A stretch of 64,000 nucleotides of DNA from Yoonia ponticola. Lineage in GTDB: Bacteria > Pseudomonadota > Alphaproteobacteria > Rhodobacterales > Rhodobacteraceae. Of the stretch, positions 1 to 64,000 are shown one piece after another. The stretch is from positions 1-64,000 of the forward strand of contig NZ_JACIJM010000014.1 of NCBI RefSeq assembly GCF_014199395.1. The letters are read 5' to 3'. A model generated the notes under the pieces. That model saw only the letters and a program-made list of their open reading frames with translations. It ran no database searches and was not told where the DNA came from. How positions within the stretch are numbered: position 1 is the first letter of the stretch; every line of letters begins with the position of its first letter. Position numbers and translations under genes: made by a program.

Positions 1-388
1 ACCAGACTGCGAAGAGAAGCGTGACCCGGATGAGTGACAATGACCCGAAACTAAAAAGGAAAAGGAGCTTGACCCAAACACCCAATTAGAGAAGCTGACA
101 TTCGCTGCGCTTGCACAGACACCTCAAAAACGACCGTTTGTTGAACGGTTCACCAGACCGGACATCGGTGCACGTGCAGCGAAGGTCTGGAAAGTCCGCA
201 CCTCGATGGTTGATCCCGGTTGCAGCGAAAGGGCGGTCTGAATTTCGCGCCTCAGACTGGCTTGCAATGGCCGGTCTGGCGACATCGGCCGCAACGCAGC
301 GATAAGCGTGCCGCACCTGCGAGGAGATGCTGCGGCAGCGAAACGCTAAAAACGAATGACGGTTTTGTCCGCATAGCAGCCAGCGGAC
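1..388. other. No gene recognised left of the resolvase
   Basis: I see no convincing coding frame here; the open frames are short and read like complements of one another. In Tn5053/Tn402-type elements cargo normally lies on this side of tniR, so the stretch may be transposon cargo or non-coding DNA. I did not find an outward TGTCA-type terminal repeat that would mark the transposon's far end, so that end is probably outside the window or decayed. Confidence 0.4.
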
Positions 389-961
389 CTAATCCGGGTC
401 TGCGTCCGCTTTGGCACTTCCTGTATCCAGCGCTCTATATACGGTCATGCGCGAAACCCCCAGGTCTCGGGCAATCTGGGCTTTGGATGTGCCCGCTGCA
501 GCCAGTCTCTGAATTTCAGCGTCATCGACCTTCTTCTGCCGCCCCTTGTAGATCCCCTTGCCCTTTGCGGCGTTGATCCCTGCGCGTTGGCGGTCGCGAA
601 TGAACTTCAGCTCCATGTCAGCGACCATGCCGAGGACAGTGATCACCATGCGCCCCATGTCGCCGGCCGTCGTCACCTCGGGTTCAAGGATACGCAACGA
701 CGCGCCCTTCGCATCCAACTCATGCACCAGATTCAGAACGTCTCGGGTTGACCGCCCAAGGCGGTCGAGGCGATGCACGACCAGCTCGTCACCTGCACGC
801 AAAAACTCCAGGACGGTTGCCAGTTCGGTGCGACCGTCACGGGATGCTCCAGAGCCGGTTTCGGCGCGGACAATTTCACAGCCTGCCGCCTTCAGTTTGG
901 CTTTCTGGATTTCGAGATCCTGACTTGTTGAGCTGACGCGGGCGTAACCGATCTTGGGCAT
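389..961 (-). CDS. tniR: Serine resolvase of a Tn5053/Tn402-type transposon
   Basis: A 190-residue serine recombinase of the resolvase/invertase family, expected to resolve the cointegrate formed during replicative transposition. The N-terminal catalytic domain (residues 1-125) shows YARVSS with the likely nucleophile Ser10, and the LDRLGRS arginine motif at 65-71. A C-terminal helix-turn-helix (about 155-177, ending SRMTVYRAL) would bind the res site. The length is normal for the family. The gene is last in the order tniA-tniB-tniQ-like-tniR and is separated from the TniQ-like gene by about 120 bp holding repeated TGTCAC motifs. Function is well supported; the name tniR rests on its position beside tniA and tniB. 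Confidence 0.9.
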   Translation of the reverse strand: MPKIGYARVSSTSQDLEIQKAKLKAAGCEIVRAETGSGASRDGRTELATVLEFLRAGDELVVHRLDRLGRSTRDVLNLVHELDAKGASLRILEPEVTTAGDMGRMVITVLGMVADMELKFIRDRQRAGINAAKGKGIYKGRQKKVDDAEIQRLAAAGTSKAQIARDLGVSRMTVYRALDTGSAKADADPD

Positions 962-1080
962 GTAGAAATGTCACTTTAGGGTGGCTATATTCCTGATACT
1001 GTCACAATGCCTGTTGCGCCACTCATTTGTGACATTTTCTGCTGTCACATTCATGCGTCCCTCACGGGTGTGCCCAAATG
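962..1080. promoter_or_regulatory. Putative res site for the resolvase
   Basis: The gap between the resolvase start and the TniQ-like stop holds four copies of a TGTCAC core: direct at 969-974, 1000-1005 and 1043-1048, and inverted as GTGACA at 1029-1034. The copies at 1000 and 1029 face each other. Serine resolvases bind such clustered short repeats, and the position next to tniR matches Tn402-type elements. The subsite boundaries and crossover dinucleotide cannot be fixed by eye. The same region should contain the tniR promoter. Confidence 0.55.
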
Positions 1081-1428
1081 TTACGATTTTGGCGGGAAAG
1101 CCCACTCATATCTTTGTCGGCCCTCGGGCGTGGCTATCCATGCTTCGAGTTCCGCGTATAGGCGTGCGACATTGCGGCGACGGCGCGCCTCGAAACCGCG
1201 CAATTCATCGATTGGAATACCAAGCCCGACAGCGAGGCGCTCCAAGACATCCTCTGTGGGTTGCGTGAAGGAGCGGGCCTCTTCATCCGCATGCGCAATC
1301 TTGAGAGCATGATAGCAGAAGCTTTCGAAGGTGACGCCATAGAGACGGGCTAGGCTTTGCACATATTGCCGTAAAGTCTCGATCTCCTTGGGGGGCGGGT
1401 GCAGCGGCCATGCGGGTTCCCCCGTCAT
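1081..1428 (-). CDS. Short TniQ-like protein
   Basis: A 115-residue protein in the position of tniQ, overlapping the tniB stop by four bases (ATGA), so translation is probably coupled. Its opening, WPLHPPPKEIETLRQYVQ, resembles the start of TniQ proteins, which have a proline-rich entry, a short helical stretch and a hydrophobic register. Full TniQ proteins are about 400 residues with a zinc-binding region; this one ends after one domain and has no Cys/His zinc cluster. It ends in a clean stop and the downstream gap is taken up by the res-like site, so it may be a genuine mini-TniQ rather than a recent truncation. The TniQ assignment rests on position and N-terminal resemblance only. Confidence 0.6.
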   Translation of the reverse strand: MTGEPAWPLHPPPKEIETLRQYVQSLARLYGVTFESFCYHALKIAHADEEARSFTQPTEDVLERLAVGLGIPIDELRGFEARRRRNVARLYAELEAWIATPEGRQRYEWAFPPKS

Positions 1429-2333
1429 GCCCGAAGTTCCCGTTCCATCATCTGCCGCCGGTAGGAGGGTGCCTGGAAAGGGCAGCCCAGCAGGTCTTCT
1501 CTCTCGATGCGTTCCCGTCCTTCCGTCAGGGCATGCGCTGCTGCGCTCGAAAGAAGCTGGTGCATTTCTCCGATCAGGCCCTCCGAGCGCTCCACAATCA
1601 CCTTGCGCAACGCAGGCAGACCGAGACCGGACCGCCCGCGCAGGGGGATCACTGTCTCGAAGCTGGCCAGCAGCCGCCCGGTCTCGGCATCGTCACCCCA
1701 CATCGATAGCAAAAAGGGCTGGAAGCGGTTTTCGAGTTGGTCGTCCAACCGGAGAGCCAGCCATGCATCCTTGGTCCCAAGCGCGACAATCGGGATACGC
1801 AGCTCGTTGCCCAGATACCGGATGAGCCCCAAAATTTCGCGCTGCCGCGATGATGGGCCGCAAAGCAGGTTGTGCAACTCGTCAATGACGAGCAGCCGCA
1901 CCCCGCATGCCCGCATGAGATTCAGTGTCAGTGCATTGCGCCGGTCGGTCTTTCGGATGTTCCCGAGAGGTGATCCCAATGCGTCAAGCAACTGTGCGTA
2001 GAAACGGGGCGCGGTCACGTCCGGCATCATCTGGACCGACAGGACCGGAAAGATATGTCGGTCCCTTTCTTCCGAACTTCTTCGGGGGTGCTGGCGCTGG
2101 AATTTCTCGGCGATGGTCGATTTGCCGTTGTTGCTCGGCCCGACAACCAGCATGTTCTGCGGTCGAACACGGCCGGGTTGCGTCGCCAACAGCATGTCCA
2201 TGCGTTTCAGGGCATCCTGCGCGCGGGAATAGCCGATCCAGCGGTCGGTTGCGAAACAATCGAGCCGTTCGATAGCAGGCTTTTCCGCGATGCGTCGGGC
2301 TTCGGGTCGAAGATGGTCCATCTGCCCTACCAC
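1425..2333 (-). CDS. tniB: Transposition ATP-binding protein TniB
   Basis: An AAA+ ATPase of 302 residues that, as in Tn5053/Tn402 and Tn7-type TnsC proteins, should load on target DNA and activate the transposase. A Walker A motif, GPSNNGKS, is at residues 65-72 and Walker B, LLVIDELHNLL, is at about 147-157. The first codon is GTG at 2333; an ATG four codons in, at 2321, is an alternative start. It overlaps the end of tniA by a few bases and the TniQ-like gene by four, so tniA, tniB and the TniQ-like gene form one transcription unit. Confidence 0.93.
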   Translation of the reverse strand: MVGQMDHLRPEARRIAEKPAIERLDCFATDRWIGYSRAQDALKRMDMLLATQPGRVRPQNMLVVGPSNNGKSTIAEKFQRQHPRRSSEERDRHIFPVLSVQMMPDVTAPRFYAQLLDALGSPLGNIRKTDRRNALTLNLMRACGVRLLVIDELHNLLCGPSSRQREILGLIRYLGNELRIPIVALGTKDAWLALRLDDQLENRFQPFLLSMWGDDAETGRLLASFETVIPLRGRSGLGLPALRKVIVERSEGLIGEMHQLLSSAAAHALTEGRERIEREDLLGCPFQAPSYRRQMMERELRA

Positions 2334-4045
2334 TCTTCAATGTCGGTGAATGGTTGCGGTGGAGCGTCCGGTTGATCTTGCGCGAGCTCGCCCAGGCCGA
2401 GAGCCTCCGGTTGCTTCGCCAAAGGAGATTGTCGATCCAGCACCGGTCGCGACCGACGGCGGCGGGCACCCTTGGAGAGCCGGGCCGCGTTGCGCTCGAT
2501 CTCCTGCATTTCCGCGAAGGCGGTGAAAATGCTGTCCTCGTCCACGGTCGCCGCATTGCGTTCTTGGGCACGTCGTCGCGCTGCCCGATGTTCCCAGAGC
2601 GTGATCGACGGTCGGGAGAGTGTGCGATACGGCACTTCGAGCCAGGAACCGTCGAAAGGGTCGAGAACATAAACACGCGAAAGGTCTCGTGGGTCGCGGC
2701 GCAGGATCAGATGTCCCTCCGTCCGGACGTCGCGCGAGACGATCCACGGTTTCAGGGCGTTCGAGAAATAGCGAATATGATCTACGGTGAATCCGTCGCG
2801 TTGCAACGTTCTACGCAGAACCGGAAGGAAGTCGATCAGATAGCTGCGCATGTCACGCGGGATAGCGATGCTGCCGCCAGATCGGCTCAAGGATACGAGA
2901 CCTTCCTTCAGCCGGGCAAGAGGTGTGGACCCGTCCAACCCACGATGCCCGGACAGGTGATAATCCTTGCAAATCGCAACCGTCAGCCAGCGTTCCAGTT
3001 CTTCAAGGGTCAGGCAGGCCTGTCTTTCGCTGTCGTATGCGCCGCGCTGCGCCGTGTTGGAAAATGTCGTGCCCGGCAACTTGTGAATGCGCCGCATGAG
3101 GGTGCCGATCACACGCTCTACAATGCCACCGAACTGAGGTTGCCCCGGCGGTCGCCATTCGATCTCGATATTATGTTGCGCGCACCCGCGCTCGAAAGCC
3201 TGCGAGTGGAACTCGCCGGCATTGTCTACGCCGATCTTCTTTGGCTTTCCCGCAATCGGCCACTCCACATCCGTAACGCCGCGCGCTGTCATCCAGGTTT
3301 TCTTATCGTCAGCGACGTGGGCGAGGCACAGGCCGACGCTCGCGGCGGAAGGGGGATCAAGGCTAAGATGGAAGCCCGCGATCATCCGGCTCATCACGTC
3401 AATCGCAACCGTCAGATATGGCCGCCCGATTGGCAGACGCTCGAACGGATCGACCAAAATGACATCGACCGGCGTGTGATCGATTTGCACGACGTCGAGC
3501 GGGTATTTCGGGATCGGGGTCGCGCCGAGGATCGGCTTTGTGTCCGGATCATCTTCGCGAAGCCGTGACGCGACACCCTTGTCGATCAGGTTAACCCGTC
3601 GCCTGATCGTGGCTTCGCTAGGAGACGAAATCCCCGCCTTGCGGCACTCGACCTGAACCGCCCTCACGATTTCCGAGGGGCGCGCCTTCTGCCGTTTGAG
3701 ATAGTGGCCTTCGATGACATGACCGATGATCGCTTCCCGATCCCCCGCGATCCGCGTCTTGCGCGGAGCACCGCGGCCATCGCGCGGCAAGAGCGCGGTG
3801 ACCGCGCCGTTTTCTTCACGGAGCCGGCGGATCAGCCTGTAGGCCCAACGTTCGGAAATTTTCAGATCAATCGCTGCAGCGCGGACAAGATGCGCTGGTG
3901 CTTCATGGAGCGCGGCAAGTGGTCGAAGCAAGGCCGCCCGTTCCTCGGCCTTCTGCCACACGCCTTTCGGAACGGATTCCAGGTCCATGACCGATCCTGC
4001 CTCCTGCAACGCGCTGAACCGGTGTCTGACGGTTTTGCAACGCAC
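2327..4045 (-). CDS. tniA: DDE transposase TniA
   Basis: A 572-residue transposase of the Tn5053/Tn402 (TnsB-like) type that would cut and join transposon ends. The catalytic acidic triad is visible: Asp189 in VVQIDHTP, Asp274 in GVDNAGEF and Glu310 in FGGIVERV, giving DD(35)E spacing. An N-terminal helix-turn-helix region precedes the catalytic domain and a basic, Arg-rich stretch lies near the C-terminus. The longest frame starts at a GTG (4045); the ATG at residue 20 (3988, MDLESVPKG) is an equally likely start. It is the first gene of the tni operon and its upstream edge should hold the transposon's tniA-side inverted repeat. Confidence 0.94.
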   Translation of the reverse strand: MRCKTVRHRFSALQEAGSVMDLESVPKGVWQKAEERAALLRPLAALHEAPAHLVRAAAIDLKISERWAYRLIRRLREENGAVTALLPRDGRGAPRKTRIAGDREAIIGHVIEGHYLKRQKARPSEIVRAVQVECRKAGISSPSEATIRRRVNLIDKGVASRLREDDPDTKPILGATPIPKYPLDVVQIDHTPVDVILVDPFERLPIGRPYLTVAIDVMSRMIAGFHLSLDPPSAASVGLCLAHVADDKKTWMTARGVTDVEWPIAGKPKKIGVDNAGEFHSQAFERGCAQHNIEIEWRPPGQPQFGGIVERVIGTLMRRIHKLPGTTFSNTAQRGAYDSERQACLTLEELERWLTVAICKDYHLSGHRGLDGSTPLARLKEGLVSLSRSGGSIAIPRDMRSYLIDFLPVLRRTLQRDGFTVDHIRYFSNALKPWIVSRDVRTEGHLILRRDPRDLSRVYVLDPFDGSWLEVPYRTLSRPSITLWEHRAARRRAQERNAATVDEDSIFTAFAEMQEIERNAARLSKGARRRRSRPVLDRQSPLAKQPEALGLGELAQDQPDAPPQPFTDIEEW

Positions 4046-4059
4046 CGAACTGTTTGGCG

Positions 4060-4084
4060 ATCAGTATTGAAGTCTTTTGTGACA
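4060..4084 (-). repeat. Candidate transposon end beside tniA
   Basis: Read outward-in on the minus strand, this segment begins TGTCAC, the hallmark opening of Tn5053/Tn402 terminal inverted repeats (TGTCA...), and sits about 40 bp upstream of tniA, where the end should be. Its partner was not found in the window and no 5-bp target duplication can be checked, so the exact boundary is a guess. Confidence 0.35.
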
Positions 4085-4249
4085 AGCGCGTGTCAATGAA
4101 AACAATGGCCAGTGCTGAACCTATTTATGAAAAACGACAGCTGGTAGCGGGCCATGCGCCCTCCACGCGCCTGTTATTCAAACGAACCGGCGCATTTATT
4201 CTGACCCCAGTCCTGATCAACACTGTTCAAAAAGGGATATATTGCGACG

Positions 4250-4828
4250 CTAACGAGCCCCGGCAAGATCATAAAATCTCGAAAGAAATGCTTCCTTTGC
4301 TCTCTCAGGCGTTAGATTATTGACCCTAATGGGAGCAGGTTCGATACCTGCTTCTTTAGCCCAATCAGCGCACCCCTCTGCCATGATCTGCATTTGTTCG
4401 GCAGCTAAGACACGGAGGTCAGCCTGCTTTACAACGCTTCGATAATCCGGACGCAAATTGAAACGTTCTGAAATAGCATCCTCTATCGCCGCCTCTAACC
4501 GTTTGAACTCGGGAACCAACTGTTTGAGTGGGCGAGTGATATCGCCCATGAAGGCCTCTGCCGCGTCGTGCATCAAGGCTTCGAAGGCGTAGTCATCGAC
4601 CTGTTCACTAACGATCAAGCTGTGTTCAGCAACTGAGTAAAACTCCTTGCATTGCCCCGCATAACGGCAGACTTTCGATAGTCCATTAGCAATATCAAGA
4701 ATGTCAAAGTCACTCCCATGTGGATCAAGAAAGTCAAACCACTTGCCGCTCGCCAACATTATTGTTGGTCCCGTTGCAACACGGACCCCGACCACTGAGC
4801 TGATCATATTCATATTGTAAGCCCCCAT
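4250..4828 (-). CDS. HD-domain phosphohydrolase (DatZ/YfbR-like)
   Basis: A metal-dependent HD phosphohydrolase of about 192 residues, likely acting on a nucleotide. The ligands are intact: His69 in FYSVAEHS, His87-Asp88 in MHDAAEAFMGD, and Asp137 in VKQADLRV (numbering from the ATG at 4828). The layout, a short lead-in with GKWFDFLDP, then DIANGLSK, then VAEHS, then HDAAEAFMGDITRPLK, matches the broad group that includes YfbR-type 5'-nucleotidases and the phage dATPase DatZ. The start is uncertain: ATGs at 4828, 4813 and 4807 are all possible and a GTG lies further out. It is transcribed away from the kinase-synthetase operon across about 130 bp, which suggests shared control. Substrate is inferred, not visible. 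Confidence 0.75.
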   Translation of the reverse strand: MGAYNMNMISSVVGVRVATGPTIMLASGKWFDFLDPHGSDFDILDIANGLSKVCRYAGQCKEFYSVAEHSLIVSEQVDDYAFEALMHDAAEAFMGDITRPLKQLVPEFKRLEAAIEDAISERFNLRPDYRSVVKQADLRVLAAEQMQIMAEGCADWAKEAGIEPAPIRVNNLTPERAKEAFLSRFYDLAGAR

Positions 4829-4845
4829 AATCACTCTAAGGTTGA

Positions 4846-4960
4846 GCCACACAGCCTAGTGTTGTGTAGCACGTATTTCCTAATGCTGTGTTGCATTTTT
4901 TTGGAGAGCGCGCAACATTTAGTAGGACCGTGACCCTACGGCACGATATGGAGTATCATT
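4846..4960. promoter_or_regulatory. Divergent promoter region with direct repeats
   Basis: This gap separates the HD gene from the kinase-synthetase operon. Two near-identical 11-mers, GTTGTGTAGCA (4861-4871) and GCTGTGTTGCA (4885-4895), match at 9 of 11 positions and are 24 bp apart, about two helical turns. An inverted CACACAGC lies at 4848-4855. They look like operator half-sites. GGAG at 4950-4953 is the ribosome binding site for the TTG start at 4961. No regulator gene is adjacent. Confidence 0.4.
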
Positions 4961-6559
4961 TTGAAACATATTATAGTCACATCCGGGCCGATCGGCGTCG
5001 GAAAATCACTATTTTCAGCTGAAATTGAGAAGCGACCCAAGGTCAAGCGTGTTTCGACACGCAAGCATATTCTTGAAGCCACGAAATGTGAGAATGAGCG
5101 AGGTGCACTCCAGCGGGCAGGAGATAAACTCGACGTGGAGAGCGATGGAAAATGGGTCGCTGACGCCGTCGAGAACGCTATCAACAATGACAGTTCAGTC
5201 GAGATTTTCCTCGTAGATTCTGCAAGAATTGAGAGCCAGGTAAGCGAACTCCGGAACCGGTTTGGCGGGGCAGTCTTTCATATTCATTTGACCGCGGCAG
5301 ATGAAGAGCTGGAACGCCGCTACAAGCTACGAAAACAAGAGCTTAAAGAATATCCTACCTACCAAGAGGCTGCCAGTCATGGCACCGAGCGAGGCGTCAA
5401 GGATCTTGCCTCCGTTGCGGACTTGTGCCTCAATACTGATCATGTCGATGCTGAAAGCTTGGCAACGGCAGCATTGGCCTGGCGCGGACTTTCTTCGAAA
5501 CCATATGATCCTGAACAATTGGTCGATGTTATTGTCGGCGGCCAGTACGGTAGCGAAGGAAAAGGTAATGTCTGCGCCGCCATAGCAACAGATTACGCCG
5601 CGCTTGTTCGGATCGGCGGACCGAACGCTGGTCATAAAGTTGCAGTTCCGGAATACACTTTCGTTCAACTCCCTTCAGGCACCGGCTCGACTCCCGATGC
5701 AGAGATTATGATCGGTGCAGGTTCAACCATTTCATTGCCAAAGCTTCTCAAGGAGATTTTGGACCAAAAACTTGAAGGGGAACGCTTATCTATCGATCCG
5801 CGTGCGATGATCATCAATGACTGGGACCGTGAGATAGAGCAAAAGGGATTGCAAAAAATTTCGACTACTGGCCAAGGTGTTGGTGCCGCAAGTTCACGGA
5901 AAATCCTAAACCGTGACAACGAAACCTTTGGCCCGGCTGTAAGGCTGGCAGGTGAAGTTAGCGAACTGAAAGAATACGTAAGAAACGTTCGCCTACGGAT
6001 TGAAAAAATCCTTGAGAGAGGGGGACGCATTCTAATCGAGGGAACTCAGGGGACGATGCTGAGTATTCATCACGGGCTTTACCCTCACGTAACGTCTCGT
6101 GAGACATCAGTGGCTGGCTGCCTCTCTGAAGCAGGGATCGCCCCAGCTCGACTTAACCGCGCTATTATGGTCGTTCGAACTTACCCTATTAGAGTTGGTG
6201 GAACCTCTGGCTGGATTGGTCAAGAGATTGAGTTTGAAGAGCTAAGCAACCGATCCGGCATCCCTATAGACGAGCTACGAAAAACCGAGACGGGAAGTGT
6301 TTCCTATAAACAGCGCCGCGTCGCAGAATTTGACTGGGGCCAATTACGGCATTCAGTAATCCTGAACGGAGCTACTGAAATCGCCATAACATTCGCGGAT
6401 TACTTTGGCATTGAGAACCGCGCAGCAACGACCTACAGCGAGCTTAATGAAGGCACCCAAGACTTTGTCCAAAAAGTCGAGAGGGTTGCTGGTGTACCAG
6501 TTACGCTGATATCGAAGGCGTTCGCAATAGATTCTGTGATCAAGCGTGAGAATGTATAA
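4961..6559 (+). CDS. P-loop (deoxy)NMP kinase fused to PurZ-type adenylosuccinate synthetase
   Basis: A 532-residue two-domain enzyme. Residues 1-180 form a P-loop kinase domain with GPIGVGKS (9-16), VSTRKHIL and a lid-like charged region, resembling nucleoside monophosphate or dephospho-CoA kinases. Residues 187-532 form a compact adenylosuccinate synthetase of the short archaeal/phage PurZ size: GGQYGSEGKG (193-202), NAGHK (222-226), TTGQGVGAA (302-310), GTQGTML (361-367) and IRVGGTSG (410-417). Ser198 replaces the catalytic Asp of PurA's GDEGKG, the change known from phage PurZ, which uses dGMP to make the 2-aminoadenine precursor. The start is TTG, supported by GGAG seven bases upstream. 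The stop overlaps the next gene's ATG. Housekeeping PurA is not expected to carry this fusion. The exact purine substrate is inferred. Confidence 0.85.
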   Translation: MKHIIVTSGPIGVGKSLFSAEIEKRPKVKRVSTRKHILEATKCENERGALQRAGDKLDVESDGKWVADAVENAINNDSSVEIFLVDSARIESQVSELRNRFGGAVFHIHLTAADEELERRYKLRKQELKEYPTYQEAASHGTERGVKDLASVADLCLNTDHVDAESLATAALAWRGLSSKPYDPEQLVDVIVGGQYGSEGKGNVCAAIATDYAALVRIGGPNAGHKVAVPEYTFVQLPSGTGSTPDAEIMIGAGSTISLPKLLKEILDQKLEGERLSIDPRAMIINDWDREIEQKGLQKISTTGQGVGAASSRKILNRDNETFGPAVRLAGEVSELKEYVRNVRLRIEKILERGGRILIEGTQGTMLSIHHGLYPHVTSRETSVAGCLSEAGIAPARLNRAIMVVRTYPIRVGGTSGWIGQEIEFEELSNRSGIPIDELRKTETGSVSYKQRRVAEFDWGQLRHSVILNGATEIAITFADYFGIENRAATTYSELNEGTQDFVQKVERVAGVPVTLISKAFAIDSVIKRENV

Positions 6560-7251
6560 TGGACGAGCAAGATCTAGTTCTGCGGTATCCTCGCCTTTGG
6601 CATATGGCGCACCAAGGGGCATGGCCTGCAATTCGTGAGCGTGGGTTGATGAGTTCCACAGCCTTGCTGGAAGATTATGTTATTCAGGGAGATCAAAGAA
6701 CTCGCTTAGAGACCATGCGTCGACCTGAATCGGTTCACATCGCACATCCCGACCGTCTCGGAGCTATCATTCGCGATCAGAAACCAATGAGTGACGCAGC
6801 ATTGATCAAGTGTCTTGATGCTGGGCTAACTCCAAATCAATGGTACGCATTGCTAAATTCCCGAACATTCTTTTGGTTGTCGCGCGACAGAATCTGGCGA
6901 CTGTTGAAAGCACGGGCATATCGCAACCTACCGCAGACCGTTCTGACTATTGATACGGCCAGCTTGGTTGCTGCTCACAGGGAGCGGATTTGGCTAAGCC
7001 CGATCAATAGCGGTTCGACGCTGTTCAAGCCACAGCCTCGTGGGCTCGGCACATTCATGCGCATTGGAGATTTTCCGTTTGAAGAGCGATCTGTCACTCG
7101 CGCTGCAGCAAATAACGTTGTTGAATTGCTAGTTGAGCACTCGGTCCCCGACATGGCAGATCATGTGCTAGCCGTACATGAGGTAATGAATGATAGACTG
7201 CTTGGCGAGATCTGGCGATCTCCCGACGCTGATGACAACGACCACCCTTGA
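6559..7251 (+). CDS. DUF7002-like protein
   Basis: A 230-residue soluble protein whose ATG shares its A with the stop of the kinase-synthetase gene, so the two are translationally coupled. The opening LWHMAHQGAWPAIRERGLMS, the central RDQKPMSDAALIKCL and FFWLSRDRI, and the late LSPINSGST match my memory of the DUF7002 family. I know no proven activity for it. The 'HM...G.W..I...GL.S' beginning resembles folds of ADP-ribosyltransferase-like enzymes such as DarT-type proteins, but that is a weak analogy. Its coupling to a nucleotide enzyme suggests it acts in the same process, either as effector or as a nucleotide-handling partner. Confidence 0.65.
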   Translation: MDEQDLVLRYPRLWHMAHQGAWPAIRERGLMSSTALLEDYVIQGDQRTRLETMRRPESVHIAHPDRLGAIIRDQKPMSDAALIKCLDAGLTPNQWYALLNSRTFFWLSRDRIWRLLKARAYRNLPQTVLTIDTASLVAAHRERIWLSPINSGSTLFKPQPRGLGTFMRIGDFPFEERSVTRAAANNVVELLVEHSVPDMADHVLAVHEVMNDRLLGEIWRSPDADDNDHP

Positions 7252-7264
7252 TCTTTGCCGGAGT

Positions 7265-8620
7265 CTAAACCAGACGAGCGGGAGAGCCCTTCTTGCGCAG
7301 TAGATCAGCGATATGACTGGTCACACCGACATGACCATTGACTAAAACTCCACAGCCGTCAGGCAGCGAAGCTAGCAGGTTTCTGATGGCCTCGAGGCCA
7401 TCAGACGCACTAACTTCACGCCAATCGCTAGCTTCTCCAGGAACAATGACCGAGCCACTGCTTTGGGTGATACCTACATGCAGCTGTACGCACCAAACTT
7501 GACTCCCATCATGTACCCATTCAATCCGAACGGGACCGAGGACCTTGGAAAGCTTGCAGTGCAGTAAGGAGACGTCACGAGTAATCTCCTTCGGAAGGGC
7601 GGCGGGTTGATGTAGACCAAGCATTAGTTGGTCGCCCTCCCCTGGCACACCTTCAATTACGATTTCATCATCCTGCCCAGTAATTGCAGCACCACTCCAC
7701 GCTGCGACAACCGCATCTTGCTTAAGCAGCGACGCAATGGCGGAACCGGTGGGATCCTCTGTTGCCAATAGCGTAAAAGGATCGATCCACCCTTTCACGG
7801 TTGTAAATAGACCAGGTTGAGGTTCAAAAGGACAAGTACGTGTCCAAATCTCGCCAGAGCCTGTCGCGGTCCCAAATGAGAAAGGCGCAAGTTTTCTCGG
7901 AATTACGAGCGTTGAAGGAACTGGAAAGCCCAACCCATCTGCTACCAAAAGGCCGAATGCCTTGTCGCCTAAGTGTCGACTAAAGTTGTTTGGCCAACGT
8001 ATGGGCTGCTTAGCTGGGGAAACTACGTCTTCCTCGTGCTCCCACAAAAGTGTATGAGATCCTTTCCACCCACAAGCATTTGGATGGATGCTAAACTCTG
8101 TTCTCTCATTTGCCGACCCTTCAAGCTCGGGTCTGAAGCCGTACACTTTCTCTAAGAGGGCCATTCCCAGGTCGAAGGGCATCGACAGGACGCCGGGCTT
8201 CTCAACGCAGCGGGGCGTGTCGTCTGGACTAAATTCGATGATATCGCCTTGGACAACTCCGGATACACCGCCATCACTAACGTCAATCGTTTCATTGACG
8301 ATCGTGTGCAGTCCCTCAAGGCTCAAACGCTTTACCGCGGAGCAAGCGCTTTCGACAGACGTTAGCGCATATAGAAATTCACGGCTGCGTGGATCTTCAG
8401 GCAGGTAACTCCTAATATTTATCGTACCTGCGCTACTTCTATTGAAAAGTACCTCGATGGCGGCTTCGATGTCAGGAAATACCTCGTTAGCTTCGTGTCC
8501 GACTAGTCGAGAAAACGTCTGTTGAGGCGATCGATTCTGATCCGGTGCGAAGGACACAAATTGCGCTACGTTTCCGCGAGCAGCCAGTCTGTTAAGTATC
8601 TCATCTTTATGGATCGTCAT
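7265..8620 (-). CDS. PEP-synthase/ATP-grasp-like protein
   Basis: A 451-residue protein converging on the DUF7002-like gene with only about 13 bp between them. The stretch GPVRIEWVHDGSQVWCVQLH near residue 380 resembles the end of the ATP-grasp nucleotide-binding domain of pyruvate/phosphate dikinase and PEP synthase, where an IEWA...G.LW.LQ motif is common. The C-terminal part (GVLVNGHVGVTSHIADLLRKKG) may be a remnant of the swivelling domain. The ATG at 8620 is preferred because AGGTG lies about five bases upstream; an earlier in-frame start at 8659 lacks this. No His phosphocarrier motif was found. Base use matches the neighbouring nucleotide genes, so it probably travelled with them. Confidence 0.5.
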   Translation of the reverse strand: MTIHKDEILNRLAARGNVAQFVSFAPDQNRSPQQTFSRLVGHEANEVFPDIEAAIEVLFNRSSAGTINIRSYLPEDPRSREFLYALTSVESACSAVKRLSLEGLHTIVNETIDVSDGGVSGVVQGDIIEFSPDDTPRCVEKPGVLSMPFDLGMALLEKVYGFRPELEGSANERTEFSIHPNACGWKGSHTLLWEHEEDVVSPAKQPIRWPNNFSRHLGDKAFGLLVADGLGFPVPSTLVIPRKLAPFSFGTATGSGEIWTRTCPFEPQPGLFTTVKGWIDPFTLLATEDPTGSAIASLLKQDAVVAAWSGAAITGQDDEIVIEGVPGEGDQLMLGLHQPAALPKEITRDVSLLHCKLSKVLGPVRIEWVHDGSQVWCVQLHVGITQSSGSVIVPGEASDWREVSASDGLEAIRNLLASLPDGCGVLVNGHVGVTSHIADLLRKKGSPARLV

Positions 8621-8841
8621 CGAACACCTGTGTCTTGGAGCTTTTTGACGGAAAGCCAACTAGCGAGTCTTGTCGAAGCAGCCACCCGATTTGATGTGGA
8701 TTCGGCTTCCATTCATCCGTCTATCGACATAACCGGCGATCTTGAACCCTACACTTCAGTTCTAAGCGCTTTCAGGACCGCTTTTGAATTTGTTCTAAGC
8801 CTATCTGCGCTTCCAGCGAATGTCCGAACTCCACCCCGCAC

Positions 8842-8865
8842 GACAGACAGACAGACAGACAGACA
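8842..8865. repeat. Tetranucleotide tract (GACA)6
   Basis: Six perfect GACA units lie in the short gap between the divergent start of the PEP-synthase-like gene and the stop of the coupling-protein gene. Such tracts change length by slippage. It sits where the AT-richer cassette meets the GC-rich mobilization block, so it may mark a junction. I see no gene whose frame clearly depends on it. Confidence 0.9.
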
Positions 8866-8881
8866 AGCCACGCTCGCCACG

Positions 8882-10894
8882 CTACCGAGCAACTAGCTTT
8901 TCACCACCCTCCTCCTGCAGCATCGCTTCCATGTCTTCTAAGCCATCTACAGCAGAGCGCATCTGCGCCTCATCATCCACGCCCACTGTCTCGGCATCCG
9001 CAACCTGGCCCCCAAAATCCATTTCCATCTGTCGCTGTTCCTCGGCGATCACAGCTTGAACGACAGGCGCGGTCTTTTTTGGGGTGACGTCGGTTTGCCC
9101 TGACGATTGGCCATCAGCAGCCTGGCGTGCGGCCTCAACGTCGGCGTCGGGTCCGCCTGCTCCGTCCGAAGGCGGCGTCATCGGCATGGCGCGCACACTC
9201 AGCGGCAGCGTGCCCTGCGGCCCCCCTCCCCCCGGCTTCGGAAACGGCAACACTCCCGTCTGTGCCGCGTGGATCGTCTTGAACAGCCGATCGTCAAAAT
9301 ATTGGATCCGCTTCGCGCGGACCGGCATCTGGGCATCGATGACCATGACGATCTCGTCGAGCGGTAGGCGGCGCGCCTCATCCTCCGGCAGGAGAGAGCT
9401 TTCTTCGGTCCGGGTGGACTGGCTACGGCCCTCGAAGGGGTTTTTGCCGATGGACTGGGATCGCGTAATGACGGTCTTCGTGGTCTTGCCAACCGCCTTG
9501 CTCAGTTCTTCGACGGTCTTTTCGTCAGAGGGCGTGAGGTAGAGCTTCACCCCGGCATTCCCCTGCAAGGCGCGGCGGGTGTTTTCGCCGTAGATTTCAT
9601 CAAGGGCGGGGATGGTTTGGGTGACCACAGCGAGGTGACCACGATAGGTCCGCAGCGTCTCGATGCTCTCGACCACGATGGGCATCTTGCCGAGGCGATT
9701 GAACTCGTCGAGCATGATCATCACGGGCCACGGCTCATCCGGCCCGGGGTCCTTTTCCTGCATGGCGGAGAGGAGATCGGAAAAGAACAGCCGGATCAGG
9801 GGTGCAAGCGGCTTCACCATCAGAGGCTGGACCACGAGATAGACCGAAAAGGGTTTCTTGCGGATCGTGCGGAAATCAAAGTCCGAGACTGCCGTCGCCT
9901 CATCGATGGCCGGGTTCTGCCATTGATCGAGCCCCGAGGTCATCAGGAGCGAGACATAGGAGGTCAGCGTATCGTTGTTGGTCGACGCCAGCCGCGTGAA
10001 GATCAGCTTGGCCGCTCTGTTGTCGACCTCGTGGCCGCGCGCGAAGTATTCCTTCTGCTTGTTCCCGCCGGAGGCCGCGATGCGGTAGATTTCTCCTAAG
10101 GTCGGGCGCTTGCGCTGGAAGGCCAAGAGCCCTGCCGCCACGAAGAGATCGATCCCGCCCTTGAGGAGGCCCTGCACCCGGTCATTGTCACTCTGCAGGA
10201 AGAGCGTCGCCAGGAGCTGCAATTCCATCTGCTGGCGCGCGGGATCTTTCAGCTCAAAGATGCGCAGGAGCGGGTTGTAGCGATGCGTGCGCTTGCCCTC
10301 CCAATCGGTTGGGGCAAAGCGATAGACCTTGTCGCCCTGGGCTGCGCGGTGCCGGGCCGTGGCCTCGAAGCACTCGCCCTTCACATCGAGCGTCACGGCG
10401 GAGCCTTGCCAGGTCAGGAGGTTCGGAATGACGAACCCCGTGGTCTTGCCGCGGCCCGTGGGCGCCACGATCAGCGCATGCGGGAAAACCTTCGAGCAAA
10501 TGTAATTGGCGCGGGAGCCCGGCGGCCCCAGCTTGCCGAGGATGAACCCGGTCCCTGGCGCCCCGAAGAACCCATTGGCCTTCATCTCGCGCGCACTCTG
10601 CCAATGGGTCTGGCCAAACCGTGTCAGAGCGGACCCCGAGAGGGCGAGGCTCAACATCAGGCCGGCGGCGGCGAAGCTGCCGATGATCAGGTGAATAAGT
10701 TGCGCGTCCTCCGGGCGGCGATCGAGGATCGCCAGATAGTTCTGCGCGATATAGGCAAAGTCGATCTCGGCCCCGAAGCCGAGATCCTGGTAGGTCAGCA
10801 CCGCCGAGGCGATGGTATAGCCCATGGCCCCGGTCACCAGCGTTACCAGAAAGACCCCTGTGGCGATCCGCGCTTTTCCCATGACGGCGCTCAA
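8882..10894 (-). CDS. traG: Type IV coupling protein (VirD4/TraG)
   Basis: A 670-residue inner-membrane ATPase that links the relaxosome to a type IV secretion channel. Two hydrophobic segments lie in the first 100 residues (GVFLVTLVTGAMGYTIASAV and LIIGSFAAAGLMLSLALSG). Walker A is APTGRGKTTGFVIPNLL at about 140-155 and Walker B is VMIMLDEFNRLGKMP near 395. The last 100 residues are acidic and low in complexity (PKPGGGG, later DADVEAARQAADG), typical of a variable cytoplasmic tail. The start overlaps the relaxase stop by four bases. No VirB genes are in this window, so the channel must be encoded elsewhere. Confidence 0.94.
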   Translation of the reverse strand: MSAVMGKARIATGVFLVTLVTGAMGYTIASAVLTYQDLGFGAEIDFAYIAQNYLAILDRRPEDAQLIHLIIGSFAAAGLMLSLALSGSALTRFGQTHWQSAREMKANGFFGAPGTGFILGKLGPPGSRANYICSKVFPHALIVAPTGRGKTTGFVIPNLLTWQGSAVTLDVKGECFEATARHRAAQGDKVYRFAPTDWEGKRTHRYNPLLRIFELKDPARQQMELQLLATLFLQSDNDRVQGLLKGGIDLFVAAGLLAFQRKRPTLGEIYRIAASGGNKQKEYFARGHEVDNRAAKLIFTRLASTNNDTLTSYVSLLMTSGLDQWQNPAIDEATAVSDFDFRTIRKKPFSVYLVVQPLMVKPLAPLIRLFFSDLLSAMQEKDPGPDEPWPVMIMLDEFNRLGKMPIVVESIETLRTYRGHLAVVTQTIPALDEIYGENTRRALQGNAGVKLYLTPSDEKTVEELSKAVGKTTKTVITRSQSIGKNPFEGRSQSTRTEESSLLPEDEARRLPLDEIVMVIDAQMPVRAKRIQYFDDRLFKTIHAAQTGVLPFPKPGGGGPQGTLPLSVRAMPMTPPSDGAGGPDADVEAARQAADGQSSGQTDVTPKKTAPVVQAVIAEEQRQMEMDFGGQVADAETVGVDDEAQMRSAVDGLEDMEAMLQEEGGEKLVAR

Positions 10895-13230
10895 TGGACC
10901 TGACCCCGCTCGGTCTCGCCATCCACGTCTGTCGCGCGGTGTTTTTCATATTCGGTGTCGGCAAGATCATCGACCACCTGGCGCAAGGCCTCCGTGTTGG
11001 CCGTCGCGGCATCGGATTGCAGATAGACCTTGGCGACATAGAGCCGGTCGAGGCGGTCCTCGAGAACCTTTTCCAGCGCATCCGCATCGCCGGATGTGAG
11101 CCGCTCGAGTTGGCGAACGTCCAGCACCCGCGCGATCTCGCCACGGAAGGCGCCCCGCTCCGCCTCGGTCTCGAAGGGCGCGGACAACTCCCCCGCCCGC
11201 TCATGGTCCAGGACACGCGCAATCTCGTCTGCAAGGCGGTCGGCACGGTCAGACCGCATCGGCGTTCCATCGCGGGTTGCGAGGATGTCGTCGCGCGTGC
11301 CAACCCCAAGCCCGTCGCGCATCTCGGTTTCGCGGCGGACCTGATTGATGGCCTCCGTGTCCCGGATCTCGACGACAGCCGCATAGGTCGCGCCGAGCCC
11401 GCGGGCGAGGTGGGACGGCATGTCCGGATAGCGCTCCCTGAATTCATCCGTGACAGCACCTGCAACGGGCGTGCGGACGTCGCGTCCCTCCATGATCCGG
11501 TCGACCTCGCGGGTGATCGCGCTGGCGCGGGCCGCATCGGTGATGGTTTCCCTGTAGGGTTCAGACCGGTCGATCACATCGCCGGGGCGTGCGAGCAGGT
11601 CCGGGTGTGCCTCGAGATATGCACGCTGCTCCGTCTCGATCCGGCGCTCCGCCCGTGAGACAACCTCCCAGTCCCGGTCCTCCACCTGCTGCGCTGTCAG
11701 GCCCTCTGCGCGCATCTCCTGACGGATTGTCCCTTCCATCTCCCGCACCGCGCCCTCATGATAATGGAACCGCTCGCTGACCGGTTCCGCTTCCATGACG
11801 CCATCCCGGCGCAGCACGTTCTCGCGCTCCAACAGCGTGCCAAGTTCCACATGTACATCGTTGAGAATGTCGCGGGCCTGTTCCAGATCGGCGCGGCGTT
11901 CGAGGTTCAAATCGCGTGCCTCGGCCACCTTGGAGAGATCATCTGCGATCCATTGATGCTCGAGCGCTGCATTTGACGCGCCCGTCTCGATCCGGGCCAC
12001 CACTTCCGATGTGCTGATCCCGGTGCCCCGTAGTGCCGCGTCAATGCGCGATCTCAGGTCGGGCTCGGCCAGTCGCTCGCGCTGGCTGGCGTCAATATTG
12101 GCTTCGGAATAGATCCCGCCCTCCGAGGGGGTCTCTGACAGCGTGGATGATCGCAATCCGAGAGGCTGCATGTGCTGGACCTGCGTCTGGATCTCGATGA
12201 GACGTTTTTCCAGCACGGGACGTTCCGCGTCAGACTTCTCGGCGATCATGCCCTGCACCCGCGCGAGCTTTTCCGCATAGAGGCTTCTCAAATCCTCAAA
12301 GCTTTGATCCTCGGCCATATACACATCTCCTGTTCGGTCCACCTGCCCGCCATGCGCCAGCACCTCGCCCGCGCGAAAGAGGGCTGCGGCAATATCCTCG
12401 CGGGCCTCGCGCGAAGCCTCCGCGGCAAGCGAATGGTAGACGGTTCTGGTGTTGGCGATTTCCGCCAACGTCCGGGTCAGGTCCTGCCCCACGCGTTCGC
12501 GCTCGCGGGGCGCGCGACCCTCTTCTTTCGCCGCATAGACCTCGCTGGTGCGGGCCGGGTAATGCACGACGCCGCGATCCACCCGCCGCGTGGCTTCCAG
12601 GCGCACGCCGTACTTCTCCGCCTCCTCGACCATAGCGAGGCGGAAATCGTCGTAGTTGAAGCGGTGGTTGCGCCCCAGAAAGAAGAACTCGCCTTCCTGC
12701 GAGCGGCGGTTCAGCACCAGATGCGCATGCGGGTGATCGCGATCCTCATGCACCGCGATGATGTAGTCGAAATGCCCCGCATCGGTCTGGAAGAACCGCC
12801 CGGCCACATCCGTCGCGATGTCGCGCACATCCTCCCCGCGCGTGCCGATGGGGAAGGACATGAGCATGTGGGTGGTCTGGCCCAGCTTGGGCTTGAAGCC
12901 CGCATCCCACCGCTTGGCAAAGCGCTCGGTCAGATCCTTGATGTCGCCCCCCTCGAGCTTTGCCTTGCCATCCAGGAACCCGCTGCTGTCCACGATATGG
13001 GTGGACTTGGTGGTGAGGTAATCGAGCTGGTTTGTGAGCTGTGATTTGGTATGCGTACCGCCGCCCCGGATCGCCTTGAAGACGGCTGGCCGATGCCCTG
13101 CCGCCGCGCGCACAAGCTGGCTCTGCTTGGCGACATGCAGCCCCTGCATCGAGCCCCGGACGCGGCTCCAGCCATCCCGGAAGACCTCGCCGGTGACTGC
13201 GTCGACAGCATCATTCAGCCGCATGGGCAA
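10891..13230 (-). CDS. Relaxase/mobilization nuclease (VirD2-like)
   Basis: A 779-residue relaxase that would nick at oriT and lead the transferred strand. The metal-binding three-His motif is clear in HEDRDHPHAHLVLNRR (about residues 161-176), within a VirD2/Relaxase-type N-terminal domain; a candidate catalytic Tyr is Tyr51 in QLDYLTTKS. The remainder is a long charged, largely helical region rich in Arg and Glu, which may contact the coupling protein. It overlaps the MobC-like gene at its start and the coupling-protein gene at its stop, forming one operon. There is no helicase domain, unlike TraI of F-type plasmids. Confidence 0.92.
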   Translation of the reverse strand: MPMRLNDAVDAVTGEVFRDGWSRVRGSMQGLHVAKQSQLVRAAAGHRPAVFKAIRGGGTHTKSQLTNQLDYLTTKSTHIVDSSGFLDGKAKLEGGDIKDLTERFAKRWDAGFKPKLGQTTHMLMSFPIGTRGEDVRDIATDVAGRFFQTDAGHFDYIIAVHEDRDHPHAHLVLNRRSQEGEFFFLGRNHRFNYDDFRLAMVEEAEKYGVRLEATRRVDRGVVHYPARTSEVYAAKEEGRAPRERERVGQDLTRTLAEIANTRTVYHSLAAEASREAREDIAAALFRAGEVLAHGGQVDRTGDVYMAEDQSFEDLRSLYAEKLARVQGMIAEKSDAERPVLEKRLIEIQTQVQHMQPLGLRSSTLSETPSEGGIYSEANIDASQRERLAEPDLRSRIDAALRGTGISTSEVVARIETGASNAALEHQWIADDLSKVAEARDLNLERRADLEQARDILNDVHVELGTLLERENVLRRDGVMEAEPVSERFHYHEGAVREMEGTIRQEMRAEGLTAQQVEDRDWEVVSRAERRIETEQRAYLEAHPDLLARPGDVIDRSEPYRETITDAARASAITREVDRIMEGRDVRTPVAGAVTDEFRERYPDMPSHLARGLGATYAAVVEIRDTEAINQVRRETEMRDGLGVGTRDDILATRDGTPMRSDRADRLADEIARVLDHERAGELSAPFETEAERGAFRGEIARVLDVRQLERLTSGDADALEKVLEDRLDRLYVAKVYLQSDAATANTEALRQVVDDLADTEYEKHRATDVDGETERGQVH

Positions 13231-13804
13231 ACTCCCTCAGCGCGGCCGTGGCCTGCAGTTGCATCCCATCGCGACGGCGGCGCAGAAGCAGATCGATCTC
13301 GTCAGCGGAATCCAGAATGAACCGCGCCAGCCCGCGCATCTGCGCGAGGCGCAATTCGGAGAACTCGGCACTCGCGCCCCCCACGGCCCCCTGCCCCATC
13401 CGGTTGGCCCGCGTCATCTGCTTGGCGATCTGCGCGACCCCATTGCCGACCTCGTGCAGAGAGGCCCTGTAGCGCGCCATCTCTGCTGCCATCTGCGCGT
13501 CCGGAACGAACACCCCGCCCGCCGCCTGAATGAGCCGCCGCAGCCCCTCGGCCCGGCTCTCGATCCCCGCCTTCGCCAGCACCTCGTCGAGCGCCGACAA
13601 CTCCGCAGCCGTGACCTTCACACTGACCGCTGAGACCGGAATTGCGGCATCCGTCTGGCGCTCGGCATCTGCTTTGAGCGTGTACTGAATCGCCCGCACC
13701 GACACGCCAAACCGTTCCGCCAGCACTGAAGTGGAAACGCCTTCCGCAGCTTCGCGAACGATCTCCATGCGCTCCGCATCGATGAGGCGTTTTGAGCGAG
13801 ACAT
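13211..13804 (-). CDS. MobC-like relaxosome accessory protein
   Basis: A 197-residue protein directly upstream of, and overlapping, the relaxase gene. The N-terminus holds a helix-turn-helix (MEIVREAAEGVSTSVLAERF, then GVSVRAIQYTL). The middle, VSVKVTAAELSALDEVLAKAGI with RAEGLRRLIQAAGG, resembles a MobC/ribbon-helix-type mobilization domain, and GNGVAQIAKQMTRANR is typical of MobC helices. It probably binds oriT next to the nick and helps melt it. It is the first gene of the mobilization operon and faces the inverted-repeat region proposed as oriT. Confidence 0.75.
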   Translation of the reverse strand: MSRSKRLIDAERMEIVREAAEGVSTSVLAERFGVSVRAIQYTLKADAERQTDAAIPVSAVSVKVTAAELSALDEVLAKAGIESRAEGLRRLIQAAGGVFVPDAQMAAEMARYRASLHEVGNGVAQIAKQMTRANRMGQGAVGGASAEFSELRLAQMRGLARFILDSADEIDLLLRRRRDGMQLQATAALREFAHAAE

Positions 13805-13839
13805 GCGAAGAAAGACCCCCTATTTCCTGCCACCTTCCA

Positions 13840-13920
13840 CCAAGGCTGCCCCTACCTTACGATATTATACCGAGCTGTCAATTATATACTTACGTCGCAT
13901 TCAGTCTCAGGCAGCCTTGG
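13840..13920. other. Candidate origin of transfer
   Basis: Two perfect 11-bp inverted arms, CCAAGGCTGCC (13840-13850) and GGCAGCCTTGG (13910-13920), enclose 59 bp of AT-rich DNA, in contrast to the GC-rich surroundings. The site lies immediately upstream of the MobC-like and relaxase genes, the usual place for oriT and for the mob operon promoter. A CTTACG sequence occurs twice inside. The nick site cannot be assigned by eye. Confidence 0.45.
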
Positions 13921-14025
13921 TGTCCGCTTCCCCCGCGGCCCGCAGGGACGCGGCTCTGCCGCCCTCACCACCGGGCGACCCACCTGTCCAATGGGTCCCC
14001 TTCCCCAGCACCCCCGAGGGTCTGG

Positions 14026-14045
14026 CCGAACACGCATGTGTTCGG
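14026..14045. repeat. Perfect hairpin in the mobilization leading region
   Basis: CCGAACAC-GCAT-GTGTTCGG is an eight-base-pair stem with a four-base loop. No T-run follows on either strand, so it is unlikely to be an intrinsic terminator. Near oriT such stems can act as protein-binding sites or as priming/promoter structures in single-stranded DNA. Confidence 0.5.
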
Positions 14046-14107
14046 ACGGAACCGCGGGCGGGCGCAAACCCCACCGACAGGGCGGACAGGCAGGGTCAAG
14101 GAGGGCC

Positions 14108-14127
14108 AGATTTGGGTCCCCAAATCT
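14108..14127. repeat. Near-perfect 20-bp palindrome
   Basis: AGATTTGGG-TC-CCCAAATCT has nine-base arms around a two-base centre. It is too tight for a stable hairpin loop but suits a dimeric DNA-binding protein. It lies about 90 bp beyond the 14026 hairpin, in the gene-free stretch 13805-14364. Confidence 0.5.
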
Positions 14128-14364
14128 CTGCCGCAAAAACCGGGAGGCCCTGGCCGATAGGTTTTTGTGGATGGCCCCCTTGAGGCTGACTGGCCGGTCT
14201 GTCGCTACCTGATCATTCCGAGGGAGGTGCGTCTGATCAATGCGCAACGACCGGCAACTTCGTGAAGTCGCCTCGGGCGATCTGACCGCCGGACACGGCA
14301 TCCCTGGAACAGGGATCGGGCCGCCCCAAGATCGTCCTGGGGCGACCCATCCTCGTCAGAGGAT

Positions 14365-14571
14365 TCAGTCCTGGGGATCCTTCGCGCTCGGCGGGAACAT
14401 CACCAGCTCCGAGACCGCGACGGGGAAGTCGAGCTTGAGGCTGAAGAACTCCGAGCCGTCCCCGTTGCGGGTGTTGCGGAACATCGCACCCACGCGCTGA
14501 AAACGGGTGCGCTCCTGGCCATCGGTGTCGGTGAACTTGACTGGGACGGTGGCGACGTAGTGGTTGGTCAT
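14365..14571 (-). CDS. Small conserved plasmid protein
   Basis: A 68-residue protein, MTNHYVATVPVKFTDTDGQE at its start and ending AKDPQD, with alternating hydrophobic residues suggesting a small beta-rich fold. A decayed copy of the same gene stands in opposite orientation at 14760, which supports that it is real. An inverted repeat at 14322-14344 just beyond its stop could help end transcription. I do not recognise a function. Confidence 0.6.
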   Translation of the reverse strand: MTNHYVATVPVKFTDTDGQERTRFQRVGAMFRNTRNGDGSEFFSLKLDFPVAVSELVMFPPSAKDPQD

Positions 14572-14759
14572 TTGGGTTACTCCTTGTTGCGATGGGGATC
14601 ACCCGGCACGGGGGCAAGAGGCCCGGTCGCAAGTGCAAATGCGGAGGGTCCGTGGCCCTGCCGTGGAAGCCGTATTTGTGCTTGCCGAAGCGTGAGCTGA
14701 GGGCACGATTGGGCCGACCCCGTGCGATCCACATCTATGAGCAAAAAGGAGTGATCCGG

Positions 14760-14964
14760 ATGACCCCTGCCATCACGCCGCAGCCACCTTCCGCGTCCTA
14801 GTTCCGCCGATCCTGGCCGGGGTGCTGATGGAGCCCGCCCGCGTGGATGCGATGTTCCGAAACACCCCCCGAGGGTTGTGCAGGTCTTCAGCCTCATGTG
14901 CGACGTTTCGACCCCTCGGTCTTGCGCTGCTGACGATGTGCGAGGTGCGCACCATCCCCAGCCC
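14760..14964 (+). pseudogene. Decayed inverted copy of the 14365 gene
   Basis: Starting at an ATG with AAAGGAG ten bases upstream, the sequence runs parallel to the 14365-14571 gene but on the other strand. The shared core GATGCGATGTTCCG-AACACC at about 14847 corresponds to residues GAMFRNT of the intact gene, and later TTCAGCCTCA matches its FFSL codons. A TAG appears 13 codons in and several indels break the frame. It is an old inverted duplication, no longer coding. The rest of 14572-15106 shows nothing else I can support. Confidence 0.55.
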
Positions 14965-15106
14965 GTACCGATGCGGATGGGCCGAACTCTGACGGGCTGG
15001 GTAGAGGGATGACGGTGCTGGACGCCGTGAGCTGCCGATCAAGTGTGACCGATCGCACGCGCCATGAGAAATGACGAAAGGGCCGCCCGAAGGCGACCCT
15101 CTCAAT

Positions 15107-16036
15107 TCACTCCTGCGACGCCGTCTTCGCCGGGTCAGCAACCCGCATGACCGTCAGGCCTTTCGCTTCCGCCTTCTGCCCGAGGTTCAGCGCGACCCCG
15201 TTGCCGCCGAAGAGGACAACCCCCGTCGCCGCGAACTTGTCGTCCAGCATCTCGTCGTTGCACTTGAACGGTGCCGCCCGACCGTGTGCAGACCAGCGCG
15301 GATCGAACCGCGCCTGCGCCACTCCGCGTGCCCGGGCCCACCGCGCCGCAATCATCTCCGCCCCGTGCTTGCCACCCTTGTGGCAGAGGAAGATCTCCTG
15401 GTTGCGGTTCTGCTTGATCCGTTCGCGAACCTTGTCGAGCGTGTTGAAGATCACATCGACATCGGTCCAGTCGGTGGCGCCCGAGACGATCAGGGGCACC
15501 CCCTCGACTTTCGACTTCTCGGCGGTTTCGCGGTCGTGCTGCTCCAGCAGCTGCCGCGCCTCGAAGACCGCCCCGGTCTCTTGCGCCCGGACGCTTGCGC
15601 GCGACCCAGCTGCCGGGATAAAGGCGTGGCCCGTCTCGACCTCGTAGCATTCCGCCGCTGCCTCGCTCATCACTTCAATGGCGCTGACGATCTCGCGCAG
15701 CTGCAGAAACCGCGCCTGTGCCTCCTCAATGGCGGTCTCGGCGATCTCCGATCCGTCGTGGGATTTTGCCAGTGCACCGATCTTGTCGGCGGTGCGGTCG
15801 ACCTCCTTGCCGAGCGCCACCTTGCGCCGCTGCAGGATCGTCGCCAACCCGTGGGCCAATGGTTCGATTTCCGCCTCGAGCCCGGTCCCGCGCAGCGGGC
15901 CAAGCAGAGCCTCGAAGCTCTCGCGGATGACGCAGTCGGTCAGGATGTGATCCTCCGGGATCGGCAGCTGTGCGTCTTTCTCCGTCAGTCCGAAAAGCTC
16001 GATTGTCTCGTAGGTGTTTGCGGTGTCGTAAGCCAT
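15107..16036 (-). CDS. DUF2493 (SLOG-superfamily) protein
   Basis: A 309-residue protein of the DUF2493 type common on Roseobacter plasmids. The C-terminal half carries a Rossmann-like SLOG domain: PLIVSGATDWTDVDVIFNTLD, then EIFLCHKGGKHGAEMIAARWA, a phosphate-binding Gly-rich turn, and GVVLFGGNGVALNLGQKAEAKGL. The N-terminal half is helical and charged. SLOG domains bind nucleotides or nucleotide derivatives; the ligand here is unknown. The ATG at 16036 is preferred over 16087 because GGAG precedes it and MAYDTANTYETIELFG is a natural N-terminus. Confidence 0.8.
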   Translation of the reverse strand: MAYDTANTYETIELFGLTEKDAQLPIPEDHILTDCVIRESFEALLGPLRGTGLEAEIEPLAHGLATILQRRKVALGKEVDRTADKIGALAKSHDGSEIAETAIEEAQARFLQLREIVSAIEVMSEAAAECYEVETGHAFIPAAGSRASVRAQETGAVFEARQLLEQHDRETAEKSKVEGVPLIVSGATDWTDVDVIFNTLDKVRERIKQNRNQEIFLCHKGGKHGAEMIAARWARARGVAQARFDPRWSAHGRAAPFKCNDEMLDDKFAATGVVLFGGNGVALNLGQKAEAKGLTVMRVADPAKTASQE

Positions 16037-16719
16037 GTCTGGTCTCCAGTGTTCGGTTCCAAGGCCACCACGTGAGTGTGGGGGCATGGCCGAATGCCTG
16101 GTTTCCGAATCTGCCCGGGTCAGGGACGGCGCAGCCGCCGGCTTGCCGGGCGCAAAAGTTTTCCGCGCGCAACACCCGACACGCGCGCGCCCTCACGCAC
16201 GGGACCGCCCCAAGCCACAGGCCCCGTCCTCGCCGAAAAGTTTTGCGATCCTTGACGCGGGCTGATTTGGGGGCCATCCGGAGGATATGCTTCCACGCTC
16301 ATGTGTGTGTGTTTTGACGGTAGGTTTGCCCGACACGAGCAGGCAAACGGCCCGACCGGACGCGGGAGACGGATGCAGCGGCGGGATCGTTTTGCCCCGC
16401 AAAACAGACCAGAGCGCAATCCGGCGGAGCGGCCGGGGAGGGACGTGCTCGCGAGGCGGGCAAACCGGGACGCCAAGCGCAACGCCGCGGTGAGGCCGCA
16501 TGGCCGAATGCGCGACGGACCGAAGGGCCGTTCTCGCCTGCGACACGCGAAGCCGAGCAGGGGAGGACGACAGGCTGGGACTCAGGTCGATGGTCGAGTG
16601 CACAAAACCGACACACTCCGCATGCAAACCGTGCAAATTGTCTGGTCTGTTAAAGGGTTCGGATGTAGAAAAGACCCTATCAACGCTGAAAATGATCATT
16701 CAGAAAGAGCAGTTCGACT
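16037..16719. other. Gene-free GC-rich stretch
   Basis: No coding frame here is convincing. A 14-mer, GCATGGCCGAATGC, occurs twice in the same orientation (16084-16097 and 16498-16511). The last 80 bases are AT-richer and should hold the promoter for the AAA ATPase/protease pair. Confidence 0.5.
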
Positions 16720-17802
16720 TTGGCTTCCGCCCAACAACTCATCGGTCTCGTCAAGAGCCACGCAGAAGGGGACGCTGATCGTTTTTACGATCTGGCGATG
16801 CAACTCTCGGCGGCCGAAGAGCAGAAGGGACACACCCGACTGGCTGAACAGTTGCGGCAGTGGGCTGAAGCGGGGCAAAAGCCGCCAGCAAAGCGAACCC
16901 CTGCAGTCACCCCTATCGCAACGCCTCGCGGCGATCTTGCAGAGTTTCTTGCCGCGTCTTATCCGACGGAGCGACTCGTCGATGTAATCTTACCGGATAG
17001 GATTAGGAGTGAACTGTCGCATCTCGTCTTCGAGACGCGTATGCGCGAAAAGCTCGAGGCAAAAGGCCTGAAGCCACGGAGGCGCGTTCTCCTCTCTGGT
17101 CCTCCCGGTACCGGCAAGACACTGAGTGCGTCAGCACTGGCCGGGGAGCTGCAGTACCCCTTATTTTCGGTCATGCTCCACGGTCTAATAACGAAGTTCA
17201 TGGGCGAAACGGCGCAGAAATTGAAGATGGTCTTTGATGCCATCAAGACGACACGCGGTATCTACCTGTTCGATGAAATTGACGCTTTGGCTGCGGCCCG
17301 GGGCGGTGAGAACGATGTCGGCGAAGCCCGGCGGGTTCTGAACTCATTCTTGCAGTTCCTGGATGAAGACACAGGGCCTTCGATCGTCGTCGCCACTACA
17401 AACTTGCCGGGAATTCTTGACCGTGCCGTTCTGCGCCGCTTCGATCTCGTGTTGCCCTATGTGATGCCCGATGGTCCCGCCATCCGACAGGCACTCGAAC
17501 GCCGTCTGATCGGTTTCTCGTTCAATCGAATAGGATGGAAGCGGGTGACGGATGTCGCCACTGGCCTCTCAACGGCCGATATTGTGGCGGCGGCGGAAGA
17601 TGCCGCGAGACGTGCGGTTTTGAATGATACTGACAAGATTGCGACACAGGATTTGCTTGACGCCCTCGAACGCCGACGGTCGCTCCAAGATTTAGGGACC
17701 AATGACAATGGCACGAGAGCTTCCACACTTCCACCTTCGCAATCTAGGACAACCTCGCCCATTCCAGGCAAAAGGCCGGGGCGGGTCCAAAAGACCAAGT
17801 GA
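16720..17802 (+). CDS. iteA: AAA ATPase, IteA-like anti-phage component
   Basis: A 360-residue AAA+ ATPase. Walker A GPPGTGKT is at residues 127-134, Walker B is GIYLFDEIDALAAARGG, followed by a sensor-1 VVATTNL and an arginine-finger region RAVLRRFDLVLPY. The N-terminus (to about 60) is a small helical domain, LIGLVKSHAEGDADRFYDLAM, seen in this family. It is paired with a subtilisin-like protease whose start lies inside this gene's 3' end. The pair matches my memory of NCBI's 'anti-phage ATPase IteA' and 'S8 family anti-phage peptidase IteS'. The first codon is TTG; no in-frame ATG lies nearby upstream. Confidence 0.8.
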   Translation: MASAQQLIGLVKSHAEGDADRFYDLAMQLSAAEEQKGHTRLAEQLRQWAEAGQKPPAKRTPAVTPIATPRGDLAEFLAASYPTERLVDVILPDRIRSELSHLVFETRMREKLEAKGLKPRRRVLLSGPPGTGKTLSASALAGELQYPLFSVMLHGLITKFMGETAQKLKMVFDAIKTTRGIYLFDEIDALAAARGGENDVGEARRVLNSFLQFLDEDTGPSIVVATTNLPGILDRAVLRRFDLVLPYVMPDGPAIRQALERRLIGFSFNRIGWKRVTDVATGLSTADIVAAAEDAARRAVLNDTDKIATQDLLDALERRRSLQDLGTNDNGTRASTLPPSQSRTTSPIPGKRPGRVQKTK

Positions 17803-20173
17803 TGTCCCCAATCGCGCTGCGCACGCCCAAGCGCTGCTTCAGGCCATCGACGCGTTGCCGGATATTCCGGCCACTGAGCTTCCCGGCGTTTATCTCGAAA
17901 TCAGCTCCCGTATCGACGAGCGCCTGAAAAAGGATAGCCTAGACGCCAGTGGCCTTATGCTTCTCCGCATCGAAGATTTTCCTATTCCAGGTGGCGCCCA
18001 AGAGCGTGCGACGGTGTTTGCAACAGCCAAGGGTATTGAGAACCTGCGCAAAAAGGTCGACCAGTTTCGGACGGAAGACACGCCTGATCGCGAGAAAGAT
18101 GGTGAATTCATCCCGGGCCGACCAAAGAATGCAGACTTGGTTCAAAGCGTCAATGCCATTACGGAAGCGGGATTGCGTGCCCTCTGGCGCAGCCCGCCGG
18201 GCAAGTTTCCCGCGGCGGATATTGCAGCAGTCTGGGAGGTTTGGCTCGAGCCCCAAATGACCGAGGCCTTCGTTGCAGCAGCGCCTATCTTTGGTGTGAC
18301 TGTGGGCGCGGATCGGCTGGAGTTTCCCGAAGATACAGTGGTGGTCGTCCAGGCCGATCGCAATCAGCTTGCCCAAGCCGTCCGGCGACTGGGTGGCGTA
18401 CGCGCACTTGCCGCTCCGACAATCACTGCAGATTTCTTTGACGGCTTGCCGGTGGCCGAACAGGCACAGTGGGTCGATGAGCTTTCAGGCCGGACCACCT
18501 ATTCGGATCACCCCAATGCTGGCTACGTTACGCTCCTGGATACTGGTATCAGTCGGGCGCATCCTCTGATTCAGCCGGCGCTTAGCGTGGATGACCGACA
18601 TGCCGCAAATCCGGCTTGGGGATTGGAGGATGTGAAGGGCCATGGAACGCAGATGGGAGGACTCGCGCTCTTTGGCGATCTGACGCAAAAACTTCATCAG
18701 GCGAACCCAGTTATGGTCATGAACCGTCTGGAATCCGTCAAACTCCTGCCAGATGCCGGCATGAACCCGCATCATCTCCTAGGCGCGGTGACCAGGCAGG
18801 CGATCAATGCGGTCGAACAGGTTGGTCCCCGACGCCGTACTTTCACCATGACGACGACGACGGGTGAGGATACGCCGCACGACGGTGCCCCGACCTCGTG
18901 GTCGACGGAAGTCGATCAGCTTGCCGCCGGTGTTTCAGGTGGACTCAGACAGCAGCGCCTGGTGCTGGTTTCGGCAGGGAATACCGACAACTTCACCTTT
19001 GGTGCCGGAAACTACCTCGACCGATGCGATCACGAAGACAACGAGATCGAGTCGCCTGCCCAAGCGTGGAATGTTTTGTCTGTTGGAGCCTTTACCGAGA
19101 AGACTGTACTACCAAACGGAGACCCGGCCCAAGCGCTTGCACCATTCGGCGATCTATCGCCAGCTTCGAGAACTGCATCGTGGTCGTCCCATTGGCCGAA
19201 CAAGCCGGACGTTGTCCTTGAGGGCGGAAACTGGGCGCTAAGTGCCATGCCTCCGCCAATGCGGCATGGATGGTTGTCGCTCCTTTCGACGCACCATAAT
19301 TATCCGGTCCGATCTTTCACATTCACCTTCGACACCAGCGCTGCGACAGCGCTTGCAGCGAAGGATGTAACGGAACTCTGGTCGGATTATCCGACACTTT
19401 GGCCCGAGACAGTCCGTGGTCTCTATGTGTCTTCCGCGCGTTGGACTCAGCAGATGCGAGCACATTTGCCGGCCCAAGCGAACAAAGGTCAATACATGCC
19501 GCTTTTTCAGCGCTATGGATTTGGCGTTCCGGACATGGCCCGTGCCCGCCGCAGCGCGTCGAACGCGCTGACACTCATCGTGGAAGACACGATTACACCC
19601 TACGGAATCTCCGAAAAGACCGGCGGTGATGTCCACAATGAGTTGAAGCTCTTCGCCCTACCCTGGCCCGTTGAGGCTTTGCGCGCGCTCGGCAATGCCG
19701 ACGTTACCTTGCGGGTGGCGCTAAGCAGCTTTATTGCTCCAAACCCGTCAGAAGCCTCACGCGGCGTTCGTTATCGCTACGCATCCCACAATCTGCGGTT
19801 CCAACTCAATCGCGCCGGCGAGAACGAAGCCCAATTCCTAGCTCGGATCAGCAAGGCGGCCGAACAGCCCGACGGTCCCGCAAACGACGAGGATGATCTT
19901 TGGGACTACGGTAGCAATCGGCGCCATGTCGGATCGCTGCACATCGATCAACTGACTTGCAAGGCATCAGATCTCGCAAGGCGAAACTTGTTGGCCGTTC
20001 ACCCAGTCACTGGATGGTGGAAATCCAAAAAGCTTCTCGCCGAAGGTTTGCCTTCTGTGCGCTATGCATTAATCGTAGAAATCGATGCGGAAGGGTTGGA
20101 CACCGAACTCTATGCCGAGGTTCAAGTAGCTGTCGGAGCCCTAATTGCCGCTCAAGCGGTTGTGCAAGTTTGA
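17708..20173 (+). CDS. iteS: Subtilisin-like S8 protease, IteS-like
   Basis: An 821-residue cytoplasmic serine protease without a signal peptide. The triad can be placed: Asp278 in TLLDTGISRAHPL, His312 in KGHGTQMGGLALFG, Ser544 in FTFDTSAATALAA. Conserved family stretches include VSAGNTDN (oxyanion Asn region) and YPTLWPETVRGLYVSSARWT after the Ser. The residue before Thr-Ser is Asp542, where subtilases nearly always have Gly. The start MARELPHFHLRNLG lies 95 bp inside the ATPase gene, an unusually long overlap that couples both products. The likely role is ATPase-controlled proteolysis triggered by phage infection, by analogy with IteAS. Confidence 0.8.
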   Translation: MARELPHFHLRNLGQPRPFQAKGRGGSKRPSDVPNRAAHAQALLQAIDALPDIPATELPGVYLEISSRIDERLKKDSLDASGLMLLRIEDFPIPGGAQERATVFATAKGIENLRKKVDQFRTEDTPDREKDGEFIPGRPKNADLVQSVNAITEAGLRALWRSPPGKFPAADIAAVWEVWLEPQMTEAFVAAAPIFGVTVGADRLEFPEDTVVVVQADRNQLAQAVRRLGGVRALAAPTITADFFDGLPVAEQAQWVDELSGRTTYSDHPNAGYVTLLDTGISRAHPLIQPALSVDDRHAANPAWGLEDVKGHGTQMGGLALFGDLTQKLHQANPVMVMNRLESVKLLPDAGMNPHHLLGAVTRQAINAVEQVGPRRRTFTMTTTTGEDTPHDGAPTSWSTEVDQLAAGVSGGLRQQRLVLVSAGNTDNFTFGAGNYLDRCDHEDNEIESPAQAWNVLSVGAFTEKTVLPNGDPAQALAPFGDLSPASRTASWSSHWPNKPDVVLEGGNWALSAMPPPMRHGWLSLLSTHHNYPVRSFTFTFDTSAATALAAKDVTELWSDYPTLWPETVRGLYVSSARWTQQMRAHLPAQANKGQYMPLFQRYGFGVPDMARARRSASNALTLIVEDTITPYGISEKTGGDVHNELKLFALPWPVEALRALGNADVTLRVALSSFIAPNPSEASRGVRYRYASHNLRFQLNRAGENEAQFLARISKAAEQPDGPANDEDDLWDYGSNRRHVGSLHIDQLTCKASDLARRNLLAVHPVTGWWKSKKLLAEGLPSVRYALIVEIDAEGLDTELYAEVQVAVGALIAAQAVVQV

Positions 20174-20274
20174 CTCTATTGGAGACGCTGTGCAGCGCTT
20201 CCAATCTAGACAATGCGTCTACATCGGACCGCCTCATGCAATCGCCATTCGATCGCTCGACTGACCCAGGCATG

Positions 20275-20309
20275 AAAAAAGGGGAACCGTGATCCCACGG
20301 CTCCCCTTT
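20275..20309 (-). terminator. Intrinsic terminator after the DUF736 gene
   Basis: Read on the minus strand, GGGGAGCCGTG...CACGGTTCCCC forms a strong stem with a short loop and is followed directly by six T residues. It lies about 30 bp past the DUF736 stop and also between convergent genes, so it may serve the protease gene from the other side, although the T-run there is only three. Confidence 0.8.
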
Positions 20310-20340
20310 CGGATCAGATCGTCTCCCCCTCGCGGGCCGA

Positions 20341-21069
20341 TTAGGCGACCAAGGAGAGCCCCGCGCCCGCGTCCTGCGGCTGCTCACCGCTGTCGATGAA
20401 CGGGATGATCGAGAAGGTCTGCCCGCCGCGCTGTTCTTCGTTCTGCACGGCGTTGACGCGCAGGTCGCCATCAGGCGTGTTGATCAGCAGCGACAGGTAG
20501 TCATTGCCCGTGCGGCTGCTTTTGGCCATCCAGGCCGAGCCGACGCGGATCGGTGTGCCCCGGGGCGAGCTGACCTCGATCCGGTAATCGGGGTGGGTCT
20601 CCTCGGATTTGTAGCTGTTCTCGATCAGCATGAACTCCAGATCGAACATCATGTTGGCGATGTAGCCGGTGAAGGCGTTGTCGGCGTCCATGGCGGTGAG
20701 CTCGCCCGAGATCGAGCCGGATTTCATCAGGCCGTTCGAGACCAGTGGGATGATCTCGAACGCGCCGCGTTGGGCCGCACGCGCCTCTTTCGTCTGCACC
20801 GCGTTGACCCGGAACGGGCCCAAGCCGACATCGATCTGCATCGAGATGTAGGGGTTGCCGCTGGTATTGCCGGTCTCGTTCCAGGCCGTGCCGATGCGCA
20901 CCTTGCGGCCCGACTTGTTGATTGCCGTGACGTCAAAATCCGGACTGCGTTCGGACATCTTGGCCCGTGCCTCGAGCTGGATGGCGATGTCAAAGCGCGT
21001 CGAATGGATCATGCCGGTGTATTCGGCGGCAGCGGTCTCGGCGTTGCGGGTAAGGGTTCCTGCGAACAT
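20341..21069 (-). CDS. DUF736 protein, tandem-domain form
   Basis: A 242-residue plasmid protein. Two related halves are visible: DFDVTAINKSGRKVRIGTAW...NPYISMQIDVGLGPFRVNAVQ (about 45-95) and DYRIEVSSPRGTPIRVGSAW...NDYLSLLINTPDGDLRVNAVQNEE (about 165-225). Each is a DUF736 unit, so the protein is an internal duplication; single-domain forms of about 100 residues are common. The ATG at 21069 follows AAGGA. Function is unproven; DUF736 genes commonly sit in conjugation/accessory blocks like this one. Confidence 0.85.
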   Translation of the reverse strand: MFAGTLTRNAETAAAEYTGMIHSTRFDIAIQLEARAKMSERSPDFDVTAINKSGRKVRIGTAWNETGNTSGNPYISMQIDVGLGPFRVNAVQTKEARAAQRGAFEIIPLVSNGLMKSGSISGELTAMDADNAFTGYIANMMFDLEFMLIENSYKSEETHPDYRIEVSSPRGTPIRVGSAWMAKSSRTGNDYLSLLINTPDGDLRVNAVQNEEQRGGQTFSIIPFIDSGEQPQDAGAGLSLVA

Positions 21070-21194
21070 GGGATAGTTCCTTCTTGGATTGGCCGGTGCC
21101 TGACGTTCTTGCCAGCGCATCCGGGATTGCTTTTTCGACCCCTCCTGGGATCACAAACTAGAAAGCTCGCTTTCCTTTCTTCCCAACCTTCAGT

Positions 21195-21500
21195 TCAGCG
21201 CTGGCGCCTGAGAGACTGTGCCACCTCCCCGCCGGGTACGACGCCCCTCCCCTGCCCGTCTGGTCTCAGTTGGCTATCCTGGCGCTTCTCGTCGCCACCC
21301 TCCGGTCCAGCGATAAAGAACTCTGCTTCCTCCCCGTTCAACCGCTGCCCGCTCCGGTCGGTCAGCCCGATGGTGCTGCCGTTCGGCTCAAACGTAATCA
21401 GGTATTGGCCGAGGCTGTCCTTTTGCACGCGGTAGCCGGTGTTGGCCCAATGCACGGTCCGACCGGCATCGATGGCGGCTTTGATCTCTTCGAGTGTCAT
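21195..21500 (-). CDS. Small conserved protein downstream of strawberry-notch gene
   Basis: A 101-residue protein beginning MTLEEIKAAIDAGRTVHWAN, with a central beta pattern (GYRVQKDSLGQYLITFEPNG) and a charged, probably disordered tail. Its ATG lies 14 bp after the strawberry-notch stop and has GGAGG six bases upstream, so it is the second gene of that operon. I do not recognise a domain. Confidence 0.7.
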   Translation of the reverse strand: MTLEEIKAAIDAGRTVHWANTGYRVQKDSLGQYLITFEPNGSTIGLTDRSGQRLNGEEAEFFIAGPEGGDEKRQDSQLRPDGQGRGVVPGGEVAQSLRRQR

Positions 21501-21514
21501 GATCGCCTCCGTGC

Positions 21515-24500
21515 CTATTCCGCTGCCACTGAAGCCACGTTCTGCGCGGCTGACGTTTCGGTTCCAACGATCCGGGCCAGAATGCGGCCCGTGTCGATCC
21601 CGTCTCCATGCGGCAGGAACACCCGCAGCTGGAAGGAGATGATCTCCGTGAAACACCCCATGGCCTTGAGACCTTCAATCATGCCCCGATCCGCACCACC
21701 CAGCTCGAGACGCATCTCGCCTGCGACCCGGCGACGGGTCAGGGTGAGACCCCGGCCCAGATCGACAGGTACGGTGGTGCCGAGGGCGGCGGTCAGCATC
21801 TCCTGCGGTGTTTGCGGGTTGGAGACGAGGAAGCGGGCGCGCAGCGCTGCCGCCCCTTCCTCGCTCAGCGTGCGCCCGATCATCGCCGTCGCCCCGTCAG
21901 GCGTGACCCGGTAGATGCGTTCATTGGTGGTCGGAATGTCCTTCCAGATCGGCAGCAGCAGCCCGGTCAGCAGGTAGAGCTTCGTCGTGGTGGTTTTTGG
22001 CAGGGACGCAGCCTCTGCGTCCCAAAGCTGGGTGAACTCGGGCCGCTCAATGTCTTCCCAAGCCGAGGACTCGAACCGCGCCTCTTCGAGATAGCTGGAC
22101 CCGTTTGGCCTCACCGCCTTGCGCATCAGCGTGACAATGTCCTCGTCATACATCTGCATGGGGCGCGCCGAGATGAGCGCCGCGCGACCGGAGGCGCGAT
22201 TCACCATCGGCAGCTTGTCGGGATTGCGCGATATGGCCTCTTCGGCGCCCAGGACATACACTGGGTCCGTCACCTCAAGTCCGATGATCCGCGTCACGGC
22301 GCCGGATTTCGGGCAGGTCCAGAGATCCTCTGTGGAGACCTGTTCGATCTTTTCGCCACGCAGGGTTTCCACGCCGAGATCGAGCGTGCCCGCCGCGCGC
22401 GCCCGTTCAGTCTGATCGGCAATCCGGCGCATGAACTCGGCAAAGAGCGCGTTCTGCATGTGGATGGGAAGGGCAAGCATCCGGTTGAGAAACCGCTGGA
22501 TCGGGGGAAGCTCCTCAAGGAGCACCCCGTCCTTGTCGATCAGTCGCAGGGCTGTCCAGTCGGCGAAGCTCTCGTAGCTCATCGCCTCAGCGCGCCCGGC
22601 GGCAAGATCGGCGAAATACCCACGCAGCGCTGCTCGCGCGATCGGGCTTTCGAGATTGTCCTCCTCGCGGAACATGCCTTGCGAGCCGGTCTCGCGCTGA
22701 CCCTTCGTCAGGGCCCCCAGCTGGTCGAGGCGTTTGGCTATAGTCGAGGTGAAACGCTTCTCGCCATGCACATCCGAGGTGCAGACCCGGAAGAAGGGCG
22801 CGCTGACCTGAGCCGAGCGATGCGTGCGGCCCAGCCCCTGGATGGCCGCATCGGCGCGCCAGCCGGGCTCCAGCAGGTAGTGCCGCCGCCGTTTCTGGTT
22901 CTTCGCCGTTTGCGCCGCGTGATAGGACCGGCCCGTGCCGCCTGCATCGGAGAAGATCAGGATATCCTTCTCACCGTCCATGAAGGCTTGGGTTTCGGAG
23001 GAATTGCTGCTGGCGGCGCGCTTCTCGATGAAAAGATGACCATCCTCGGCCTTCAAAGGGCGGATGGAGCGCCCGGTGACCTCTGCCACGGCCTCGTCGC
23101 CAAAGGCCCAGAGGATCTGGTCGAGCGCCGAGGGGATCGGGGCGAGCGTCATCAACTCCATCATGGCCGCATCGCGCAGGGCGAGCGCCTCGCGCGAGAC
23201 GACGAGCGCGCCAGTTTCATCGCGCAACGGCTCGGGCACCATATTGCCGTCGATCTCGACCAGCTTTTGCGCATGAATCGGGAAAGCCTGTTCGAGGTAG
23301 CCGAGAACATAGTCGCGCGGCGTCAAGGCACCCTCGACGAGTTCATCCTCCGGGTCCATCGCCTCAAGCCGACGCTTCAGCAGGCTCTCGCCTGTCGAAA
23401 CCACCTGGATGACGCAAGCCCTGCCCGCCGCCAGATCGTCCTTGATTGCGCGGATGATGGTCGGGGCTTTCATGCCCATCAGGAGATGGTTGAAGAAGCG
23501 CTGTTTCGTGCTCTCGAAGCGGGACTTGGCCGAGGCGCGTGCGGCCGAGGCATTAGTCTCTCCCGAGGCGTCGTTGACGCCGGTCGCCGTCAGCGCGGCT
23601 TCGAGATTGTGGTGGATCGTCCGAAACGAAGTCGCGTATGCGTCGTAGATCTCGATCTGGGCCGGGGTCAGCGCATGTTCCAGCACATCATATTCCACGC
23701 CATCAAAGCTGAGGGCACGCGCCGTGTAGAGCCCGAGCGTCTTGAGATCGCGCGCGACCACCTCCATGGCAGCAACGCCACCGGCTTCCATCGCCGACAC
23801 GAAACTCTCGCGGCTCGGGAAGGGGTATTCCTGCCCCTGCCCCCAGAGACCGAGACGCGCGGCATAGGCCAGGTTGTGCACGCTCGTGGCGCCCGTGGCC
23901 GAAATGTAGAAGACGCGAGCGCGGGGTGCTGCCAGTTGCAGCCGCAGGCCTGCAAGGCCCTGCTGGGAGGGTTTGGCCCCCCTGCCCTGCTCGGACCCCG
24001 CCGCATTCTGCATGGCATGGGCCTCATCAAAGGCCAGCACGCCTTCAAAGTCTTCGCCCATCCAGTCCAGGATCTGGCTCAGTCGCGTGGTGCCGCATTT
24101 GCCCGCGGACCGCAGCGTGGCGTAGGTGACGAAAAGGATCCCGTCGCCCATCGGGACGGGCTGGTCCGGTTTCCATTTGGAGAGCGGCTGGATGTCGGCG
24201 GGCGAGCCGCCGAGATCGGTCCAGTCGCGGATCGCGTCCTCGATGAGCGCGGCGGACTTAGAGACCCAGATCGCCTTTCTGCGACCGGCCAGCCAGTTCA
24301 AAAGGATGAGCCCGGCGCATTCGCGCCCCTTGCCGCAACCGGTGCCATCTCCGAGGAAATAGCCGAGGCGATAGGCACGTGCATCCGGGTCATCATCGGT
24401 GCGCGTTAGCTTGGTCTGGTCGTCGTCGATGGTAAACCGACCGGGCAGATCACGCCCATGGGCATCATGCGCCATGATGATGGTCTCGAGCTGCGCCTCG

Positions 24501-25789
24501 GAGAGATGTCCCTCCTCAATCAGCCTGGCAGGCAGGCGCAAGTCATCACTGCCCGTGTTTGAGGGCATGCGCGGGGCAACCGAGGCCATGGCGATGCTTT
24601 CAACGAGCGGGGTGGGATGTTCCTGCGCACCCGCGATCTCGATCCGCTGCGGACGGTAGCGCGCATAGATGTCCGAGATGGGCGTGTTGTCGCGCGGGAT
24701 ATCAAGGCTCGTGAAAACTAGCGGGACAACGGCATTGGCTCGGGGTTTGGAGGCGGCGACAGGCGCAGCGGCGGTCTTGCGCGGGGCAGAGGATGGAACG
24801 GTCGGCCGCCCGTTAGGGATCGCCGCTGCCTGTTGTACGCGGCGCATATTGGTCCTGGTTGCGGCCACGGCATCGACATATGCCAAGGCTTCATCCAGAT
24901 CCCGCATAGGGACGCGGATCATTTCGCCGTCCTCCTGCTCCTTGTCAAAGACCATCAGCTGGGTTTCGACAGAGGTGCCGAGCTTGCGGTAGACCTGCCC
25001 CGGCATCGTCAGCGCCAATCGTGGCGTCAGGAGACCGCAGGCGCGGGACCAATGCGCGGCATCGCGTTCGGGCGTGAACCCCGGCGGCATGATCGCCACC
25101 AGGCGCCCACCTGGTGCCAGGCGCTTTGCAGCCGCAATGAGATGTTTGGCGGCGATGTGCTTGTCCCGCGACCGATCGACCGAGGAGGCGAAGGGCGGAT
25201 TCATCACCACGACGTCGGGCAGAACAGGAGTCTGCAACAGATCGTCGATATGTTCCCCGTCATGGCCTGTGACCTCGCCGCCGAAAACCGCGCGCAGGAG
25301 GCGCTGGCGAAAGGGGTCGATTTCATTGAGCAAAAGCGTGGCACCGGCCCGTGCAGCGAAAGCAGCCGGGGCACCCGTACCAGCCGACGGCTCCAGCACG
25401 GTCTCACCCTTGCGAATGGCTGCCGCCCGCACCGTCAGGGCCGCGAAAGGCAACGGCGTGGAGAACTGCTGCAACCGGATTTGCTGCTCCGACCGGCGGG
25501 TTTCCGTGAGGAGCCGTGAGGCAAGGAGTTTTGCGGCGTAGTAATCATCCTCACTGTTGTCGCCACGTAGCAGCGCCTGCACAGCCGTGGCCTGCATCAG
25601 GTCGTAGGCCATGCGCCAGTCCCAGGTGCCGCCAGCATCGCTGCCATGAAACGTCTCGCGCATGATACGCGCGAGCGCTGAGCTGCGCAGGGGTTGATGC
25701 TCGATCTCCGCGCCGATCTGCTCTAGCGCAGAGGCGAGGTCAGGGCGGGAGATTGAGAGAGTCGGGTTCGCTGAGTTGGGCTTGGTCAT
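21515..25789 (-). CDS. Strawberry-notch-like helicase with N-terminal methyltransferase
   Basis: A very large (1424-residue) plasmid protein. Residues 80-300 form an N6-adenine-type methyltransferase: VLEPSAGTGAPAAFAARAG (SAM loop) and VVMNPPFASSVDRSRDKH (NPPF catalytic motif). From about 480 a superfamily 2 helicase follows: LGDGTGCGKGRECAGLIL (motif I-like) and VLAFDEAHAMQNAAG (DEAH), with a strawberry-notch C-terminal part. Such fusions are common on conjugative elements and are thought to protect or modify incoming DNA. The ATG at 25789 is chosen because the family-like MTKPNSANPTLSISRP begins there and GGAAATCC precedes it. Confidence 0.88.
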   Translation of the reverse strand: MTKPNSANPTLSISRPDLASALEQIGAEIEHQPLRSSALARIMRETFHGSDAGGTWDWRMAYDLMQATAVQALLRGDNSEDDYYAAKLLASRLLTETRRSEQQIRLQQFSTPLPFAALTVRAAAIRKGETVLEPSAGTGAPAAFAARAGATLLLNEIDPFRQRLLRAVFGGEVTGHDGEHIDDLLQTPVLPDVVVMNPPFASSVDRSRDKHIAAKHLIAAAKRLAPGGRLVAIMPPGFTPERDAAHWSRACGLLTPRLALTMPGQVYRKLGTSVETQLMVFDKEQEDGEMIRVPMRDLDEALAYVDAVAATRTNMRRVQQAAAIPNGRPTVPSSAPRKTAAAPVAASKPRANAVVPLVFTSLDIPRDNTPISDIYARYRPQRIEIAGAQEHPTPLVESIAMASVAPRMPSNTGSDDLRLPARLIEEGHLSEAQLETIIMAHDAHGRDLPGRFTIDDDQTKLTRTDDDPDARAYRLGYFLGDGTGCGKGRECAGLILLNWLAGRRKAIWVSKSAALIEDAIRDWTDLGGSPADIQPLSKWKPDQPVPMGDGILFVTYATLRSAGKCGTTRLSQILDWMGEDFEGVLAFDEAHAMQNAAGSEQGRGAKPSQQGLAGLRLQLAAPRARVFYISATGATSVHNLAYAARLGLWGQGQEYPFPSRESFVSAMEAGGVAAMEVVARDLKTLGLYTARALSFDGVEYDVLEHALTPAQIEIYDAYATSFRTIHHNLEAALTATGVNDASGETNASAARASAKSRFESTKQRFFNHLLMGMKAPTIIRAIKDDLAAGRACVIQVVSTGESLLKRRLEAMDPEDELVEGALTPRDYVLGYLEQAFPIHAQKLVEIDGNMVPEPLRDETGALVVSREALALRDAAMMELMTLAPIPSALDQILWAFGDEAVAEVTGRSIRPLKAEDGHLFIEKRAASSNSSETQAFMDGEKDILIFSDAGGTGRSYHAAQTAKNQKRRRHYLLEPGWRADAAIQGLGRTHRSAQVSAPFFRVCTSDVHGEKRFTSTIAKRLDQLGALTKGQRETGSQGMFREEDNLESPIARAALRGYFADLAAGRAEAMSYESFADWTALRLIDKDGVLLEELPPIQRFLNRMLALPIHMQNALFAEFMRRIADQTERARAAGTLDLGVETLRGEKIEQVSTEDLWTCPKSGAVTRIIGLEVTDPVYVLGAEEAISRNPDKLPMVNRASGRAALISARPMQMYDEDIVTLMRKAVRPNGSSYLEEARFESSAWEDIERPEFTQLWDAEAASLPKTTTTKLYLLTGLLLPIWKDIPTTNERIYRVTPDGATAMIGRTLSEEGAAALRARFLVSNPQTPQEMLTAALGTTVPVDLGRGLTLTRRRVAGEMRLELGGADRGMIEGLKAMGCFTEIISFQLRVFLPHGDGIDTGRILARIVGTETSAAQNVASVAAE

Positions 25790-26215
25790 GGGGATTTCCT
25801 TTGGATGAGAGTCTGAGTTCCAAAGGACAAAAAGCCCACTTTCCACCTTTCCTCGGGTCCGGCCCGATAGCTATGGAGAAGGACGGGCCGTCAACGCGGG
25901 CAGCCCTCTTCAGCATCGAAGAAAAGGCCACGCAGCCAAGCCGCTGAACCTGTCTCTCGAGAAGCCGACATCGAGGCAGAGCGCGGCGAATGACCGCCAG
26001 GAGCCCACTTTGCCGCTTTTCGACAGCGCAGCTAAAGTCTGTTACCGTGGTGAGAGGCGACGATGATCAAAAGCGCCTTGGATATTAAACAGGGTTTATT
26101 GAAGCGCCAAACGAAGAATTTGTGAGCTCTCCAATGTTTTTTTTCGGGAGGCGTGCGAAAATCTACTTGGTTAATGCATTTCATAACTCATGCGAGAATT
26201 TCGTAATTCTATAGA
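25790..26215. other. Intergenic stretch with promoter region
   Basis: No gene seen. At 25826-25844 is a 19-mer that matches 33526-33544 at 18 of 19 positions; there the copy is half of a terminator stem, while here it has no partner arm. The segment 26040-26215 is AT-rich and lies past the HPP gene's stop; it may contain a terminator but no clear stem with a T-run was found. Confidence 0.4.
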
Positions 26216-27400
26216 TTATTTATCCAGACTTTTCCGCGCCAACGCGCTGATCAGATCCGTGCGTGTGACGATCCCTATTAGTTGACCGCGCTCTAAGACG
26301 GGGACGGCGTCAACAGCTCCGTCAGCCATCTGGGTAAGCAGCGCCGACAAGGGGGTGTCTGCGGTTGCACGTGGTCCGCCGACGCTCATGATATCAGTTG
26401 CTTGCACAGGTATTTCACGGCGGCGGTCAAGCAGTCGGTGTAATGCCTTCCCGAAGCCGCGCTTGAGGCGCAAACTATCCTCACGAGCCCGGTCGATGAG
26501 ATGTATTTGAAAGATAACCCCCAGAAATCGGTCTGCACCCCCTACGACCGGCAATGCTGTAAACCGGTAACGCCGGAACAAATCTGCTATCTCTGTTAAA
26601 GGCGTTTCCGGCTGAACCGTAATCAGATTGTGCGACATGATATCAGCGGCGACCGTTGGCCCCGACCTTTGGGCTGCCACCTGCATTTCCGCAGCACCAA
26701 GCAAGCGCGCCAGATCCTCGACTCCAAGATTGAAAGATTGTTTATAGCGGCCCAAAATGTCGGACAGTTCTGCCTCAGTTAATCCAAGACGCTTCATTGG
26801 CTCAAGGTCTTGCGTCCCATAACGGTTAGGATCATCGAACTGGCGGAATGGATAGTGTCGCCCTGTCATGCGTCCGTATACCATGGCAATGAGGACCAAA
26901 ACGACCGTGCCGATCCCAATCGGCATAAGGGCAAAATAAAACCCTAACTCCTGCACCGCGTCAGGGCTCATTGCTACTGTCATCGCGACGGCACCAGCCG
27001 GTGGGTGTAACGCACGACACAGTATAGTCACGGTAATTGCCAAGCCCACAGCTAAAGCAATACGTAGAACGGGGTCCTGCACGACCAGACATACCGCAAC
27101 ACCGACCAAGGCGGCGGTAACGTTGCCGATAATCGCCGACCACGGTTGAGCCAGCGGGCTGTTCGGAACGGCAAAAAGAAGAACCGAACTCGCTCCGAAC
27201 GGCGCGACCAAATATAAGCCAAGCGTCAAATCAATCGTTGGTGCGAGAACAAAGGCTCCAGCCAAAGCAAGCCCGACGAATGCACCAAGGCCCGCTCGAA
27301 GGGCTTCGACAGGCGAACTTTTCGCGACGGCAGGACCAAATGAACCAAGATGAGACAGAGCAAGAACTTTCAGTTTGCGGTAGGCTCGCTCTTTCAGAAA
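26216..27400 (-). CDS. HPP-family membrane protein with CBS pair, start unclear
   Basis: An integral membrane protein: an HPP domain of four hydrophobic segments (LYLVAPFGASSVLLFAVP; SAIIGNVTAALVGVAVCLVV; IALAVGLAITVTILC with the HPPAGAVAM signature; FALMPIGIGTVVLVLIAMVYG) followed by two CBS domains (MSHNLITVQPETPL and MSVGGPRATADTPL). HPP-CBS proteins have been linked to nitrite or small-molecule transport. The frame stays open to 27400 and the extra part (SSPVEALRAGLGAFVGLALAGAF) is typical of the family, yet no ATG or GTG exists in it; only CTG codons or an internal TTG at 27265 are available. The gene may have lost its start. Confidence 0.75.
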   Translation of the reverse strand, partial: FLKERAYRKLKVLALSHLGSFGPAVAKSSPVEALRAGLGAFVGLALAGAFVLAPTIDLTLGLYLVAPFGASSVLLFAVPNSPLAQPWSAIIGNVTAALVGVAVCLVVQDPVLRIALAVGLAITVTILCRALHPPAGAVAMTVAMSPDAVQELGFYFALMPIGIGTVVLVLIAMVYGRMTGRHYPFRQFDDPNRYGTQDLEPMKRLGLTEAELSDILGRYKQSFNLGVEDLARLLGAAEMQVAAQRSGPTVAADIMSHNLITVQPETPLTEIADLFRRYRFTALPVVGGADRFLGVIFQIHLIDRAREDSLRLKRGFGKALHRLLDRRREIPVQATDIMSVGGPRATADTPLSALLTQMADGAVDAVPVLERGQLIGIVTRTDLISALARKSLDK

Positions 27401-27667
27401 TTAAGAAAATTGGCAACGCCTGCTAAGTCTGCACTACGAACCTAAAACCCCTATAACGTCTGATCCTCTATTTGCAGCTGTGGCGAAGGTCAGCTGTGAG
27501 CCCAAAATACCGGATGCTGCGGACTCGTCGAACGTCCTGTCTAGCCAGGTGACTTCAAGCAAATCGTCAATTCGGTCTTAGCGCGTGCCTACCGAAATTG
27601 AGGGTTTGAGATGCAGGTGATTTCTGATCTAGGCTGACGAGATCAATTCATCAGGTAGCAAAACAGC

Positions 27668-28792
27668 ATGATAAATGAGACAAGTGACCTTGCCCGGTCT
27701 GAAAGGCCCAAAACGCTGCGGGCCAGAACACTCGGTCTGAAGCTCGACGGTAGCACAGGGCAGTGGAATTCGATTACAGATGTCGAGGGTGTTTCAGTTG
27801 GGTACACGACGCTGATCAGTGGCAGCGGCGCACTCGAAGTCGGTTCTGGGCCAATTCGAACCGGGGTGACAGCCATCTTGCCCAGACCGACAGATCAGCT
27901 TTGCGATCCAGTAATGGCAGGCATATTCAGTTTGAACGGAAACGGAGAGCTTACCGGGTCGCACTATATCGAGGAAACTGGAAAGTTTTCCTTGCCTATA
28001 GCTATTACGAACACGCATTCCTGCGGTCTTGCACGTGATGCGGTCATCAAATGGGCTGCCGCAAGGTTCCCTGATGTCTATGCCGACGGATTTGCGCTTC
28101 CGGTCGCCGCCGAAACCTATGATGGATTTCTGAATGACATCAACGGGTTTCACGTCACAGACGCACATGTAATTTCCGCAATCGAACATGCCACGACTGG
28201 CCAGATACAAGAAGGCAGCGTTGGTGGCGGCACGGGGATGAAGTGCTTTGGTTTCAAGGCTGGATCAGGGACTTCCTCGCGGTTGGTGCAGTTTGATGGC
28301 CACACTTATACGGTCGGCACATTTGTACAGGCCAACTTTGGCGGCCGGACAGACCTGACCGTACTGGGCTATCCTCTGGGTAAAGAGATGAAAGAACCCG
28401 CTATGGTCAGGAATACTCATGACCCTGATTTAAGTTCGATCATCGTCGTAGTCGCGACTGACGCGCCAATTCTGCCGCATCAACTGAAGCGTTTGGCGCG
28501 CAGGGCGACGCTTGGGGTCGGCAAAACCGGCGGCATTGGCCGACACGGGTCCGGAGACATCTTCTTGGCATTCTCGACAGGGAACACAGTTCCGGATTTT
28601 CGCGCTTCCGAGCGCTTGCTTCGCCTTGAGATGGTACCGGATGAACATCTTGACAGGTTCTTCGAGGCGGTCGTCCAATCCACTGAAGAGGCGATACTGA
28701 ACAGTATGATCGCAAATTCGGACATGACCGGTCGCGACGACAACTTTGTGCCAGCAATTCCACACCGAGAACTCTTGCGCGTAGGATTGTAG
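27668..28792 (+). CDS. P1-family aminopeptidase (DmpA/BapA-like)
   Basis: A 374-residue self-processing N-terminal-nucleophile hydrolase of the DmpA family, which removes N-terminal residues from small peptides or beta-peptides. The autocleavage site is visible as GRHGSGDIFLAFST, where Ser295 would become the new N-terminus of the beta subunit. The early NSITDVEGVSVGYTT and the GSVGGGTGMKCFGFKAG loop are also diagnostic. There is no signal peptide, so it is cytoplasmic. It is a single gene divergent from the HPP gene. Length is normal for the family. Confidence 0.9.
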   Translation: MINETSDLARSERPKTLRARTLGLKLDGSTGQWNSITDVEGVSVGYTTLISGSGALEVGSGPIRTGVTAILPRPTDQLCDPVMAGIFSLNGNGELTGSHYIEETGKFSLPIAITNTHSCGLARDAVIKWAAARFPDVYADGFALPVAAETYDGFLNDINGFHVTDAHVISAIEHATTGQIQEGSVGGGTGMKCFGFKAGSGTSSRLVQFDGHTYTVGTFVQANFGGRTDLTVLGYPLGKEMKEPAMVRNTHDPDLSSIIVVVATDAPILPHQLKRLARRATLGVGKTGGIGRHGSGDIFLAFSTGNTVPDFRASERLLRLEMVPDEHLDRFFEAVVQSTEEAILNSMIANSDMTGRDDNFVPAIPHRELLRVGL

Positions 28793-29070
28793 GTCCAAGG
28801 GGATAGCCCCCCGACCAGCCACAAAGCCGACCTTGGATCAACAGCGTCGAATTCACACTTTGTCCGCATCATGCCAGTTCGTACACGATGCAGCGAACGG
28901 CAGGTGTACGGATAGGGAGGGACTTCTGAGAATTTCACCTACCAGCCATGTGATAAACCAATGTCGCCTATTTCACTCGGCCGAATGGTGAAGGGAGATT
29001 GAAACGCAGAACGACCCCCTTACTGGCAGCCTTAGCGTGGGATTCGGCTCCTTCAGGCATTCGACCCCAC

Positions 29071-29589
29071 TTACCGATAGGGCACCGCTTCAAGGGAAGT
29101 TTCGAACCGCTTGTCCGCCGCCGCCGCTTCTTTCAAGAGCGCGTCGAAATTGTCAGGTGGATTGCCATCTTCCAGCATCCCTTTGAACGTCGCATAGGCA
29201 TCCGTCTTGCTGCCGTAGGCGCGCAGGGTCTTATCGTCGTTCACCCAGGCCACCACGATGACCTTGGCATCGCTGTTGAAGCGGTAGAACAATCGATACT
29301 GCTGGAAGAATTTCGCCCGGAACCAGTGCTTGCGGTGATCGCCGAGTGTGCCGCCTTGCCGGAAGGCGGCGGCACCCGGATCTGCCGGTATAGCCTCGGT
29401 GACCAGCTTGAAGATGGCTGCCAGCCGTTTCGTGGGGTTTTTCTTACGCCAGGTCTTTGGATCGCGTACCTTACGCGCTTCAACCTCCTCGATCAGCCCT
29501 TCGAGCTGGTCCAGAAAGAGCGGATGCGCATAGATCGACCATCCGTTTACGACAAGGGGCGTTTGGGCGGGCACGCTATCGCCGCTCAT
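29071..29589 (-). CDS. yhaV: Toxin YhaV (RelE-type mRNA interferase)
   Basis: A 172-residue toxin of the PrlF-YhaV type II system; YhaV cuts ribosome-associated mRNA. Recognisable stretches are GWSIYAHPLFLDQLEGLIEEVE, the Lys-rich KTWRKKNPTKRLAAIFKL and HWFRAKFFQQYRLFYRFNS followed by VVAWVNDDKTLRAYGSKTDAY. It starts four bases inside the antitoxin gene's end, as usual for this pair. It is probably a plasmid maintenance module. Confidence 0.93.
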   Translation of the reverse strand: MSGDSVPAQTPLVVNGWSIYAHPLFLDQLEGLIEEVEARKVRDPKTWRKKNPTKRLAAIFKLVTEAIPADPGAAAFRQGGTLGDHRKHWFRAKFFQQYRLFYRFNSDAKVIVVAWVNDDKTLRAYGSKTDAYATFKGMLEDGNPPDNFDALLKEAAAADKRFETSLEAVPYR

Positions 29590-29912
29590 TCATCCTCGAG
29601 CGATAGCGGCGCATCGAGATCGACGTCAACGTCGCCGACCAGTGCTGCAAGACGGTCATGCAAAGCCCCATCGAACGCCCGAATGCGGTCCGGATGCGCC
29701 TTGATATCGGCCTCGACAAAATCGAGAAAGGCTCCGAGCACGGGATCTTCCTCGTCGCTGCGCACGGGCTCGATATAGACCCTGCCACTCGGCTCGGTGC
29801 AGTAACGAATCTGGTCGCCCTTGCCCAGCTTGAGTTGCTTGCGAACACCCGCCGGCACGGTCGTCTGATACCGATCCGTGAGTTTCGAGACATCTTGTGC
29901 GAGCGCTGTCAT
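29586..29912 (-). CDS. prlF: Antitoxin PrlF
   Basis: A 108-residue antitoxin with an AbrB/SpoVT-type DNA-binding fold: LTDRYQTTVPAGVRKQLKLGKGDQIRY is the swapped-hairpin motif. The acidic C-terminal half (VDVDLDAPLSLEDE) should wrap YhaV. It is the first gene of the pair and likely represses its own promoter. The ATG at 29912 is set by AGGAG seven bases upstream. Just before it, at about 29950-29970, lies a TGCATTTGCATTGCC direct repeat, a possible operator. Confidence 0.92.
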   Translation of the reverse strand: MTALAQDVSKLTDRYQTTVPAGVRKQLKLGKGDQIRYCTEPSGRVYIEPVRSDEEDPVLGAFLDFVEADIKAHPDRIRAFDGALHDRLAALVGDVDVDLDAPLSLEDE

Positions 29913-30037
29913 GGCAGTCTCCTGAAAGAGAGGGATCTTTGCTGCCTGCGATAGGTAATGCATTTGCATTGCCTTGTCAAGACAAGCCGCAGCATCTGCT
30001 GTCGCCGGGCAGGTCGATGACCCGTCCGGCGCAGGAC

Positions 30038-30691
30038 CTAATTTCGCCTCGCCAGGAACTCCGCCAGCACCGGGCTAGCCGCACCTTTCGCGGAGCTGAG
30101 CAGCTCCGAGCCTGCAAGCGAGGCCTTCGACAGGCGTACGAGCCCACCGGTTTCCTCGATGCGGTAGCAGCGGCGTTTTTGCCGCCCCCGCTTGTAGTGC
30201 GTCGCGGTGACGATCTGACATGTACTGCCATCGGTGAGCGTCACAGGTGCTGCGAGCTTGATCTTGTCGCCTTCCTCGTAGTCCGGGATCGCAGCCCAGT
30301 CCTGGCAGCGCTGGCGCCAGGCATGAGCATAGCTGTCTGGGTCTTTCAGCTCGGACAGCAGGGCCAATAGGCTCAGTGGCGCGCGGGATTCGACCGGTCC
30401 CGCGCTTTCCTCCATGTCCTTGTAGCCCCAGCAGCCGTCATCATATCGGGTAAGGAATACGGCGGCGAAAGTGATGGAGCCATCCGCATCGGTCATATAG
30501 GTCGTGTCTTCGACAGGGGTGCCGTCGATATTTGTGACCTTTGCCGCCGCGTACCAAGTCGAACCCACCTTGCAGGCTTTGACCAGTTCCGTCTTGCGCC
30601 TTTCGCCATGAGAGGTGCAGAGCCGGGCGATTTCCGCTTTCTCATCCGCGTAGGTCTGGACGCGGCCGTCGGTGTAGAAAAGCCAACCCAT
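30038..30691 (-). CDS. Conserved plasmid protein, unknown function
   Basis: A 217-residue soluble protein starting MGWLFYTDGRVQTYADEKAE at the ATG preceded by AAAGGA. The middle is beta-rich (STWYAAAKVTNIDGTPVEDTTYMTDADGSITFAAVFLTRYD) and the C-terminus is basic and Ser/Ala-rich. It seems to belong to a family found on Rhodobacteraceae plasmids. I do not know its role. It follows a 197-residue unknown gene in the same direction with a gap of about 100 bp. Confidence 0.7.
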   Translation of the reverse strand: MGWLFYTDGRVQTYADEKAEIARLCTSHGERRKTELVKACKVGSTWYAAAKVTNIDGTPVEDTTYMTDADGSITFAAVFLTRYDDGCWGYKDMEESAGPVESRAPLSLLALLSELKDPDSYAHAWRQRCQDWAAIPDYEEGDKIKLAAPVTLTDGSTCQIVTATHYKRGRQKRRCYRIEETGGLVRLSKASLAGSELLSSAKGAASPVLAEFLARRN

Positions 30692-30794
30692 TTCAGAGTC
30701 CTTTCTCTCGTTTGGGAAAATTGTTGTCGCCAATGTCCCGAGAGGGCCGCAGGCCCGGCAGGGTATTGGCGATGCTTGTTTGAGAAAGGGCGGG

Positions 30795-31388
30795 TTACGC
30801 CACCCTCCGATCGTCGATCTCCATGAGCGCATCAAGCGGCACGCGATAGGGCTGCATGGCGTCGAAATCCTCGCAATTGCCGCAGTTCTGCACGATCGCG
30901 AAGGTGTCGCAGGCATCCTTGAGGATGACCCGGAAGGTGCCGCCGAGGCCCGAGGGCACCTCGTAGGTCCCGCCGATGAGATAGTCCGAGGCCCGGCGCA
31001 CGAAGACGCGGATGCTGTGGCCATCGGTGGCGAGCCGGATCGCCCCCTGCCCTCGGTCGATGAGCACCTGCACATCGTCCAGGATGTCGGTGTAGAACTG
31101 GCCGGTCAGATCGCGAAACGCCATGCGGCGCTGCGCCATCCAGTCGGTGTCCCGAAACGGGTTCATGCCGTCGGCGAAGGCGAAGGAGGGATCGGCCTGT
31201 TCGGTGGTGACGATACGGGTGGTCGTGCCATCGATGCCGTTCGAGCGCAGATGCACGCCGTTGCCGACGATGAGGATCAGGGCGGGCCTGTCCACGGGCC
31301 CGTTCCAGTTGGGCAGGAAGGTTTTGCAGGCACGCGCGTGGGCGATCTGCGCTGCGACAGCGGAGGCAGAGAACTTGAGAATAGCCAT
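30795..31388 (-). CDS. Conserved plasmid protein, unknown function
   Basis: A 197-residue soluble protein starting MAILKFSASAVAAQIAHARA. Visible features are VDRPALILIVGNGVHLRSNG, FYTDILDDVQVLIDRGQGAI and a Cys pair in NCGNCEDFDAM. The ATG at 31388 is preferred over upstream frames that overlap the ParB-like gene. It is likely co-transcribed with the ParB-like gene upstream (76 bp gap). I do not recognise a domain with confidence. Confidence 0.7.
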   Translation of the reverse strand: MAILKFSASAVAAQIAHARACKTFLPNWNGPVDRPALILIVGNGVHLRSNGIDGTTTRIVTTEQADPSFAFADGMNPFRDTDWMAQRRMAFRDLTGQFYTDILDDVQVLIDRGQGAIRLATDGHSIRVFVRRASDYLIGGTYEVPSGLGGTFRVILKDACDTFAIVQNCGNCEDFDAMQPYRVPLDALMEIDDRRVA

Positions 31389-31464
31389 GGGGATGTCTTT
31401 CCGTTGGGTGTGGGAGGGTCGACCCGCGCGGGCGGCGTGGTCCACGCGCGGGTCGCGTGATGGC

Positions 31465-33447
31465 TCAGGCCGCTTGCGCGACCTCGCTGTCAGGCTCCGG
31501 GGTTTCCGCAGCGGGCTCCGCCTCCTCAAAGGCGACACCGGCGGTCTGCATCATCGGTGGGCACCAGGCGGCCACCGCGGCGCGCTGCGCGTCCGTGAGC
31601 GTGGCGAAGGGCTCGGCGAAGAGCTTGTCGCAGAAGGCGACGATCTCCTTCTTGCTCGACGAGGCGAGCGTCACAGCCTCCTGGGCCAGGCCCAAATCCT
31701 CGCCGAGGATCTTCAGGAGCCAGGCCTTCTTGAAGCGGTTGAAGAGCGCCGCATTCGGCGTCCAATGCGCGCGGATATCGGGCATGATCTCGATTTCGAA
31801 ATCATGCATCAGGCTGTCGCGCTGGCGGTCCCGTGCGAAGCAGGACTGCGTGGTGCTGGCGGTGGCATAGGCGACGAGCTTGGCCTTCTCGCCGGCCTTC
31901 AGCGCGCGAAACGCCGCAAACTGATCGGCGGGCGCGCGGCTGTCATCGAGCCAGGACAGATCAAGCGCATCATGCGCCGCCGCCACCTGCTCAAGCGAGG
32001 TCTCGTCGATCTCGTCCATCTTGGCATGGCTGCGGTATTCCTTGCGGGCATCGATCTTGATCGCCTGCGTGACACTCATGCCGCTGGCCAGAACGTCGCT
32101 CACCAGCTTGAAGAGCGTCAGATCGAGCGTGGCTTCCGGATGCAGCGCCATCGCGGCCCCAAGCGCCATGGCTCGCTCGGTCTTGAGGTCCTCAGCCAGT
32201 GAGGCCGGGTAGGTGATTTCGCCGGCGTCCGGTGCCTCCTCCCCCGTCGGGTTACTTGAGGAGCCGCGTGCGCCCTCCTCTTTGACGGTGTCCTCGGGGC
32301 GGACGAGGCCAACATGGAGCGTGATCTGCCCACCCTGCCACGACGCGATCACCCCGGACCGCGCGAGGTCCTCGGCGCTGTAGGCCTCCTGCAGGTCGCG
32401 GGCTTCCTCTTCCAGAGCGTCGACGCGGTCGTAAAGGGCATTGTAGGCACCGTCCTCGAGCCCCTCATTCTCCATCTCGAGCTGCAATTTCTCAAGCTCG
32501 GCGGTAATCTCATCAATGCGCTTCTGGGCAGCCTCATCCGGCTCGATCGGGCCGGGATAGACGCGGCCGTAGTCGGCCATGGTCGCGTAATCATAGCGCA
32601 CCATCGCATCGGCCCAGGCAAATCCCAGCCTCATACGGGCCTCTTCGGCAGCAGCACCGAGCTTCTCGAGCAGGATGGTCTCGACCAGCGCCGCATCCTC
32701 GAGCACGGAATGCTCTTCCAGAAGGTCAGCAGCGACGGCACCGCCGCGCGCTTCATAGTCCGCGCGCACGAAAGCTCCGATATCGTCACTGACCTGCACA
32801 CCGCGGGATTTGAGGGCCTGACGGACCGTGTAGGCCTGCAAATAGCCGCCGTCTTTCGTGAGCGCCTCGAAGACCTCGCGCTGCACCTCCTGGCTCGGGT
32901 GCTCGGCGAAGGCCTTCATCGTGTCGAGCGTGATCACCTTGCCCCGGGCCGCGGCGCGGATGTCGGGGTGGATCAGGCCATAGCGCAACCGGCCCTTCAC
33001 GGCCGCCACCGTGGTGCCGAAGGTCTTTGCGATCGTCTCGGGCGTCTGGCCGTCGACCTCCATCATCCGGGCGAAGGCCTCGAACTCGTCGATGGCATTC
33101 ATCGGTGCTTGGGTGATGTTCTCGGCGAGCGACAGCGCCGTGGTGACGTCGCAGTCTTCCGGCACGAGGCGGCAGTCGATCTTGGTTTTCGCGGTGAACC
33201 CCTTGGTGGCCTTGTCGGCGATCAGCTCCTTCAGGGCTGCATGGCGCCGTCCGCCGGCGAGGACAGCATATTTGCCGTCAAGCTTCTGGACCAGGAGCGG
33301 CTGCAGGAGACCCAGAACGGCGATGCTGGCCTTCAGATGCGCGATGTTCTCGGGGTCATAAGTTTCCGGAGAGTTGCTGCGCACATTGGCGGGATGCGGG
33401 ACGAGATCGCCGATAGCGACGGTAAGGGGAGCAAAGCTTGTGGTCAT
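31465..33447 (-). CDS. Large ParB/Spo0J-like nuclease-fold protein
   Basis: A 660-residue protein with an N-terminal ParB domain: VAIGDLVPHPANVRSNSPET, LLQPLLVQKLDGKYAVLAGGRRHAAL and CDVTTALSLAENITQAPMNAIDEF, then a helix-turn-helix (ETIAKTFGTTVAAVKGRLRYG). A coiled-coil region rich in Glu follows (about 305-370) and a long C-terminal part of unknown fold. It is twice as long as partition ParB/RepB and is not next to a ParA gene, so it is probably a conjugation-associated accessory protein rather than the partition protein; RepB at 39433 does that job. Confidence 0.85.
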   Translation of the reverse strand: MTTSFAPLTVAIGDLVPHPANVRSNSPETYDPENIAHLKASIAVLGLLQPLLVQKLDGKYAVLAGGRRHAALKELIADKATKGFTAKTKIDCRLVPEDCDVTTALSLAENITQAPMNAIDEFEAFARMMEVDGQTPETIAKTFGTTVAAVKGRLRYGLIHPDIRAAARGKVITLDTMKAFAEHPSQEVQREVFEALTKDGGYLQAYTVRQALKSRGVQVSDDIGAFVRADYEARGGAVAADLLEEHSVLEDAALVETILLEKLGAAAEEARMRLGFAWADAMVRYDYATMADYGRVYPGPIEPDEAAQKRIDEITAELEKLQLEMENEGLEDGAYNALYDRVDALEEEARDLQEAYSAEDLARSGVIASWQGGQITLHVGLVRPEDTVKEEGARGSSSNPTGEEAPDAGEITYPASLAEDLKTERAMALGAAMALHPEATLDLTLFKLVSDVLASGMSVTQAIKIDARKEYRSHAKMDEIDETSLEQVAAAHDALDLSWLDDSRAPADQFAAFRALKAGEKAKLVAYATASTTQSCFARDRQRDSLMHDFEIEIMPDIRAHWTPNAALFNRFKKAWLLKILGEDLGLAQEAVTLASSSKKEIVAFCDKLFAEPFATLTDAQRAAVAAWCPPMMQTAGVAFEEAEPAAETPEPDSEVAQAA

Positions 33448-33527
33448 GGGATATCCTTCCAGGAGGGTGAGGTGTGGCCCGCGCGCTCACGCGCGTGACC
33501 AATCCCCGGCTTCAGGGATCACCACGA

Positions 33528-33566
33528 CAAAAGGCCCACTTTCCCTTTGAGGGGTCAGTGGGCCTT
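33528..33566 (-). terminator. Intrinsic terminator between DUF3768 and ParB-like genes
   Basis: The perfect 10-bp arms AAGGCCCACT (33531-33540) and AGTGGGCCTT (33557-33566) enclose 16 bases. On the minus strand the stem is followed by TTTTG, fitting an intrinsic terminator for the DUF3768 gene, whose stop is 37 bp away. The ParB-like gene therefore needs its own promoter. Confidence 0.7.
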
Positions 33567-33602
33567 CATCGCCTGGGGTTTCAGGAGGGGGTGTCCCCTG
33601 CC

Positions 33603-33992
33603 CTACCAGTCGCGCGCCAGCATGATGGTGAGCACGCGGACGGTGGTGGCGGGATTGTCTGGGGTCTCCGCCCCGTAGCGGAAGTCCGAATCCGCCTCAT
33701 AGAGATCGATTTTCCAGAACACGGTCTCGCCCCGGATCTCGACCGCCCCGAAATCATGCCAGCCTTCTGGGTCATTCTCAGGCTCGAACGTGGCAAACTC
33801 ACCGGTTGCCTTCACCGCCTCGGCCATGAAGCCGTCACCGGCCTCCATAAGCGCGCGGGTGACATGCATGCGGCCCTGGATGGGCGGCGCAGGCGGCACC
33901 CCAAGGCACGCGAGCTTGCGAAACGCGTCGTTTTGCGCCGCGATCACGGTCGGATCCGGAAGGTCTGGCTGGGGTTGAACATTCATGGACAT
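33603..33992 (-). CDS. DUF3768 protein
   Basis: A 129-residue protein of the DUF3768 family, common on alphaproteobacterial plasmids. The conserved core is FEPENDPEGWHDFGAVEIRGETVFWKIDLYEADSDF split around residues 70-110, then PATTVRVLTIMLARDW at the end. Function is unknown. AAGGAG lies six bases before the ATG at 33992. It is one of a run of short genes between ArdC and the ParB-like gene. Confidence 0.82.
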   Translation of the reverse strand: MSMNVQPQPDLPDPTVIAAQNDAFRKLACLGVPPAPPIQGRMHVTRALMEAGDGFMAEAVKATGEFATFEPENDPEGWHDFGAVEIRGETVFWKIDLYEADSDFRYGAETPDNPATTVRVLTIMLARDW

Positions 33993-34079
33993 GTGGATCT
34001 CCTTTGAGAAGTTGAAACACGCTTCCCAAAGCCTGCTTTTTCTTTTCTGCTTGGCGGCAGGACCGAAGGAGAAGGTGCC

Positions 34080-34289
34080 CTACCCGAACATTCCCTTGGG
34101 TCTGTAATTCGGGTTCGGGATGGTCTCGACCCAGCCGCCTTGGTCCGTGATGGCCTCGAGCGCTGCCGAAAGCGGATACGCGCCCTCGGACGAGCTCCAC
34201 CAATAGGCGCCGCGTTTGAAGGTGATGATCTTGCGGCGGCCATCTTTGAAGCAGGCCACCCGCAGCGTCTTGGGTTCCTTGCATGACAT
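34080..34289 (-). CDS. Small conserved plasmid protein
   Basis: A 69-residue protein, MSCKEPKTLRVACFKDGRRK at its start and ending NYRPKGMFG. It is basic and probably beta-rich, with a Trp-Trp pair (GAYWWSSSEG). The ATG at 34289 has GGAGA six to ten bases upstream. It sits 23 bp after the ArdC stop and is likely in the same transcript. I do not recognise a function. Confidence 0.65.
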   Translation of the reverse strand: MSCKEPKTLRVACFKDGRRKIITFKRGAYWWSSSEGAYPLSAALEAITDQGGWVETIPNPNYRPKGMFG

Positions 34290-34312
34290 GGAAGTCTCCG
34301 TTCTCCGTGTGG

Positions 34313-35251
34313 TCAGGCCGCTTTGGCGCTGCGCCCTGCCCTGCCCGCCTCCGATCTGGCGATCAAGTAGTCGCAAGCGCGCTGTGCATCTGCGGCGTGC
34401 TTGAAGATCGCACCCTTGTCCGACCGAAGAACGCGCAACCAATTGTGGAGGTAGGCGGCATTCATCTCGAGCGTATGCGCCGTGAAGCCGAGCGTCTGAC
34501 CCAGGAACACCGAGGTCAATTCCGCGACGATCTCCTCGCGCGCATAGGACGTGTTGCCAAACTTCGAGAACCCGAAATCGCGGTTCAGTCGATGGGGAGC
34601 TTTCGTGGCATGGGCCAGCTCATGGGCCCAGACCCCGTAGAAATTGCGCGGGTCCTGGAACCGCGTGATGGATGGCATGTAAACCTTGTCCACGGGGGGC
34701 AAATAGTACGCCTCCGTGCCCGTGAAGACAGTTGTGATGTCGATGGCATCGAAAAACGCCTGCATGTGCGGGATGGGCTCGGACGGCGGATGCTCGGGCA
34801 CGGGCTCCGGGTCAGGGTAGAAGCTGTCGGGCAAGCCCTCGATCTGGCAGGCATTGAACACACGGTAGGATTTCTGGAAGCGGAAGATACGGGCTTCCTC
34901 GGAGTGATCATCCCCGTCGCTGTGATCATGCTCATCGCCGGCGTCTCTCCGGCTTTGACCGTAGTAAACGACGACAGCGGATTTCTCGCCCTTGCGGACC
35001 TTTGCGTCCAAGGCATTGGCCTGCGGCAACGTCATCCAGAAGGGAGAGCTGTGGCCCGCCATCACGGTCCGCATGGTCAGCAGGAAGTTGTTCACTCCCT
35101 GGTAGGGTTCACCGCCCACGCGCAGGGGGCGAGAGCTGCCACCTGCGGTCCATGGCTTGCGCCACGGCAGGACGCCGCGCTCGATGATGCGGATGATTTC
35201 GTTTGTGATGACCTCGGAGGCATCGAATTTGGGCGTGCGGGATCGGGCCAT
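34313..35251 (-). CDS. ardC: ArdC-type antirestriction protein
   Basis: A 312-residue protein with the two-part ArdC design: an N-terminal single-stranded-DNA-binding domain (VITNEIIRIIERGVLPWRKP, NNFLLTMRTVMAG) and a C-terminal zincin metalloprotease domain with WAHELAHATKAPHRLNRD (HExxH) and the downstream EEIVAELTSVFLGQTLG Glu helix. ArdC proteins protect incoming plasmid DNA from restriction. A His/Asp-rich insert, DEHDHSDGDDHSEE near residue 95-108, is an odd addition that might bind metal. The ATG at 35251 follows GGAGG. Confidence 0.88.
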   Translation of the reverse strand: MARSRTPKFDASEVITNEIIRIIERGVLPWRKPWTAGGSSRPLRVGGEPYQGVNNFLLTMRTVMAGHSSPFWMTLPQANALDAKVRKGEKSAVVVYYGQSRRDAGDEHDHSDGDDHSEEARIFRFQKSYRVFNACQIEGLPDSFYPDPEPVPEHPPSEPIPHMQAFFDAIDITTVFTGTEAYYLPPVDKVYMPSITRFQDPRNFYGVWAHELAHATKAPHRLNRDFGFSKFGNTSYAREEIVAELTSVFLGQTLGFTAHTLEMNAAYLHNWLRVLRSDKGAIFKHAADAQRACDYLIARSEAGRAGRSAKAA

Positions 35252-36053
35252 GGCTGGCCTCCTTTCGAGTGTTGATGAGAGTGAGTGGTGACTAGGTTGA
35301 CCGACCGAGGCGCGGATCATTGGTGATGCTCACGCCAAGCTGTTCGACCATGTCAATGTAGGTGATCAGCGATACAGAACTGCCAAGCCCCCAAGGTTCA
35401 GGGTCGGATATCGATGAACGAGGTCCCTCGTGCGACCGCAAAAGCGGCCAAGGGGAAGCGCTCGATCGGCGCGAGGGTCGAAACGGTCGTCCAGCCGAGG
35501 TGGAGGAAAGTCCCACCCTCTCCGCAAATCACATGCGCGTGTGGCAATGCTGCCGCTTGCCTGAGATAGCCGAGATCATGCAGGACAGTCTCGCGCTCGA
35601 GCCGTTGTGCCTGCCCCGTCTGGCAGTTCGGCGTAGTTTCTTGTGTCGCCACCACGAAGCAGCTTTCGCGCGCAACATGCGCAAGATACCTGTTTGCATC
35701 GGCATGTCCTTTATCCGAAAGGACACACCGGAATCCGGCCCGGACCCATCTGAGGGACCCCAAAGGCCCTCATCCGTCAGTCACAAAACCCGAAGAACAC
35801 TTTCACTCTTTAGGGATCTGATGCCCAAGAATGTTAAATGCGAAGCACATGAGTACCTAGGATCCAGCACTTTCCAGCATCAGACCCCAATGAGGAACAG
35901 GATCAGGCCCGAACACCCTCTTCGAGCACCCCAAAGGACTGACCCTCCCCGGCCCTCCTCTTCCTCTCACCCCCCCCCCTGATTTCTGCAGGCGGCTTGT
36001 TTTTGTTCCGGTTATGTTCTTTTCTGAAAGCCACGCTATGAAGGGAGATCCCC
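35252..36053. other. Stretch without a supported gene
   Basis: On the minus strand a frame at 35398-35763 has protein-like parts (HAHVICGEGGTFLHLGW, LAAFAVARGTSFIDIRP) and a different frame at 35292-35380 continues with SLITYIDMVEQLGVSITNDP, so a frameshifted gene remnant is possible. No start with a ribosome site was found. The segment 35930-36050 is C-rich then AT-rich and should contain the promoter of the broken gene at 36054. Confidence 0.35.
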
Positions 36054-36324
36054 GTGAAAAGCACCACTTACGCCCTGCCCGCGACGCCAAAGCAGATCGC
36101 CTATGCGGGCGCGCTGGCCTTGCGCAACCAGACGCTTCTGCCGTGGGAGGTTCAGCAAGGTCGGCGCACAAGCCAGGATGAACCTGGGCGCGCAGGACAG
36201 CCGCCCGACATCAAAGCAGGTCGCCTTTGTTGAGCGCCTCGCCCGGATCAAGCGCCGTGCCGTGCCGGACGAGTGCTTCCGCGACAAGGGGCTGATGTGG
36301 AAGTGGATCGACGGGAACAAGTGA
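36054..36324 (+). pseudogene. Frameshifted small plasmid gene
   Basis: A GTG start with AAGGGAG upstream opens MKSTTYALPATPKQIAYAGA and continues to LRNQTLLPWEVQQGRR, after which this frame soon stops. The homologous-looking continuation, RPTSKQVAFVERLARIKRRA to the end WKWIDGNK, lies in another frame that stays open to 36324. The break is at about 36150-36170. The two halves, each with a 'TPKQIAYA/TSKQVAFVE' repeat, look like one protein of about 90 residues split by an indel. Confidence 0.55.
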
Positions 36325-36352
36325 AGCTGGGTAGACCCTGCGGTGATCGAGA

Positions 36353-36709
36353 TTACTTCAGCCGATCAACAACCGATGCCCCGCCCAATCTGGCAAGCGC
36401 AATCAGGCTGGACTGGATCTTGGATGTGAAGACGGAACTGAACGTGCCGATGGGCGTGCGGTCCTCCCAGACATAGGACCCCTCCAGAATATCGGTGTTT
36501 ATCTCGTCCAGCATGACGCACTTGCTGACATGGGTCTCTAACCCCACGCGCTGCGACTCGGTCCGTGGCACCTCTATGAACTTGCGCGACGGCAAGAGCG
36601 GCTGCGTGGTGATCGACAGGATGAACACCACAGTCTCGCTATCGGACTTGGCGACAGTGACGGCGATACAAACAGGCCGCGTCTTGCGGCCCTCGGTCTC
36701 ACCCGCCAT
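36353..36709 (-). CDS. PemK-like toxin-type protein, probably 5'-truncated
   Basis: A 118-residue product, MAGETEGRKTRPVCIAVTVA at its start, with FILSITTQP, a CVMLDEINTD stretch and a C-terminal TFSSVFTSKIQSSLIALA helix. It resembles a family of PemK-like proteins on alphaproteobacterial plasmids that begin with a longer lead. Upstream in the same frame the DNA still codes FCYPFLWKCEQ before a TAG, fitting that lost lead. The gene has therefore probably lost its natural start, perhaps with the rearrangement that left the IS6 element about 180 bp away. It may be inactive. Confidence 0.5.
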   Translation of the reverse strand: MAGETEGRKTRPVCIAVTVAKSDSETVVFILSITTQPLLPSRKFIEVPRTESQRVGLETHVSKCVMLDEINTDILEGSYVWEDRTPIGTFSSVFTSKIQSSLIALARLGGASVVDRLK

Positions 36710-36761
36710 CTGTTCGCATTTCCACAGGAACGGATAGCAGAAAACCTATCCAGCGGCAGGC

Positions 36762-36889
36762 TTAGTCATCCGCCCGCGTCATGTCCCGCTCGAGCCCTTC
36801 CATCATCAGCGCCTTGAGATCCTCGGCATCTCGTCGATCATGTGAGCCTGTTGCGTGGCCCCTCGCGCCCGCTGCTGGTACTGGTCCAT
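36762..36889 (-). pseudogene. Possible antitoxin-like gene remnant
   Basis: From an ATG at 36889 the minus strand reads MDQYQQRARGATQQAHMIDE and then stops early. A neighbouring frame continues with DAEDLKALMMEGLERDMTR. This looks like a short helical protein with one indel, standing where an antitoxin would stand relative to the PemK-like gene. Its 5' side abuts the IS6 end. Weakly supported. Confidence 0.25.
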
Positions 36890-36891
36890 GC

Positions 36892-37706
36892 GGTGTTGTC
36901 ACGTTAACAGTCGTGTGGTTGCTGGCGCATTGATCTAGGCGTAGGGGATTTCGATGCAGGTATTGAAAATCAGCTACAAGCGCCACCGGTTCCCCCCTCA
37001 GATCATCGGTCATGTTGTCTGGCTCTACGTCCGGTTCAACCTGAGCCTGCGCGAGGTCGAGGAGATGATGCTAGCACGTGGCGTGGACGTCTCGACTATC
37101 CGGCGCTGGACTGTCAAGTTCGGCCCTCTGATCGTCCACGTCCTGCGGCGACGGCGGCCGCGGCCGCGGCCCGGCGATGTCTGGCACTTAGACGAAGTCG
37201 TCGTGAAAATCGCGGGCCGGTCATATTGGCTGCGGCGCGCGGTCGATTAACACGGCATCGTCCTAGAGGAAATCCTTCAATTCAGGCGAGACAAGCGCGC
37301 GGCAAAGTGGCTTTTGGTCTAACTGATGAAACGCTGGGGCTTCGTTTCCCAAAGGATTGTTACGGACAAGCTGCGCTCCTACGGGGCAGCAAAACGCGAG
37401 GTCGCGCCTGGCCTTGATCATTGGTCAAACAAGGGCTGAATATCCGCGCAGAAAACAGCCATTTGCCTTTCCGAAAACGAGAGCGGGTGATGCAGGGTTT
37501 CCGATCGCCGGGTAGTTTACAACGTTTCGTCTCGATGCAATCTGCAACCCGCAATTCCTTCTCCGTACCAGTCCGCCGTCGTTCCGCTCTCACCATTCGC
37601 TACCATCGACCCGAAGCATTCGAGGTGTGGAAATCCGCGGCAAACGTCCCTTGATCAACGATCGGCACGCCAACTTGCAAGCTCAGCGAGTTAACGTGAC
37701 AACACC
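36892..37706 (+). mobile_element. Decayed IS6-family insertion sequence
   Basis: An 815-bp element with 17-bp perfect terminal repeats, GGTGTTGTCACGTTAAC at the left end and its complement at 37690-37706. Size and layout fit the IS6 family. The flanks (GTCCATGC and GGTAGGCG) do not form the 8-bp duplication IS6 elements make, so one flank has been rearranged since insertion. Its transposase is broken. Confidence 0.85.
36954..37654 (+). pseudogene. IS6-family transposase, broken
   Basis: The first 98 codons are intact (YKRHRFPPQIIGHVVWLYVR, then HLDEVVVKI with the first catalytic Asp) and end in a TAA at 37248. Beyond it homologous residues continue through more stops and frame changes, for example LEEILQFRRDKRAAKWLL, MKRWGFVSQRIVTDKLRSYG (second Asp) and a final HRPEAFEVWKSAA. 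At least three disabling changes exist, so the element cannot move by itself. Confidence 0.85.
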
Positions 37707-38086
37707 GGTAGGCGTCCGCGCGCCGTCACACCGGCTCTCCCAAGACCGCCTGCAACCGGTCGTCGCCGAGGCTGTCATGCGAGGAGATGCGTTCCTCGCT
37801 TCTTTCAATGGTGGCGATCGCTAACTGTGACAGGAGCGAAAAGATGCCAGAGTTGATGCCGTCGGTCACCTTGATCATTCGTGCCGAGGAGGCAGCGTGA
37901 GCGTGCTTATCAGCCCGTTCAGATACTCGCCCTCTCGCCTGGGCGGCAATGCAAAGGCCTCGAAGTGGCGCACCGGCTGTTCATCGGTGCGTAGCGCGTT
38001 GCCCAGAAAGGGCCACATGTCAGGGATCGCGCCTATTCGCGATAGCAATCGTCATGAACGACTTTTCAACGGCGTTCGGGTAAGAA
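37707..38086. other. No gene recognised between IS6 and repC
   Basis: The frames here are short and not protein-like. This lies downstream of repC, where repABC plasmids sometimes keep replication or stability sequences. The only clear signal is the palindrome at its right edge. Confidence 0.4.
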
Positions 38087-38104
38087 AATTGTCCGCGGAC
38101 AATT
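38087..38104. promoter_or_regulatory. Candidate parS (palindrome 1)
   Basis: AATTGTCCGCGGACAATT is a perfect 18-bp palindrome touching the repC stop codon. Its 14-bp core recurs inside the 5' end of repC. RepB proteins of repABC plasmids bind replicon-specific palindromes as the partition site, and such sites are found before, within or after the operon, so this pair is a good parS candidate. Confidence 0.65.
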
Positions 38105-39206
38105 ACAGGTTCATACTTGGATAGCTCTGGGCCGTGGCGAGACGCCGTATTAACCTTTCGGGGCTAAAATCGGCACTCTTTGAACCAGTGGTGATTGATC
38201 GAAAGTATGCACCCACTGCTCGAATCCTGTCATGGAACTGCATAATCGCCCAAACTGTCGCTGCGGCTCTTAGTGCGCCGAGGCGTTTATGCGCTGCTTC
38301 ATAGCTTTGGCTGGTGATCCCAATCATTGGAGCAAGGGTTCGAGCGTGGCTAACGACATCATGCATCGTTTCTACTCTTTTCAACGAAAATTCGGCCGCG
38401 ACGGGGCAAGCGAATAACAACTCTGGGATGGAGATTGGAGCGTCTGAAGTTGGAGATAACTTTTCATTTTTTAGAGCAACCTTCTCTTTATCAATAAGTT
38501 CTTTATTTGACTTATGATGGTGTCGGACAAATTGACCGTCATTGGCGGTCATAGTTGTTGTTAAACTAGAACTCGGATCATTCGTAGACTCGGCTGCGAT
38601 TTCAGAGATTGCCAGCTCTGAAAGGATCCGTTCACAGTCTTCGAGGGATAACTTACGACGTAGGATACGGAAGGTGTTGAGGGCCCTTTCGTCGTTTGGG
38701 TTTTCGGCTAGACACGCGTTCGCCGCTGCGCGGATTTTGGTGCGCAGGTAATCAACTTGTTCTCGCTCTTGCATCACCTCTGCTGCCAATGCCGCAAGTT
38801 CATGCAGACGATCAAAGAGTGGCGATAGGTCAAATCCGAACCGCAACGCTTTGCCTTCATGGCTGCTGCGTTTTGTGAAGCGTTTTCTATTTGCGCTGTC
38901 GTGGCGAACAAGCAGCCCGATCTCTTGCAACGTTGCTGCGTGGCGCCGGATCGTCCGGTCAGAGATGCCATTGCGTCTAAATGTGAGTGTTGCGTTCGAT
39001 GCAAACACTGTGTGGTGGTTGCGCTTAGGTGCGAGGCACGAAAGCATTGCGTCTAGGGTTGAAATCACAGAAGCGCTGAGACCCAAGCGGGGGGCCGCAT
39101 TTCGCAGTGTCGCAACAATGATGTGGCGCTCTGGAATGGAGTTGTCCGCGGACAATAATTCACCGGTCCGCAACCCGGAGGGTGCAGTTGCTTGTTTAAA
39201 TGCCAT
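38103..39206 (-). CDS. repC: Replication initiator RepC
   Basis: The 367-residue initiator of a repABC plasmid. The N-terminal half has the typical winged-helix part: LGLSASVISTLDAMLSCLAP, TVFASNATLTFRRNGISDRTIRRHAATL and GLLVRHDSANRKRF. The C-terminal half contains MIGITSQSYEAAHKRLGALRAAATVWAIMQ and ends near FRSITTGSKSADFSPERLIRRL, also typical. In repABC plasmids oriV lies within repC. The ATG at 39206 starts MAFKQATAPSGLR. It follows repB after a 226-bp gap that should carry the regulatory antisense RNA. Confidence 0.93.
   Translation of the reverse strand: MAFKQATAPSGLRTGELLSADNSIPERHIIVATLRNAAPRLGLSASVISTLDAMLSCLAPKRNHHTVFASNATLTFRRNGISDRTIRRHAATLQEIGLLVRHDSANRKRFTKRSSHEGKALRFGFDLSPLFDRLHELAALAAEVMQEREQVDYLRTKIRAAANACLAENPNDERALNTFRILRRKLSLEDCERILSELAISEIAAESTNDPSSSLTTTMTANDGQFVRHHHKSNKELIDKEKVALKNEKLSPTSDAPISIPELLFACPVAAEFSLKRVETMHDVVSHARTLAPMIGITSQSYEAAHKRLGALRAAATVWAIMQFHDRIRAVGAYFRSITTGSKSADFSPERLIRRLATAQSYPSMNL
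39142..39155. promoter_or_regulatory. Candidate parS (palindrome 2) inside repC
   Basis: TTGTCCGCGGACAA, the same 14-bp core as at 38089-38102, lies about 17-21 codons into repC (residues LSADN). The codons it uses are ordinary, yet the perfect palindrome shared with the site after repC is unlikely by chance. Confidence 0.6.
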
Positions 39207-39432
39207 GTATTTTTCACGACAACCTGATGTGAAAGGCGCCAATAACCCTGAAAATCAGAAAAAAGGCCGCAAATCTTCAACAACCGAATCGGTTGTTGTT
39301 GACTGGCGCGGAGAAGCTGTTAAATCTGAAAGTGCAAAGAACAGATCGGGCTCTCCTTGGGAAACCTTGGGGGGCTCTTTCTTTTTAGGCTGTTGGTGTG
39401 CTCCTTTTTTGGTGTTTCTGCTCGGTCGATAA
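39207..39432 (+). ncRNA. repB-repC gap, likely antisense RNA region
   Basis: In repABC plasmids the repB-repC gap encodes a small counter-transcribed RNA that limits RepC translation. Here a strong stem, CAACAACCG (39278-39286) with CGGTTGTTG (39290-39298), and a C/T-rich run near 39400-39430 fit that region. The exact RNA ends and its promoter could not be fixed; strand is inferred from being opposite to repC. Confidence 0.4.
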
Positions 39433-40410
39433 TCAGTCAGGCTTTCGCTCTGCCTGCCATGCCTCATAGAGGCGTGTAAGCTCCGCTTCTGCGTTGTTAC
39501 GCATCCACTGAGCAAATTCTGGGGCTTCAGCCTTCGACAGCTTAACCGTCAAAGCACGGGCCGTTTCTTTCACCTCTGCTATGGCAGTCCCATCACTAAG
39601 CTTGATGGCGAGGGTAGGGGAGGGAACGGGTTTACTAGTTGCCTTAGGTTTCAGCATCTGACTAACGGCGCCACAGATCATGCTAAAGCGGTCGTCGGGA
39701 CTTTTAGTCGCATTAAGCTGAAGTGCTGAGGTAACCTGTTCAAGATCGATGCTGTTGTTACGCGACTGGTCCGCAAGTTCTTCCCAGCGTCTTCGTCCAA
39801 TGCCATGAGCGGATCCAATCTGCTCAATGACTGACTTTGGAATGGACCGCGCTACTTTGGTCATTCTAGACAACATTGGTTTGTCCACCGCGAGGGCATC
39901 AAGAATGATGCCCTGTTCGTATCCACTTGAGGAAAGTTCAGCCGCGAACAGCGCTTTTTCAATGAAGCTGGGATCCAAACGCTGGGTATTTTCTTGCCCC
40001 TGGGCGAGGATTGCTTCCTCGTCAGAAAGAGACCTGACAAGTGCTTTCGCAGGGATACCGAGCGATCTCAAAGCCCGCAGTCTACGGCGACCATAGACGA
40101 TCTTATAGTGTCCGGGTTTGTCCGCAATCGGGCGCACCATGATAGGCACTTGTTGGCCGTGAGCCTTAATGCTTTCAGCTAGCTTTACAACATCAGCATC
40201 GCTGAAAGAGAGCCGGTCCTTAGGGCCATTTTCTTCTATGACATCAACCGAGATTTCTCTCACAGCGTTGCTCGCCACATCCTTTAAAGTGGACTTCACG
40301 CCACTCATCGCCCCAGTATTAGGAAAACGTACCTTCTGCTCACTGGCTGGAACCGCCGAGTTGTCTGTGTCAGGTGGGGGAGGAGGCTGGAATAGGTTTC
40401 GACGGGCCAT
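39433..40410 (-). CDS. repB: Plasmid partition protein RepB (ParB)
   Basis: A 325-residue ParB-family protein that should bind the plasmid parS. The N-terminal nuclease-like fold shows DADVVKLAESIKAHGQQVPIMVRP, then YKIVYGRRRLRALRSLGIPAKALVR and EEAILAQGQENTQRLDPSFIEKALFA, followed by the helix-turn-helix KPMLSRMTKVARSIPKSVIEQIG. The ATG shares its A with the repA stop (TAATG), so the two are coupled. Confidence 0.94.
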   Translation of the reverse strand: MARRNLFQPPPPPDTDNSAVPASEQKVRFPNTGAMSGVKSTLKDVASNAVREISVDVIEENGPKDRLSFSDADVVKLAESIKAHGQQVPIMVRPIADKPGHYKIVYGRRRLRALRSLGIPAKALVRSLSDEEAILAQGQENTQRLDPSFIEKALFAAELSSSGYEQGIILDALAVDKPMLSRMTKVARSIPKSVIEQIGSAHGIGRRRWEELADQSRNNSIDLEQVTSALQLNATKSPDDRFSMICGAVSQMLKPKATSKPVPSPTLAIKLSDGTAIAEVKETARALTVKLSKAEAPEFAQWMRNNAEAELTRLYEAWQAERKPD

Positions 40411-41612
40411 TAGTCAGTTTCCCTTCCCCAAGCTTGCTGTATTGTGTTTTCGAATTCATCAGCGACACCATTAACTGACTCCAATATCCGGGTTAGAGTC
40501 TTTTTCACGACCTGAGAGGGGTCCAATTCATAGATGGTTTGCTGCGTCATCCCAGCGTCTGAGATTGCGGTGGATTTGAGCATTGGTGTAGTCAACACTT
40601 GATCCAAGAGAATAGACCTCAAAAAACCTGCCATTTGTGATTGTGGCACGTCGGTTGGCTCATATCGAGCAATCAAGAACTTAAGGAAATTCCAGTCAAT
40701 AGGTCCGGCTGCCTCCTCAAGGGTCTGGACAGTTTCTCCAGCCATTTCAAGGAATTGCGCCATTGAAGCGACATCCAACATACTGGGAACGACTGTGATC
40801 AGAAGGCCTGTAGACGCCAACAAAGCGGTCATGGTTGTAAAGCCAAGCTGAGGCGGGCAATCGATGATGACAAGATCGTAGTTTGCCTCAATCTCGTCGA
40901 TCGCGATTGCAAGACGTTGAGTAAATGGCGGATCAACCTTGTGCTGAAGCGCGTAGGCTGTTTCGGTCTCATACTCTGATAACAACAGGCCGGCGGGGGC
41001 GAGATCAAGATTGTGAAAGTAAGTCTTTCGGATAATTTGGCTCAGCGGCACCGGGTCTTCGTACTTTAACGCGTCATAAACCGTACCGCTTTCCGCGAAC
41101 TCAATCTCCGGACGGTATCCGAACATAGTAGTCAAGCTTGCCTGTGGGTCCATGTCGATTGCAAGTACGCGATAGCCTCGCAAAGCGTAGCGTTGGGCCA
41201 AGTGGATGGCGCTGGTTGTCTTGCTAGAGCCGCCCTTAAAGTTGACAATAGAAATAATCTGAAGGGCATCGTTCTCTCGCCGACCGGGAAGATATGTTTC
41301 ACCGTTCCGACCAGTCTTCGCCATCACATGGCGAATTTGGTTGATCTCTTGGGCTGTGTAGAGCCTGCGACCTCTGGAATCAGTCTCTACATCGGGAAAA
41401 TCGCCTTCCTGATGCCGCGTCCGAAGGTTCGACATGCTGATCCCGGTCAGCTCTGAAACCTCTGCAGGATGAAATTTACGCAGCGTCTTTCTGCTATCGG
41501 GCTGAAAGCTATTGCGCATATGATTGTTAAGCGCCTCTGACAGGCGGGCAGCGTTCGACGCAATAGATGCGGCGATAGAGTTGGTTTGCGCGATATCTGC
41601 GTTTGAATTCAT
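40410..41612 (-). CDS. repA: Plasmid partition ATPase RepA (ParA)
   Basis: A 400-residue ParA-type ATPase, first gene of repABC; it partitions the plasmid and represses the operon. An N-terminal DNA-binding part (FHPAEVSELTGISMSNLRTR) precedes the deviant Walker A, IVNFKGGSSKTTSAIHLA (about 116-133). Walker A' and B follow in AIDMDPQASLTTMFG and DLVIIDCPPQLGFTT. Length and motif order are those of RepA in repABC rather than short plasmid ParA. Confidence 0.95.
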   Translation of the reverse strand: MNSNADIAQTNSIAASIASNAARLSEALNNHMRNSFQPDSRKTLRKFHPAEVSELTGISMSNLRTRHQEGDFPDVETDSRGRRLYTAQEINQIRHVMAKTGRNGETYLPGRRENDALQIISIVNFKGGSSKTTSAIHLAQRYALRGYRVLAIDMDPQASLTTMFGYRPEIEFAESGTVYDALKYEDPVPLSQIIRKTYFHNLDLAPAGLLLSEYETETAYALQHKVDPPFTQRLAIAIDEIEANYDLVIIDCPPQLGFTTMTALLASTGLLITVVPSMLDVASMAQFLEMAGETVQTLEEAAGPIDWNFLKFLIARYEPTDVPQSQMAGFLRSILLDQVLTTPMLKSTAISDAGMTQQTIYELDPSQVVKKTLTRILESVNGVADEFENTIQQAWGRETD

Positions 41613-41947
41613 ACTGCCCTCACGACCTCTTAGTGGGTCATCTGTATTTCGTCGCTAAACCGCGTGATTTACGTCAAACTGCGACAACTGAACTCATGAC
41701 ACGCAACTTATCCTCAGGCAACAAATTTTTTGCGGGATGCTGCTTTAACAAATGATGTCGCGCTATCAATTTCTTCAAGCTATGACGCTAACAGCATGTT
41801 AATGCGAGCTAAAATTAGCTTCGAGCGGCGTTACTCAAGATGTTGTGGAATCTTCTCCGCAACGCTCAATAAGTTGACGCGCTGCGTACATATCGAATCG
41901 GTGATTTGTCCCACAAAGCGAAGGATCAAATTGGGGGTTTTGTCCCC
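41613..41947. other. repABC promoter region
   Basis: No gene seen. This AT-rich gap lies upstream of repA and should contain the operon promoter and RepA operator; I could not fix the boxes. Its left part has short TCA/TGA-rich dyads but nothing strong. Confidence 0.4.
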
Positions 41948-42759
41948 GGGCTTTGTCATGTTGTTGACGCGGCCCGGCTGCACGCATAGCCATCGGGCAT
42001 GATCAGCCAAGTTTCACAGCCGCGTCTGAAGGGCTTCCGGTTCCCTCGGTCCATCATCTCTTATGCCATCTGGGCGTACCATCGGTTTGGCCTGAGCCTG
42101 CGCGATGTCGAGGATCTATTGGCGGAACGGGGCGTAATAGTCTCGTATGAAAGCATCCGGGTGTGGTGCCAGCGGTTCGGAACGCAGCTAGCGGCCAAGA
42201 TCCGTCGCGATCGCCCGGTTCCCGCCGACAAATGGCACCTGGACGAAGTCGTGATTTCAATTCGAGGGCGAAAACATTGGCTTTGGCGAGCGGTCGACGC
42301 TAACGGAGACGTACTGGAGATCCTGATGCAAAGCCGCAGAAATGCCCATGCCGCCAAGCGTTTCCTGATGAAGTTAATGAAGCGATGGGGTGTGCCACGC
42401 GTCCTCGTGACGGACAAACTGCGCAGCTATGGCGTGGCCGTCCGTGACCTTTGCCCAAGCGTAGATCATCGATCCCACAAGGGTTTGAACAACCGATCAG
42501 AGGCGTCGCATCGACACACACGACGAAGAGAAAAAATCATGGGTCGTTTCAAATCCCCACGCCAGGCGCAGCGTCTTCTATCCGTCCATGATCAGACCGC
42601 GACCATCTTCCGACCAAAACGCCACCGCCTTTCCGCAGCACCCTACCGCCAATCTCGGGCTGACGCGTTCAGCCTGTGGAACAACTATGCGGCTGAAATG
42701 GCTGCTTGAACGGGGCGCGGTTCCTGGTCTCGTCCTGACAAAACAACCTGACAAAGCCC
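41948..42759 (+). mobile_element. Intact IS6-family insertion sequence
   Basis: An 812-bp element bounded by GGGCTTTGTCATGTTGTT (41948-41965) and the complement of GGGCTTTGTCAGGTTGTT (42742-42759), which match at 17 of 18 positions. The repeats differ from those of the 36892 element, so these are two distinct IS6-family members. The flanks, TTGTCCCC and CTTGGCGA, are not a direct duplication. The right end lies inside the former 3' end of the cfa gene. Confidence 0.85.
41999..42709 (+). CDS. IS6-family transposase
   Basis: A full-length 236-residue transposase. An N-terminal helix-turn-helix zone (SIISYAIWAYHRFGLSLRDV) is followed by the DDE catalytic core: Asp in KWHLDEVVISIRG, Asp in RVLVTDKLRSYG, Glu in NNRSEASHRHTRRRE. 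No stops or frame breaks, so it should be active and able to form cointegrates with other replicons. Confidence 0.95.
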   Translation: MISQVSQPRLKGFRFPRSIISYAIWAYHRFGLSLRDVEDLLAERGVIVSYESIRVWCQRFGTQLAAKIRRDRPVPADKWHLDEVVISIRGRKHWLWRAVDANGDVLEILMQSRRNAHAAKRFLMKLMKRWGVPRVLVTDKLRSYGVAVRDLCPSVDHRSHKGLNNRSEASHRHTRRREKIMGRFKSPRQAQRLLSVHDQTATIFRPKRHRLSAAPYRQSRADAFSLWNNYAAEMAA

Positions 42760-44037
42760 CTTGGCGATATAGTCACGGGTCAGCGGAACCGCATCACGGC
42801 GCTTGGCAAGCTGGATCTGGAAGACCATCAACCGCCCATTCCGGAACGCCATTTCGCAGACAGCCAGATAGAATTCCCACATACGGCAGAACCGCTCGTC
42901 GTAAAGCATGCGCGCTGTTTCGCGTTCCTGGGCAAATCGTTCGGACCAGTGGCGCAGAGTCTCGGCATAATGCAACCGCAGGACCTCGACATCCGTGACC
43001 CACATTCCCGCACGCTCTGCTGCCGCGATGGTTTCGGACAGCGTGGGCAGATAGCCCCCGGGGAAGACGTATTTGCGGATCCACGGATCGCTGCCGCCTT
43101 TGGGCGCCATCCTGCCGATCGCATGCAAAAGTGCGACGCCATCGGGCCTGAGAACGCGCTGAAGGGTGGTAAAAAACGCATCGAATCCGCTGCGGCCCAC
43201 ATGCTCGAACATACCTACGGACACGACGCGATCGTATAGCCCATGCTCTTCGCGGTAATCGCGCCGTTCAAAGGCCACCTGATCAAACAGGCCGGTTTGC
43301 TGGGCACGTTCGCGGGCAGCGGCAATCTGTTCGGTCGAGAGGCTGAGCCCGGTCACGCGCGCCTCGTGTTGCTGGGCAAGCTCCATCGCCAGCCCGCCCC
43401 AGCCCGAGCCGATGTCGAGAACCTCCAGACCGGGTCGCATCAAGAGCTTTGCTGCGATGTGCTTTTTCTTGAAGGCCTGGGCCTCGTCCAACGTTTCGGT
43501 CCCGATCGGGAAGTAGGCGCAGGAGTATTGTCGATCCGCATCCAGAAAAAGGTCGTAGAGTTCGGTCGAGATGTCGTAGTGATGCGCCACGTTCGCGTGA
43601 GACCGGCTGATCGGATTATGATGCAGCCTGCGGCTCAGGAATGCGTCCAGCCAGCGGGTCAATCGTCTGCCAGGCAATGCGTCGATAGTATCTATGTCGG
43701 TCATGCAGATCGAGAGGAGGTCGCGCAGGCTGCCAGTTTCAATGCGCAGCGTCCCGTCCATATAAGCCTCGCCAAGTGCAATGCTGGGGTTCACCAGAAG
43801 TTGCACAGGCAGCACCTTTTCGGTCAAACGGACGGAAACGGCGGGTTCGCCGCCGGGGCCGAAATGCCACGTCTGGCCGCAGGGATCGTAGATGGTGAGG
43901 CGTCCGTTTTGAACGAGGCGTCGCAGCGATTTGGCGAGCAACCACATGGCCGCCCGTCCCGGTGCGAGACGTCCGGTTTCAATCCGGCTACCTTCTTGTT
44001 CAAAGCGTTCGTCGGGAGAGGTTTCGCTATTGGACAT
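42685..44037 (-). CDS. cfa: Cyclopropane fatty acid synthase with IS-derived tail
   Basis: A 450-residue S-adenosylmethionine-dependent enzyme that adds a methylene group across double bonds of membrane phospholipid acyl chains. The SAM loop is VLDIGSGWGGLAMELA; YDRVVSVGMFEHVG and the late MVFQIQLAKRRDAVPLTRDYI are also typical. The last 25 residues (AKGLCQVVLSGRDQEPRPVQ and on) are encoded by the end of the IS6 element, so the natural C-terminus has been replaced, although only a few residues seem to be missing. GGAGC precedes the ATG. An ECF-type promoter lies at 44100-44127. Confidence 0.92.
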   Translation of the reverse strand: MSNSETSPDERFEQEGSRIETGRLAPGRAAMWLLAKSLRRLVQNGRLTIYDPCGQTWHFGPGGEPAVSVRLTEKVLPVQLLVNPSIALGEAYMDGTLRIETGSLRDLLSICMTDIDTIDALPGRRLTRWLDAFLSRRLHHNPISRSHANVAHHYDISTELYDLFLDADRQYSCAYFPIGTETLDEAQAFKKKHIAAKLLMRPGLEVLDIGSGWGGLAMELAQQHEARVTGLSLSTEQIAAARERAQQTGLFDQVAFERRDYREEHGLYDRVVSVGMFEHVGRSGFDAFFTTLQRVLRPDGVALLHAIGRMAPKGGSDPWIRKYVFPGGYLPTLSETIAAAERAGMWVTDVEVLRLHYAETLRHWSERFAQERETARMLYDERFCRMWEFYLAVCEMAFRNGRLMVFQIQLAKRRDAVPLTRDYIAKGLCQVVLSGRDQEPRPVQAAISAA

Positions 44038-44099
44038 GATCGCTTGCTCCGTCTTGTTTTTTGTCGGCAGGCGGCGTCAACCGCCGCTTTCTGATAAAA

Positions 44100-44127
44100 C
44101 AGACGAAAGATGACAAGGTTCATTACA
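44100..44127 (-). promoter_or_regulatory. ECF-type promoter of cfa
   Basis: On the minus strand: TGTAAT (-35), exactly 16 bases, CGTCTG (-10), about 63 bp upstream of the cfa ATG. It shares this form with four other sites in the region. Confidence 0.6.
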
Positions 44128-44279
44128 GCGCAGCGGCCTGCCGACACGGTGCCCGCGGTGCACAGGCGTGCGTAGGCGGAACCCTTGGAAAACGGATCGG
44201 CGTGTCCTCGCTGGCGGACAATAGAACGCGATCCGTGAATTGCAGACACGCCGGTGAGAGAGGGCCAGCACATCGGGGC

Positions 44280-44948
44280 TCAGTCCGTCGTTTTCGCTCC
44301 GGCGTCGTCCTTCATCGCTTGAAAACGAGCGCGGGCCTTTTCCGCTGCGTCGCAATCGCAATCGAGAAAGCCATGAACCGGGCAGGTCAGGCACATCTGT
44401 TCCAACCTTGTCTTCAACGCCTGCCGACCCCGGTGAAGGCGGACCGTGATGTTGTTCAAGGTGATGCCAAGGTCTTTGGCGACAGCATCGCGCGGCTGCT
44501 CCTGAAGATCGACGCGCCAGATTACTTCGGCATATTCCGGTCTGAGCGTCGGCAACAGCTTGTACAGACAATTGCATATCGCCTCGTCGAGTTCTTCGTC
44601 GAACCCGTTTTGGACGCTGTCCAGGTCGGTTGGGGCCATGACTACCTCCCTCTGGCGCCTTCGCGAAACCTTGCGACCGTAGTCGGCGATGGACGACGCC
44701 AGAATCTGGCCGAGCCAGCCACGAACGGCGCGCACATCGCGAAGTTGCTCGGAGCGGTCAATGGCGCGCAGCATGAACGTTTGCAGGACATCCTCGGCTG
44801 CCTCCGGATCTCCCAGTCGCCGACGCAGGAAATTCAGGATATGCTGCCGACCTTCCACCAGCGAGCGACGGACAGCGATGTCCGCATCCTTGGCGGCTGT
44901 GTTGGGCTGATCTGCTGTGGATAACCGATCATTCGGGTCGTGATTCAT
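44280..44948 (-). CDS. ECF sigma factor with C-terminal Cys motif (1)
   Basis: A 222-residue group 4 sigma factor. Region 2 is HILNFLRRRLGDPEAAEDVLQTFML with DVRAVRGWLGQILASSIADYGRK; region 4 is LRPEYAEVIWRVDLQEQPRDAVAKDLGITLNNITVRLHRGRQAL. After region 4 comes CLTCPVHGFLDCDC, a CX2CX7CXC motif, then a charged tail. Cys-rich C-terminal extensions in ECF factors such as CorE sense metals directly, so no separate anti-sigma may be needed; none is adjacent. It has a matching ECF promoter just upstream, suggesting autoregulation. The ATG at 44948 follows AGAGGTG. Confidence 0.88.
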   Translation of the reverse strand: MNHDPNDRLSTADQPNTAAKDADIAVRRSLVEGRQHILNFLRRRLGDPEAAEDVLQTFMLRAIDRSEQLRDVRAVRGWLGQILASSIADYGRKVSRRRQREVVMAPTDLDSVQNGFDEELDEAICNCLYKLLPTLRPEYAEVIWRVDLQEQPRDAVAKDLGITLNNITVRLHRGRQALKTRLEQMCLTCPVHGFLDCDCDAAEKARARFQAMKDDAGAKTTD

Positions 44949-44966
44949 GATACACCTCTGAAAAGT

Positions 44967-44994
44967 AAGACGCCGAACCATCGAGAACGTTACA
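44967..44994 (-). promoter_or_regulatory. ECF-type promoter of the first sigma gene
   Basis: On the minus strand: TGTAAC, 16 bases, CGTCTT, ending about 19 bp before the ATG. It matches the 46947 site at both hexamers and in spacing. Confidence 0.65.
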
Positions 44995-45099
44995 CTTTTT
45001 CGGGTGCTTCGGGTGACCTGATTGTTGGTGGTTTTGCTGTTGGGTATGCACAGGCGCGGTCTTTTGGAACCCGGGCCAACGGGCGTATGCCCAGGAATG

Positions 45100-45127
45100 C
45101 GTAAGGTTTCGGCTGCCGCAGCGTCTT
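45100..45127 (+). promoter_or_regulatory. ECF-type promoter of the EamA gene
   Basis: CGTAAG, 16 bases, CGTCTT. The -10 is identical to the two best sites and the spacing is kept; the -35 differs at two positions, so this is the weakest of the five. The gene starts 77 bp downstream. Confidence 0.45.
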
Positions 45128-45203
45128 CTTACTTCGCCCCTGAGTTGGCACATCGGAAAATTTCTGCAATTCCTGCCACTTCTGACTTGGAAAGGAAATC
45201 TCG

Positions 45204-46094
45204 ATGTCGCCGACTGTCATAACCAAAATCGTTTTGGCCATGTTCCTGTGGGCGGCGTGCTTTCCGTTGATCACGGCAGGGCTGCAATACTCGCCGCATC
45301 TGACTTTTGCGACAATGCGCGCAGTTCTGGCCGGAGCAACTTTGGTGGGTCTGGCCATGATTTTGCGCAGACCATTCCCGCGCGGTTGGCGCACGTGGTT
45401 GACCTTGGGGATCGTCGGGATTGGTGCGACAAGTTTGGGATTTCTGGGCATGTTTCATGCAGCAGAATTCGTGTCTCCGGGCCTCGCCACGGTCATCGCA
45501 AACGCGCAGCCGCTGCTGGCCGCAATACTGGGTGTTGTATGGCTTGGCGAAAGGCTGCCGAAGGTCGGTTGGGTCGGCCTTTCGATCGGATTCATGGGAA
45601 TCCTCGTGATCGCGCTGCCGCAATTGCTTGATGGAGGGCAAGAGGGGTCGGCCATCGGTTTCGCCTATATCGTTTTGGCCGCGGTTGGGGTGACCATCAG
45701 CAACGTGGCCATCAAGTCCATCGCCGGCAAAGTGGACGGGCTTTTTGCAATGGGGTTACAGTTGCTCATCGGCAGCGCGCCGCTCGCGTTCGCAGCCCTC
45801 GCGCTGGAAGATCAAAACGCCATTCAATGGAACGCGGTCTTCACGGCATCGCTTTTGGGGCTGGCGCTGTTCGGCTCAGCGCTGGTGTATTGGCTCTGGT
45901 TTTCCGTGCTGGAGGCAGTTGAACTGAACCGGGCGATTGTGTTCAGCTTTCTTGTTCCGATCTTCGGTCTTTCAATTGGTGCCTTGTTTTTCGGGGAACG
46001 CCTGTCCGGGATTCAATTTTCCGGTATTGCGCTGGTCATTTTGGGGATCGTGTTCGTCAACTTAAAGGGAACACGGCGGTCTCAAGGTCGATAA
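45204..46094 (+). CDS. EamA/DMT-family transporter
   Basis: A 296-residue inner-membrane protein with ten hydrophobic segments in two EamA repeats (about 5-135 and 150-290). Characteristic parts are FATMRAVLAGATLVGLAMIL, AEFVSPGLATVIANAQPLLAAILG and the second-half RAIVFSFLVPIFGLSIGALFFGE. Such carriers usually export metabolites or amino-acid-like compounds; substrate unknown. AAAGGAAA precedes the ATG. It is a single gene between the two sigma factor genes and seems to share their ECF promoter type. Confidence 0.9.
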   Translation: MSPTVITKIVLAMFLWAACFPLITAGLQYSPHLTFATMRAVLAGATLVGLAMILRRPFPRGWRTWLTLGIVGIGATSLGFLGMFHAAEFVSPGLATVIANAQPLLAAILGVVWLGERLPKVGWVGLSIGFMGILVIALPQLLDGGQEGSAIGFAYIVLAAVGVTISNVAIKSIAGKVDGLFAMGLQLLIGSAPLAFAALALEDQNAIQWNAVFTASLLGLALFGSALVYWLWFSVLEAVELNRAIVFSFLVPIFGLSIGALFFGERLSGIQFSGIALVILGIVFVNLKGTRRSQGR

Positions 46095-46240
46095 TACAGA
46101 ACAACCTGTTAACCTGTTTTCAAACGGTCGTTTCGGCTATTGTCTTCGTCGAAAGCCTGTTTGCTTCGATACGAATGTGTGTTGCTTATTCAGAGTGACG
46201 CGCGGAGGGGCAAATTGTACGTTAGAGAGACAATGCTCGA

Positions 46241-46263
46241 ATCAGCGCTGTATCGGCGCTGAT
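46241..46263. promoter_or_regulatory. Hairpin/operator upstream of second sigma gene
   Basis: ATCAGCGC and GCGCTGAT form perfect 8-bp arms around a seven-base loop, 39 bp before the sigma ATG. No T-run follows. It could be an operator or an mRNA stem affecting translation. Confidence 0.4.
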
Positions 46264-46301
46264 CGCACCTTCGCAAACCTCTTGGAAAGGGCAGAGACAT
46301 C

Positions 46302-46928
46302 ATGGCATCGCAAGACAGTGGCAAGCCCGATGTGCCCGACGCTTCGCCGGAACGCGCCCTGTTGGACGGGCGCGGAGCGTTTATGGGATTTCTGGTCAAA
46401 CGGCTTGGCAACCGCGCAGATGCAGAGGATGTCCTGCAAGACTTCTGCATCCGCGTGCTGTCACGCAAGGATCAGCTCCGAGACGTCGAACGAATGGATG
46501 CGTGGCTCTACACAATCCTGCGGTCCACTTTGAACGATCACTACCGCAAAGGGACCCGGCGCAGCCGCCTGGCGGCGGCGGCGGCGCGCGAACCAGAGGA
46601 ATGGATTGCCGATGCGCCCTCACAGATGGCGCGGCTGTGCACCTGCCATGGCGGGCTGATTTCCGAACTGCGCCCGGCGGATGCCGAACTGATCCGGCGC
46701 ATCGATTTCGGCGAAGAGGATCGCGAAAGCGTGGCAGCCGATCTGCGGCTTAACCGCAACGCACTTGGTGTCCGGCTACACCGGGCACGCACTGCTTTGC
46801 GCGAGGCGCTTACAACGCATTGCGGCAAGTGCTGCCAAGAGGACCGGGACGATTGTTACTGTCCGCCCGAGGGCTGCGAGAACGACAAACACGAGACTGA
46901 TTGCGAAGAAGAGGGACAACTATCCTGA
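46302..46928 (+). CDS. ECF sigma factor with C-terminal Cys motif (2)
   Basis: A 208-residue group 4 sigma factor related to the one at 44280. Region 2 is AFMGFLVKRLGNRADAEDVLQDFCI with AWLYTILRSTLNDHYRKGTRR; region 4 is LRPADAELIRRIDFGEEDRESVAADLRLNRNALGVRLHRARTAL. The tail has CGKCCQEDRDDCYC, again CX2CX7CXC, plus two more Cys. No anti-sigma gene follows; the next gene is a small protein driven by its own ECF-type promoter. No clear copy of the shared promoter was found upstream of this gene, so it may be the input factor or be expressed constitutively. Confidence 0.88.
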   Translation: MASQDSGKPDVPDASPERALLDGRGAFMGFLVKRLGNRADAEDVLQDFCIRVLSRKDQLRDVERMDAWLYTILRSTLNDHYRKGTRRSRLAAAAAREPEEWIADAPSQMARLCTCHGGLISELRPADAELIRRIDFGEEDRESVAADLRLNRNALGVRLHRARTALREALTTHCGKCCQEDRDDCYCPPEGCENDKHETDCEEEGQLS

Positions 46929-46946
46929 TCGCAGCGAAGTCGGGTC

Positions 46947-46974
46947 TGTAACGATTTCCATGATCCAGCGTCTT
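46947..46974 (+). promoter_or_regulatory. ECF-type promoter of the DUF3141 operon
   Basis: TGTAAC, 16 bases, CGTCTT, 46 bp before the ATG at 47020. Both hexamers are identical to those of the first sigma gene's promoter. Confidence 0.65.
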
Positions 46975-47019
46975 CTTCTGTGAGTCTGCCCGAAGGCACA
47001 ACCGCAGGAGAAATTGAAC

Positions 47020-47352
47020 ATGCCACGTATCACGTCGGATTGGAACTCGGGAGTACCCCGTCAACCATCATCCGATGACGATCTTCGCGTCTTTTTTTCC
47101 CGGATGACCTGCGCATGTGCCGAGACCTCCGCGTACGCAGATGCCCCGATGGCGCGCGCGATGTTCAACCGTGTGGAAGTGATGAAACAACCCCGGACAC
47201 TTGCGGCAAGTGCACTGGGCATTGCACCTGGCGATGCGACCTATCTCCTTTCCGGTCTGCGCGAGGATGTGGCGAAGGATTTCGTGCTTCTGCTGGATGC
47301 GAAGAGACCGCCCGCAAAGACCAACTATGAGAAGGAAATCAGCGATGAATAA
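47020..47352 (+). CDS. Small protein heading the DUF3141 operon
   Basis: A 110-residue soluble protein, MPRITSDWNSGVPRQPSSDD at its start. It contains a CAC pair in SRMTCACAETSAYADAP and a helical, hydrophobic C-terminal half (LAASALGIAPGDATYLLSGL, KDFVLLLDAKRP). AGGAG lies 9-13 bases before the ATG. Its end overlaps the DUF3141 start by eight bases. I do not recognise a family; the operon position suggests a partner or regulator of the DUF3141 protein. Confidence 0.65.
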   Translation: MPRITSDWNSGVPRQPSSDDDLRVFFSRMTCACAETSAYADAPMARAMFNRVEVMKQPRTLAASALGIAPGDATYLLSGLREDVAKDFVLLLDAKRPPAKTNYEKEISDE

Positions 47353-49111
47353 GAGCTTGCGCCTTGCAACCGTGGCGCCGGAGCACCCCCCCGCAGCTGC
47401 CTCCGATGACGCGAAGATAGGCACTCACGTTTCCTATGCTCAAGACGCCTTTGAACGCTGGATGCTGTTTCTCGACACGCTGGGTGAACGCGCCGACAAC
47501 ATGATCGCGCATGAGCGGCAGGGCATGCCGCCGCTACTGGATTTCGATTACGAACTGCTGCTGGACGCACGCACCTTTGAGCGGTCGGCCAACTACGCGC
47601 TGCTCAGGATCACGCGGGTCGGCGACGATTGCTGGGACGATTGCGTGGACGAGGCCAAGCCGCCCGTGATCGTCATCGATCCGCGCGCCGGGCACGGGCC
47701 CGGTATCGGCGGGTTCAAGCGCGACAGCGAGGTCGGCATGGCGATGCACGAGGGCCATCCGGTCTATTTCGTGATCTTCTACCCCGAGCCCATGCCACAT
47801 CAGACGCTGTCGGATGTGCATTATGCCTTGCGCGACTTCGTCTCCGAGGTCGCTCGCCGTCACCCGGACACAGCCCCCGTGCTCTACGCCAATTGCCAGG
47901 CCGGTTGGGCGGCCACGCTGCTGGCGGCGGATTGCGACGGTCTGACCGGACCCGTGGTGCTGAACGGCTCGCCGCTCAGCTACTGGTCGGGCGAGGCGGC
48001 AAGCAGCCCGATGCGGATGATGGGCGCACTGTCGGGCGGGGCATGGGCCGCCCATATGATCTCCGATCTGGGGGACGGGCGGTTCGACGGTGCCTGGCTG
48101 GCGCAGAATTTTGAGACCCTGCAACCCGAAAAGGCGATCTGGGACAAATACGCGAACCTCTTTGCCCATGCCGACACCGAACGCGAGCGGTTCCTTGAGT
48201 TCGAACGCTGGTGGAATGGCTACTACACGCTCAGCCGCGAGGAAATCCTCGGCATCACGCAGAACCTGTTCATCGGCAACCGGCTGGAACAGGGCGAGAT
48301 GCAGCTGGATGCGCATTGCACCGTCGATCTTAAGCGCATCAGCAATCCACTGATCATCTTCGCCTCGGACGGTGACAACATCACGCCGCCCGAACAGGCA
48401 ATGGGGTGGATTGGCAAGCTTTATCCCGATACCGATGCGCTCAAGGCAGCCGGGCAGCGCATCGTCTATATGACGCATCCGCGTGTCGGGCATCTGGGCA
48501 TCTTCGTCTCCGGCTCTGTCGCGCGGCTCCAGCATCGTGCGATTCTGGAAAGCCTGGACGATGTCGAGGCCCTTTCCCCGGGTCTCTACGAGATGGTGAT
48601 CGACAACCCGTCGGGTGACCCGGACTGCGAGACCGGCGATTTTGAGGTGCGATTCGAGCCGCGCGAGGTCGATGATCTGGGCATTGCATCGGACGATGCG
48701 GCCTTGAAACAAGTGGCGCAGATATCGCGGATCAACGAGGCGGTCTATTCGACTTTCGTCAGTCCTTGGATCCGCGCCGCGACGACCCCGGCCAGCGCTG
48801 AGGCGCTCCGTGCGCTGCACCCCATGCGCTGGACCAGAATGATGTTCTCCGAACAGGTGAACCCGTGGATGGCCCTGATCAAGTCCACCGCCGAAACGCT
48901 GCGCGAGACGCGCTCACCATTGCCGGACGACCACCCCGCGATCGTGGCCGAGCGTGCGCTGTCGGCGCGCACCGGCGAGGGTATAGGCGCATGGCGCAAG
49001 GGACGCGATGCCTGGATCACCCATGTCTTCGGCGCGATGTTCGGCAATTTCCCGTTCGCCGCGGCAGTCACACAGGCGGAAAAACTGTCGGCCTCATCAA
49101 AAAAGGAATGA
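47345..49111 (+). CDS. DUF3141 alpha/beta-hydrolase (PHA-synthase-like)
   Basis: A 588-residue cytoplasmic protein of the DUF3141 family, distantly related to poly(3-hydroxyalkanoate) synthases. The nucleophile elbow is VLYANCQAGWAATLLAADC with Cys184, a Cys nucleophile as in PhaC rather than Ser. Later signatures are LIIFASDGDNITPPEQAMGW (Asp of the triad) and MTHPRVGHLGIFVSG (His). It may act on acyl thioesters, which would suit the FabI paralogue in the same operon. The ATG is at 47345, within the end of the preceding gene. Confidence 0.85.
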   Translation: MNKSLRLATVAPEHPPAAASDDAKIGTHVSYAQDAFERWMLFLDTLGERADNMIAHERQGMPPLLDFDYELLLDARTFERSANYALLRITRVGDDCWDDCVDEAKPPVIVIDPRAGHGPGIGGFKRDSEVGMAMHEGHPVYFVIFYPEPMPHQTLSDVHYALRDFVSEVARRHPDTAPVLYANCQAGWAATLLAADCDGLTGPVVLNGSPLSYWSGEAASSPMRMMGALSGGAWAAHMISDLGDGRFDGAWLAQNFETLQPEKAIWDKYANLFAHADTERERFLEFERWWNGYYTLSREEILGITQNLFIGNRLEQGEMQLDAHCTVDLKRISNPLIIFASDGDNITPPEQAMGWIGKLYPDTDALKAAGQRIVYMTHPRVGHLGIFVSGSVARLQHRAILESLDDVEALSPGLYEMVIDNPSGDPDCETGDFEVRFEPREVDDLGIASDDAALKQVAQISRINEAVYSTFVSPWIRAATTPASAEALRALHPMRWTRMMFSEQVNPWMALIKSTAETLRETRSPLPDDHPAIVAERALSARTGEGIGAWRKGRDAWITHVFGAMFGNFPFAAAVTQAEKLSASSKKE

Positions 49112-49117
49112 ACAATT

Positions 49118-49297
49118 ATGGAATGGCTTTTTGAAAACTGGGTTTTGGTTCTCGTCTTCGGCGGAATGGCCGCCATGCACCTTTTCGGGCACGGACATGG
49201 CGGACACAAACATGGCAAGTCGGCCAAGCGTCATGGTGCGCACGACAAGAAGACCGAAGCTTCCGCCGATACCGAGGCAGTGTCGGAGAATGCCTGA
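49118..49297 (+). CDS. Small His-rich membrane protein
   Basis: A 59-residue protein: one N-terminal membrane segment (WLFENWVLVLVFGGMAAMHL), then a His/Gly-rich stretch FGHGHGGHKHGKSAKRHGAH and an acidic tail. This resembles the DUF2933-type protein at 60804 but is shorter. It starts six bases after the DUF3141 stop with AAGGAATG upstream and overlaps the FabI gene by eight bases. The His cluster could bind copper, nickel or zinc. Confidence 0.65.
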   Translation: MEWLFENWVLVLVFGGMAAMHLFGHGHGGHKHGKSAKRHGAHDKKTEASADTEAVSENA

Positions 49298-50132
49298 ATT
49301 CGACGCATGCTGCGATCCTGCGGAACTGCTTGATCTGTCCGGCCGGAAGGGTCTGGTTGTCGGCATCGCCAATGATCGCAGTCTGGCGTGGCCTGCTGCC
49401 CTGCATTTCCGTCAAGCGGGTGCCGAGCTCGCCATCACCTACGTCGATGAGCGCACCAAACCTCATGTGGTGCCATTGGCTGCACGTCTCGAAGCGCCGA
49501 TCCTGCTGCCCTGTGACGTGAATGCGCCGCACGAACTCGACGCTGTCTTCGACGCCATCACGGACCGCTGGGGAAAATTGGATTTCATCCTTCATGCCGT
49601 GGGCAGCGTGCCGCCCGGCGACCTTCATGGCCGCCTGACTGACTGTTCGGCTGCAGGGTTTTCCCAAGCGATGCATGTGTCCGTCCAATCGCTGATCCGC
49701 ATGGCGCATCTTGCCGAGCCCCTGATGAAAAGCGGCGGCAGCCTGATCATTCTGAGCTATCTGGGTGGCGAACGTGTGGTGGAGAATTACAACGTGATGG
49801 GGCCGGTCAAGGCGGCGCTTGAAGCCACCGTGCGCTATCTGGCTCACGAACTCGGGCCGTCGAACATCCGCGTCAACGCCATTTCGGCGGGACCCGTGAT
49901 GACCCGCGCGGCGTCCGGGCTGACCGGCTTTGCGGGTCTTCTGGACGCGACCGCGCGAGTTGCCCCATTGCGGCGCAACGTCACGGCCGACGAGGTGGGC
50001 CGCGCCGCCCTGCTGTTCGCCAGCGAATATACCGGCGGCATCACGGGCGAGGTGCTGCATGTCGATGCGGGTGTTCACGTCGAAAGCCCTGTCGCCGCAG
50101 CCAAAATGAACGTCAAATCGGAGGAATCATGA
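49290..50132 (+). CDS. FabI-like enoyl-ACP reductase
   Basis: A 280-residue short-chain dehydrogenase of the FabI type, which reduces trans-2-enoyl-ACP with NAD(P)H. The nucleotide-binding entry is [19 protein letters not shown] and the active site is [23 protein letters not shown], giving the FabI Tyr-X6-Lys pair and the preceding Tyr. The C-terminal [16 protein letters not shown] is also typical. A plasmid copy beside DUF3141 suggests a lipid or storage-polymer side pathway rather than bulk fatty acid synthesis. Its end overlaps the Rieske gene by four bases. Confidence 0.85.
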
Positions 50133-50731
50133 TGCGCCAGACCATTGACGAAACCAATCAATTGCCCGCAACAGAGCGCCGCGATTTCCTGTATTACGCA
50201 ACGGCCTCAACCGGCGCGATTGCCGCAGGCGCGGCGGTCTGGCCGTTGATCAATTCGATGAACCCCTCGGCCGACGTGACCGCGTCCGGCACGGTCAGGG
50301 TTGATCTTTCCGGCGTCGAACCGGGTCAACGTATTACCGTGAAATGGCAGGGGCGCCCGGTCTTCGTCTGGCGCCGGTCACCAGCCGCAATTGAGGCTGC
50401 ACGAGCCGTCGATCCCGACCAGCTTCCCGATCCTGTTGACGAAGCAGTCGAGAATCCGAACGCAAGTAGTGAAGAGCCAGCGCTGGATGAAAACCGCGCG
50501 GCGGGCGAGGATGGCGAATGGCTGATCGTCATCGGTGTCTGCACCCATCTGGGGTGCATTCCGCTGGGGCAGGATGGGTCGGCGGTGGGCGAGTTCGGCG
50601 GTTGGTTCTGCCCGTGCCACGGATCGCATTACGATACCTCGGGCCGGATCCGGAAGGGGCCGGCCCCACGCAACCTCGACATCCCACCTTACGATCTGGG
50701 CGACGACCTGCAACTCGTTATCGGCACCTGA
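50129..50731 (+). CDS. Rieske iron-sulfur protein (cytochrome bc1 type)
   Basis: A 200-residue Rieske protein. A Tat-like N-terminus [20 protein letters not shown] is an uncleaved anchor. Cluster ligands are in CTHLGC (Cys138, His140) and CPCHGSHYD (Cys161, His164), with Cys143 and Cys163 as the structural disulfide pair. This is the PetA design, yet no cytochrome b or c1 gene is adjacent; the complex partners would have to come from the chromosome. An acidic insert (residues 95-135) is larger than usual. It lies in an operon with FabI and DUF3141. Confidence 0.88.
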
Positions 50732-50770
50732 CGTGCTGAACCAGCCAAAATTCAAGAAGGAGACTATGAC

Positions 50771-51466
50771 ATGCAAGCCAGGGATATCATGACAACATCG
50801 GTGATCTCGGTCCCGCTGGAGGGACAAATCGAGGACGCGGTACGCTTGATGCTCGACCACAATATCAGCGCGCTGCCCGTCGTTGACGCCGAGGGCGACC
50901 TCAAGGGACTTGTCAGCGAAGGCGACCTCATGCGGCGTGTCCGCGAAACAGACGGACCACGCCGGTCATGGTGGCTCGAGGTGCTGGGCGGATCGGGCGA
51001 TGCTGCCAGGGATTTCGTGAAGCTCAAAAGCCACCGCGTCGAGGACGTGATGACAAGGGATGTGGTTTCAGTAGAAGAGGATACGAATGTCGCGGAAATC
51101 GCGAGCCTTCTGGAAAAGCACCGGATTAAGCGCGTGCCGGTAGTGAGAACCGGCAAAGTGGTCGGCATTGTGAGCCGGGCGAACCTGCTCCACGCCTTGT
51201 CGGCGCTTCAGGATGGGGCGCTGCCGGAGCCGTCGGAGGACGACCGCGTGCTGCGTGCGAAGATTGAAGAGGCTCTGAAAGAAGTGCCTGGTGCAGTGGT
51301 CAACCTAATCAACTACACAGTGGACAAGGGGAATGTCGCCGTCTGGGGTGTCGCCGACAGCGATTTCGAGGAGAATGCGATCCGGGTTGCCGTCGAAAAC
51401 GTGCCCGGTGTCAGGACGGTTGAGGTCCATATGGGGCGACTGCCGGCCTGGGCTTACGGGATCTGA
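50771..51466 (+). CDS. CBS-pair and BON domain protein
   Basis: A 231-residue cytoplasmic protein with two CBS domains (MTTSVISVPLEGQIEDAVRL, about 5-60; MTRDVVSVEEDTNVAEIASL, about 93-150) and a C-terminal BON domain (VLRAKIEEALKEVPGAVVNL and VAVENVPGVRTVEVHMG). CBS pairs bind adenosine nucleotides; BON domains often contact membranes or other proteins. In this operon it may report energy state. AAGGAG precedes the ATG. Confidence 0.9.
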   Translation: MQARDIMTTSVISVPLEGQIEDAVRLMLDHNISALPVVDAEGDLKGLVSEGDLMRRVRETDGPRRSWWLEVLGGSGDAARDFVKLKSHRVEDVMTRDVVSVEEDTNVAEIASLLEKHRIKRVPVVRTGKVVGIVSRANLLHALSALQDGALPEPSEDDRVLRAKIEEALKEVPGAVVNLINYTVDKGNVAVWGVADSDFEENAIRVAVENVPGVRTVEVHMGRLPAWAYGI

Positions 51467-51526
51467 CTCACATTGCGCAGATAAACCCGGCCTGTCAGGA
51501 CGTCGATCGCATCGAGGAGGGTTCGT

Positions 51527-52518
51527 ATGATGGCGCTAACGCCAGGTGCCGCCGACCCTGAAGACAAAACGATTGAAATCGTCGGGGCCGGTCCCGCAGG
51601 TCTGGTCTGTGCAATCGTTTTGGCCAACGCCAATCGTCGGGTCGTGGTGCGAGAGTGGCACGAAGATGTCGGCCATCGGTTCCGCGACCACTTTCAACGC
51701 CTTGAAAACTGGACCGCCGACGGGAACGTTCCGGACGAATTGGCGGAGGCAGGGGCCGCCGCAGATTTCGATCATTTTGGCGTGACCGATGGCGTCGTGT
51801 TCGACAGCCGCGCCACAGCGCACCGGGTGCATGGATCGCAACCCCTGTTCTATCTGTTGCGGCGCGGCAATGCCACGGGAACGCTCGACCGGGCCTTGCT
51901 GGATCGGGCCCGCGCAGCCGGGGTCGAGGTGCGATTCAATGATCGCGTGAAAAGAACCGCGGGCAATATGATCCTGGCGGGCGGGCCACGGCGGGCCGAT
52001 ATCATCGCCGTGGGCTACGTCTTTGACACGACCATGGCCGATGGTGCGTGGCTGGCGTTCGGGGCGGAGATAGCCTCGAAGGGCTACGCCTATTTGCTCG
52101 TGCACCAAGGACGCGGCGCGGTGGCCAGTTACATGTTCTCGGGCTTTCACGATCAGGCAGAATATCTCGCGGCGACTGTATCATATTTCGAACGTCACGC
52201 CGGGCTGCAAATGCAAAGACCGAGAGGCTTCGGGGGTTTCGGGAATGTCCGATTGCCGCGCACCGCGATGCAGGGCAGAAACCCGGTGATCGGCGAACAC
52301 GCGGGCCTCGCGGGATCGACTACCTGGTCGGAAAGCTGGGATCGAACGACACGGACGACGCCTTGGGCCAGGCCTACCGGCTGTCGTTGCCTATGCGCCT
52401 GCTGCTGCCGTTCGCCCGATTTCACTATCGCAACCCTTTGCAGGATCGCAGTTGCAGCCACAACAACTGCAATTGTGTCTGGTCCCAGCACGGCGCGCAT
52501 GAAGTAGCGGACACCTGA
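51527..52518 (+). pseudogene. FAD-dependent oxidoreductase, frameshifted
   Basis: The first part encodes a Rossmann FAD-binding protein: KTIEIVGAGPAGLVCAIVLA with the GxGxxG dinucleotide motif and VGHRFRDHFQRLENW. After NPVIGEHAG (about 52300) the frame leaves the family pattern; the expected tail, QAYRLSLPMRLLLPFARFHY and SHNNCNCVWSQHG, continues in the next frame to 52518. A run of residues usually found between the two is also missing. So the gene is broken near 52310 by an indel or deletion. Confidence 0.7.
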
Positions 52519-52613
52519 CGGATGTGCCTCCTTGCGAATTCGCGTTCCAAGCATAGCGTCGGCTTCGTGACGCCGATGTTGCGACTGGACCGGTGGGGCG
52601 GTAAGCCGCGATC

Positions 52614-53777
52614 ATGAGCAGCTCGCACGCATCTCGTCAAAATTCCGTGACGTTGCCGCAGGCCCGGCAAGCGATCTGTGTGCCAAATCTGGGCGAAGGG
52701 CAGGGCGCTTTCCAGCTGTTCGTCGAGGGAGATGCTCTTTTCGATGCGATGCTCGCGGCGATAGAGGGCGCGACCGAAACGATCTGGATGGAATCCTACA
52801 TCTTTGCCGCCGACGAAGTCGGGGCGCGTTTTGTCGCCTTGCTCGCAGCCAAAGCGCGAACCGGGCTTGACGTGCGGTTGCATCTCGACGCTTTCGGTGC
52901 CGGCCAGCGGAATTTCGACAAGTTTCGGCGGGAACTGGAACGCAGCGGCGTGCGGTTTCGCTGGTTTCGTCCCTTTGATCTCCGACACCCGCTGCGATAT
53001 TTTCAACGCAACCACCGCAAGCTTCTCATATTGGACGGCCGGGAAGCGTTCCTGAGCGGTTTCAACATCCGCCGGTTGAACTCGCGTCGGCTTCACGGCG
53101 AGACTCGCCAGCGCGATACACATGTGCGTGTCCCGGCGCCGTTGGCGACGCTTGCCGAAAGCCACTTCGACCGGCTCTGGCAGGACGCCCGCCCGCTTCC
53201 ATCAAACGCCATTCCCGAAGAGGCCGACGCAATCGAAGGACTGCTGGTACCGAGCTATTCGCGCAAGTGTCAAAAGAGGCTTGCCTGTCTGCACGCGGGA
53301 CTGATCGGGATGGCACAGACCTGCGTTTATCTGACGTCGCCCTATTTCGGTCCGGGCACCGTGGTCGACCGGGCGCTTCAGGATGCCGCGCGTCGCGGCG
53401 TGGACGTCCGTGTGTTGGTGCCTCGCACGAGCGATCCTATGGTCGCTGGCTGGGCGACGCGGGCGGCATATGCGCAGCTTCTCACGGCGGGCGTGAGGGT
53501 CTACGAGTATCTGCCCCGTCCATTGCATGCCAAGACGTCGGTCGTCGATACAGGCTGGTCGATCATCGGGTCAGCTAACCTCGACTACCGAAGCCTGTTC
53601 GTCAATCAGGAGCTGGTTCTGGTCGCACATGACCGCGTGCTGGCAGGGCAGTTGCAGGCCCAATATCTGCAAGATCTTTCGGATGCCCGCGAAGTCACTC
53701 TTCGGGCTTGGCATTCCCGCGGCTGGCGCGCGCGAGGTTTCGAGGTGATCGGATGGGCCGCGCGGCGGCTGCTGTAA
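52614..53777 (+). CDS. Phospholipase D-type cardiolipin synthase
   Basis: A 387-residue protein with two HKD motifs: NHRKLLILDGREAFLSGFNI (about 141-160) and HAKTSVVDTGWSIIGSANLD (about 305-324), each with H-X-K-X4-D. The length and spacing fit ClsB-like cardiolipin synthases, which join phosphatidylglycerol with another head group; no N-terminal membrane segments are visible. It is a single gene after the broken oxidoreductase. Confidence 0.88.
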   Translation: MSSSHASRQNSVTLPQARQAICVPNLGEGQGAFQLFVEGDALFDAMLAAIEGATETIWMESYIFAADEVGARFVALLAAKARTGLDVRLHLDAFGAGQRNFDKFRRELERSGVRFRWFRPFDLRHPLRYFQRNHRKLLILDGREAFLSGFNIRRLNSRRLHGETRQRDTHVRVPAPLATLAESHFDRLWQDARPLPSNAIPEEADAIEGLLVPSYSRKCQKRLACLHAGLIGMAQTCVYLTSPYFGPGTVVDRALQDAARRGVDVRVLVPRTSDPMVAGWATRAAYAQLLTAGVRVYEYLPRPLHAKTSVVDTGWSIIGSANLDYRSLFVNQELVLVAHDRVLAGQLQAQYLQDLSDAREVTLRAWHSRGWRARGFEVIGWAARRLL

Positions 53778-53904
53778 CCTATGGCACCGGTCAGCCGATA
53801 GCCTGCCGGGATGCAGTAACTCTGTCTGCAATATCGACGCCTTCCTACGGCAGAGCGATACACTTGCTCCTATACTAACGAAGACCGACAGGTTGTCAAT
53901 TTCT

Positions 53905-53932
53905 GTAATGCTTCCGGTCGGGGCGCGTCTAT
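53905..53932 (+). promoter_or_regulatory. ECF-type promoter of the Cys-rich peptide operon
   Basis: TGTAAT, 16 bases, CGTCTA, 30 bp before the ATG at 53962. The -35 is identical to that of cfa. Confidence 0.6.
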
Positions 53933-53961
53933 AGAACGAAACCAAACAAAAGGAGGTCCAG

Positions 53962-54123
53962 ATGGACGACCGATCAACTTCTCAGACGCAAGACACAGCA
54001 CAGCAAAAACAGGGCGGATGTTGCGGTGGCAAGACCGACGCGCAGCCGAAAGCAAATGTCGAACCGCAGGTCGCGGAACCCGTAAAGGCAAAACCGGCCA
54101 AATCCGGCTGCTGCTGCGGCTAG
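53962..54123 (+). CDS. Cys-rich 53-residue peptide
   Basis: MDDRSTSQTQDTAQQKQ is followed by GGCCGGK, a Pro/Ala/Lys/Val linker (QPKANVEPQVAEPVKAK) and a final SGCCCG. The two Cys clusters at either end of a flexible linker suggest soft-metal binding, for example Cu(I). AAAGGAGGT, a near-ideal ribosome site, lies six bases upstream, so it should be strongly made. It is the first gene after an ECF promoter and leads towards the P-type ATPase operon. Confidence 0.75.
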   Translation: MDDRSTSQTQDTAQQKQGGCCGGKTDAQPKANVEPQVAEPVKAKPAKSGCCCG

Positions 54124-54243
54124 GGCCGAGGCAAAGCCACCGCAGGATGGGCGTCTGGCGCTTGGTGCGCCCATCCTGAACCGGCGCCGTCCAGCGGATG
54201 TGTTCGCGCTCCGTCCGGATCCACGACAAGAAGGGAGAAAGCC

Positions 54244-54609
54244 ATGATGCCCATTTTCTATTTCACCGCAGTCGCGGTGATCCTTTTCCTGGCCCTGCGC
54301 ATGACGTGCGGGGCCTGCGTCATGGGCGGGCCTGCCGGGGCAGGGCGTGTGCGTCTGCCGGTTGTGCCGCTTGGTTGGGCGCTGAGCCTGTTCCTGGCGC
54401 TGACCTACCTTGTGTGCATCGCATTCGATCTGATCTTTCCCGCCTATGCAATGTATGAAACCTGGTCCGGTCTGCTGCCCGGTTTCGTCTGGCTGACCCC
54501 GGTGGGCTTCATCATCGGGCTGGTCGAGAGCTTTCTCTACGGTTGGTACGCCGCGCTGATCTTCGGCGGCCTTTACAACGCCATCGCGGCAAGGGGAACA
54601 GCGACGTGA
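54244..54609 (+). CDS. DUF5676-family membrane protein
   Basis: A 121-residue inner-membrane protein with three hydrophobic segments: the N-terminus (IFYFTAVAVILFLAL), PLGWALSLFLALTYLVCIAF and the end, WLTPVGFIIGLVESFLYGWY with AALIFGGLYNAIAA. The last part is the signature I associate with DUF5676. Two Cys in MTCGACVMGG could bind metal. Its TGA overlaps the GTG of the nuclease gene. Function unknown; such proteins are often found with heavy-metal ATPases. Confidence 0.7.
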   Translation: MMPIFYFTAVAVILFLALRMTCGACVMGGPAGAGRVRLPVVPLGWALSLFLALTYLVCIAFDLIFPAYAMYETWSGLLPGFVWLTPVGFIIGLVESFLYGWYAALIFGGLYNAIAARGTAT

Positions 54610-55988
54610 TCCCGACCGCACGTCCGAAACTGCGCTTTCTTGGCGCCGCCGGGACGGTGACGGGATCGCGCTATCTGGTCGAGGCCCTGGGGCGGCGCAT
54701 TCTGGTCGATTGCGGGCTGTTCCAGGGCTTCAAGCAGTTGCGGGCGCGCAATCGCAAACCTTTCCCTGTGCGTGTCAACACCATCGACACTGTGCTGCTC
54801 ACCCATGCTCATCTGGACCATTCGGGATATCTGCCGACACTGATCCGGGCGGGGTTTCGCGGGCGGGTTCTTTGCACAGAAGCAACGGCAGATCTGTGCG
54901 GGCTTATTCTGCCCGACAGCGGCCATATCCAGGAAGAAGAGGCGCGCTTTGCCGCGCGGAGGGGATATTCCAAACACAAGAAGCCAAAACCGCTCTATAC
55001 GCTCAAGGATGCAAAGGCCGCGCTGGACCGCTTTGATCTTCACCCCTTCGACCGGCGAATAGATTTAGGCGACGGCATCGCGGCCCGTTTCATTCCGGCG
55101 GGGCATCTGCTCGGGGCGGCGCAGATCCGGCTTGAGGTCGGCGGCAGGGTTGTCCATTTCAGCGGCGATCTGGGCCATGATCCCGATCCGCTGATGCGAT
55201 CGCCCCAGCCATTCGGCGGAGCAGATGTTCTGGTCTGCGAGTCCACCTATGGCAACCGGTCCCATTCCGACGTGGACCCAGAAGCCGAACTGGCTCCGAT
55301 CCTCAAACGCACCTTTGCCCGCGGCGGCACGGTGCTGATCCCGTCCTTTGCCGTCGGACGGGCGCAGGGGCTGATGCTGCACATTGCGCGATTGATGGAG
55401 CGCGGCGATATTCCCTATGTCCCGGTGTTCCTCAACAGCCCGATGGCGGTGAATGCGACCGAGATCTATCACCGTCATCACGCCGAGCACCACGTCAGCC
55501 GCGAAGACTGCATTGCGATGTTCGAGATCGCCAAGAGGGTAAACACGGTCGAGCAATCCAAGGAGCTGAACACGCGCCAGGGCCCGATGATCATCGTCTC
55601 CGCCAGCGGAATGCTGACCGGCGGGCGTATCCTGCACCATCTGGCCAGCTTCGGCGGCGATCGGCGGAACGCGATCTTGCTCTCCGGTTTCCAGGCCGGT
55701 GGCACGCGCGGCGCGGCGCTGGCCGGAGGCGCGCGGACATTGCGCATGTTCGGACGGGAGTTCCCGATCGAGGCCGAAGTGGTTCAGCTCCAGTCCTTTT
55801 CCGGACATGCCGATGCCGATGAGATCCTGCGCTGGATGTCCGCCGGTCCCGCCCCCGAGATGACCTATCTCACCCATGGGGAACCTGTCGCCGCCGATAC
55901 CCTGCGATTCCGCGTCGAACACGAGCTAGGGCGATCCGCGCGCGTGCCCGAACATCTCGAATCCGTCTACCTGGACAGGCCGCGATGA
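54606..55988 (+). CDS. Beta-CASP metallo-beta-lactamase nuclease
   Basis: A 460-residue RNase/exonuclease-type MBL-fold protein. The zinc motif is VLLTHAHLDHSGYLP, further ligands are in PAGHLLGAAQI and HFSGDLGHD; the beta-CASP insert spans about 190-370 (PMIIVSASGMLTGGRILHHL), and QSFSGHADADEIL with YLTHGEP completes the site. Relatives process RNA 3' ends. The start is GTG at 54606, overlapping the DUF5676 stop (GTGA). It belongs to a chain of four-base ATGA/GTGA overlaps through to the P-ATPase, which implies tight coupling. Confidence 0.9.
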   Translation: MIPTARPKLRFLGAAGTVTGSRYLVEALGRRILVDCGLFQGFKQLRARNRKPFPVRVNTIDTVLLTHAHLDHSGYLPTLIRAGFRGRVLCTEATADLCGLILPDSGHIQEEEARFAARRGYSKHKKPKPLYTLKDAKAALDRFDLHPFDRRIDLGDGIAARFIPAGHLLGAAQIRLEVGGRVVHFSGDLGHDPDPLMRSPQPFGGADVLVCESTYGNRSHSDVDPEAELAPILKRTFARGGTVLIPSFAVGRAQGLMLHIARLMERGDIPYVPVFLNSPMAVNATEIYHRHHAEHHVSREDCIAMFEIAKRVNTVEQSKELNTRQGPMIIVSASGMLTGGRILHHLASFGGDRRNAILLSGFQAGGTRGAALAGGARTLRMFGREFPIEAEVVQLQSFSGHADADEILRWMSAGPAPEMTYLTHGEPVAADTLRFRVEHELGRSARVPEHLESVYLDRPR

Positions 55989-57493
55989 CCGAAACGCTTG
56001 CCCTGGTCTCTTCCCGCATCGACACCTACCGGCAGCTGGTCGTCTACATGCATGAAGACTGTCACGTTTGCCGTTCCGAGGGGTTTGCTGCTCAGACACG
56101 CATACGGATCGACCTGAAGGACCGCTGGATCATCGCGACCCTGAATGTCGTCGGCCGCGGAGCATGGCTTGCCGTGGACCAGGCGGCATTGTCCGTTTCC
56201 GCGTGGGCCGCGCTTGGCGCTGAGATTGGAGACGAAGCCGCTTTCTCGCACCCTGAACCGCCCGCTTCGGCGTCTATGATCCGGGCGAAAGCCTATGGCG
56301 AGAGGCTGGACCGGGCCGGGTTCGCGACGATCGTGCACGACACGCTCGACAGCCGGTTATCGGACCTCGACCTTGCCGCCTTCGTGACCGCCTGCGCCGG
56401 CGACAGGCTGAACGAGGCCGAAACCGTGGCGCTGACCCGCGCCATGAAGGAAGCAGGGCAGACGCTCGACTGGGGGCAGCACACTGTCCTCGATAAGCAT
56501 TGCGTCGGCGGATTGCCGGGCAACCGGACGACACCCATCGTCGTCGCGATCGTCGCGGCGGCGGGGCATCTGATCCCCAAGACGTCGAGCCGTGCGATCA
56601 CATCGCCTGCCGGAACCGCCGACACCATGGAGGTGATGGCGCCCGTCGCGCTTGACGCCGCCGCGCTGCGCCGGGTGGTCGAAGCCGAGGGCGGTTGCCT
56701 CGTCTGGGGTGGCGGGCTCGCCCTCAGTCCTGCCGACGATCATTTTATCCGTGTCGAACGCCCCCTCGATTTCGACTCCACCGGTCAACTCGTAGCGAGC
56801 GTACTGTCTAAAAAGGCGGCCGCCGGTGCCACCCATGTTCTGATCGACATGCCGGTCGGACCAACGGCCAAGGTGCGGTCTGCCGGAGCGGCGGAGGCAC
56901 TCGGGATACGGCTGTCTTCGGTGGGCAAGGCGTTGGGTCTGAACCTGGCGCTACATATCAGCGATGGCGTGGCCCCGGTGGGACGTGGCATGGGCCCGGC
57001 GCTGGAGGCGCACGACGTGCTCGCGGTTTTGCGGCGCGCGCCGGATGCACCTGGCGACCTGCGTGCGCGGGCGCTGGATCTGGCCGGACATCTTCTGGAC
57101 CTCGCACCGCACGCCGTTGCTGGGCGGGGGCGGGACCGCGCGCAGGCGCTTCTCGATAGTGGTGCAGCGGAGGCAAAGTTCATGGCAATTTGCGCGGCAC
57201 AGGGCGGTTTCCGCAAACCCGGAACCGCAGCGCAGCAGATCGAAATACGCGCCCCTCATGCGGGCCAGTTGACCGCCATCGACAACCGACGCATCGCACG
57301 CATCGCCAAGCTGGCCGGGGCCCCGCGTCAGAAGAGCGCCGGCATCCGCCTTCTGGTGCGGATCGGGGATTGGGTGGACAAGGGCCAGCCGCTTTATGAG
57401 CTTCATGCCGAGACACCAGGCGAACTGGCCTATGCCCTGGCTTACGCGGAGTCCCAGACCGGGGTGCTGACGCTGTCCGAGGCAGTGTCATGA
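55985..57493 (+). CDS. AMP/thymidine phosphorylase (archaeal type)
   Basis: A 502-residue phosphorylase with the N-terminal extension (1-90) of archaeal AMP phosphorylases, longer than classical DeoA. The phosphate-binding DKHCVGGLPGNRTTPIVVAI and KTSSRAITSPAGTADTMEV are diagnostic. AMP phosphorylase converts nucleoside 5'-monophosphate and phosphate to base and ribose 1,5-bisphosphate. The following gene makes PRPP, so the pair may interconvert nucleotides and phosphorylated ribose. Overlaps both neighbours by four bases. Confidence 0.9.
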   Translation: MTETLALVSSRIDTYRQLVVYMHEDCHVCRSEGFAAQTRIRIDLKDRWIIATLNVVGRGAWLAVDQAALSVSAWAALGAEIGDEAAFSHPEPPASASMIRAKAYGERLDRAGFATIVHDTLDSRLSDLDLAAFVTACAGDRLNEAETVALTRAMKEAGQTLDWGQHTVLDKHCVGGLPGNRTTPIVVAIVAAAGHLIPKTSSRAITSPAGTADTMEVMAPVALDAAALRRVVEAEGGCLVWGGGLALSPADDHFIRVERPLDFDSTGQLVASVLSKKAAAGATHVLIDMPVGPTAKVRSAGAAEALGIRLSSVGKALGLNLALHISDGVAPVGRGMGPALEAHDVLAVLRRAPDAPGDLRARALDLAGHLLDLAPHAVAGRGRDRAQALLDSGAAEAKFMAICAAQGGFRKPGTAAQQIEIRAPHAGQLTAIDNRRIARIAKLAGAPRQKSAGIRLLVRIGDWVDKGQPLYELHAETPGELAYALAYAESQTGVLTLSEAVS

Positions 57494-58437
57494 TCCTTGT
57501 CGCGTTTCCCGAGATGAGGCCGCTTGCCGAAGACCTGGCACCCGCGCTTGGGGCGGACCTGCTCGCTCTCGACTGGCACCACTTCCCAGATGGCGAAAGC
57601 CTGATTTCGCTGCCCGGCGATCTGGACGGGGCCGATGTGGCATTTCTGGCGACTTTGCGCGATCCCGATCGCCTTGCCCTGCCCTTGCGCTTCGCCGCGG
57701 CGACGGCGCGCGAGATGGGCGCGCGTCGCGTCGGATTGATCGCGCCTTATCTTGGCTACATGCGGCAGGACCATCGCTTCGAGCGCGGGCAGGCGGTAAG
57801 CGCACCGCTGTTCGCGCAATTCCTGGGGGAAAGTTTCGACTGGCTGGTGACCGTGGATCCGCATCTGCACCGCATCGCGCGGCTGCAAAATGTCTTCCCG
57901 ATGCCTGCCATTCGCGCCGTATCCGCCCCGCTGCTTGCGACCTGGATCAGCACGAACCTGCCAGACGCCGTTCTTCTGGGCCCTGACAGCGAAAGCCAAC
58001 AATGGGTGGCTGAGGTGGCCCGGCTGGCCGGACGGCCCTATGAGGTCTTGCGCAAGGTGAGATCCGGTGACCGCAGTGTCGATGTCAGTGTGCCCGAAAG
58101 CGCGGCGCTGCGCGAAGGCACACCGATGATCCTCGACGACATCGCGTCTTCGGGGTCCTCGATGGCTCGTGCCGTCGAAAGGTTGCTTGCGGCCGGAACC
58201 GCCGCGCCTGTCTGCCTGGCTATCCATGCGGTCTTTGCGCACGGCGCTCAGGACGCCATTCTGTCGGCTGGTGCGGCAAGGATCATCACCACCGACACCA
58301 TACCCCATCCAACGAATGCGATCGGAATTGCCGGTTTATTGGCCGAAGCGATCCTTTCTGTGGTGACAGCCCTTGACCTTCCAGTTGCCGGAACAATTAG
58401 GCTGGACCCGAATCCCGCCGAGAGGACAACCGAATGA
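57490..58437 (+). CDS. prs: Ribose-phosphate pyrophosphokinase
   Basis: A 315-residue phosphoribosyltransferase-fold enzyme that makes PRPP from ribose 5-phosphate and ATP. Conserved parts are [29 protein letters not shown] and the PRPP loop [20 protein letters not shown]. The sequence differs from typical housekeeping Prs, so a specialised role with the phosphorylase upstream is likely; ribose 1,5-bisphosphate may be the real acceptor. ATGA overlaps on both sides. Confidence 0.88.
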
Positions 58438-60788
58438 ACGACCAAGTAAGCCATGCTTCACATGAAACCGAATCCAACATTTACGCCTGCCCGATGCACC
58501 CTGAGGTACGGCAGAACGGTCCGGGCGATTGCCCGAAATGCGGGATGCATCTTGTGCCCGAGGCGGAGCTCGACAGCCATGCCGGGCATGATCACCACGG
58601 TCATGACCATAACGCTGGTGCCGCCCCGGCGGACGGCAGATACGATACCGTCCCGGAGGGCTATGACGGCGCCGTCTACACCTGTCCGATGCACCCGCAG
58701 GTTCGCCAGGTCGAGCACGGCTCCTGCCCGATCTGCGGAATGGGGCTGGAGCTTGAGTCCGGGGTCCCGATGGACGACGGCCCGAACCCCGAACTGGTGG
58801 ATTTCACCCGGCGTTTCTGGGTTGGCACGGTACTGACCATTCCGCTTCTGATCCTCACCATGGGTCCCTATCTCGGCTTTCCGGGAGTGCGCGAGATTTT
58901 CGGCGAGCGCGCAACCCTCTGGATCGAGTTGGTTTTCGGGACCCCGGTGGTTCTTTGGTGCGGCTGGCCGTTTCTGGTTCGGGGCTGGAATTCGTTCCGG
59001 ACGATGAATCTCAACATGTTCTCCCTGATCGGTATGGGGGTAATCGCGGCCTGGCTCTTCAGCGTCGTCGCCGTTCTGGCACCCGGCATATTCCCGGACG
59101 GATTTCGCGACGCCGAAGGTCATGTCGGCGTCTATTTCGAGGCGGCGGCGGTGATCGTGACGCTTGTGCTGCTTGGCCAGGTGATGGAATTGCGCGCCCG
59201 TGAAGGCACTGGCAAGGCGATCCGCGCGCTTCTCGACATGGCGGCAAAGACCGCGCGGGTCATCCGGGACGACGGATCCGAAGAGGAGATTCCGCTGGAG
59301 GATGTGCAGGTCGGCGACCGGCTGCGCGTGCGTCCCGGAGACAAGGTGCCGGTAGATGGCGTGGTTCTGGAAGGCCGGTCCTCAGTCGACGAAAGCATGA
59401 TCTCTGGAGAACCCGTGCCAGTCGAGAAGACCGAGGGCGACCCGTTGACCGGTGCCACCATCAACGGCACCGGCAGCCTCGTGATGGAGGCGACGCGGGT
59501 CGGATCCGACACGATGCTGGCGCAGATCGTCGAGATGGTCTCCAACGCGCAACGGTCGCGCGCACCGATCCAGAAGTATGCCGACAAAGTGGCGGGATAT
59601 TTCGTTCCGGCCGTGATCGGTATCGCGCTCCTGTCCTTCATCGCATGGGCGATCTGGGGGCCCGCGCCTGCGCTGTCCTACGCATTGATCTCGGCTGTCG
59701 CCGTGTTGATCATCGCCTGTCCCTGTGCGCTCGGCCTCGCCACGCCGATGTCGATCATGACGGCGACGGGGCGGGGGGCCCAGGCCGGGGTACTTATCAA
59801 GAACGCCGAGGCGCTGGAGCGGTTCGAGAAGGTCGATACCCTGATCGTCGACAAGACCGGCACGTTGACGATGGGCAAGCCGCAGCTTGTCGCCGTCCTG
59901 CCGCAACCCGGTCACGACGAGGCCGAGGTCCTGCGTCTCGCCGCATCGCTGGAGCGCGGATCGGAACACCCGCTTGCCGAGGCCATCGTGCGCGGCGCGG
60001 AAGAGCGCGATGTGAAGATGGCTAATGCCGACGACTTCGAGGCGGTCACCGGCAAGGGCGTCAAGGGGGTCGTCGACGGCAAAGCGGTCGCGCTCGGCAA
60101 TCTGGCGATGATCCGGGACCTTGGCCTTGAGGCGGGCGACCTGACCGCCAAGGCAAATGCCCGTCGCGACGAGGGCGAGACAGTAATGTTCGTGGTGCTG
60201 GATGGCAAGATCGCCGGTCTTGTCGGGGTCGCTGACCCGGTGAAGGAAACCACACCCGCCGCCATCAAGGATCTGCATGAATTGGGGTTCCGCGTTATCA
60301 TGGCAACCGGAGACAACGAACGCACGGCCAAGGCCATCGGCGCGCGTCTGGGCATAGACGAGATCCGGGCCGATGTGCTGCCGGAGGACAAGGCACGGAT
60401 CATCAAGGAATTGCAGCAGCAGGGCCGCAAGGTCGCGATGGCCGGCGATGGCGTCAATGACGCACCGGCCTTGGCACAGGCCGATGTCGGCATTGCCATG
60501 GGCACCGGGGCCGATGTGGCCATCGAAAGCGCGGGCATCACACTGGTCAAGGGCAACCTCGACGGTATCGTGCGCGCACGGCGGCTCGCACGGGCCACCA
60601 TGCGTAATATCCGGCAGAACCTGTTCTTCGCGCTGATCTACAACGCCTCTGGCGTGCCTGTCGCGGCGGGGGTGCTGTTTCCGTTCTTCGGCATCCTCAT
60701 CAGCCCGATGTTTGCCGCCTTCGCCATGAGCGCCTCGTCGATCTCGGTGGTGCTCAATTCGCTGCGCCTTCGCGGCGCAAAGATCTAG
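58434..60788 (+). CDS. Heavy-metal P1B-type ATPase (Cu/Ag type)
   Basis: A 784-residue metal efflux ATPase. The N-terminus has two heavy-metal-binding YHS-like units, [20 protein letters not shown] and [20 protein letters not shown], around a His-rich linker ([10 protein letters not shown]), in place of GMxCxxC domains. The transport motif is CPC at 429-431 ([13 protein letters not shown]), the phosphorylated residue is Asp473 in [15 protein letters not shown] gives the HP motif, and [10 protein letters not shown] the hinge. This pattern fits CopB/SilP-like Cu or Ag exporters. Last in the ATGA-coupled chain. Confidence 0.95.
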
Positions 60789-60803
60789 AAAGGAAGCCAC
60801 AAC

Positions 60804-61073
60804 GTGACCCATCAACCTGATCCATCACATGTTAATCAAAGTCAATCGGAGCATGCCCCCCGCCCGCCCTCATTCTGGCGATCACGCGCCGGCATCTATC
60901 TGATCGTTGCGCTGGCAGTTGGCGGCCTTCTCCTGGGTTACGAGCACCGGGTGCACATCCTGAGCAGCGGATTGCTGATCTGGCTGCCATTGCTGCTTTG
61001 CGTTGGAATGCACTTCTTCATGCACGGCGGTCATGGAGGCCACGGCGGGCACGGTAAGGGAGACGACCAGTAA
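60804..61073 (+). CDS. DUF2933-type small membrane protein
   Basis: An 89-residue protein starting at GTG after AAAGGAAG. Two hydrophobic segments (GIYLIVALAVGGLLLGYEHR and LIWLPLLLCVGMHFFMHG) are followed by a His/Gly tail (GGHGGHGGHGKGDDQ). DUF2933 proteins are regular neighbours of copper ATPases. The His tail may collect metal for the exporter. The TAATG overlap couples it to the methyltransferase. Confidence 0.8.
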   Translation: MTHQPDPSHVNQSQSEHAPRPPSFWRSRAGIYLIVALAVGGLLLGYEHRVHILSSGLLIWLPLLLCVGMHFFMHGGHGGHGGHGKGDDQ

Positions 61074-61726
61074 TGACCGATGCAGGTGCTTCCTATGGAC
61101 TCTGGCTGCTAGTATTTATCAATTCGGCGGTGTTCATCATTTTCGCCTTCAGTTTCTTCAAGCCGCAGACAAAACGCGACTGGCGCAGTTTTGGAGCGTT
61201 CAGCGCCTTTGTCGTAGCTCTCTTCACCGAGATGTATGGATTCCCGTTGACCATCTTCTTTCTTTCCGGCTGGCTGCAATCGACCTGGCCGGAGGTAGAC
61301 TGGTTTGCCCACGACAGCGGACATCTCCCCGAAATGATGTTCGGCTGGCAATCGAACCCGCATTTCGGGCCGTTCCACCTCCTGAGCTTCGTCTTTATCG
61401 GCGGCGGCTTCTGGCTCATATCCGTGGCATGGTACCATCTGTGGAACGCGCAGCGTCAGGGGTTGCTTGCGACGACAGGCCCCTATGCCCGCATTCGCCA
61501 TCCCCAGTATGTGGGGTTCGTGCTGATCATGCTGGGCTTTCTCGTGCAATGGCCGACCCTCCTGACGCTCGCGATGTTCCCGGTGCTGGTCTGGATGTAC
61601 GCACGGCTTGCCCGCGGCGAGGAGGGGGACAGTCGCGCCCGTTTTGGCGAAAGCTGGGACAGGTATGCCAGCCGGGTTCCGGCTTTCATACCAAACGTCA
61701 ACACTCTGCAGAATGTTGAACGCTGA
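61073..61726 (+). CDS. Isoprenylcysteine methyltransferase-like membrane protein
   Basis: A 217-residue membrane protein with about five hydrophobic segments and the C-terminal signature GPYARIRHPQYVGFVLIMLG followed by RGEEGDSRARFGESWDRYAS, the SAM-binding region of ICMT/PEMT-type methyltransferases. These act on lipids or small lipophilic compounds; the substrate here is unknown. Homologues accompany Cu-ATPase operons. Confidence 0.85.
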   Translation: MTDAGASYGLWLLVFINSAVFIIFAFSFFKPQTKRDWRSFGAFSAFVVALFTEMYGFPLTIFFLSGWLQSTWPEVDWFAHDSGHLPEMMFGWQSNPHFGPFHLLSFVFIGGGFWLISVAWYHLWNAQRQGLLATTGPYARIRHPQYVGFVLIMLGFLVQWPTLLTLAMFPVLVWMYARLARGEEGDSRARFGESWDRYASRVPAFIPNVNTLQNVER

Positions 61727-61808
61727 TTGGAAGCGAAAGCCGATCTGATGTGCTATTTGCGTGCCTAAAACATCTTTGGAAGACTGCAAACATACGGTAT
61801 CTGAAACC

Positions 61809-62516
61809 ATGATGAAAAAACCCGCCCTTCTGCGGCACGTACTAATCATAGGAACGTCCGTGCTGACGGGATACCTGCTGCTTGCTTCGCGTGCCGAGTG
61901 GTCGGAGATGCACCGCTACAACCGAGCGCTGGGGGATCTTTCACTGCTGCTCATCGTTGCTGCAATGGCGATTGGGCCGCTCGCACGCTTGTCGTCTGCG
62001 CCCTTTTTACGGAAGCTCATGCCGTACCGACGCGAGCTCGGTATTTATGCGGTTCTGGCGGCGACGGTGCATACCATCATCATACTGATCGGCTGGGTCG
62101 AGCTTGATTTTGCACGGCTGTTCGGTTTTGAGTTTCACCCCCAGCTGCAACGCTACGTGATGCTTCAGCACGGGTTTGCGCTGGCCAATGTGGTTGGGAT
62201 CGCGGCACTGCTCTACGGCTTTGTGCTTGCCGGTACGTCGAATAATTTCAGCCAAAGGGTACTTGGCACGTCCGTGTGGAAATACATCCAGCAGGGCGCT
62301 TATGTTCTGTGGTGGCTGGCAGTGCTGCACACGGCCTATTTCTTGTTCTTTCATTTTCTTGATTTTCACCGCCAAATGCCTGAGCCGAACTGGGCGCGAT
62401 GGCCGTTCGTTGCCCTTGTGGCGTCAGTTATCGCTCTGCAAGGGGCCGCCGTTGTAGTCACATGGCGTTCGCAAACTTCCCGGCGGATCTACGGCGCACC
62501 CTCGCAACGGGAGTAG
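61809..62516 (+). CDS. Ferric-reductase-like transmembrane heme protein
   Basis: A 235-residue protein with six hydrophobic segments. His residues spaced in helices (GIYAVLAATVHTIIILIGW and WWLAVLHTAYFLFFHFLDFH) fit a heme b pair of the ferric reductase/MsrQ/YedZ fold. No flavin domain is present. It would pass electrons in the inner membrane, perhaps with the lone Rieske protein upstream, but that link is speculative. The ATG at 61809 or 61812 is chosen because the first hydrophobic helix starts soon after. Confidence 0.75.
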   Translation: MMKKPALLRHVLIIGTSVLTGYLLLASRAEWSEMHRYNRALGDLSLLLIVAAMAIGPLARLSSAPFLRKLMPYRRELGIYAVLAATVHTIIILIGWVELDFARLFGFEFHPQLQRYVMLQHGFALANVVGIAALLYGFVLAGTSNNFSQRVLGTSVWKYIQQGAYVLWWLAVLHTAYFLFFHFLDFHRQMPEPNWARWPFVALVASVIALQGAAVVVTWRSQTSRRIYGAPSQRE

Positions 62517-62624
62517 TCGCGATTTCATCAGACGCCCAGGGTCGGGACTTCTGGCGGCCTGAAACCTATCGGGTGGGCATGCGCAGAGGCGTAACGACCT
62601 AAAAAGCAACCAAGGCAGATCGAA

Positions 62625-63968
62625 ATGCAGAAACACAATAAAAACCACGATGGGAACGACGGCTACCGTGAAGGCTCGATCAGCCTTGGCGGAGCTGTTG
62701 CCATGGGCACGGGCGTGATGATCGGTGCGGGCATCTTTGCCCTGACCGGACAAATCGCCCAGCTGGCTGGACCACTATTTCCACTCGCGTTCATCGCTGG
62801 TGCCATCGTGACCAGCTTCAGCGCTTACAGCTACATCAAGATGTCGAACGCCTGGCCCTCGGCAGGGGGCATCGCGATGATCCTTCAGAAATGCTATGGA
62901 TCGGGGGCGGTCGCGGCGGGAGCGGCGCTTTTGATGGCGCTCAGCATGGTGATCGCGGAAAGCCTCGTCGCACGGACATTCGCCACTTATGTCTTGCGGC
63001 CTTTCGATATCACGGGCGGGCCACTTGTGCCCGTTCTGGCGGTTGCCGTGATCGTGTTCGCATTCTTGGTCAACATCGCAGGAAACCGCTCCGTCGGGCT
63101 ATTCTCTCTAATCATGGCGGCGATCAAGATCGGGGGCATCGCGCTGTTCGGTATCGCAGCACTCTGGTCAAGCGGGTTTCAGTTCGCCGCCGCGTCAGAA
63201 ACGGCCGAGACCTTTGGGGTGACAGGCTTCATCGCGTCCGTTGCGCTGGCGATCCTTGCCTTCAAGGGCTTTACCACGATCACCAACAGCGGCGGCGAAA
63301 TCACCGATCCCCACCGCAATGTGGGCCGCACTATCATGCTGTCCATCGCGATCTGCGTGGTGGTCTACCTGCTTGTGGCCTTTGGCGTGGGCGCGAGCCT
63401 GACAATCGACGAAATCATCGCCGCGCGCGACTATTCGCTGGCCCAGGCGGCTGAGCCCGCACTCGGGCAGGTCGGCTTTTACTTGACGGTCGTGTTGGCG
63501 GCCGTGGCCACAGCATCCGGCGTGCTGGCCAGCGTTTTCGCAGTGTCGCGGATGCTGACCATGCTGACGGAGATGAAAATGATCCCGCACAGCCATTTTG
63601 GCATGTCCGGGGCTGTCCAACGGCATATGCTGGTCTATACAGTCGTTATCGCCTCGACGCTGGCCGTGCTCTTTGATTTGGGACGGATCGCATCCCTTGG
63701 TGCCTTCTTTTACCTCGTCATGGACATGATCATACATTGGGGCGTGTTCCGCTATCGTCGAACCGAAGTTGGCGCCTCCAGTATCGTGCTTTTGTCTGCG
63801 CTCTCTCTCGATGCAATTGTATTGGCAGCTTTCACCGTAATGAAGCTTCAAAGTGATCCAATGATCGTTCTGTATGCGGCTGTCGGAATGATCGCTGTCT
63901 TCGCTTTCGAGCGCGTTTACTTGTCGCGATGGTTGGCACCTCAGGCCGCGCATTCCCACGGTGAATAG
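62625..63968 (+). CDS. APC-family amino acid/polyamine permease
   Basis: A 447-residue transporter with about twelve membrane helices. The first helix, GGAVAMGTGVMIGAGIFALTGQ, holds the unwound Gly-rich substrate motif of APC carriers; KMSNAWPSAGGIAMILQKCY and KGFTTITNSGGEITDPHRNV also fit. The His-rich C-terminal end (APQAAHSHGE) is short. It stands alone after the membrane heme protein. Substrate unknown. Confidence 0.9.
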   Translation: MQKHNKNHDGNDGYREGSISLGGAVAMGTGVMIGAGIFALTGQIAQLAGPLFPLAFIAGAIVTSFSAYSYIKMSNAWPSAGGIAMILQKCYGSGAVAAGAALLMALSMVIAESLVARTFATYVLRPFDITGGPLVPVLAVAVIVFAFLVNIAGNRSVGLFSLIMAAIKIGGIALFGIAALWSSGFQFAAASETAETFGVTGFIASVALAILAFKGFTTITNSGGEITDPHRNVGRTIMLSIAICVVVYLLVAFGVGASLTIDEIIAARDYSLAQAAEPALGQVGFYLTVVLAAVATASGVLASVFAVSRMLTMLTEMKMIPHSHFGMSGAVQRHMLVYTVVIASTLAVLFDLGRIASLGAFFYLVMDMIIHWGVFRYRRTEVGASSIVLLSALSLDAIVLAAFTVMKLQSDPMIVLYAAVGMIAVFAFERVYLSRWLAPQAAHSHGE

Positions 63969-64000
63969 CCAGCCATCATCTAGCCCTGAAGGAATGCGAT

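Follow-up and report, generated by a model that had tools for sequence, protein, structure and literature searches.

A recurring bacterial gene cassette combines a kinase–PurZ fusion with a DUF7002 protein of predicted DarT-like fold: a candidate mobile anti-phage system

Introduction

2-Aminoadenine has been described as a DNA base of phages, in which modified bases are held to evade the restriction systems of the host. On the bacterial side, the prokaryotic viperins make an altered nucleotide against phages and have a nucleotide kinase at hand, but their chemistry and proteins are unrelated to those described here. The described systems closest to our locus are the phage Z-cluster (PurZ/MazZ/DatZ) and DarTG, a toxin–antitoxin system of phage defence. 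According to PMC12884076, a PurZ is recognised by a Ser or Gly replacing the catalytic Asp13 of PurA, and PF12917 is the Pfam family applied to DatZ.

A group of four genes encoding a kinase–PurZ fusion, an HD phosphohydrolase, a DUF7002-like protein and a PEP-synthase-like protein had been predicted to be a nucleotide-modifying or defence cassette. No description of such a cassette was found in the openly licensed literature that we searched, including the accessible parts of PMC12884076, PMC8342488, PMC10789625, PMC8883491, PMC13092281 and PMC9503650, nor did the openly licensed literature searched yield a mention of DUF7002. The cassette may represent an anti-phage route that has gone unrecognised so far.

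Results

Organization of the locus

The window, i.e. the whole analysed stretch of 64,000 nucleotides from Yoonia ponticola (NZ_JACIJM010000014.1), contains the four predicted genes, all of them open and at the predicted positions:

4250..4852, minus strand: HD-domain phosphohydrolase, type B accessory gene (PF12917, YfbR/DatZ family)
4853..4960, 108 bp, no strand: divergent intergenic region between the HD and fusion genes (from the ORF limits)
4961..6559, plus strand: kinase–PurZ fusion, 532 aa, TTG start (ORF and domain matches)
4961..5500, plus strand: N-terminal P-loop NMP-kinase domain of the fusion, adenylate-kinase-like (AAA_18, profile matches)
5522..6550, plus strand: C-terminal PurZ-type adenylosuccinate synthetase domain, residues 188–530 (Adenylsucc_synt)
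5552..5554, plus strand: AGC codon of Ser198, at the site of the catalytic Asp13 of PurA (alignment with homologues)
6559..7251, plus strand: DUF7002, predicted DarT-like ADP-ribosyltransferase fold (Pfam and predicted fold)
7265..8620, minus strand: PPDK/RPH-like dikinase with N-terminal part, ATP-grasp and C-terminal swivelling His domain (predicted fold)

The dikinase frame extends over 7265–8659 (minus strand) when read from its first start codon, and over 7265–8620 from the ATG that fits the homologues. The region between 4 and 9 kb has a G+C content of 0.49–0.53 and is indeed richer in AT than its surroundings (0.58–0.62 to the left, 0.62–0.66 to the right). To the left, where a Tn402-type transposon had been predicted, there is a TniB (Pfam, 5e-61), and inspection by eye adds a resolvase and an integrase resembling TniA. 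VirD4-like and relaxase-like open reading frames, also judged by eye, lie to the right, in agreement with the predicted mobilization block. A repABC replicon is located on the same contig at 38.1–41.6 kb.

The fusion and DUF7002 form the core of a recurring cassette

Peptide patterns taken from the window fusion alone were too narrow and gave no loci. Fusion loci were therefore collected with two patterns from alignment A1, R[VI]GGPNAG(H) and GSEGKGN[IV]. Since these patterns include the Ser and the Pro in question, the conservation of both residues in the collected loci is in part built in. Of 283 relatives, 80 were kept.

Of the 81 genome loci, 79 have a gene for DUF7002 no more than 6 kb away from the fusion, and in 68 of these 79 it follows immediately downstream on the same strand. 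In the window the DUF7002 start even overlaps the fusion stop (TAATG), in agreement with the proposed coupling of the two genes. DUF7002 is absent beside the fusion solely at two contig ends, which account for both misses, and in viral contigs. The association is beyond chance, and the four-gene set belongs to a recurring accessory cassette whose core is the fusion together with DUF7002. Divergent DUF7002-like genes also exist without the fusion, which counts against our main explanation.

The other two genes are variable. The arrangement of the window (type B) has the HD protein in 29 and the dikinase in 30 of the 81 genome loci and is confined to one alphaproteobacterial sub-lineage. In 44 loci (type A) a single protein combining an IrrE/M78 metallopeptidase with a macrodomain is found instead, and the two accessory sets do not co-occur in the 81 loci. 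Recurrence of the gene set is supported, but the HD protein and dikinase were rejected as core genes since they mark one sub-lineage only. Fusion homologues lacking the neighbours, which the original prediction had named as evidence against itself, exist as regards the HD protein and the dikinase, not as regards DUF7002. Relatives of the cassette are spread across bacteria, and their distribution is patchy: within the host genus, all 35 further genomes lack the fusion.

Seven viral contigs carry the fusion but not its cassette partners; a DNA polymerase A is present in five of the seven records and a MazG-like domain in three. DNA polymerase A matches were also obtained in 14 of 14 control genomes, which weakens this point as support for our main explanation. 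Phages with a kinase–PurZ gene near a DNA polymerase A gene are predicted to be unrecognised 2-aminoadenine phages.

The kinase–PurZ fusion

The predicted PurZ-type domain is well recognised by Adenylsucc_synt (1.4e-52), matches phrog_1211 ("2-aminooxy adenylosuccinate synthetase") at 7e-60, and finds 5k7x (5e-48) and the PurZ structure 7odx (1e-24) in the PDB. Ser198 stands where PurA has its catalytic Asp13, and a Ser is present in 120 of 120 listed homologues, which as word-based matches are the closest relatives of the window fusion; ordinary PurA sequences have Asp at the equivalent site in 25 of 25 rows. When compared with the pocket as defined in PMC8342488, the fusion has the PurZ-like residues Tyr21, Ser23, Pro48 and Phe306 (S-2L PurZ numbering); the row VIR_L224, a mislabelled copy of PURA_L224, was dropped from this comparison. 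The column of S-2L Arg146 appears unconserved in the fusions, but in alignment A5 an Arg invariant in A1 (R318) aligns with Arg146, and we treat the apparent loss as a misalignment by one column.

Several observations count against our main explanation. The NCBIfam PurZ model NF038379 scores 186.9 bits, below its cut-off of 300. A quick, unrooted tree, calculated without known archaeal PurZ and with the mislabelled row VIR_L224 still included, places 32 fusions in a clade (SH-aLRT 96) separate from phage PurZ and the other viral and PurA sequences. Furthermore, 28 of the 32 fusions carry an Arg or a Lys at the site near the ribose 2′-OH, and therefore the substrate could be a ribo- or a deoxynucleotide. 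The residue pattern makes PurZ-type chemistry likely. In 12 of the 15 carrier genomes an ordinary PurA is clearly present besides the fusion, and thus the fusion is not the housekeeping enzyme.

The fused NMP-kinase part was likewise found. Its AAA_18 match (6.3e-6, 27.1 bits) is slightly below the cut-off of 29.4 bits, and profile comparison gives the AdkA-like 3lw7 (3e-12) and adenylate kinase 1 (2e-6). Residues G14, K15, D86, R120 and R124 are invariant in 24 sequences.

DUF7002 and the accessory proteins

The window protein matches DUF7002 (PF22531) at 3e-72. Its predicted fold resembles DarT ADP-ribosyltransferases, the closest being DarT1 (8baq) with a structure-based identity of 14–16%. 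The TM-scores of 0.46/0.50 are moderate and the sequence comparison with DarT gave no significant match (E 0.52), both of which count against our main explanation; we assign a DarT-like fold to DUF7002 as a prediction. For the claim that the cassette is a nucleotide-modifying set this means that the PurZ-type residues are in favour, but that the set appears to be more than nucleotide metabolism, because DUF7002 has the predicted ADP-ribosyltransferase fold.

The HD protein was correctly linked to PF12917 (YfbR-like, 5.6e-6, 26.6 bits against a cut-off of 25.9). Among the PHROG families it matches the dNMP phosphatase phrog_318 (4e-65) far better than the dATP triphosphohydrolase phrog_7076 (5e-7), and its family profile matches 2gz4 in the PDB (6e-26). 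H65, H83-D84 and D133 are invariant in 15 homologues.

The dikinase has no match in Pfam, NCBIfam, PHROG or PADLOC and no relative in the PDB by sequence, and its relatives are recognised only through the predicted fold, which is PPDK/RPH-like and agrees with the PEP-synthase-like reading. Foldseek alone places generic ATP-grasp ligases on top (5e-5), with RPH and PPDK at ranks 15–16; the assignment comes from the fold comparison with VIA together with the C-terminal His motif. The predicted fold comprises an ATP-grasp and a C-terminal phospho-His-type domain, as in PEP synthase and PPDK. No PEP/pyruvate barrel was recognised, and the approximately 205 N-terminal residues, barely covered by the fold comparison, are presumably too few for a barrel of the usual size.

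Relatives in Actinomycetota

The original prediction noted that a MazG-like protein is missing. This is correct for the four cassette proteins in the window, among which Pfam also finds no lyase, an absence that counts against our main explanation, but it does not hold for the relatives: six of eight Actinomycetota loci have a HisE/MazG-type pyrophosphohydrolase upstream, the six genes being adjacent and similar to one another. We therefore rejected the argument that a missing MazG excludes Z metabolism. In addition, five of the eight loci contain a second, divergent PurB-like lyase, and all five genomes carry another PurB-like gene elsewhere. Together, the two proteins are predicted to complete a route from GTP to a 2-aminoadenine nucleotide. 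Against this, L065 and L081, also from Actinomycetota, have neither gene.

Defence neighbourhood

The expected defence-rich neighbourhood was found: 148 flanking proteins match 164 PADLOC families (models are redundant; 25 of the 164 were shown), compared with 21 for 145 control proteins (1e-10). The control consists of random genes from eight carrier genomes, with three of 148 dropped, and is not genome-matched to the 26 loci that supplied the flanking proteins; these limits count against our main explanation. The capP family is matched by three of the 148 neighbours. The four window proteins gave a single weak match in PADLOC-DB 2.0.0 (2023), the HD protein to PDC-M68B (E 0.0084). Judging from the gene neighbourhood, a defence role of the cassette is probable.

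Discussion

We suggest that the cassette acts as a mobile system against phages in which the fusion makes a 2-aminoadenine nucleotide and the DarT-like DUF7002 protein is the effector, and we give this reading a probability of about 0.5. The fusion would condense aspartate with GMP or dGMP, and a PurB lyase, encoded by the cassette in most Actinomycetota loci and by the host genome elsewhere, would then yield 2-aminoadenine monophosphate, which the adenylate-kinase-like domain would convert to the diphosphate. The coupled ADP-ribosyltransferase would modify a nucleic-acid base or a nucleotide. The accessory modules might tune or reverse this activity, namely the IrrE–macrodomain protein in type A and the YfbR/DatZ-like phosphohydrolase with the RPH/PPDK-like dikinase in type B. 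In a bolder version, which we consider improbable, the fusion would make 2-aminoadenine nucleotides upon infection, these would enter newly made phage DNA and spare the resting chromosome, and DUF7002 would ADP-ribosylate the marked DNA. Modification through the added 2-amino group would halt phage replication, while the macrodomain or the type B genes would shield the host; bacteria would then have repurposed the Z-base chemistry of phages as a label of self and non-self.

Alternatively, the fusion could produce upon infection a modified purine nucleotide, such as 2-amino-adenylosuccinate or a 2-aminoadenine nucleotide, that acts as second messenger, is sensed by the macrodomain–IrrE protein in type A or by another partner, and leads to activation of DUF7002. 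The macrodomain–metallopeptidase protein has the layout of a sensor protease, the HD protein and the dikinase could break down or produce the nucleotide, and capP is among the neighbouring families. Yet no sensor domain common to both types was recognised, and the HisE/MazG protein and lyase of Actinomycetota look more like steps of metabolism than like the synthesis of a signal; we regard this reading as unlikely, albeit the least so among the rivals. That the product itself poisons phage replication or transcription, in a logic comparable to that of the viperins and with DUF7002 as an independent second effector, would suit a fused kinase driving it to the diphosphate and the viral contigs with replication genes that have the fusion without DUF7002. 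Phages themselves apparently use the same enzyme, however, and an independent effector need not be near-constant in genomes, so that this explanation is quite doubtful.

The overlap of the fusion and DUF7002 genes, the DarT-like fold, the DarTG-like pairing with a macrodomain protein in type A and the plasmid setting are also what one would expect of an addiction module that stabilises plasmids and islands, with DUF7002 as toxin restrained or repaired by the fusion and accessory genes. But type B has no macrodomain or NADAR recognised by Pfam, the flanks are rich in defence families, and we know of no precedent for a kinase–PurZ enzyme as antitoxin, which leaves this reading with a small probability. 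Finally, ordinary purine salvage or a duplicated PurA of no special role, which the homology to PurA and the housekeeping-type folds of the HD protein and kinase would allow, is very improbable in view of the uniform replacement of the catalytic Asp by Ser, the separate PurA genes, the patchy distribution and the constant partner DUF7002.

If the anti-phage reading is true, the pairing of PurZ-type chemistry with DarT-like ADP-ribosylation would define a new, widespread class of bacterial immunity. DUF7002 would gain a testable function, and it would become a question whether phages or bacteria were the first to use 2-aminoadenine chemistry.

Comparison with known systems

The dikinase shares its ATP-grasp and C-terminal phospho-His-type domain with PPDK, PEP synthase and rifampin phosphotransferase, but differs in that no PEP/pyruvate barrel was recognised and in its approximately 205 N-terminal residues. 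DarTG is similar in the predicted fold of DUF7002 and in the type A macrodomain protein. In the window, the HD protein and the dikinase, whose N-terminus is barely covered, gave no Pfam match to a macrodomain or NADAR antitoxin in the style of DarTG. Unlike in DarTG, the constant partner of DUF7002 is a nucleotide-modifying fusion, and the type A macrodomain is joined to an IrrE metallopeptidase. With the phage Z-cluster of cyanophage S-2L and vibriophage phiVC8 the cassette has in common a PurZ-type synthetase in which Ser replaces Asp, the Pfam family to which DatZ is assigned in PMC12884076 (type B HD protein), the HisE/MazG-type protein of most Actinomycetota loci, and the DNA polymerase A in most fusion-bearing viral records. 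In contrast to the Z-cluster, its PurZ is fused to an NMP kinase, forms a separate clade and resides in bacterial genomes, where it is accompanied by a protein of predicted ADP-ribosyltransferase fold, defence-rich flanks and, in five of eight Actinomycetota loci, a PurB-like paralog.

The cassette and its setting

Between positions 4250 and 8659 four open ORFs are found, and with a G+C content of 0.49–0.53 versus 0.58–0.66 around them they are richer in AT than the DNA on both sides, as originally noted.

1.4–2.3 kb: TniB
4250–8659: cassette genes in the order HD protein (minus), kinase–PurZ fusion (plus), DUF7002 (plus), dikinase (minus)
38103–41612: repABC replicon, plasmid replication and partition genes

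The stop codon of the fusion overlaps the start codon of DUF7002 (TAATG). The repABC and TniB genes place the cassette on a plasmid-like replicon, adjoining a transposon. Eight plasmid records contain 80% or more of the fusion's length, and 35 further genomes of the genus lack it. The host genome (3.73 Mb, 30 contigs) encodes a separate ordinary PurA. A short GACA tandem run (8842–8865) lies between the start of the dikinase ORF and a VirD4-like gene.

Recurrence of the cassette

The best 80 of 283 relatives in genome contigs and the window itself (81 loci) were searched within 6 kb of the fusion with profiles made from clusters of these same loci. By record titles, the best 80 loci belong to Alpha-, Beta-, Gamma- and Deltaproteobacteria, Myxococcaceae, Acidobacteria, Actinomycetota, Planctomycetes, Verrucomicrobia, Synergistaceae, Gemmatimonadetes and archaea, among others. 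DUF7002 is found in 79 of the 81 loci, and in 68 of these it directly follows the fusion on the same strand; the two loci lacking it (L040, L049) both end at contig borders. In one homologue (P0083) synthetase and DUF7002 are even joined in one protein. An IrrE–macrodomain protein is present in 44 loci (type A), directly upstream of the fusion in 42, and never together with the dikinase or HD protein. The latter two, which define type B, occur in 30/81 and 29/81 loci. Thus, the proposed recurrence of the neighbours holds for DUF7002, whereas HD protein and dikinase accompany only a subset of the fusions. A quick unrooted tree groups the seven type B rows as a single clade (support 100) nested within type A rows; the accessory swap therefore looks like a single event and the mutual exclusivity does not represent many independent observations. 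The cassette is almost certainly a recurring accessory system.

Searched independently, DUF7002 was found in 7/289 genomes of the class and 6/398 of the phylum, that is in 11 genomes besides its own, which is counted in both. Five close matches sit in cassettes (G065, G086, G160, G403, G436). Genomes G077, G178 and G186 have a divergent or partial DUF7002 and no fusion, the 12 kb read around DUF7002 of G597 and G621 showed no fusion either, and the partial match of G507 is below the cut-off; in G077, G186 and G621 the ORF caller did not recover DUF7002 and the surroundings were read only coarsely. In the type A cassette of G065 (contig C106, L195) the fusion gene is broken in pieces, while DUF7002 and the IrrE–macrodomain gene (at the contig end) remain. 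At L191:4341–7492 a divergent DUF7002 gene lies between a D-serine-dehydratase/alanine-racemase-like gene and a gene for an Abi_C protein. From its predicted fold, DUF7002 is quite probably an active ADP-ribosyltransferase.

The fusion protein

Residues 1–180 form an adenylate-kinase-like P-loop domain (profile matches: AdkA-like, 3e-12; adenylate kinase 1, 2e-6) and residues 188–530 an adenylosuccinate synthetase. A word-based search scored 8000 candidates and yielded 5067 homologues with E ≤ 0.001, of which those beyond the best 120 may include plain PurA. Among the 120 homologues listed, serine replaces the catalytic aspartate of PurA in 120/120 and proline precedes NAGH in 119/120. For the comparison of the pocket, the PurZ of phage S-2L served as residue guide and numbering, as given in PMC8342488.

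Pocket residues in fusions, viral unfused proteins and ordinary PurA. The counts for Ser23 and Pro48 arise partly by construction, as the search patterns for the loci hold both residues.
Residue; fusions; viral unfused; ordinary PurA
Tyr or Phe at 21; 28/32; 57/59; 0/25
Ser23; 32/32; 59/59; 0/25
Pro48; 32/32; 57/59; 1/25
Phe306; 31/32; 27/59; 0/25
Asp at 308; 32/32; 56/59; 25/25

The quick unrooted tree, of 117 rows, unites the 32 fusions in a single clade (SH-aLRT 96), separate from both phage PurZ and PurA. Position 278, which we take as the counterpart of the arginine that lies close to the ribose 2′-OH in PurA, is Arg in 20, Lys in eight, Asn in three and Val in one of the fusions, so the substrate may be either a ribo- or a deoxynucleotide. 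An ordinary PurA is clear and separate in 12 of the 15 carrier genomes searched; G690 (L221) has a partial PurA match in an unusual ORF of 649 aa, and no separate PurA was found in G692 and G699. The archaeal MAG G689 (Gagatemarchaeum by the title of L068) contains two convergent kinase–PurZ fusions less than 1 kb apart (L211/L216, C92:70219–71817, plus, and 72596–74182, minus; L068 region). The fusion probably converts a guanine nucleotide into a 2-amino product.

Accessory genes and defence context

In the type B dikinase both the ATP-grasp domain and the swivelling His domain are PPDK/RPH-like; a PEP barrel was not recognised in it. RPH phosphorylates an antibiotic, and therefore a small-molecule phosphotransferase would be the likeliest reading of the dikinase. 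The HD protein, proposed to be DatZ-like, keeps its HD assignment, but scores better as a dNMP phosphatase than as a member of the dATPase family. In the type A protein an M78/IrrE peptidase is joined to a macrodomain (recognised by Pfam in 23/23 and 8/23 scanned proteins, respectively); the macrodomain has profile matches to PDB 2afc, 2fg1, 5e3b and CHD1L.

The genes around 26 loci, a random sample of the 50 long loci that qualified, were compared with PADLOC at 1e-10. These 148 genes (up to three on each side) gave matches to 164 families, the models being redundant and the matches recorded by family, not by gene. The 25 families listed include PycC (1e-190), PDC-S19 (2e-168), JetA (1e-96), capP (6e-69), PD-Lambda-2_B (3e-67), PifA (2e-61) and a 2TM effector (5e-61). 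The control was 145 genes in 26 randomly chosen stretches of eight carrier genomes, a set not paired by genome with the loci; it matched 21 families at 1e-10, one of them below 1e-50 (mad3). A role of the cassette in defence is rather likely.

Viral contigs

Eleven of the 78 viral loci were looked at, ten with the kinase part (L084–L092, L102) and the fragment L093. No cassette partner was found beside the full fusion in L085, L086, L087, L089, L090, L092 and L102, nor at L093; L084 and L088 have DUF7002 and the IrrE–macrodomain protein, and L091 has DUF7002. DNA polymerase A is present in 5/7 of the partner-less full-fusion records, but as it also matches 14/14 control genomes it marks only a replication module. 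The fusion of L089 comes just after the end of a DnaB-type helicase and is followed by a primase (Pfam), an order also found in L102 by ORF comparison and PHROG counts. At L089:10510–13500 the phage DNA polymerase A carries an N-terminal domain of the uracil-DNA-glycosylase superfamily (UDG 5e-27, DNA_pol_A 2e-60); going by the resemblance of its ORF start, so does the polymerase at L102:13624–16587. MazG-like domains occur in 3/7 partner-less records versus 2/14 controls, two of the three in proteins also matching DUF4406 or DUF1937. In these (L092:2677–3381, L085:2144–2929) the DUF4406 or DUF1937 match is N-terminal and the MazG-like part follows; the L092 protein begins right after the fusion. 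Among 50,697 named phage records, none of 218 matches covered 80% of the fusion, so the fused form did not turn up in that set.

Putative pathway genes and comparison with known systems

Eight of the 80 loci are actinomycetotal by title (L046, L053, L059, L062, L065, L071, L081, L083). In six of them (not L065 or L081) a HisE/MazG-type protein is encoded 0.5–1.7 kb upstream of the fusion on the same strand, and in five (L053 excepted as well) there is a divergent PurB-like lyase. Pfam assigned the four MazG-type proteins scanned, out of six, to PRA-PH (1.6e-19 to 3.5e-17) and the three lyases scanned, out of five, to Lyase_1 (7e-37 to 5e-38). Queried with the L046 lyase, the other four genomes give their cassette lyase as best match (39–45% identity), and all five genomes have a further PurB-like gene at 28–34%. 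PurB-like genes within 6 kb of the fusion in three Bradyrhizobium type B loci (L024, L025, L028) are possibly there by chance. L064 has one MazG-type gene 2.5 kb from the fusion on the opposite strand.

We suggest, with a probability of about 0.5 for the model as a whole, that the cassette is a mobile anti-phage system in which the fusion would make a 2-aminoadenine nucleotide from GMP or dGMP and DUF7002 would be the ADP-ribosyltransferase effector. A mark-and-kill mechanism, in which 2-aminoadenine would enter new phage DNA and DUF7002 would then ADP-ribosylate that DNA, appears unlikely.

According to PMC8342488, MazZ of S-2L is a (d)GTP-specific enzyme of the MazG–HisE fold, and hence the HisE/MazG-type proteins of the actinomycetotal cassettes are a direct parallel to this phage enzyme. 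The layout of the L092 and L085 proteins is reminiscent of the Z-phage nucleotide enzymes with two domains that PMC12884076 describes.
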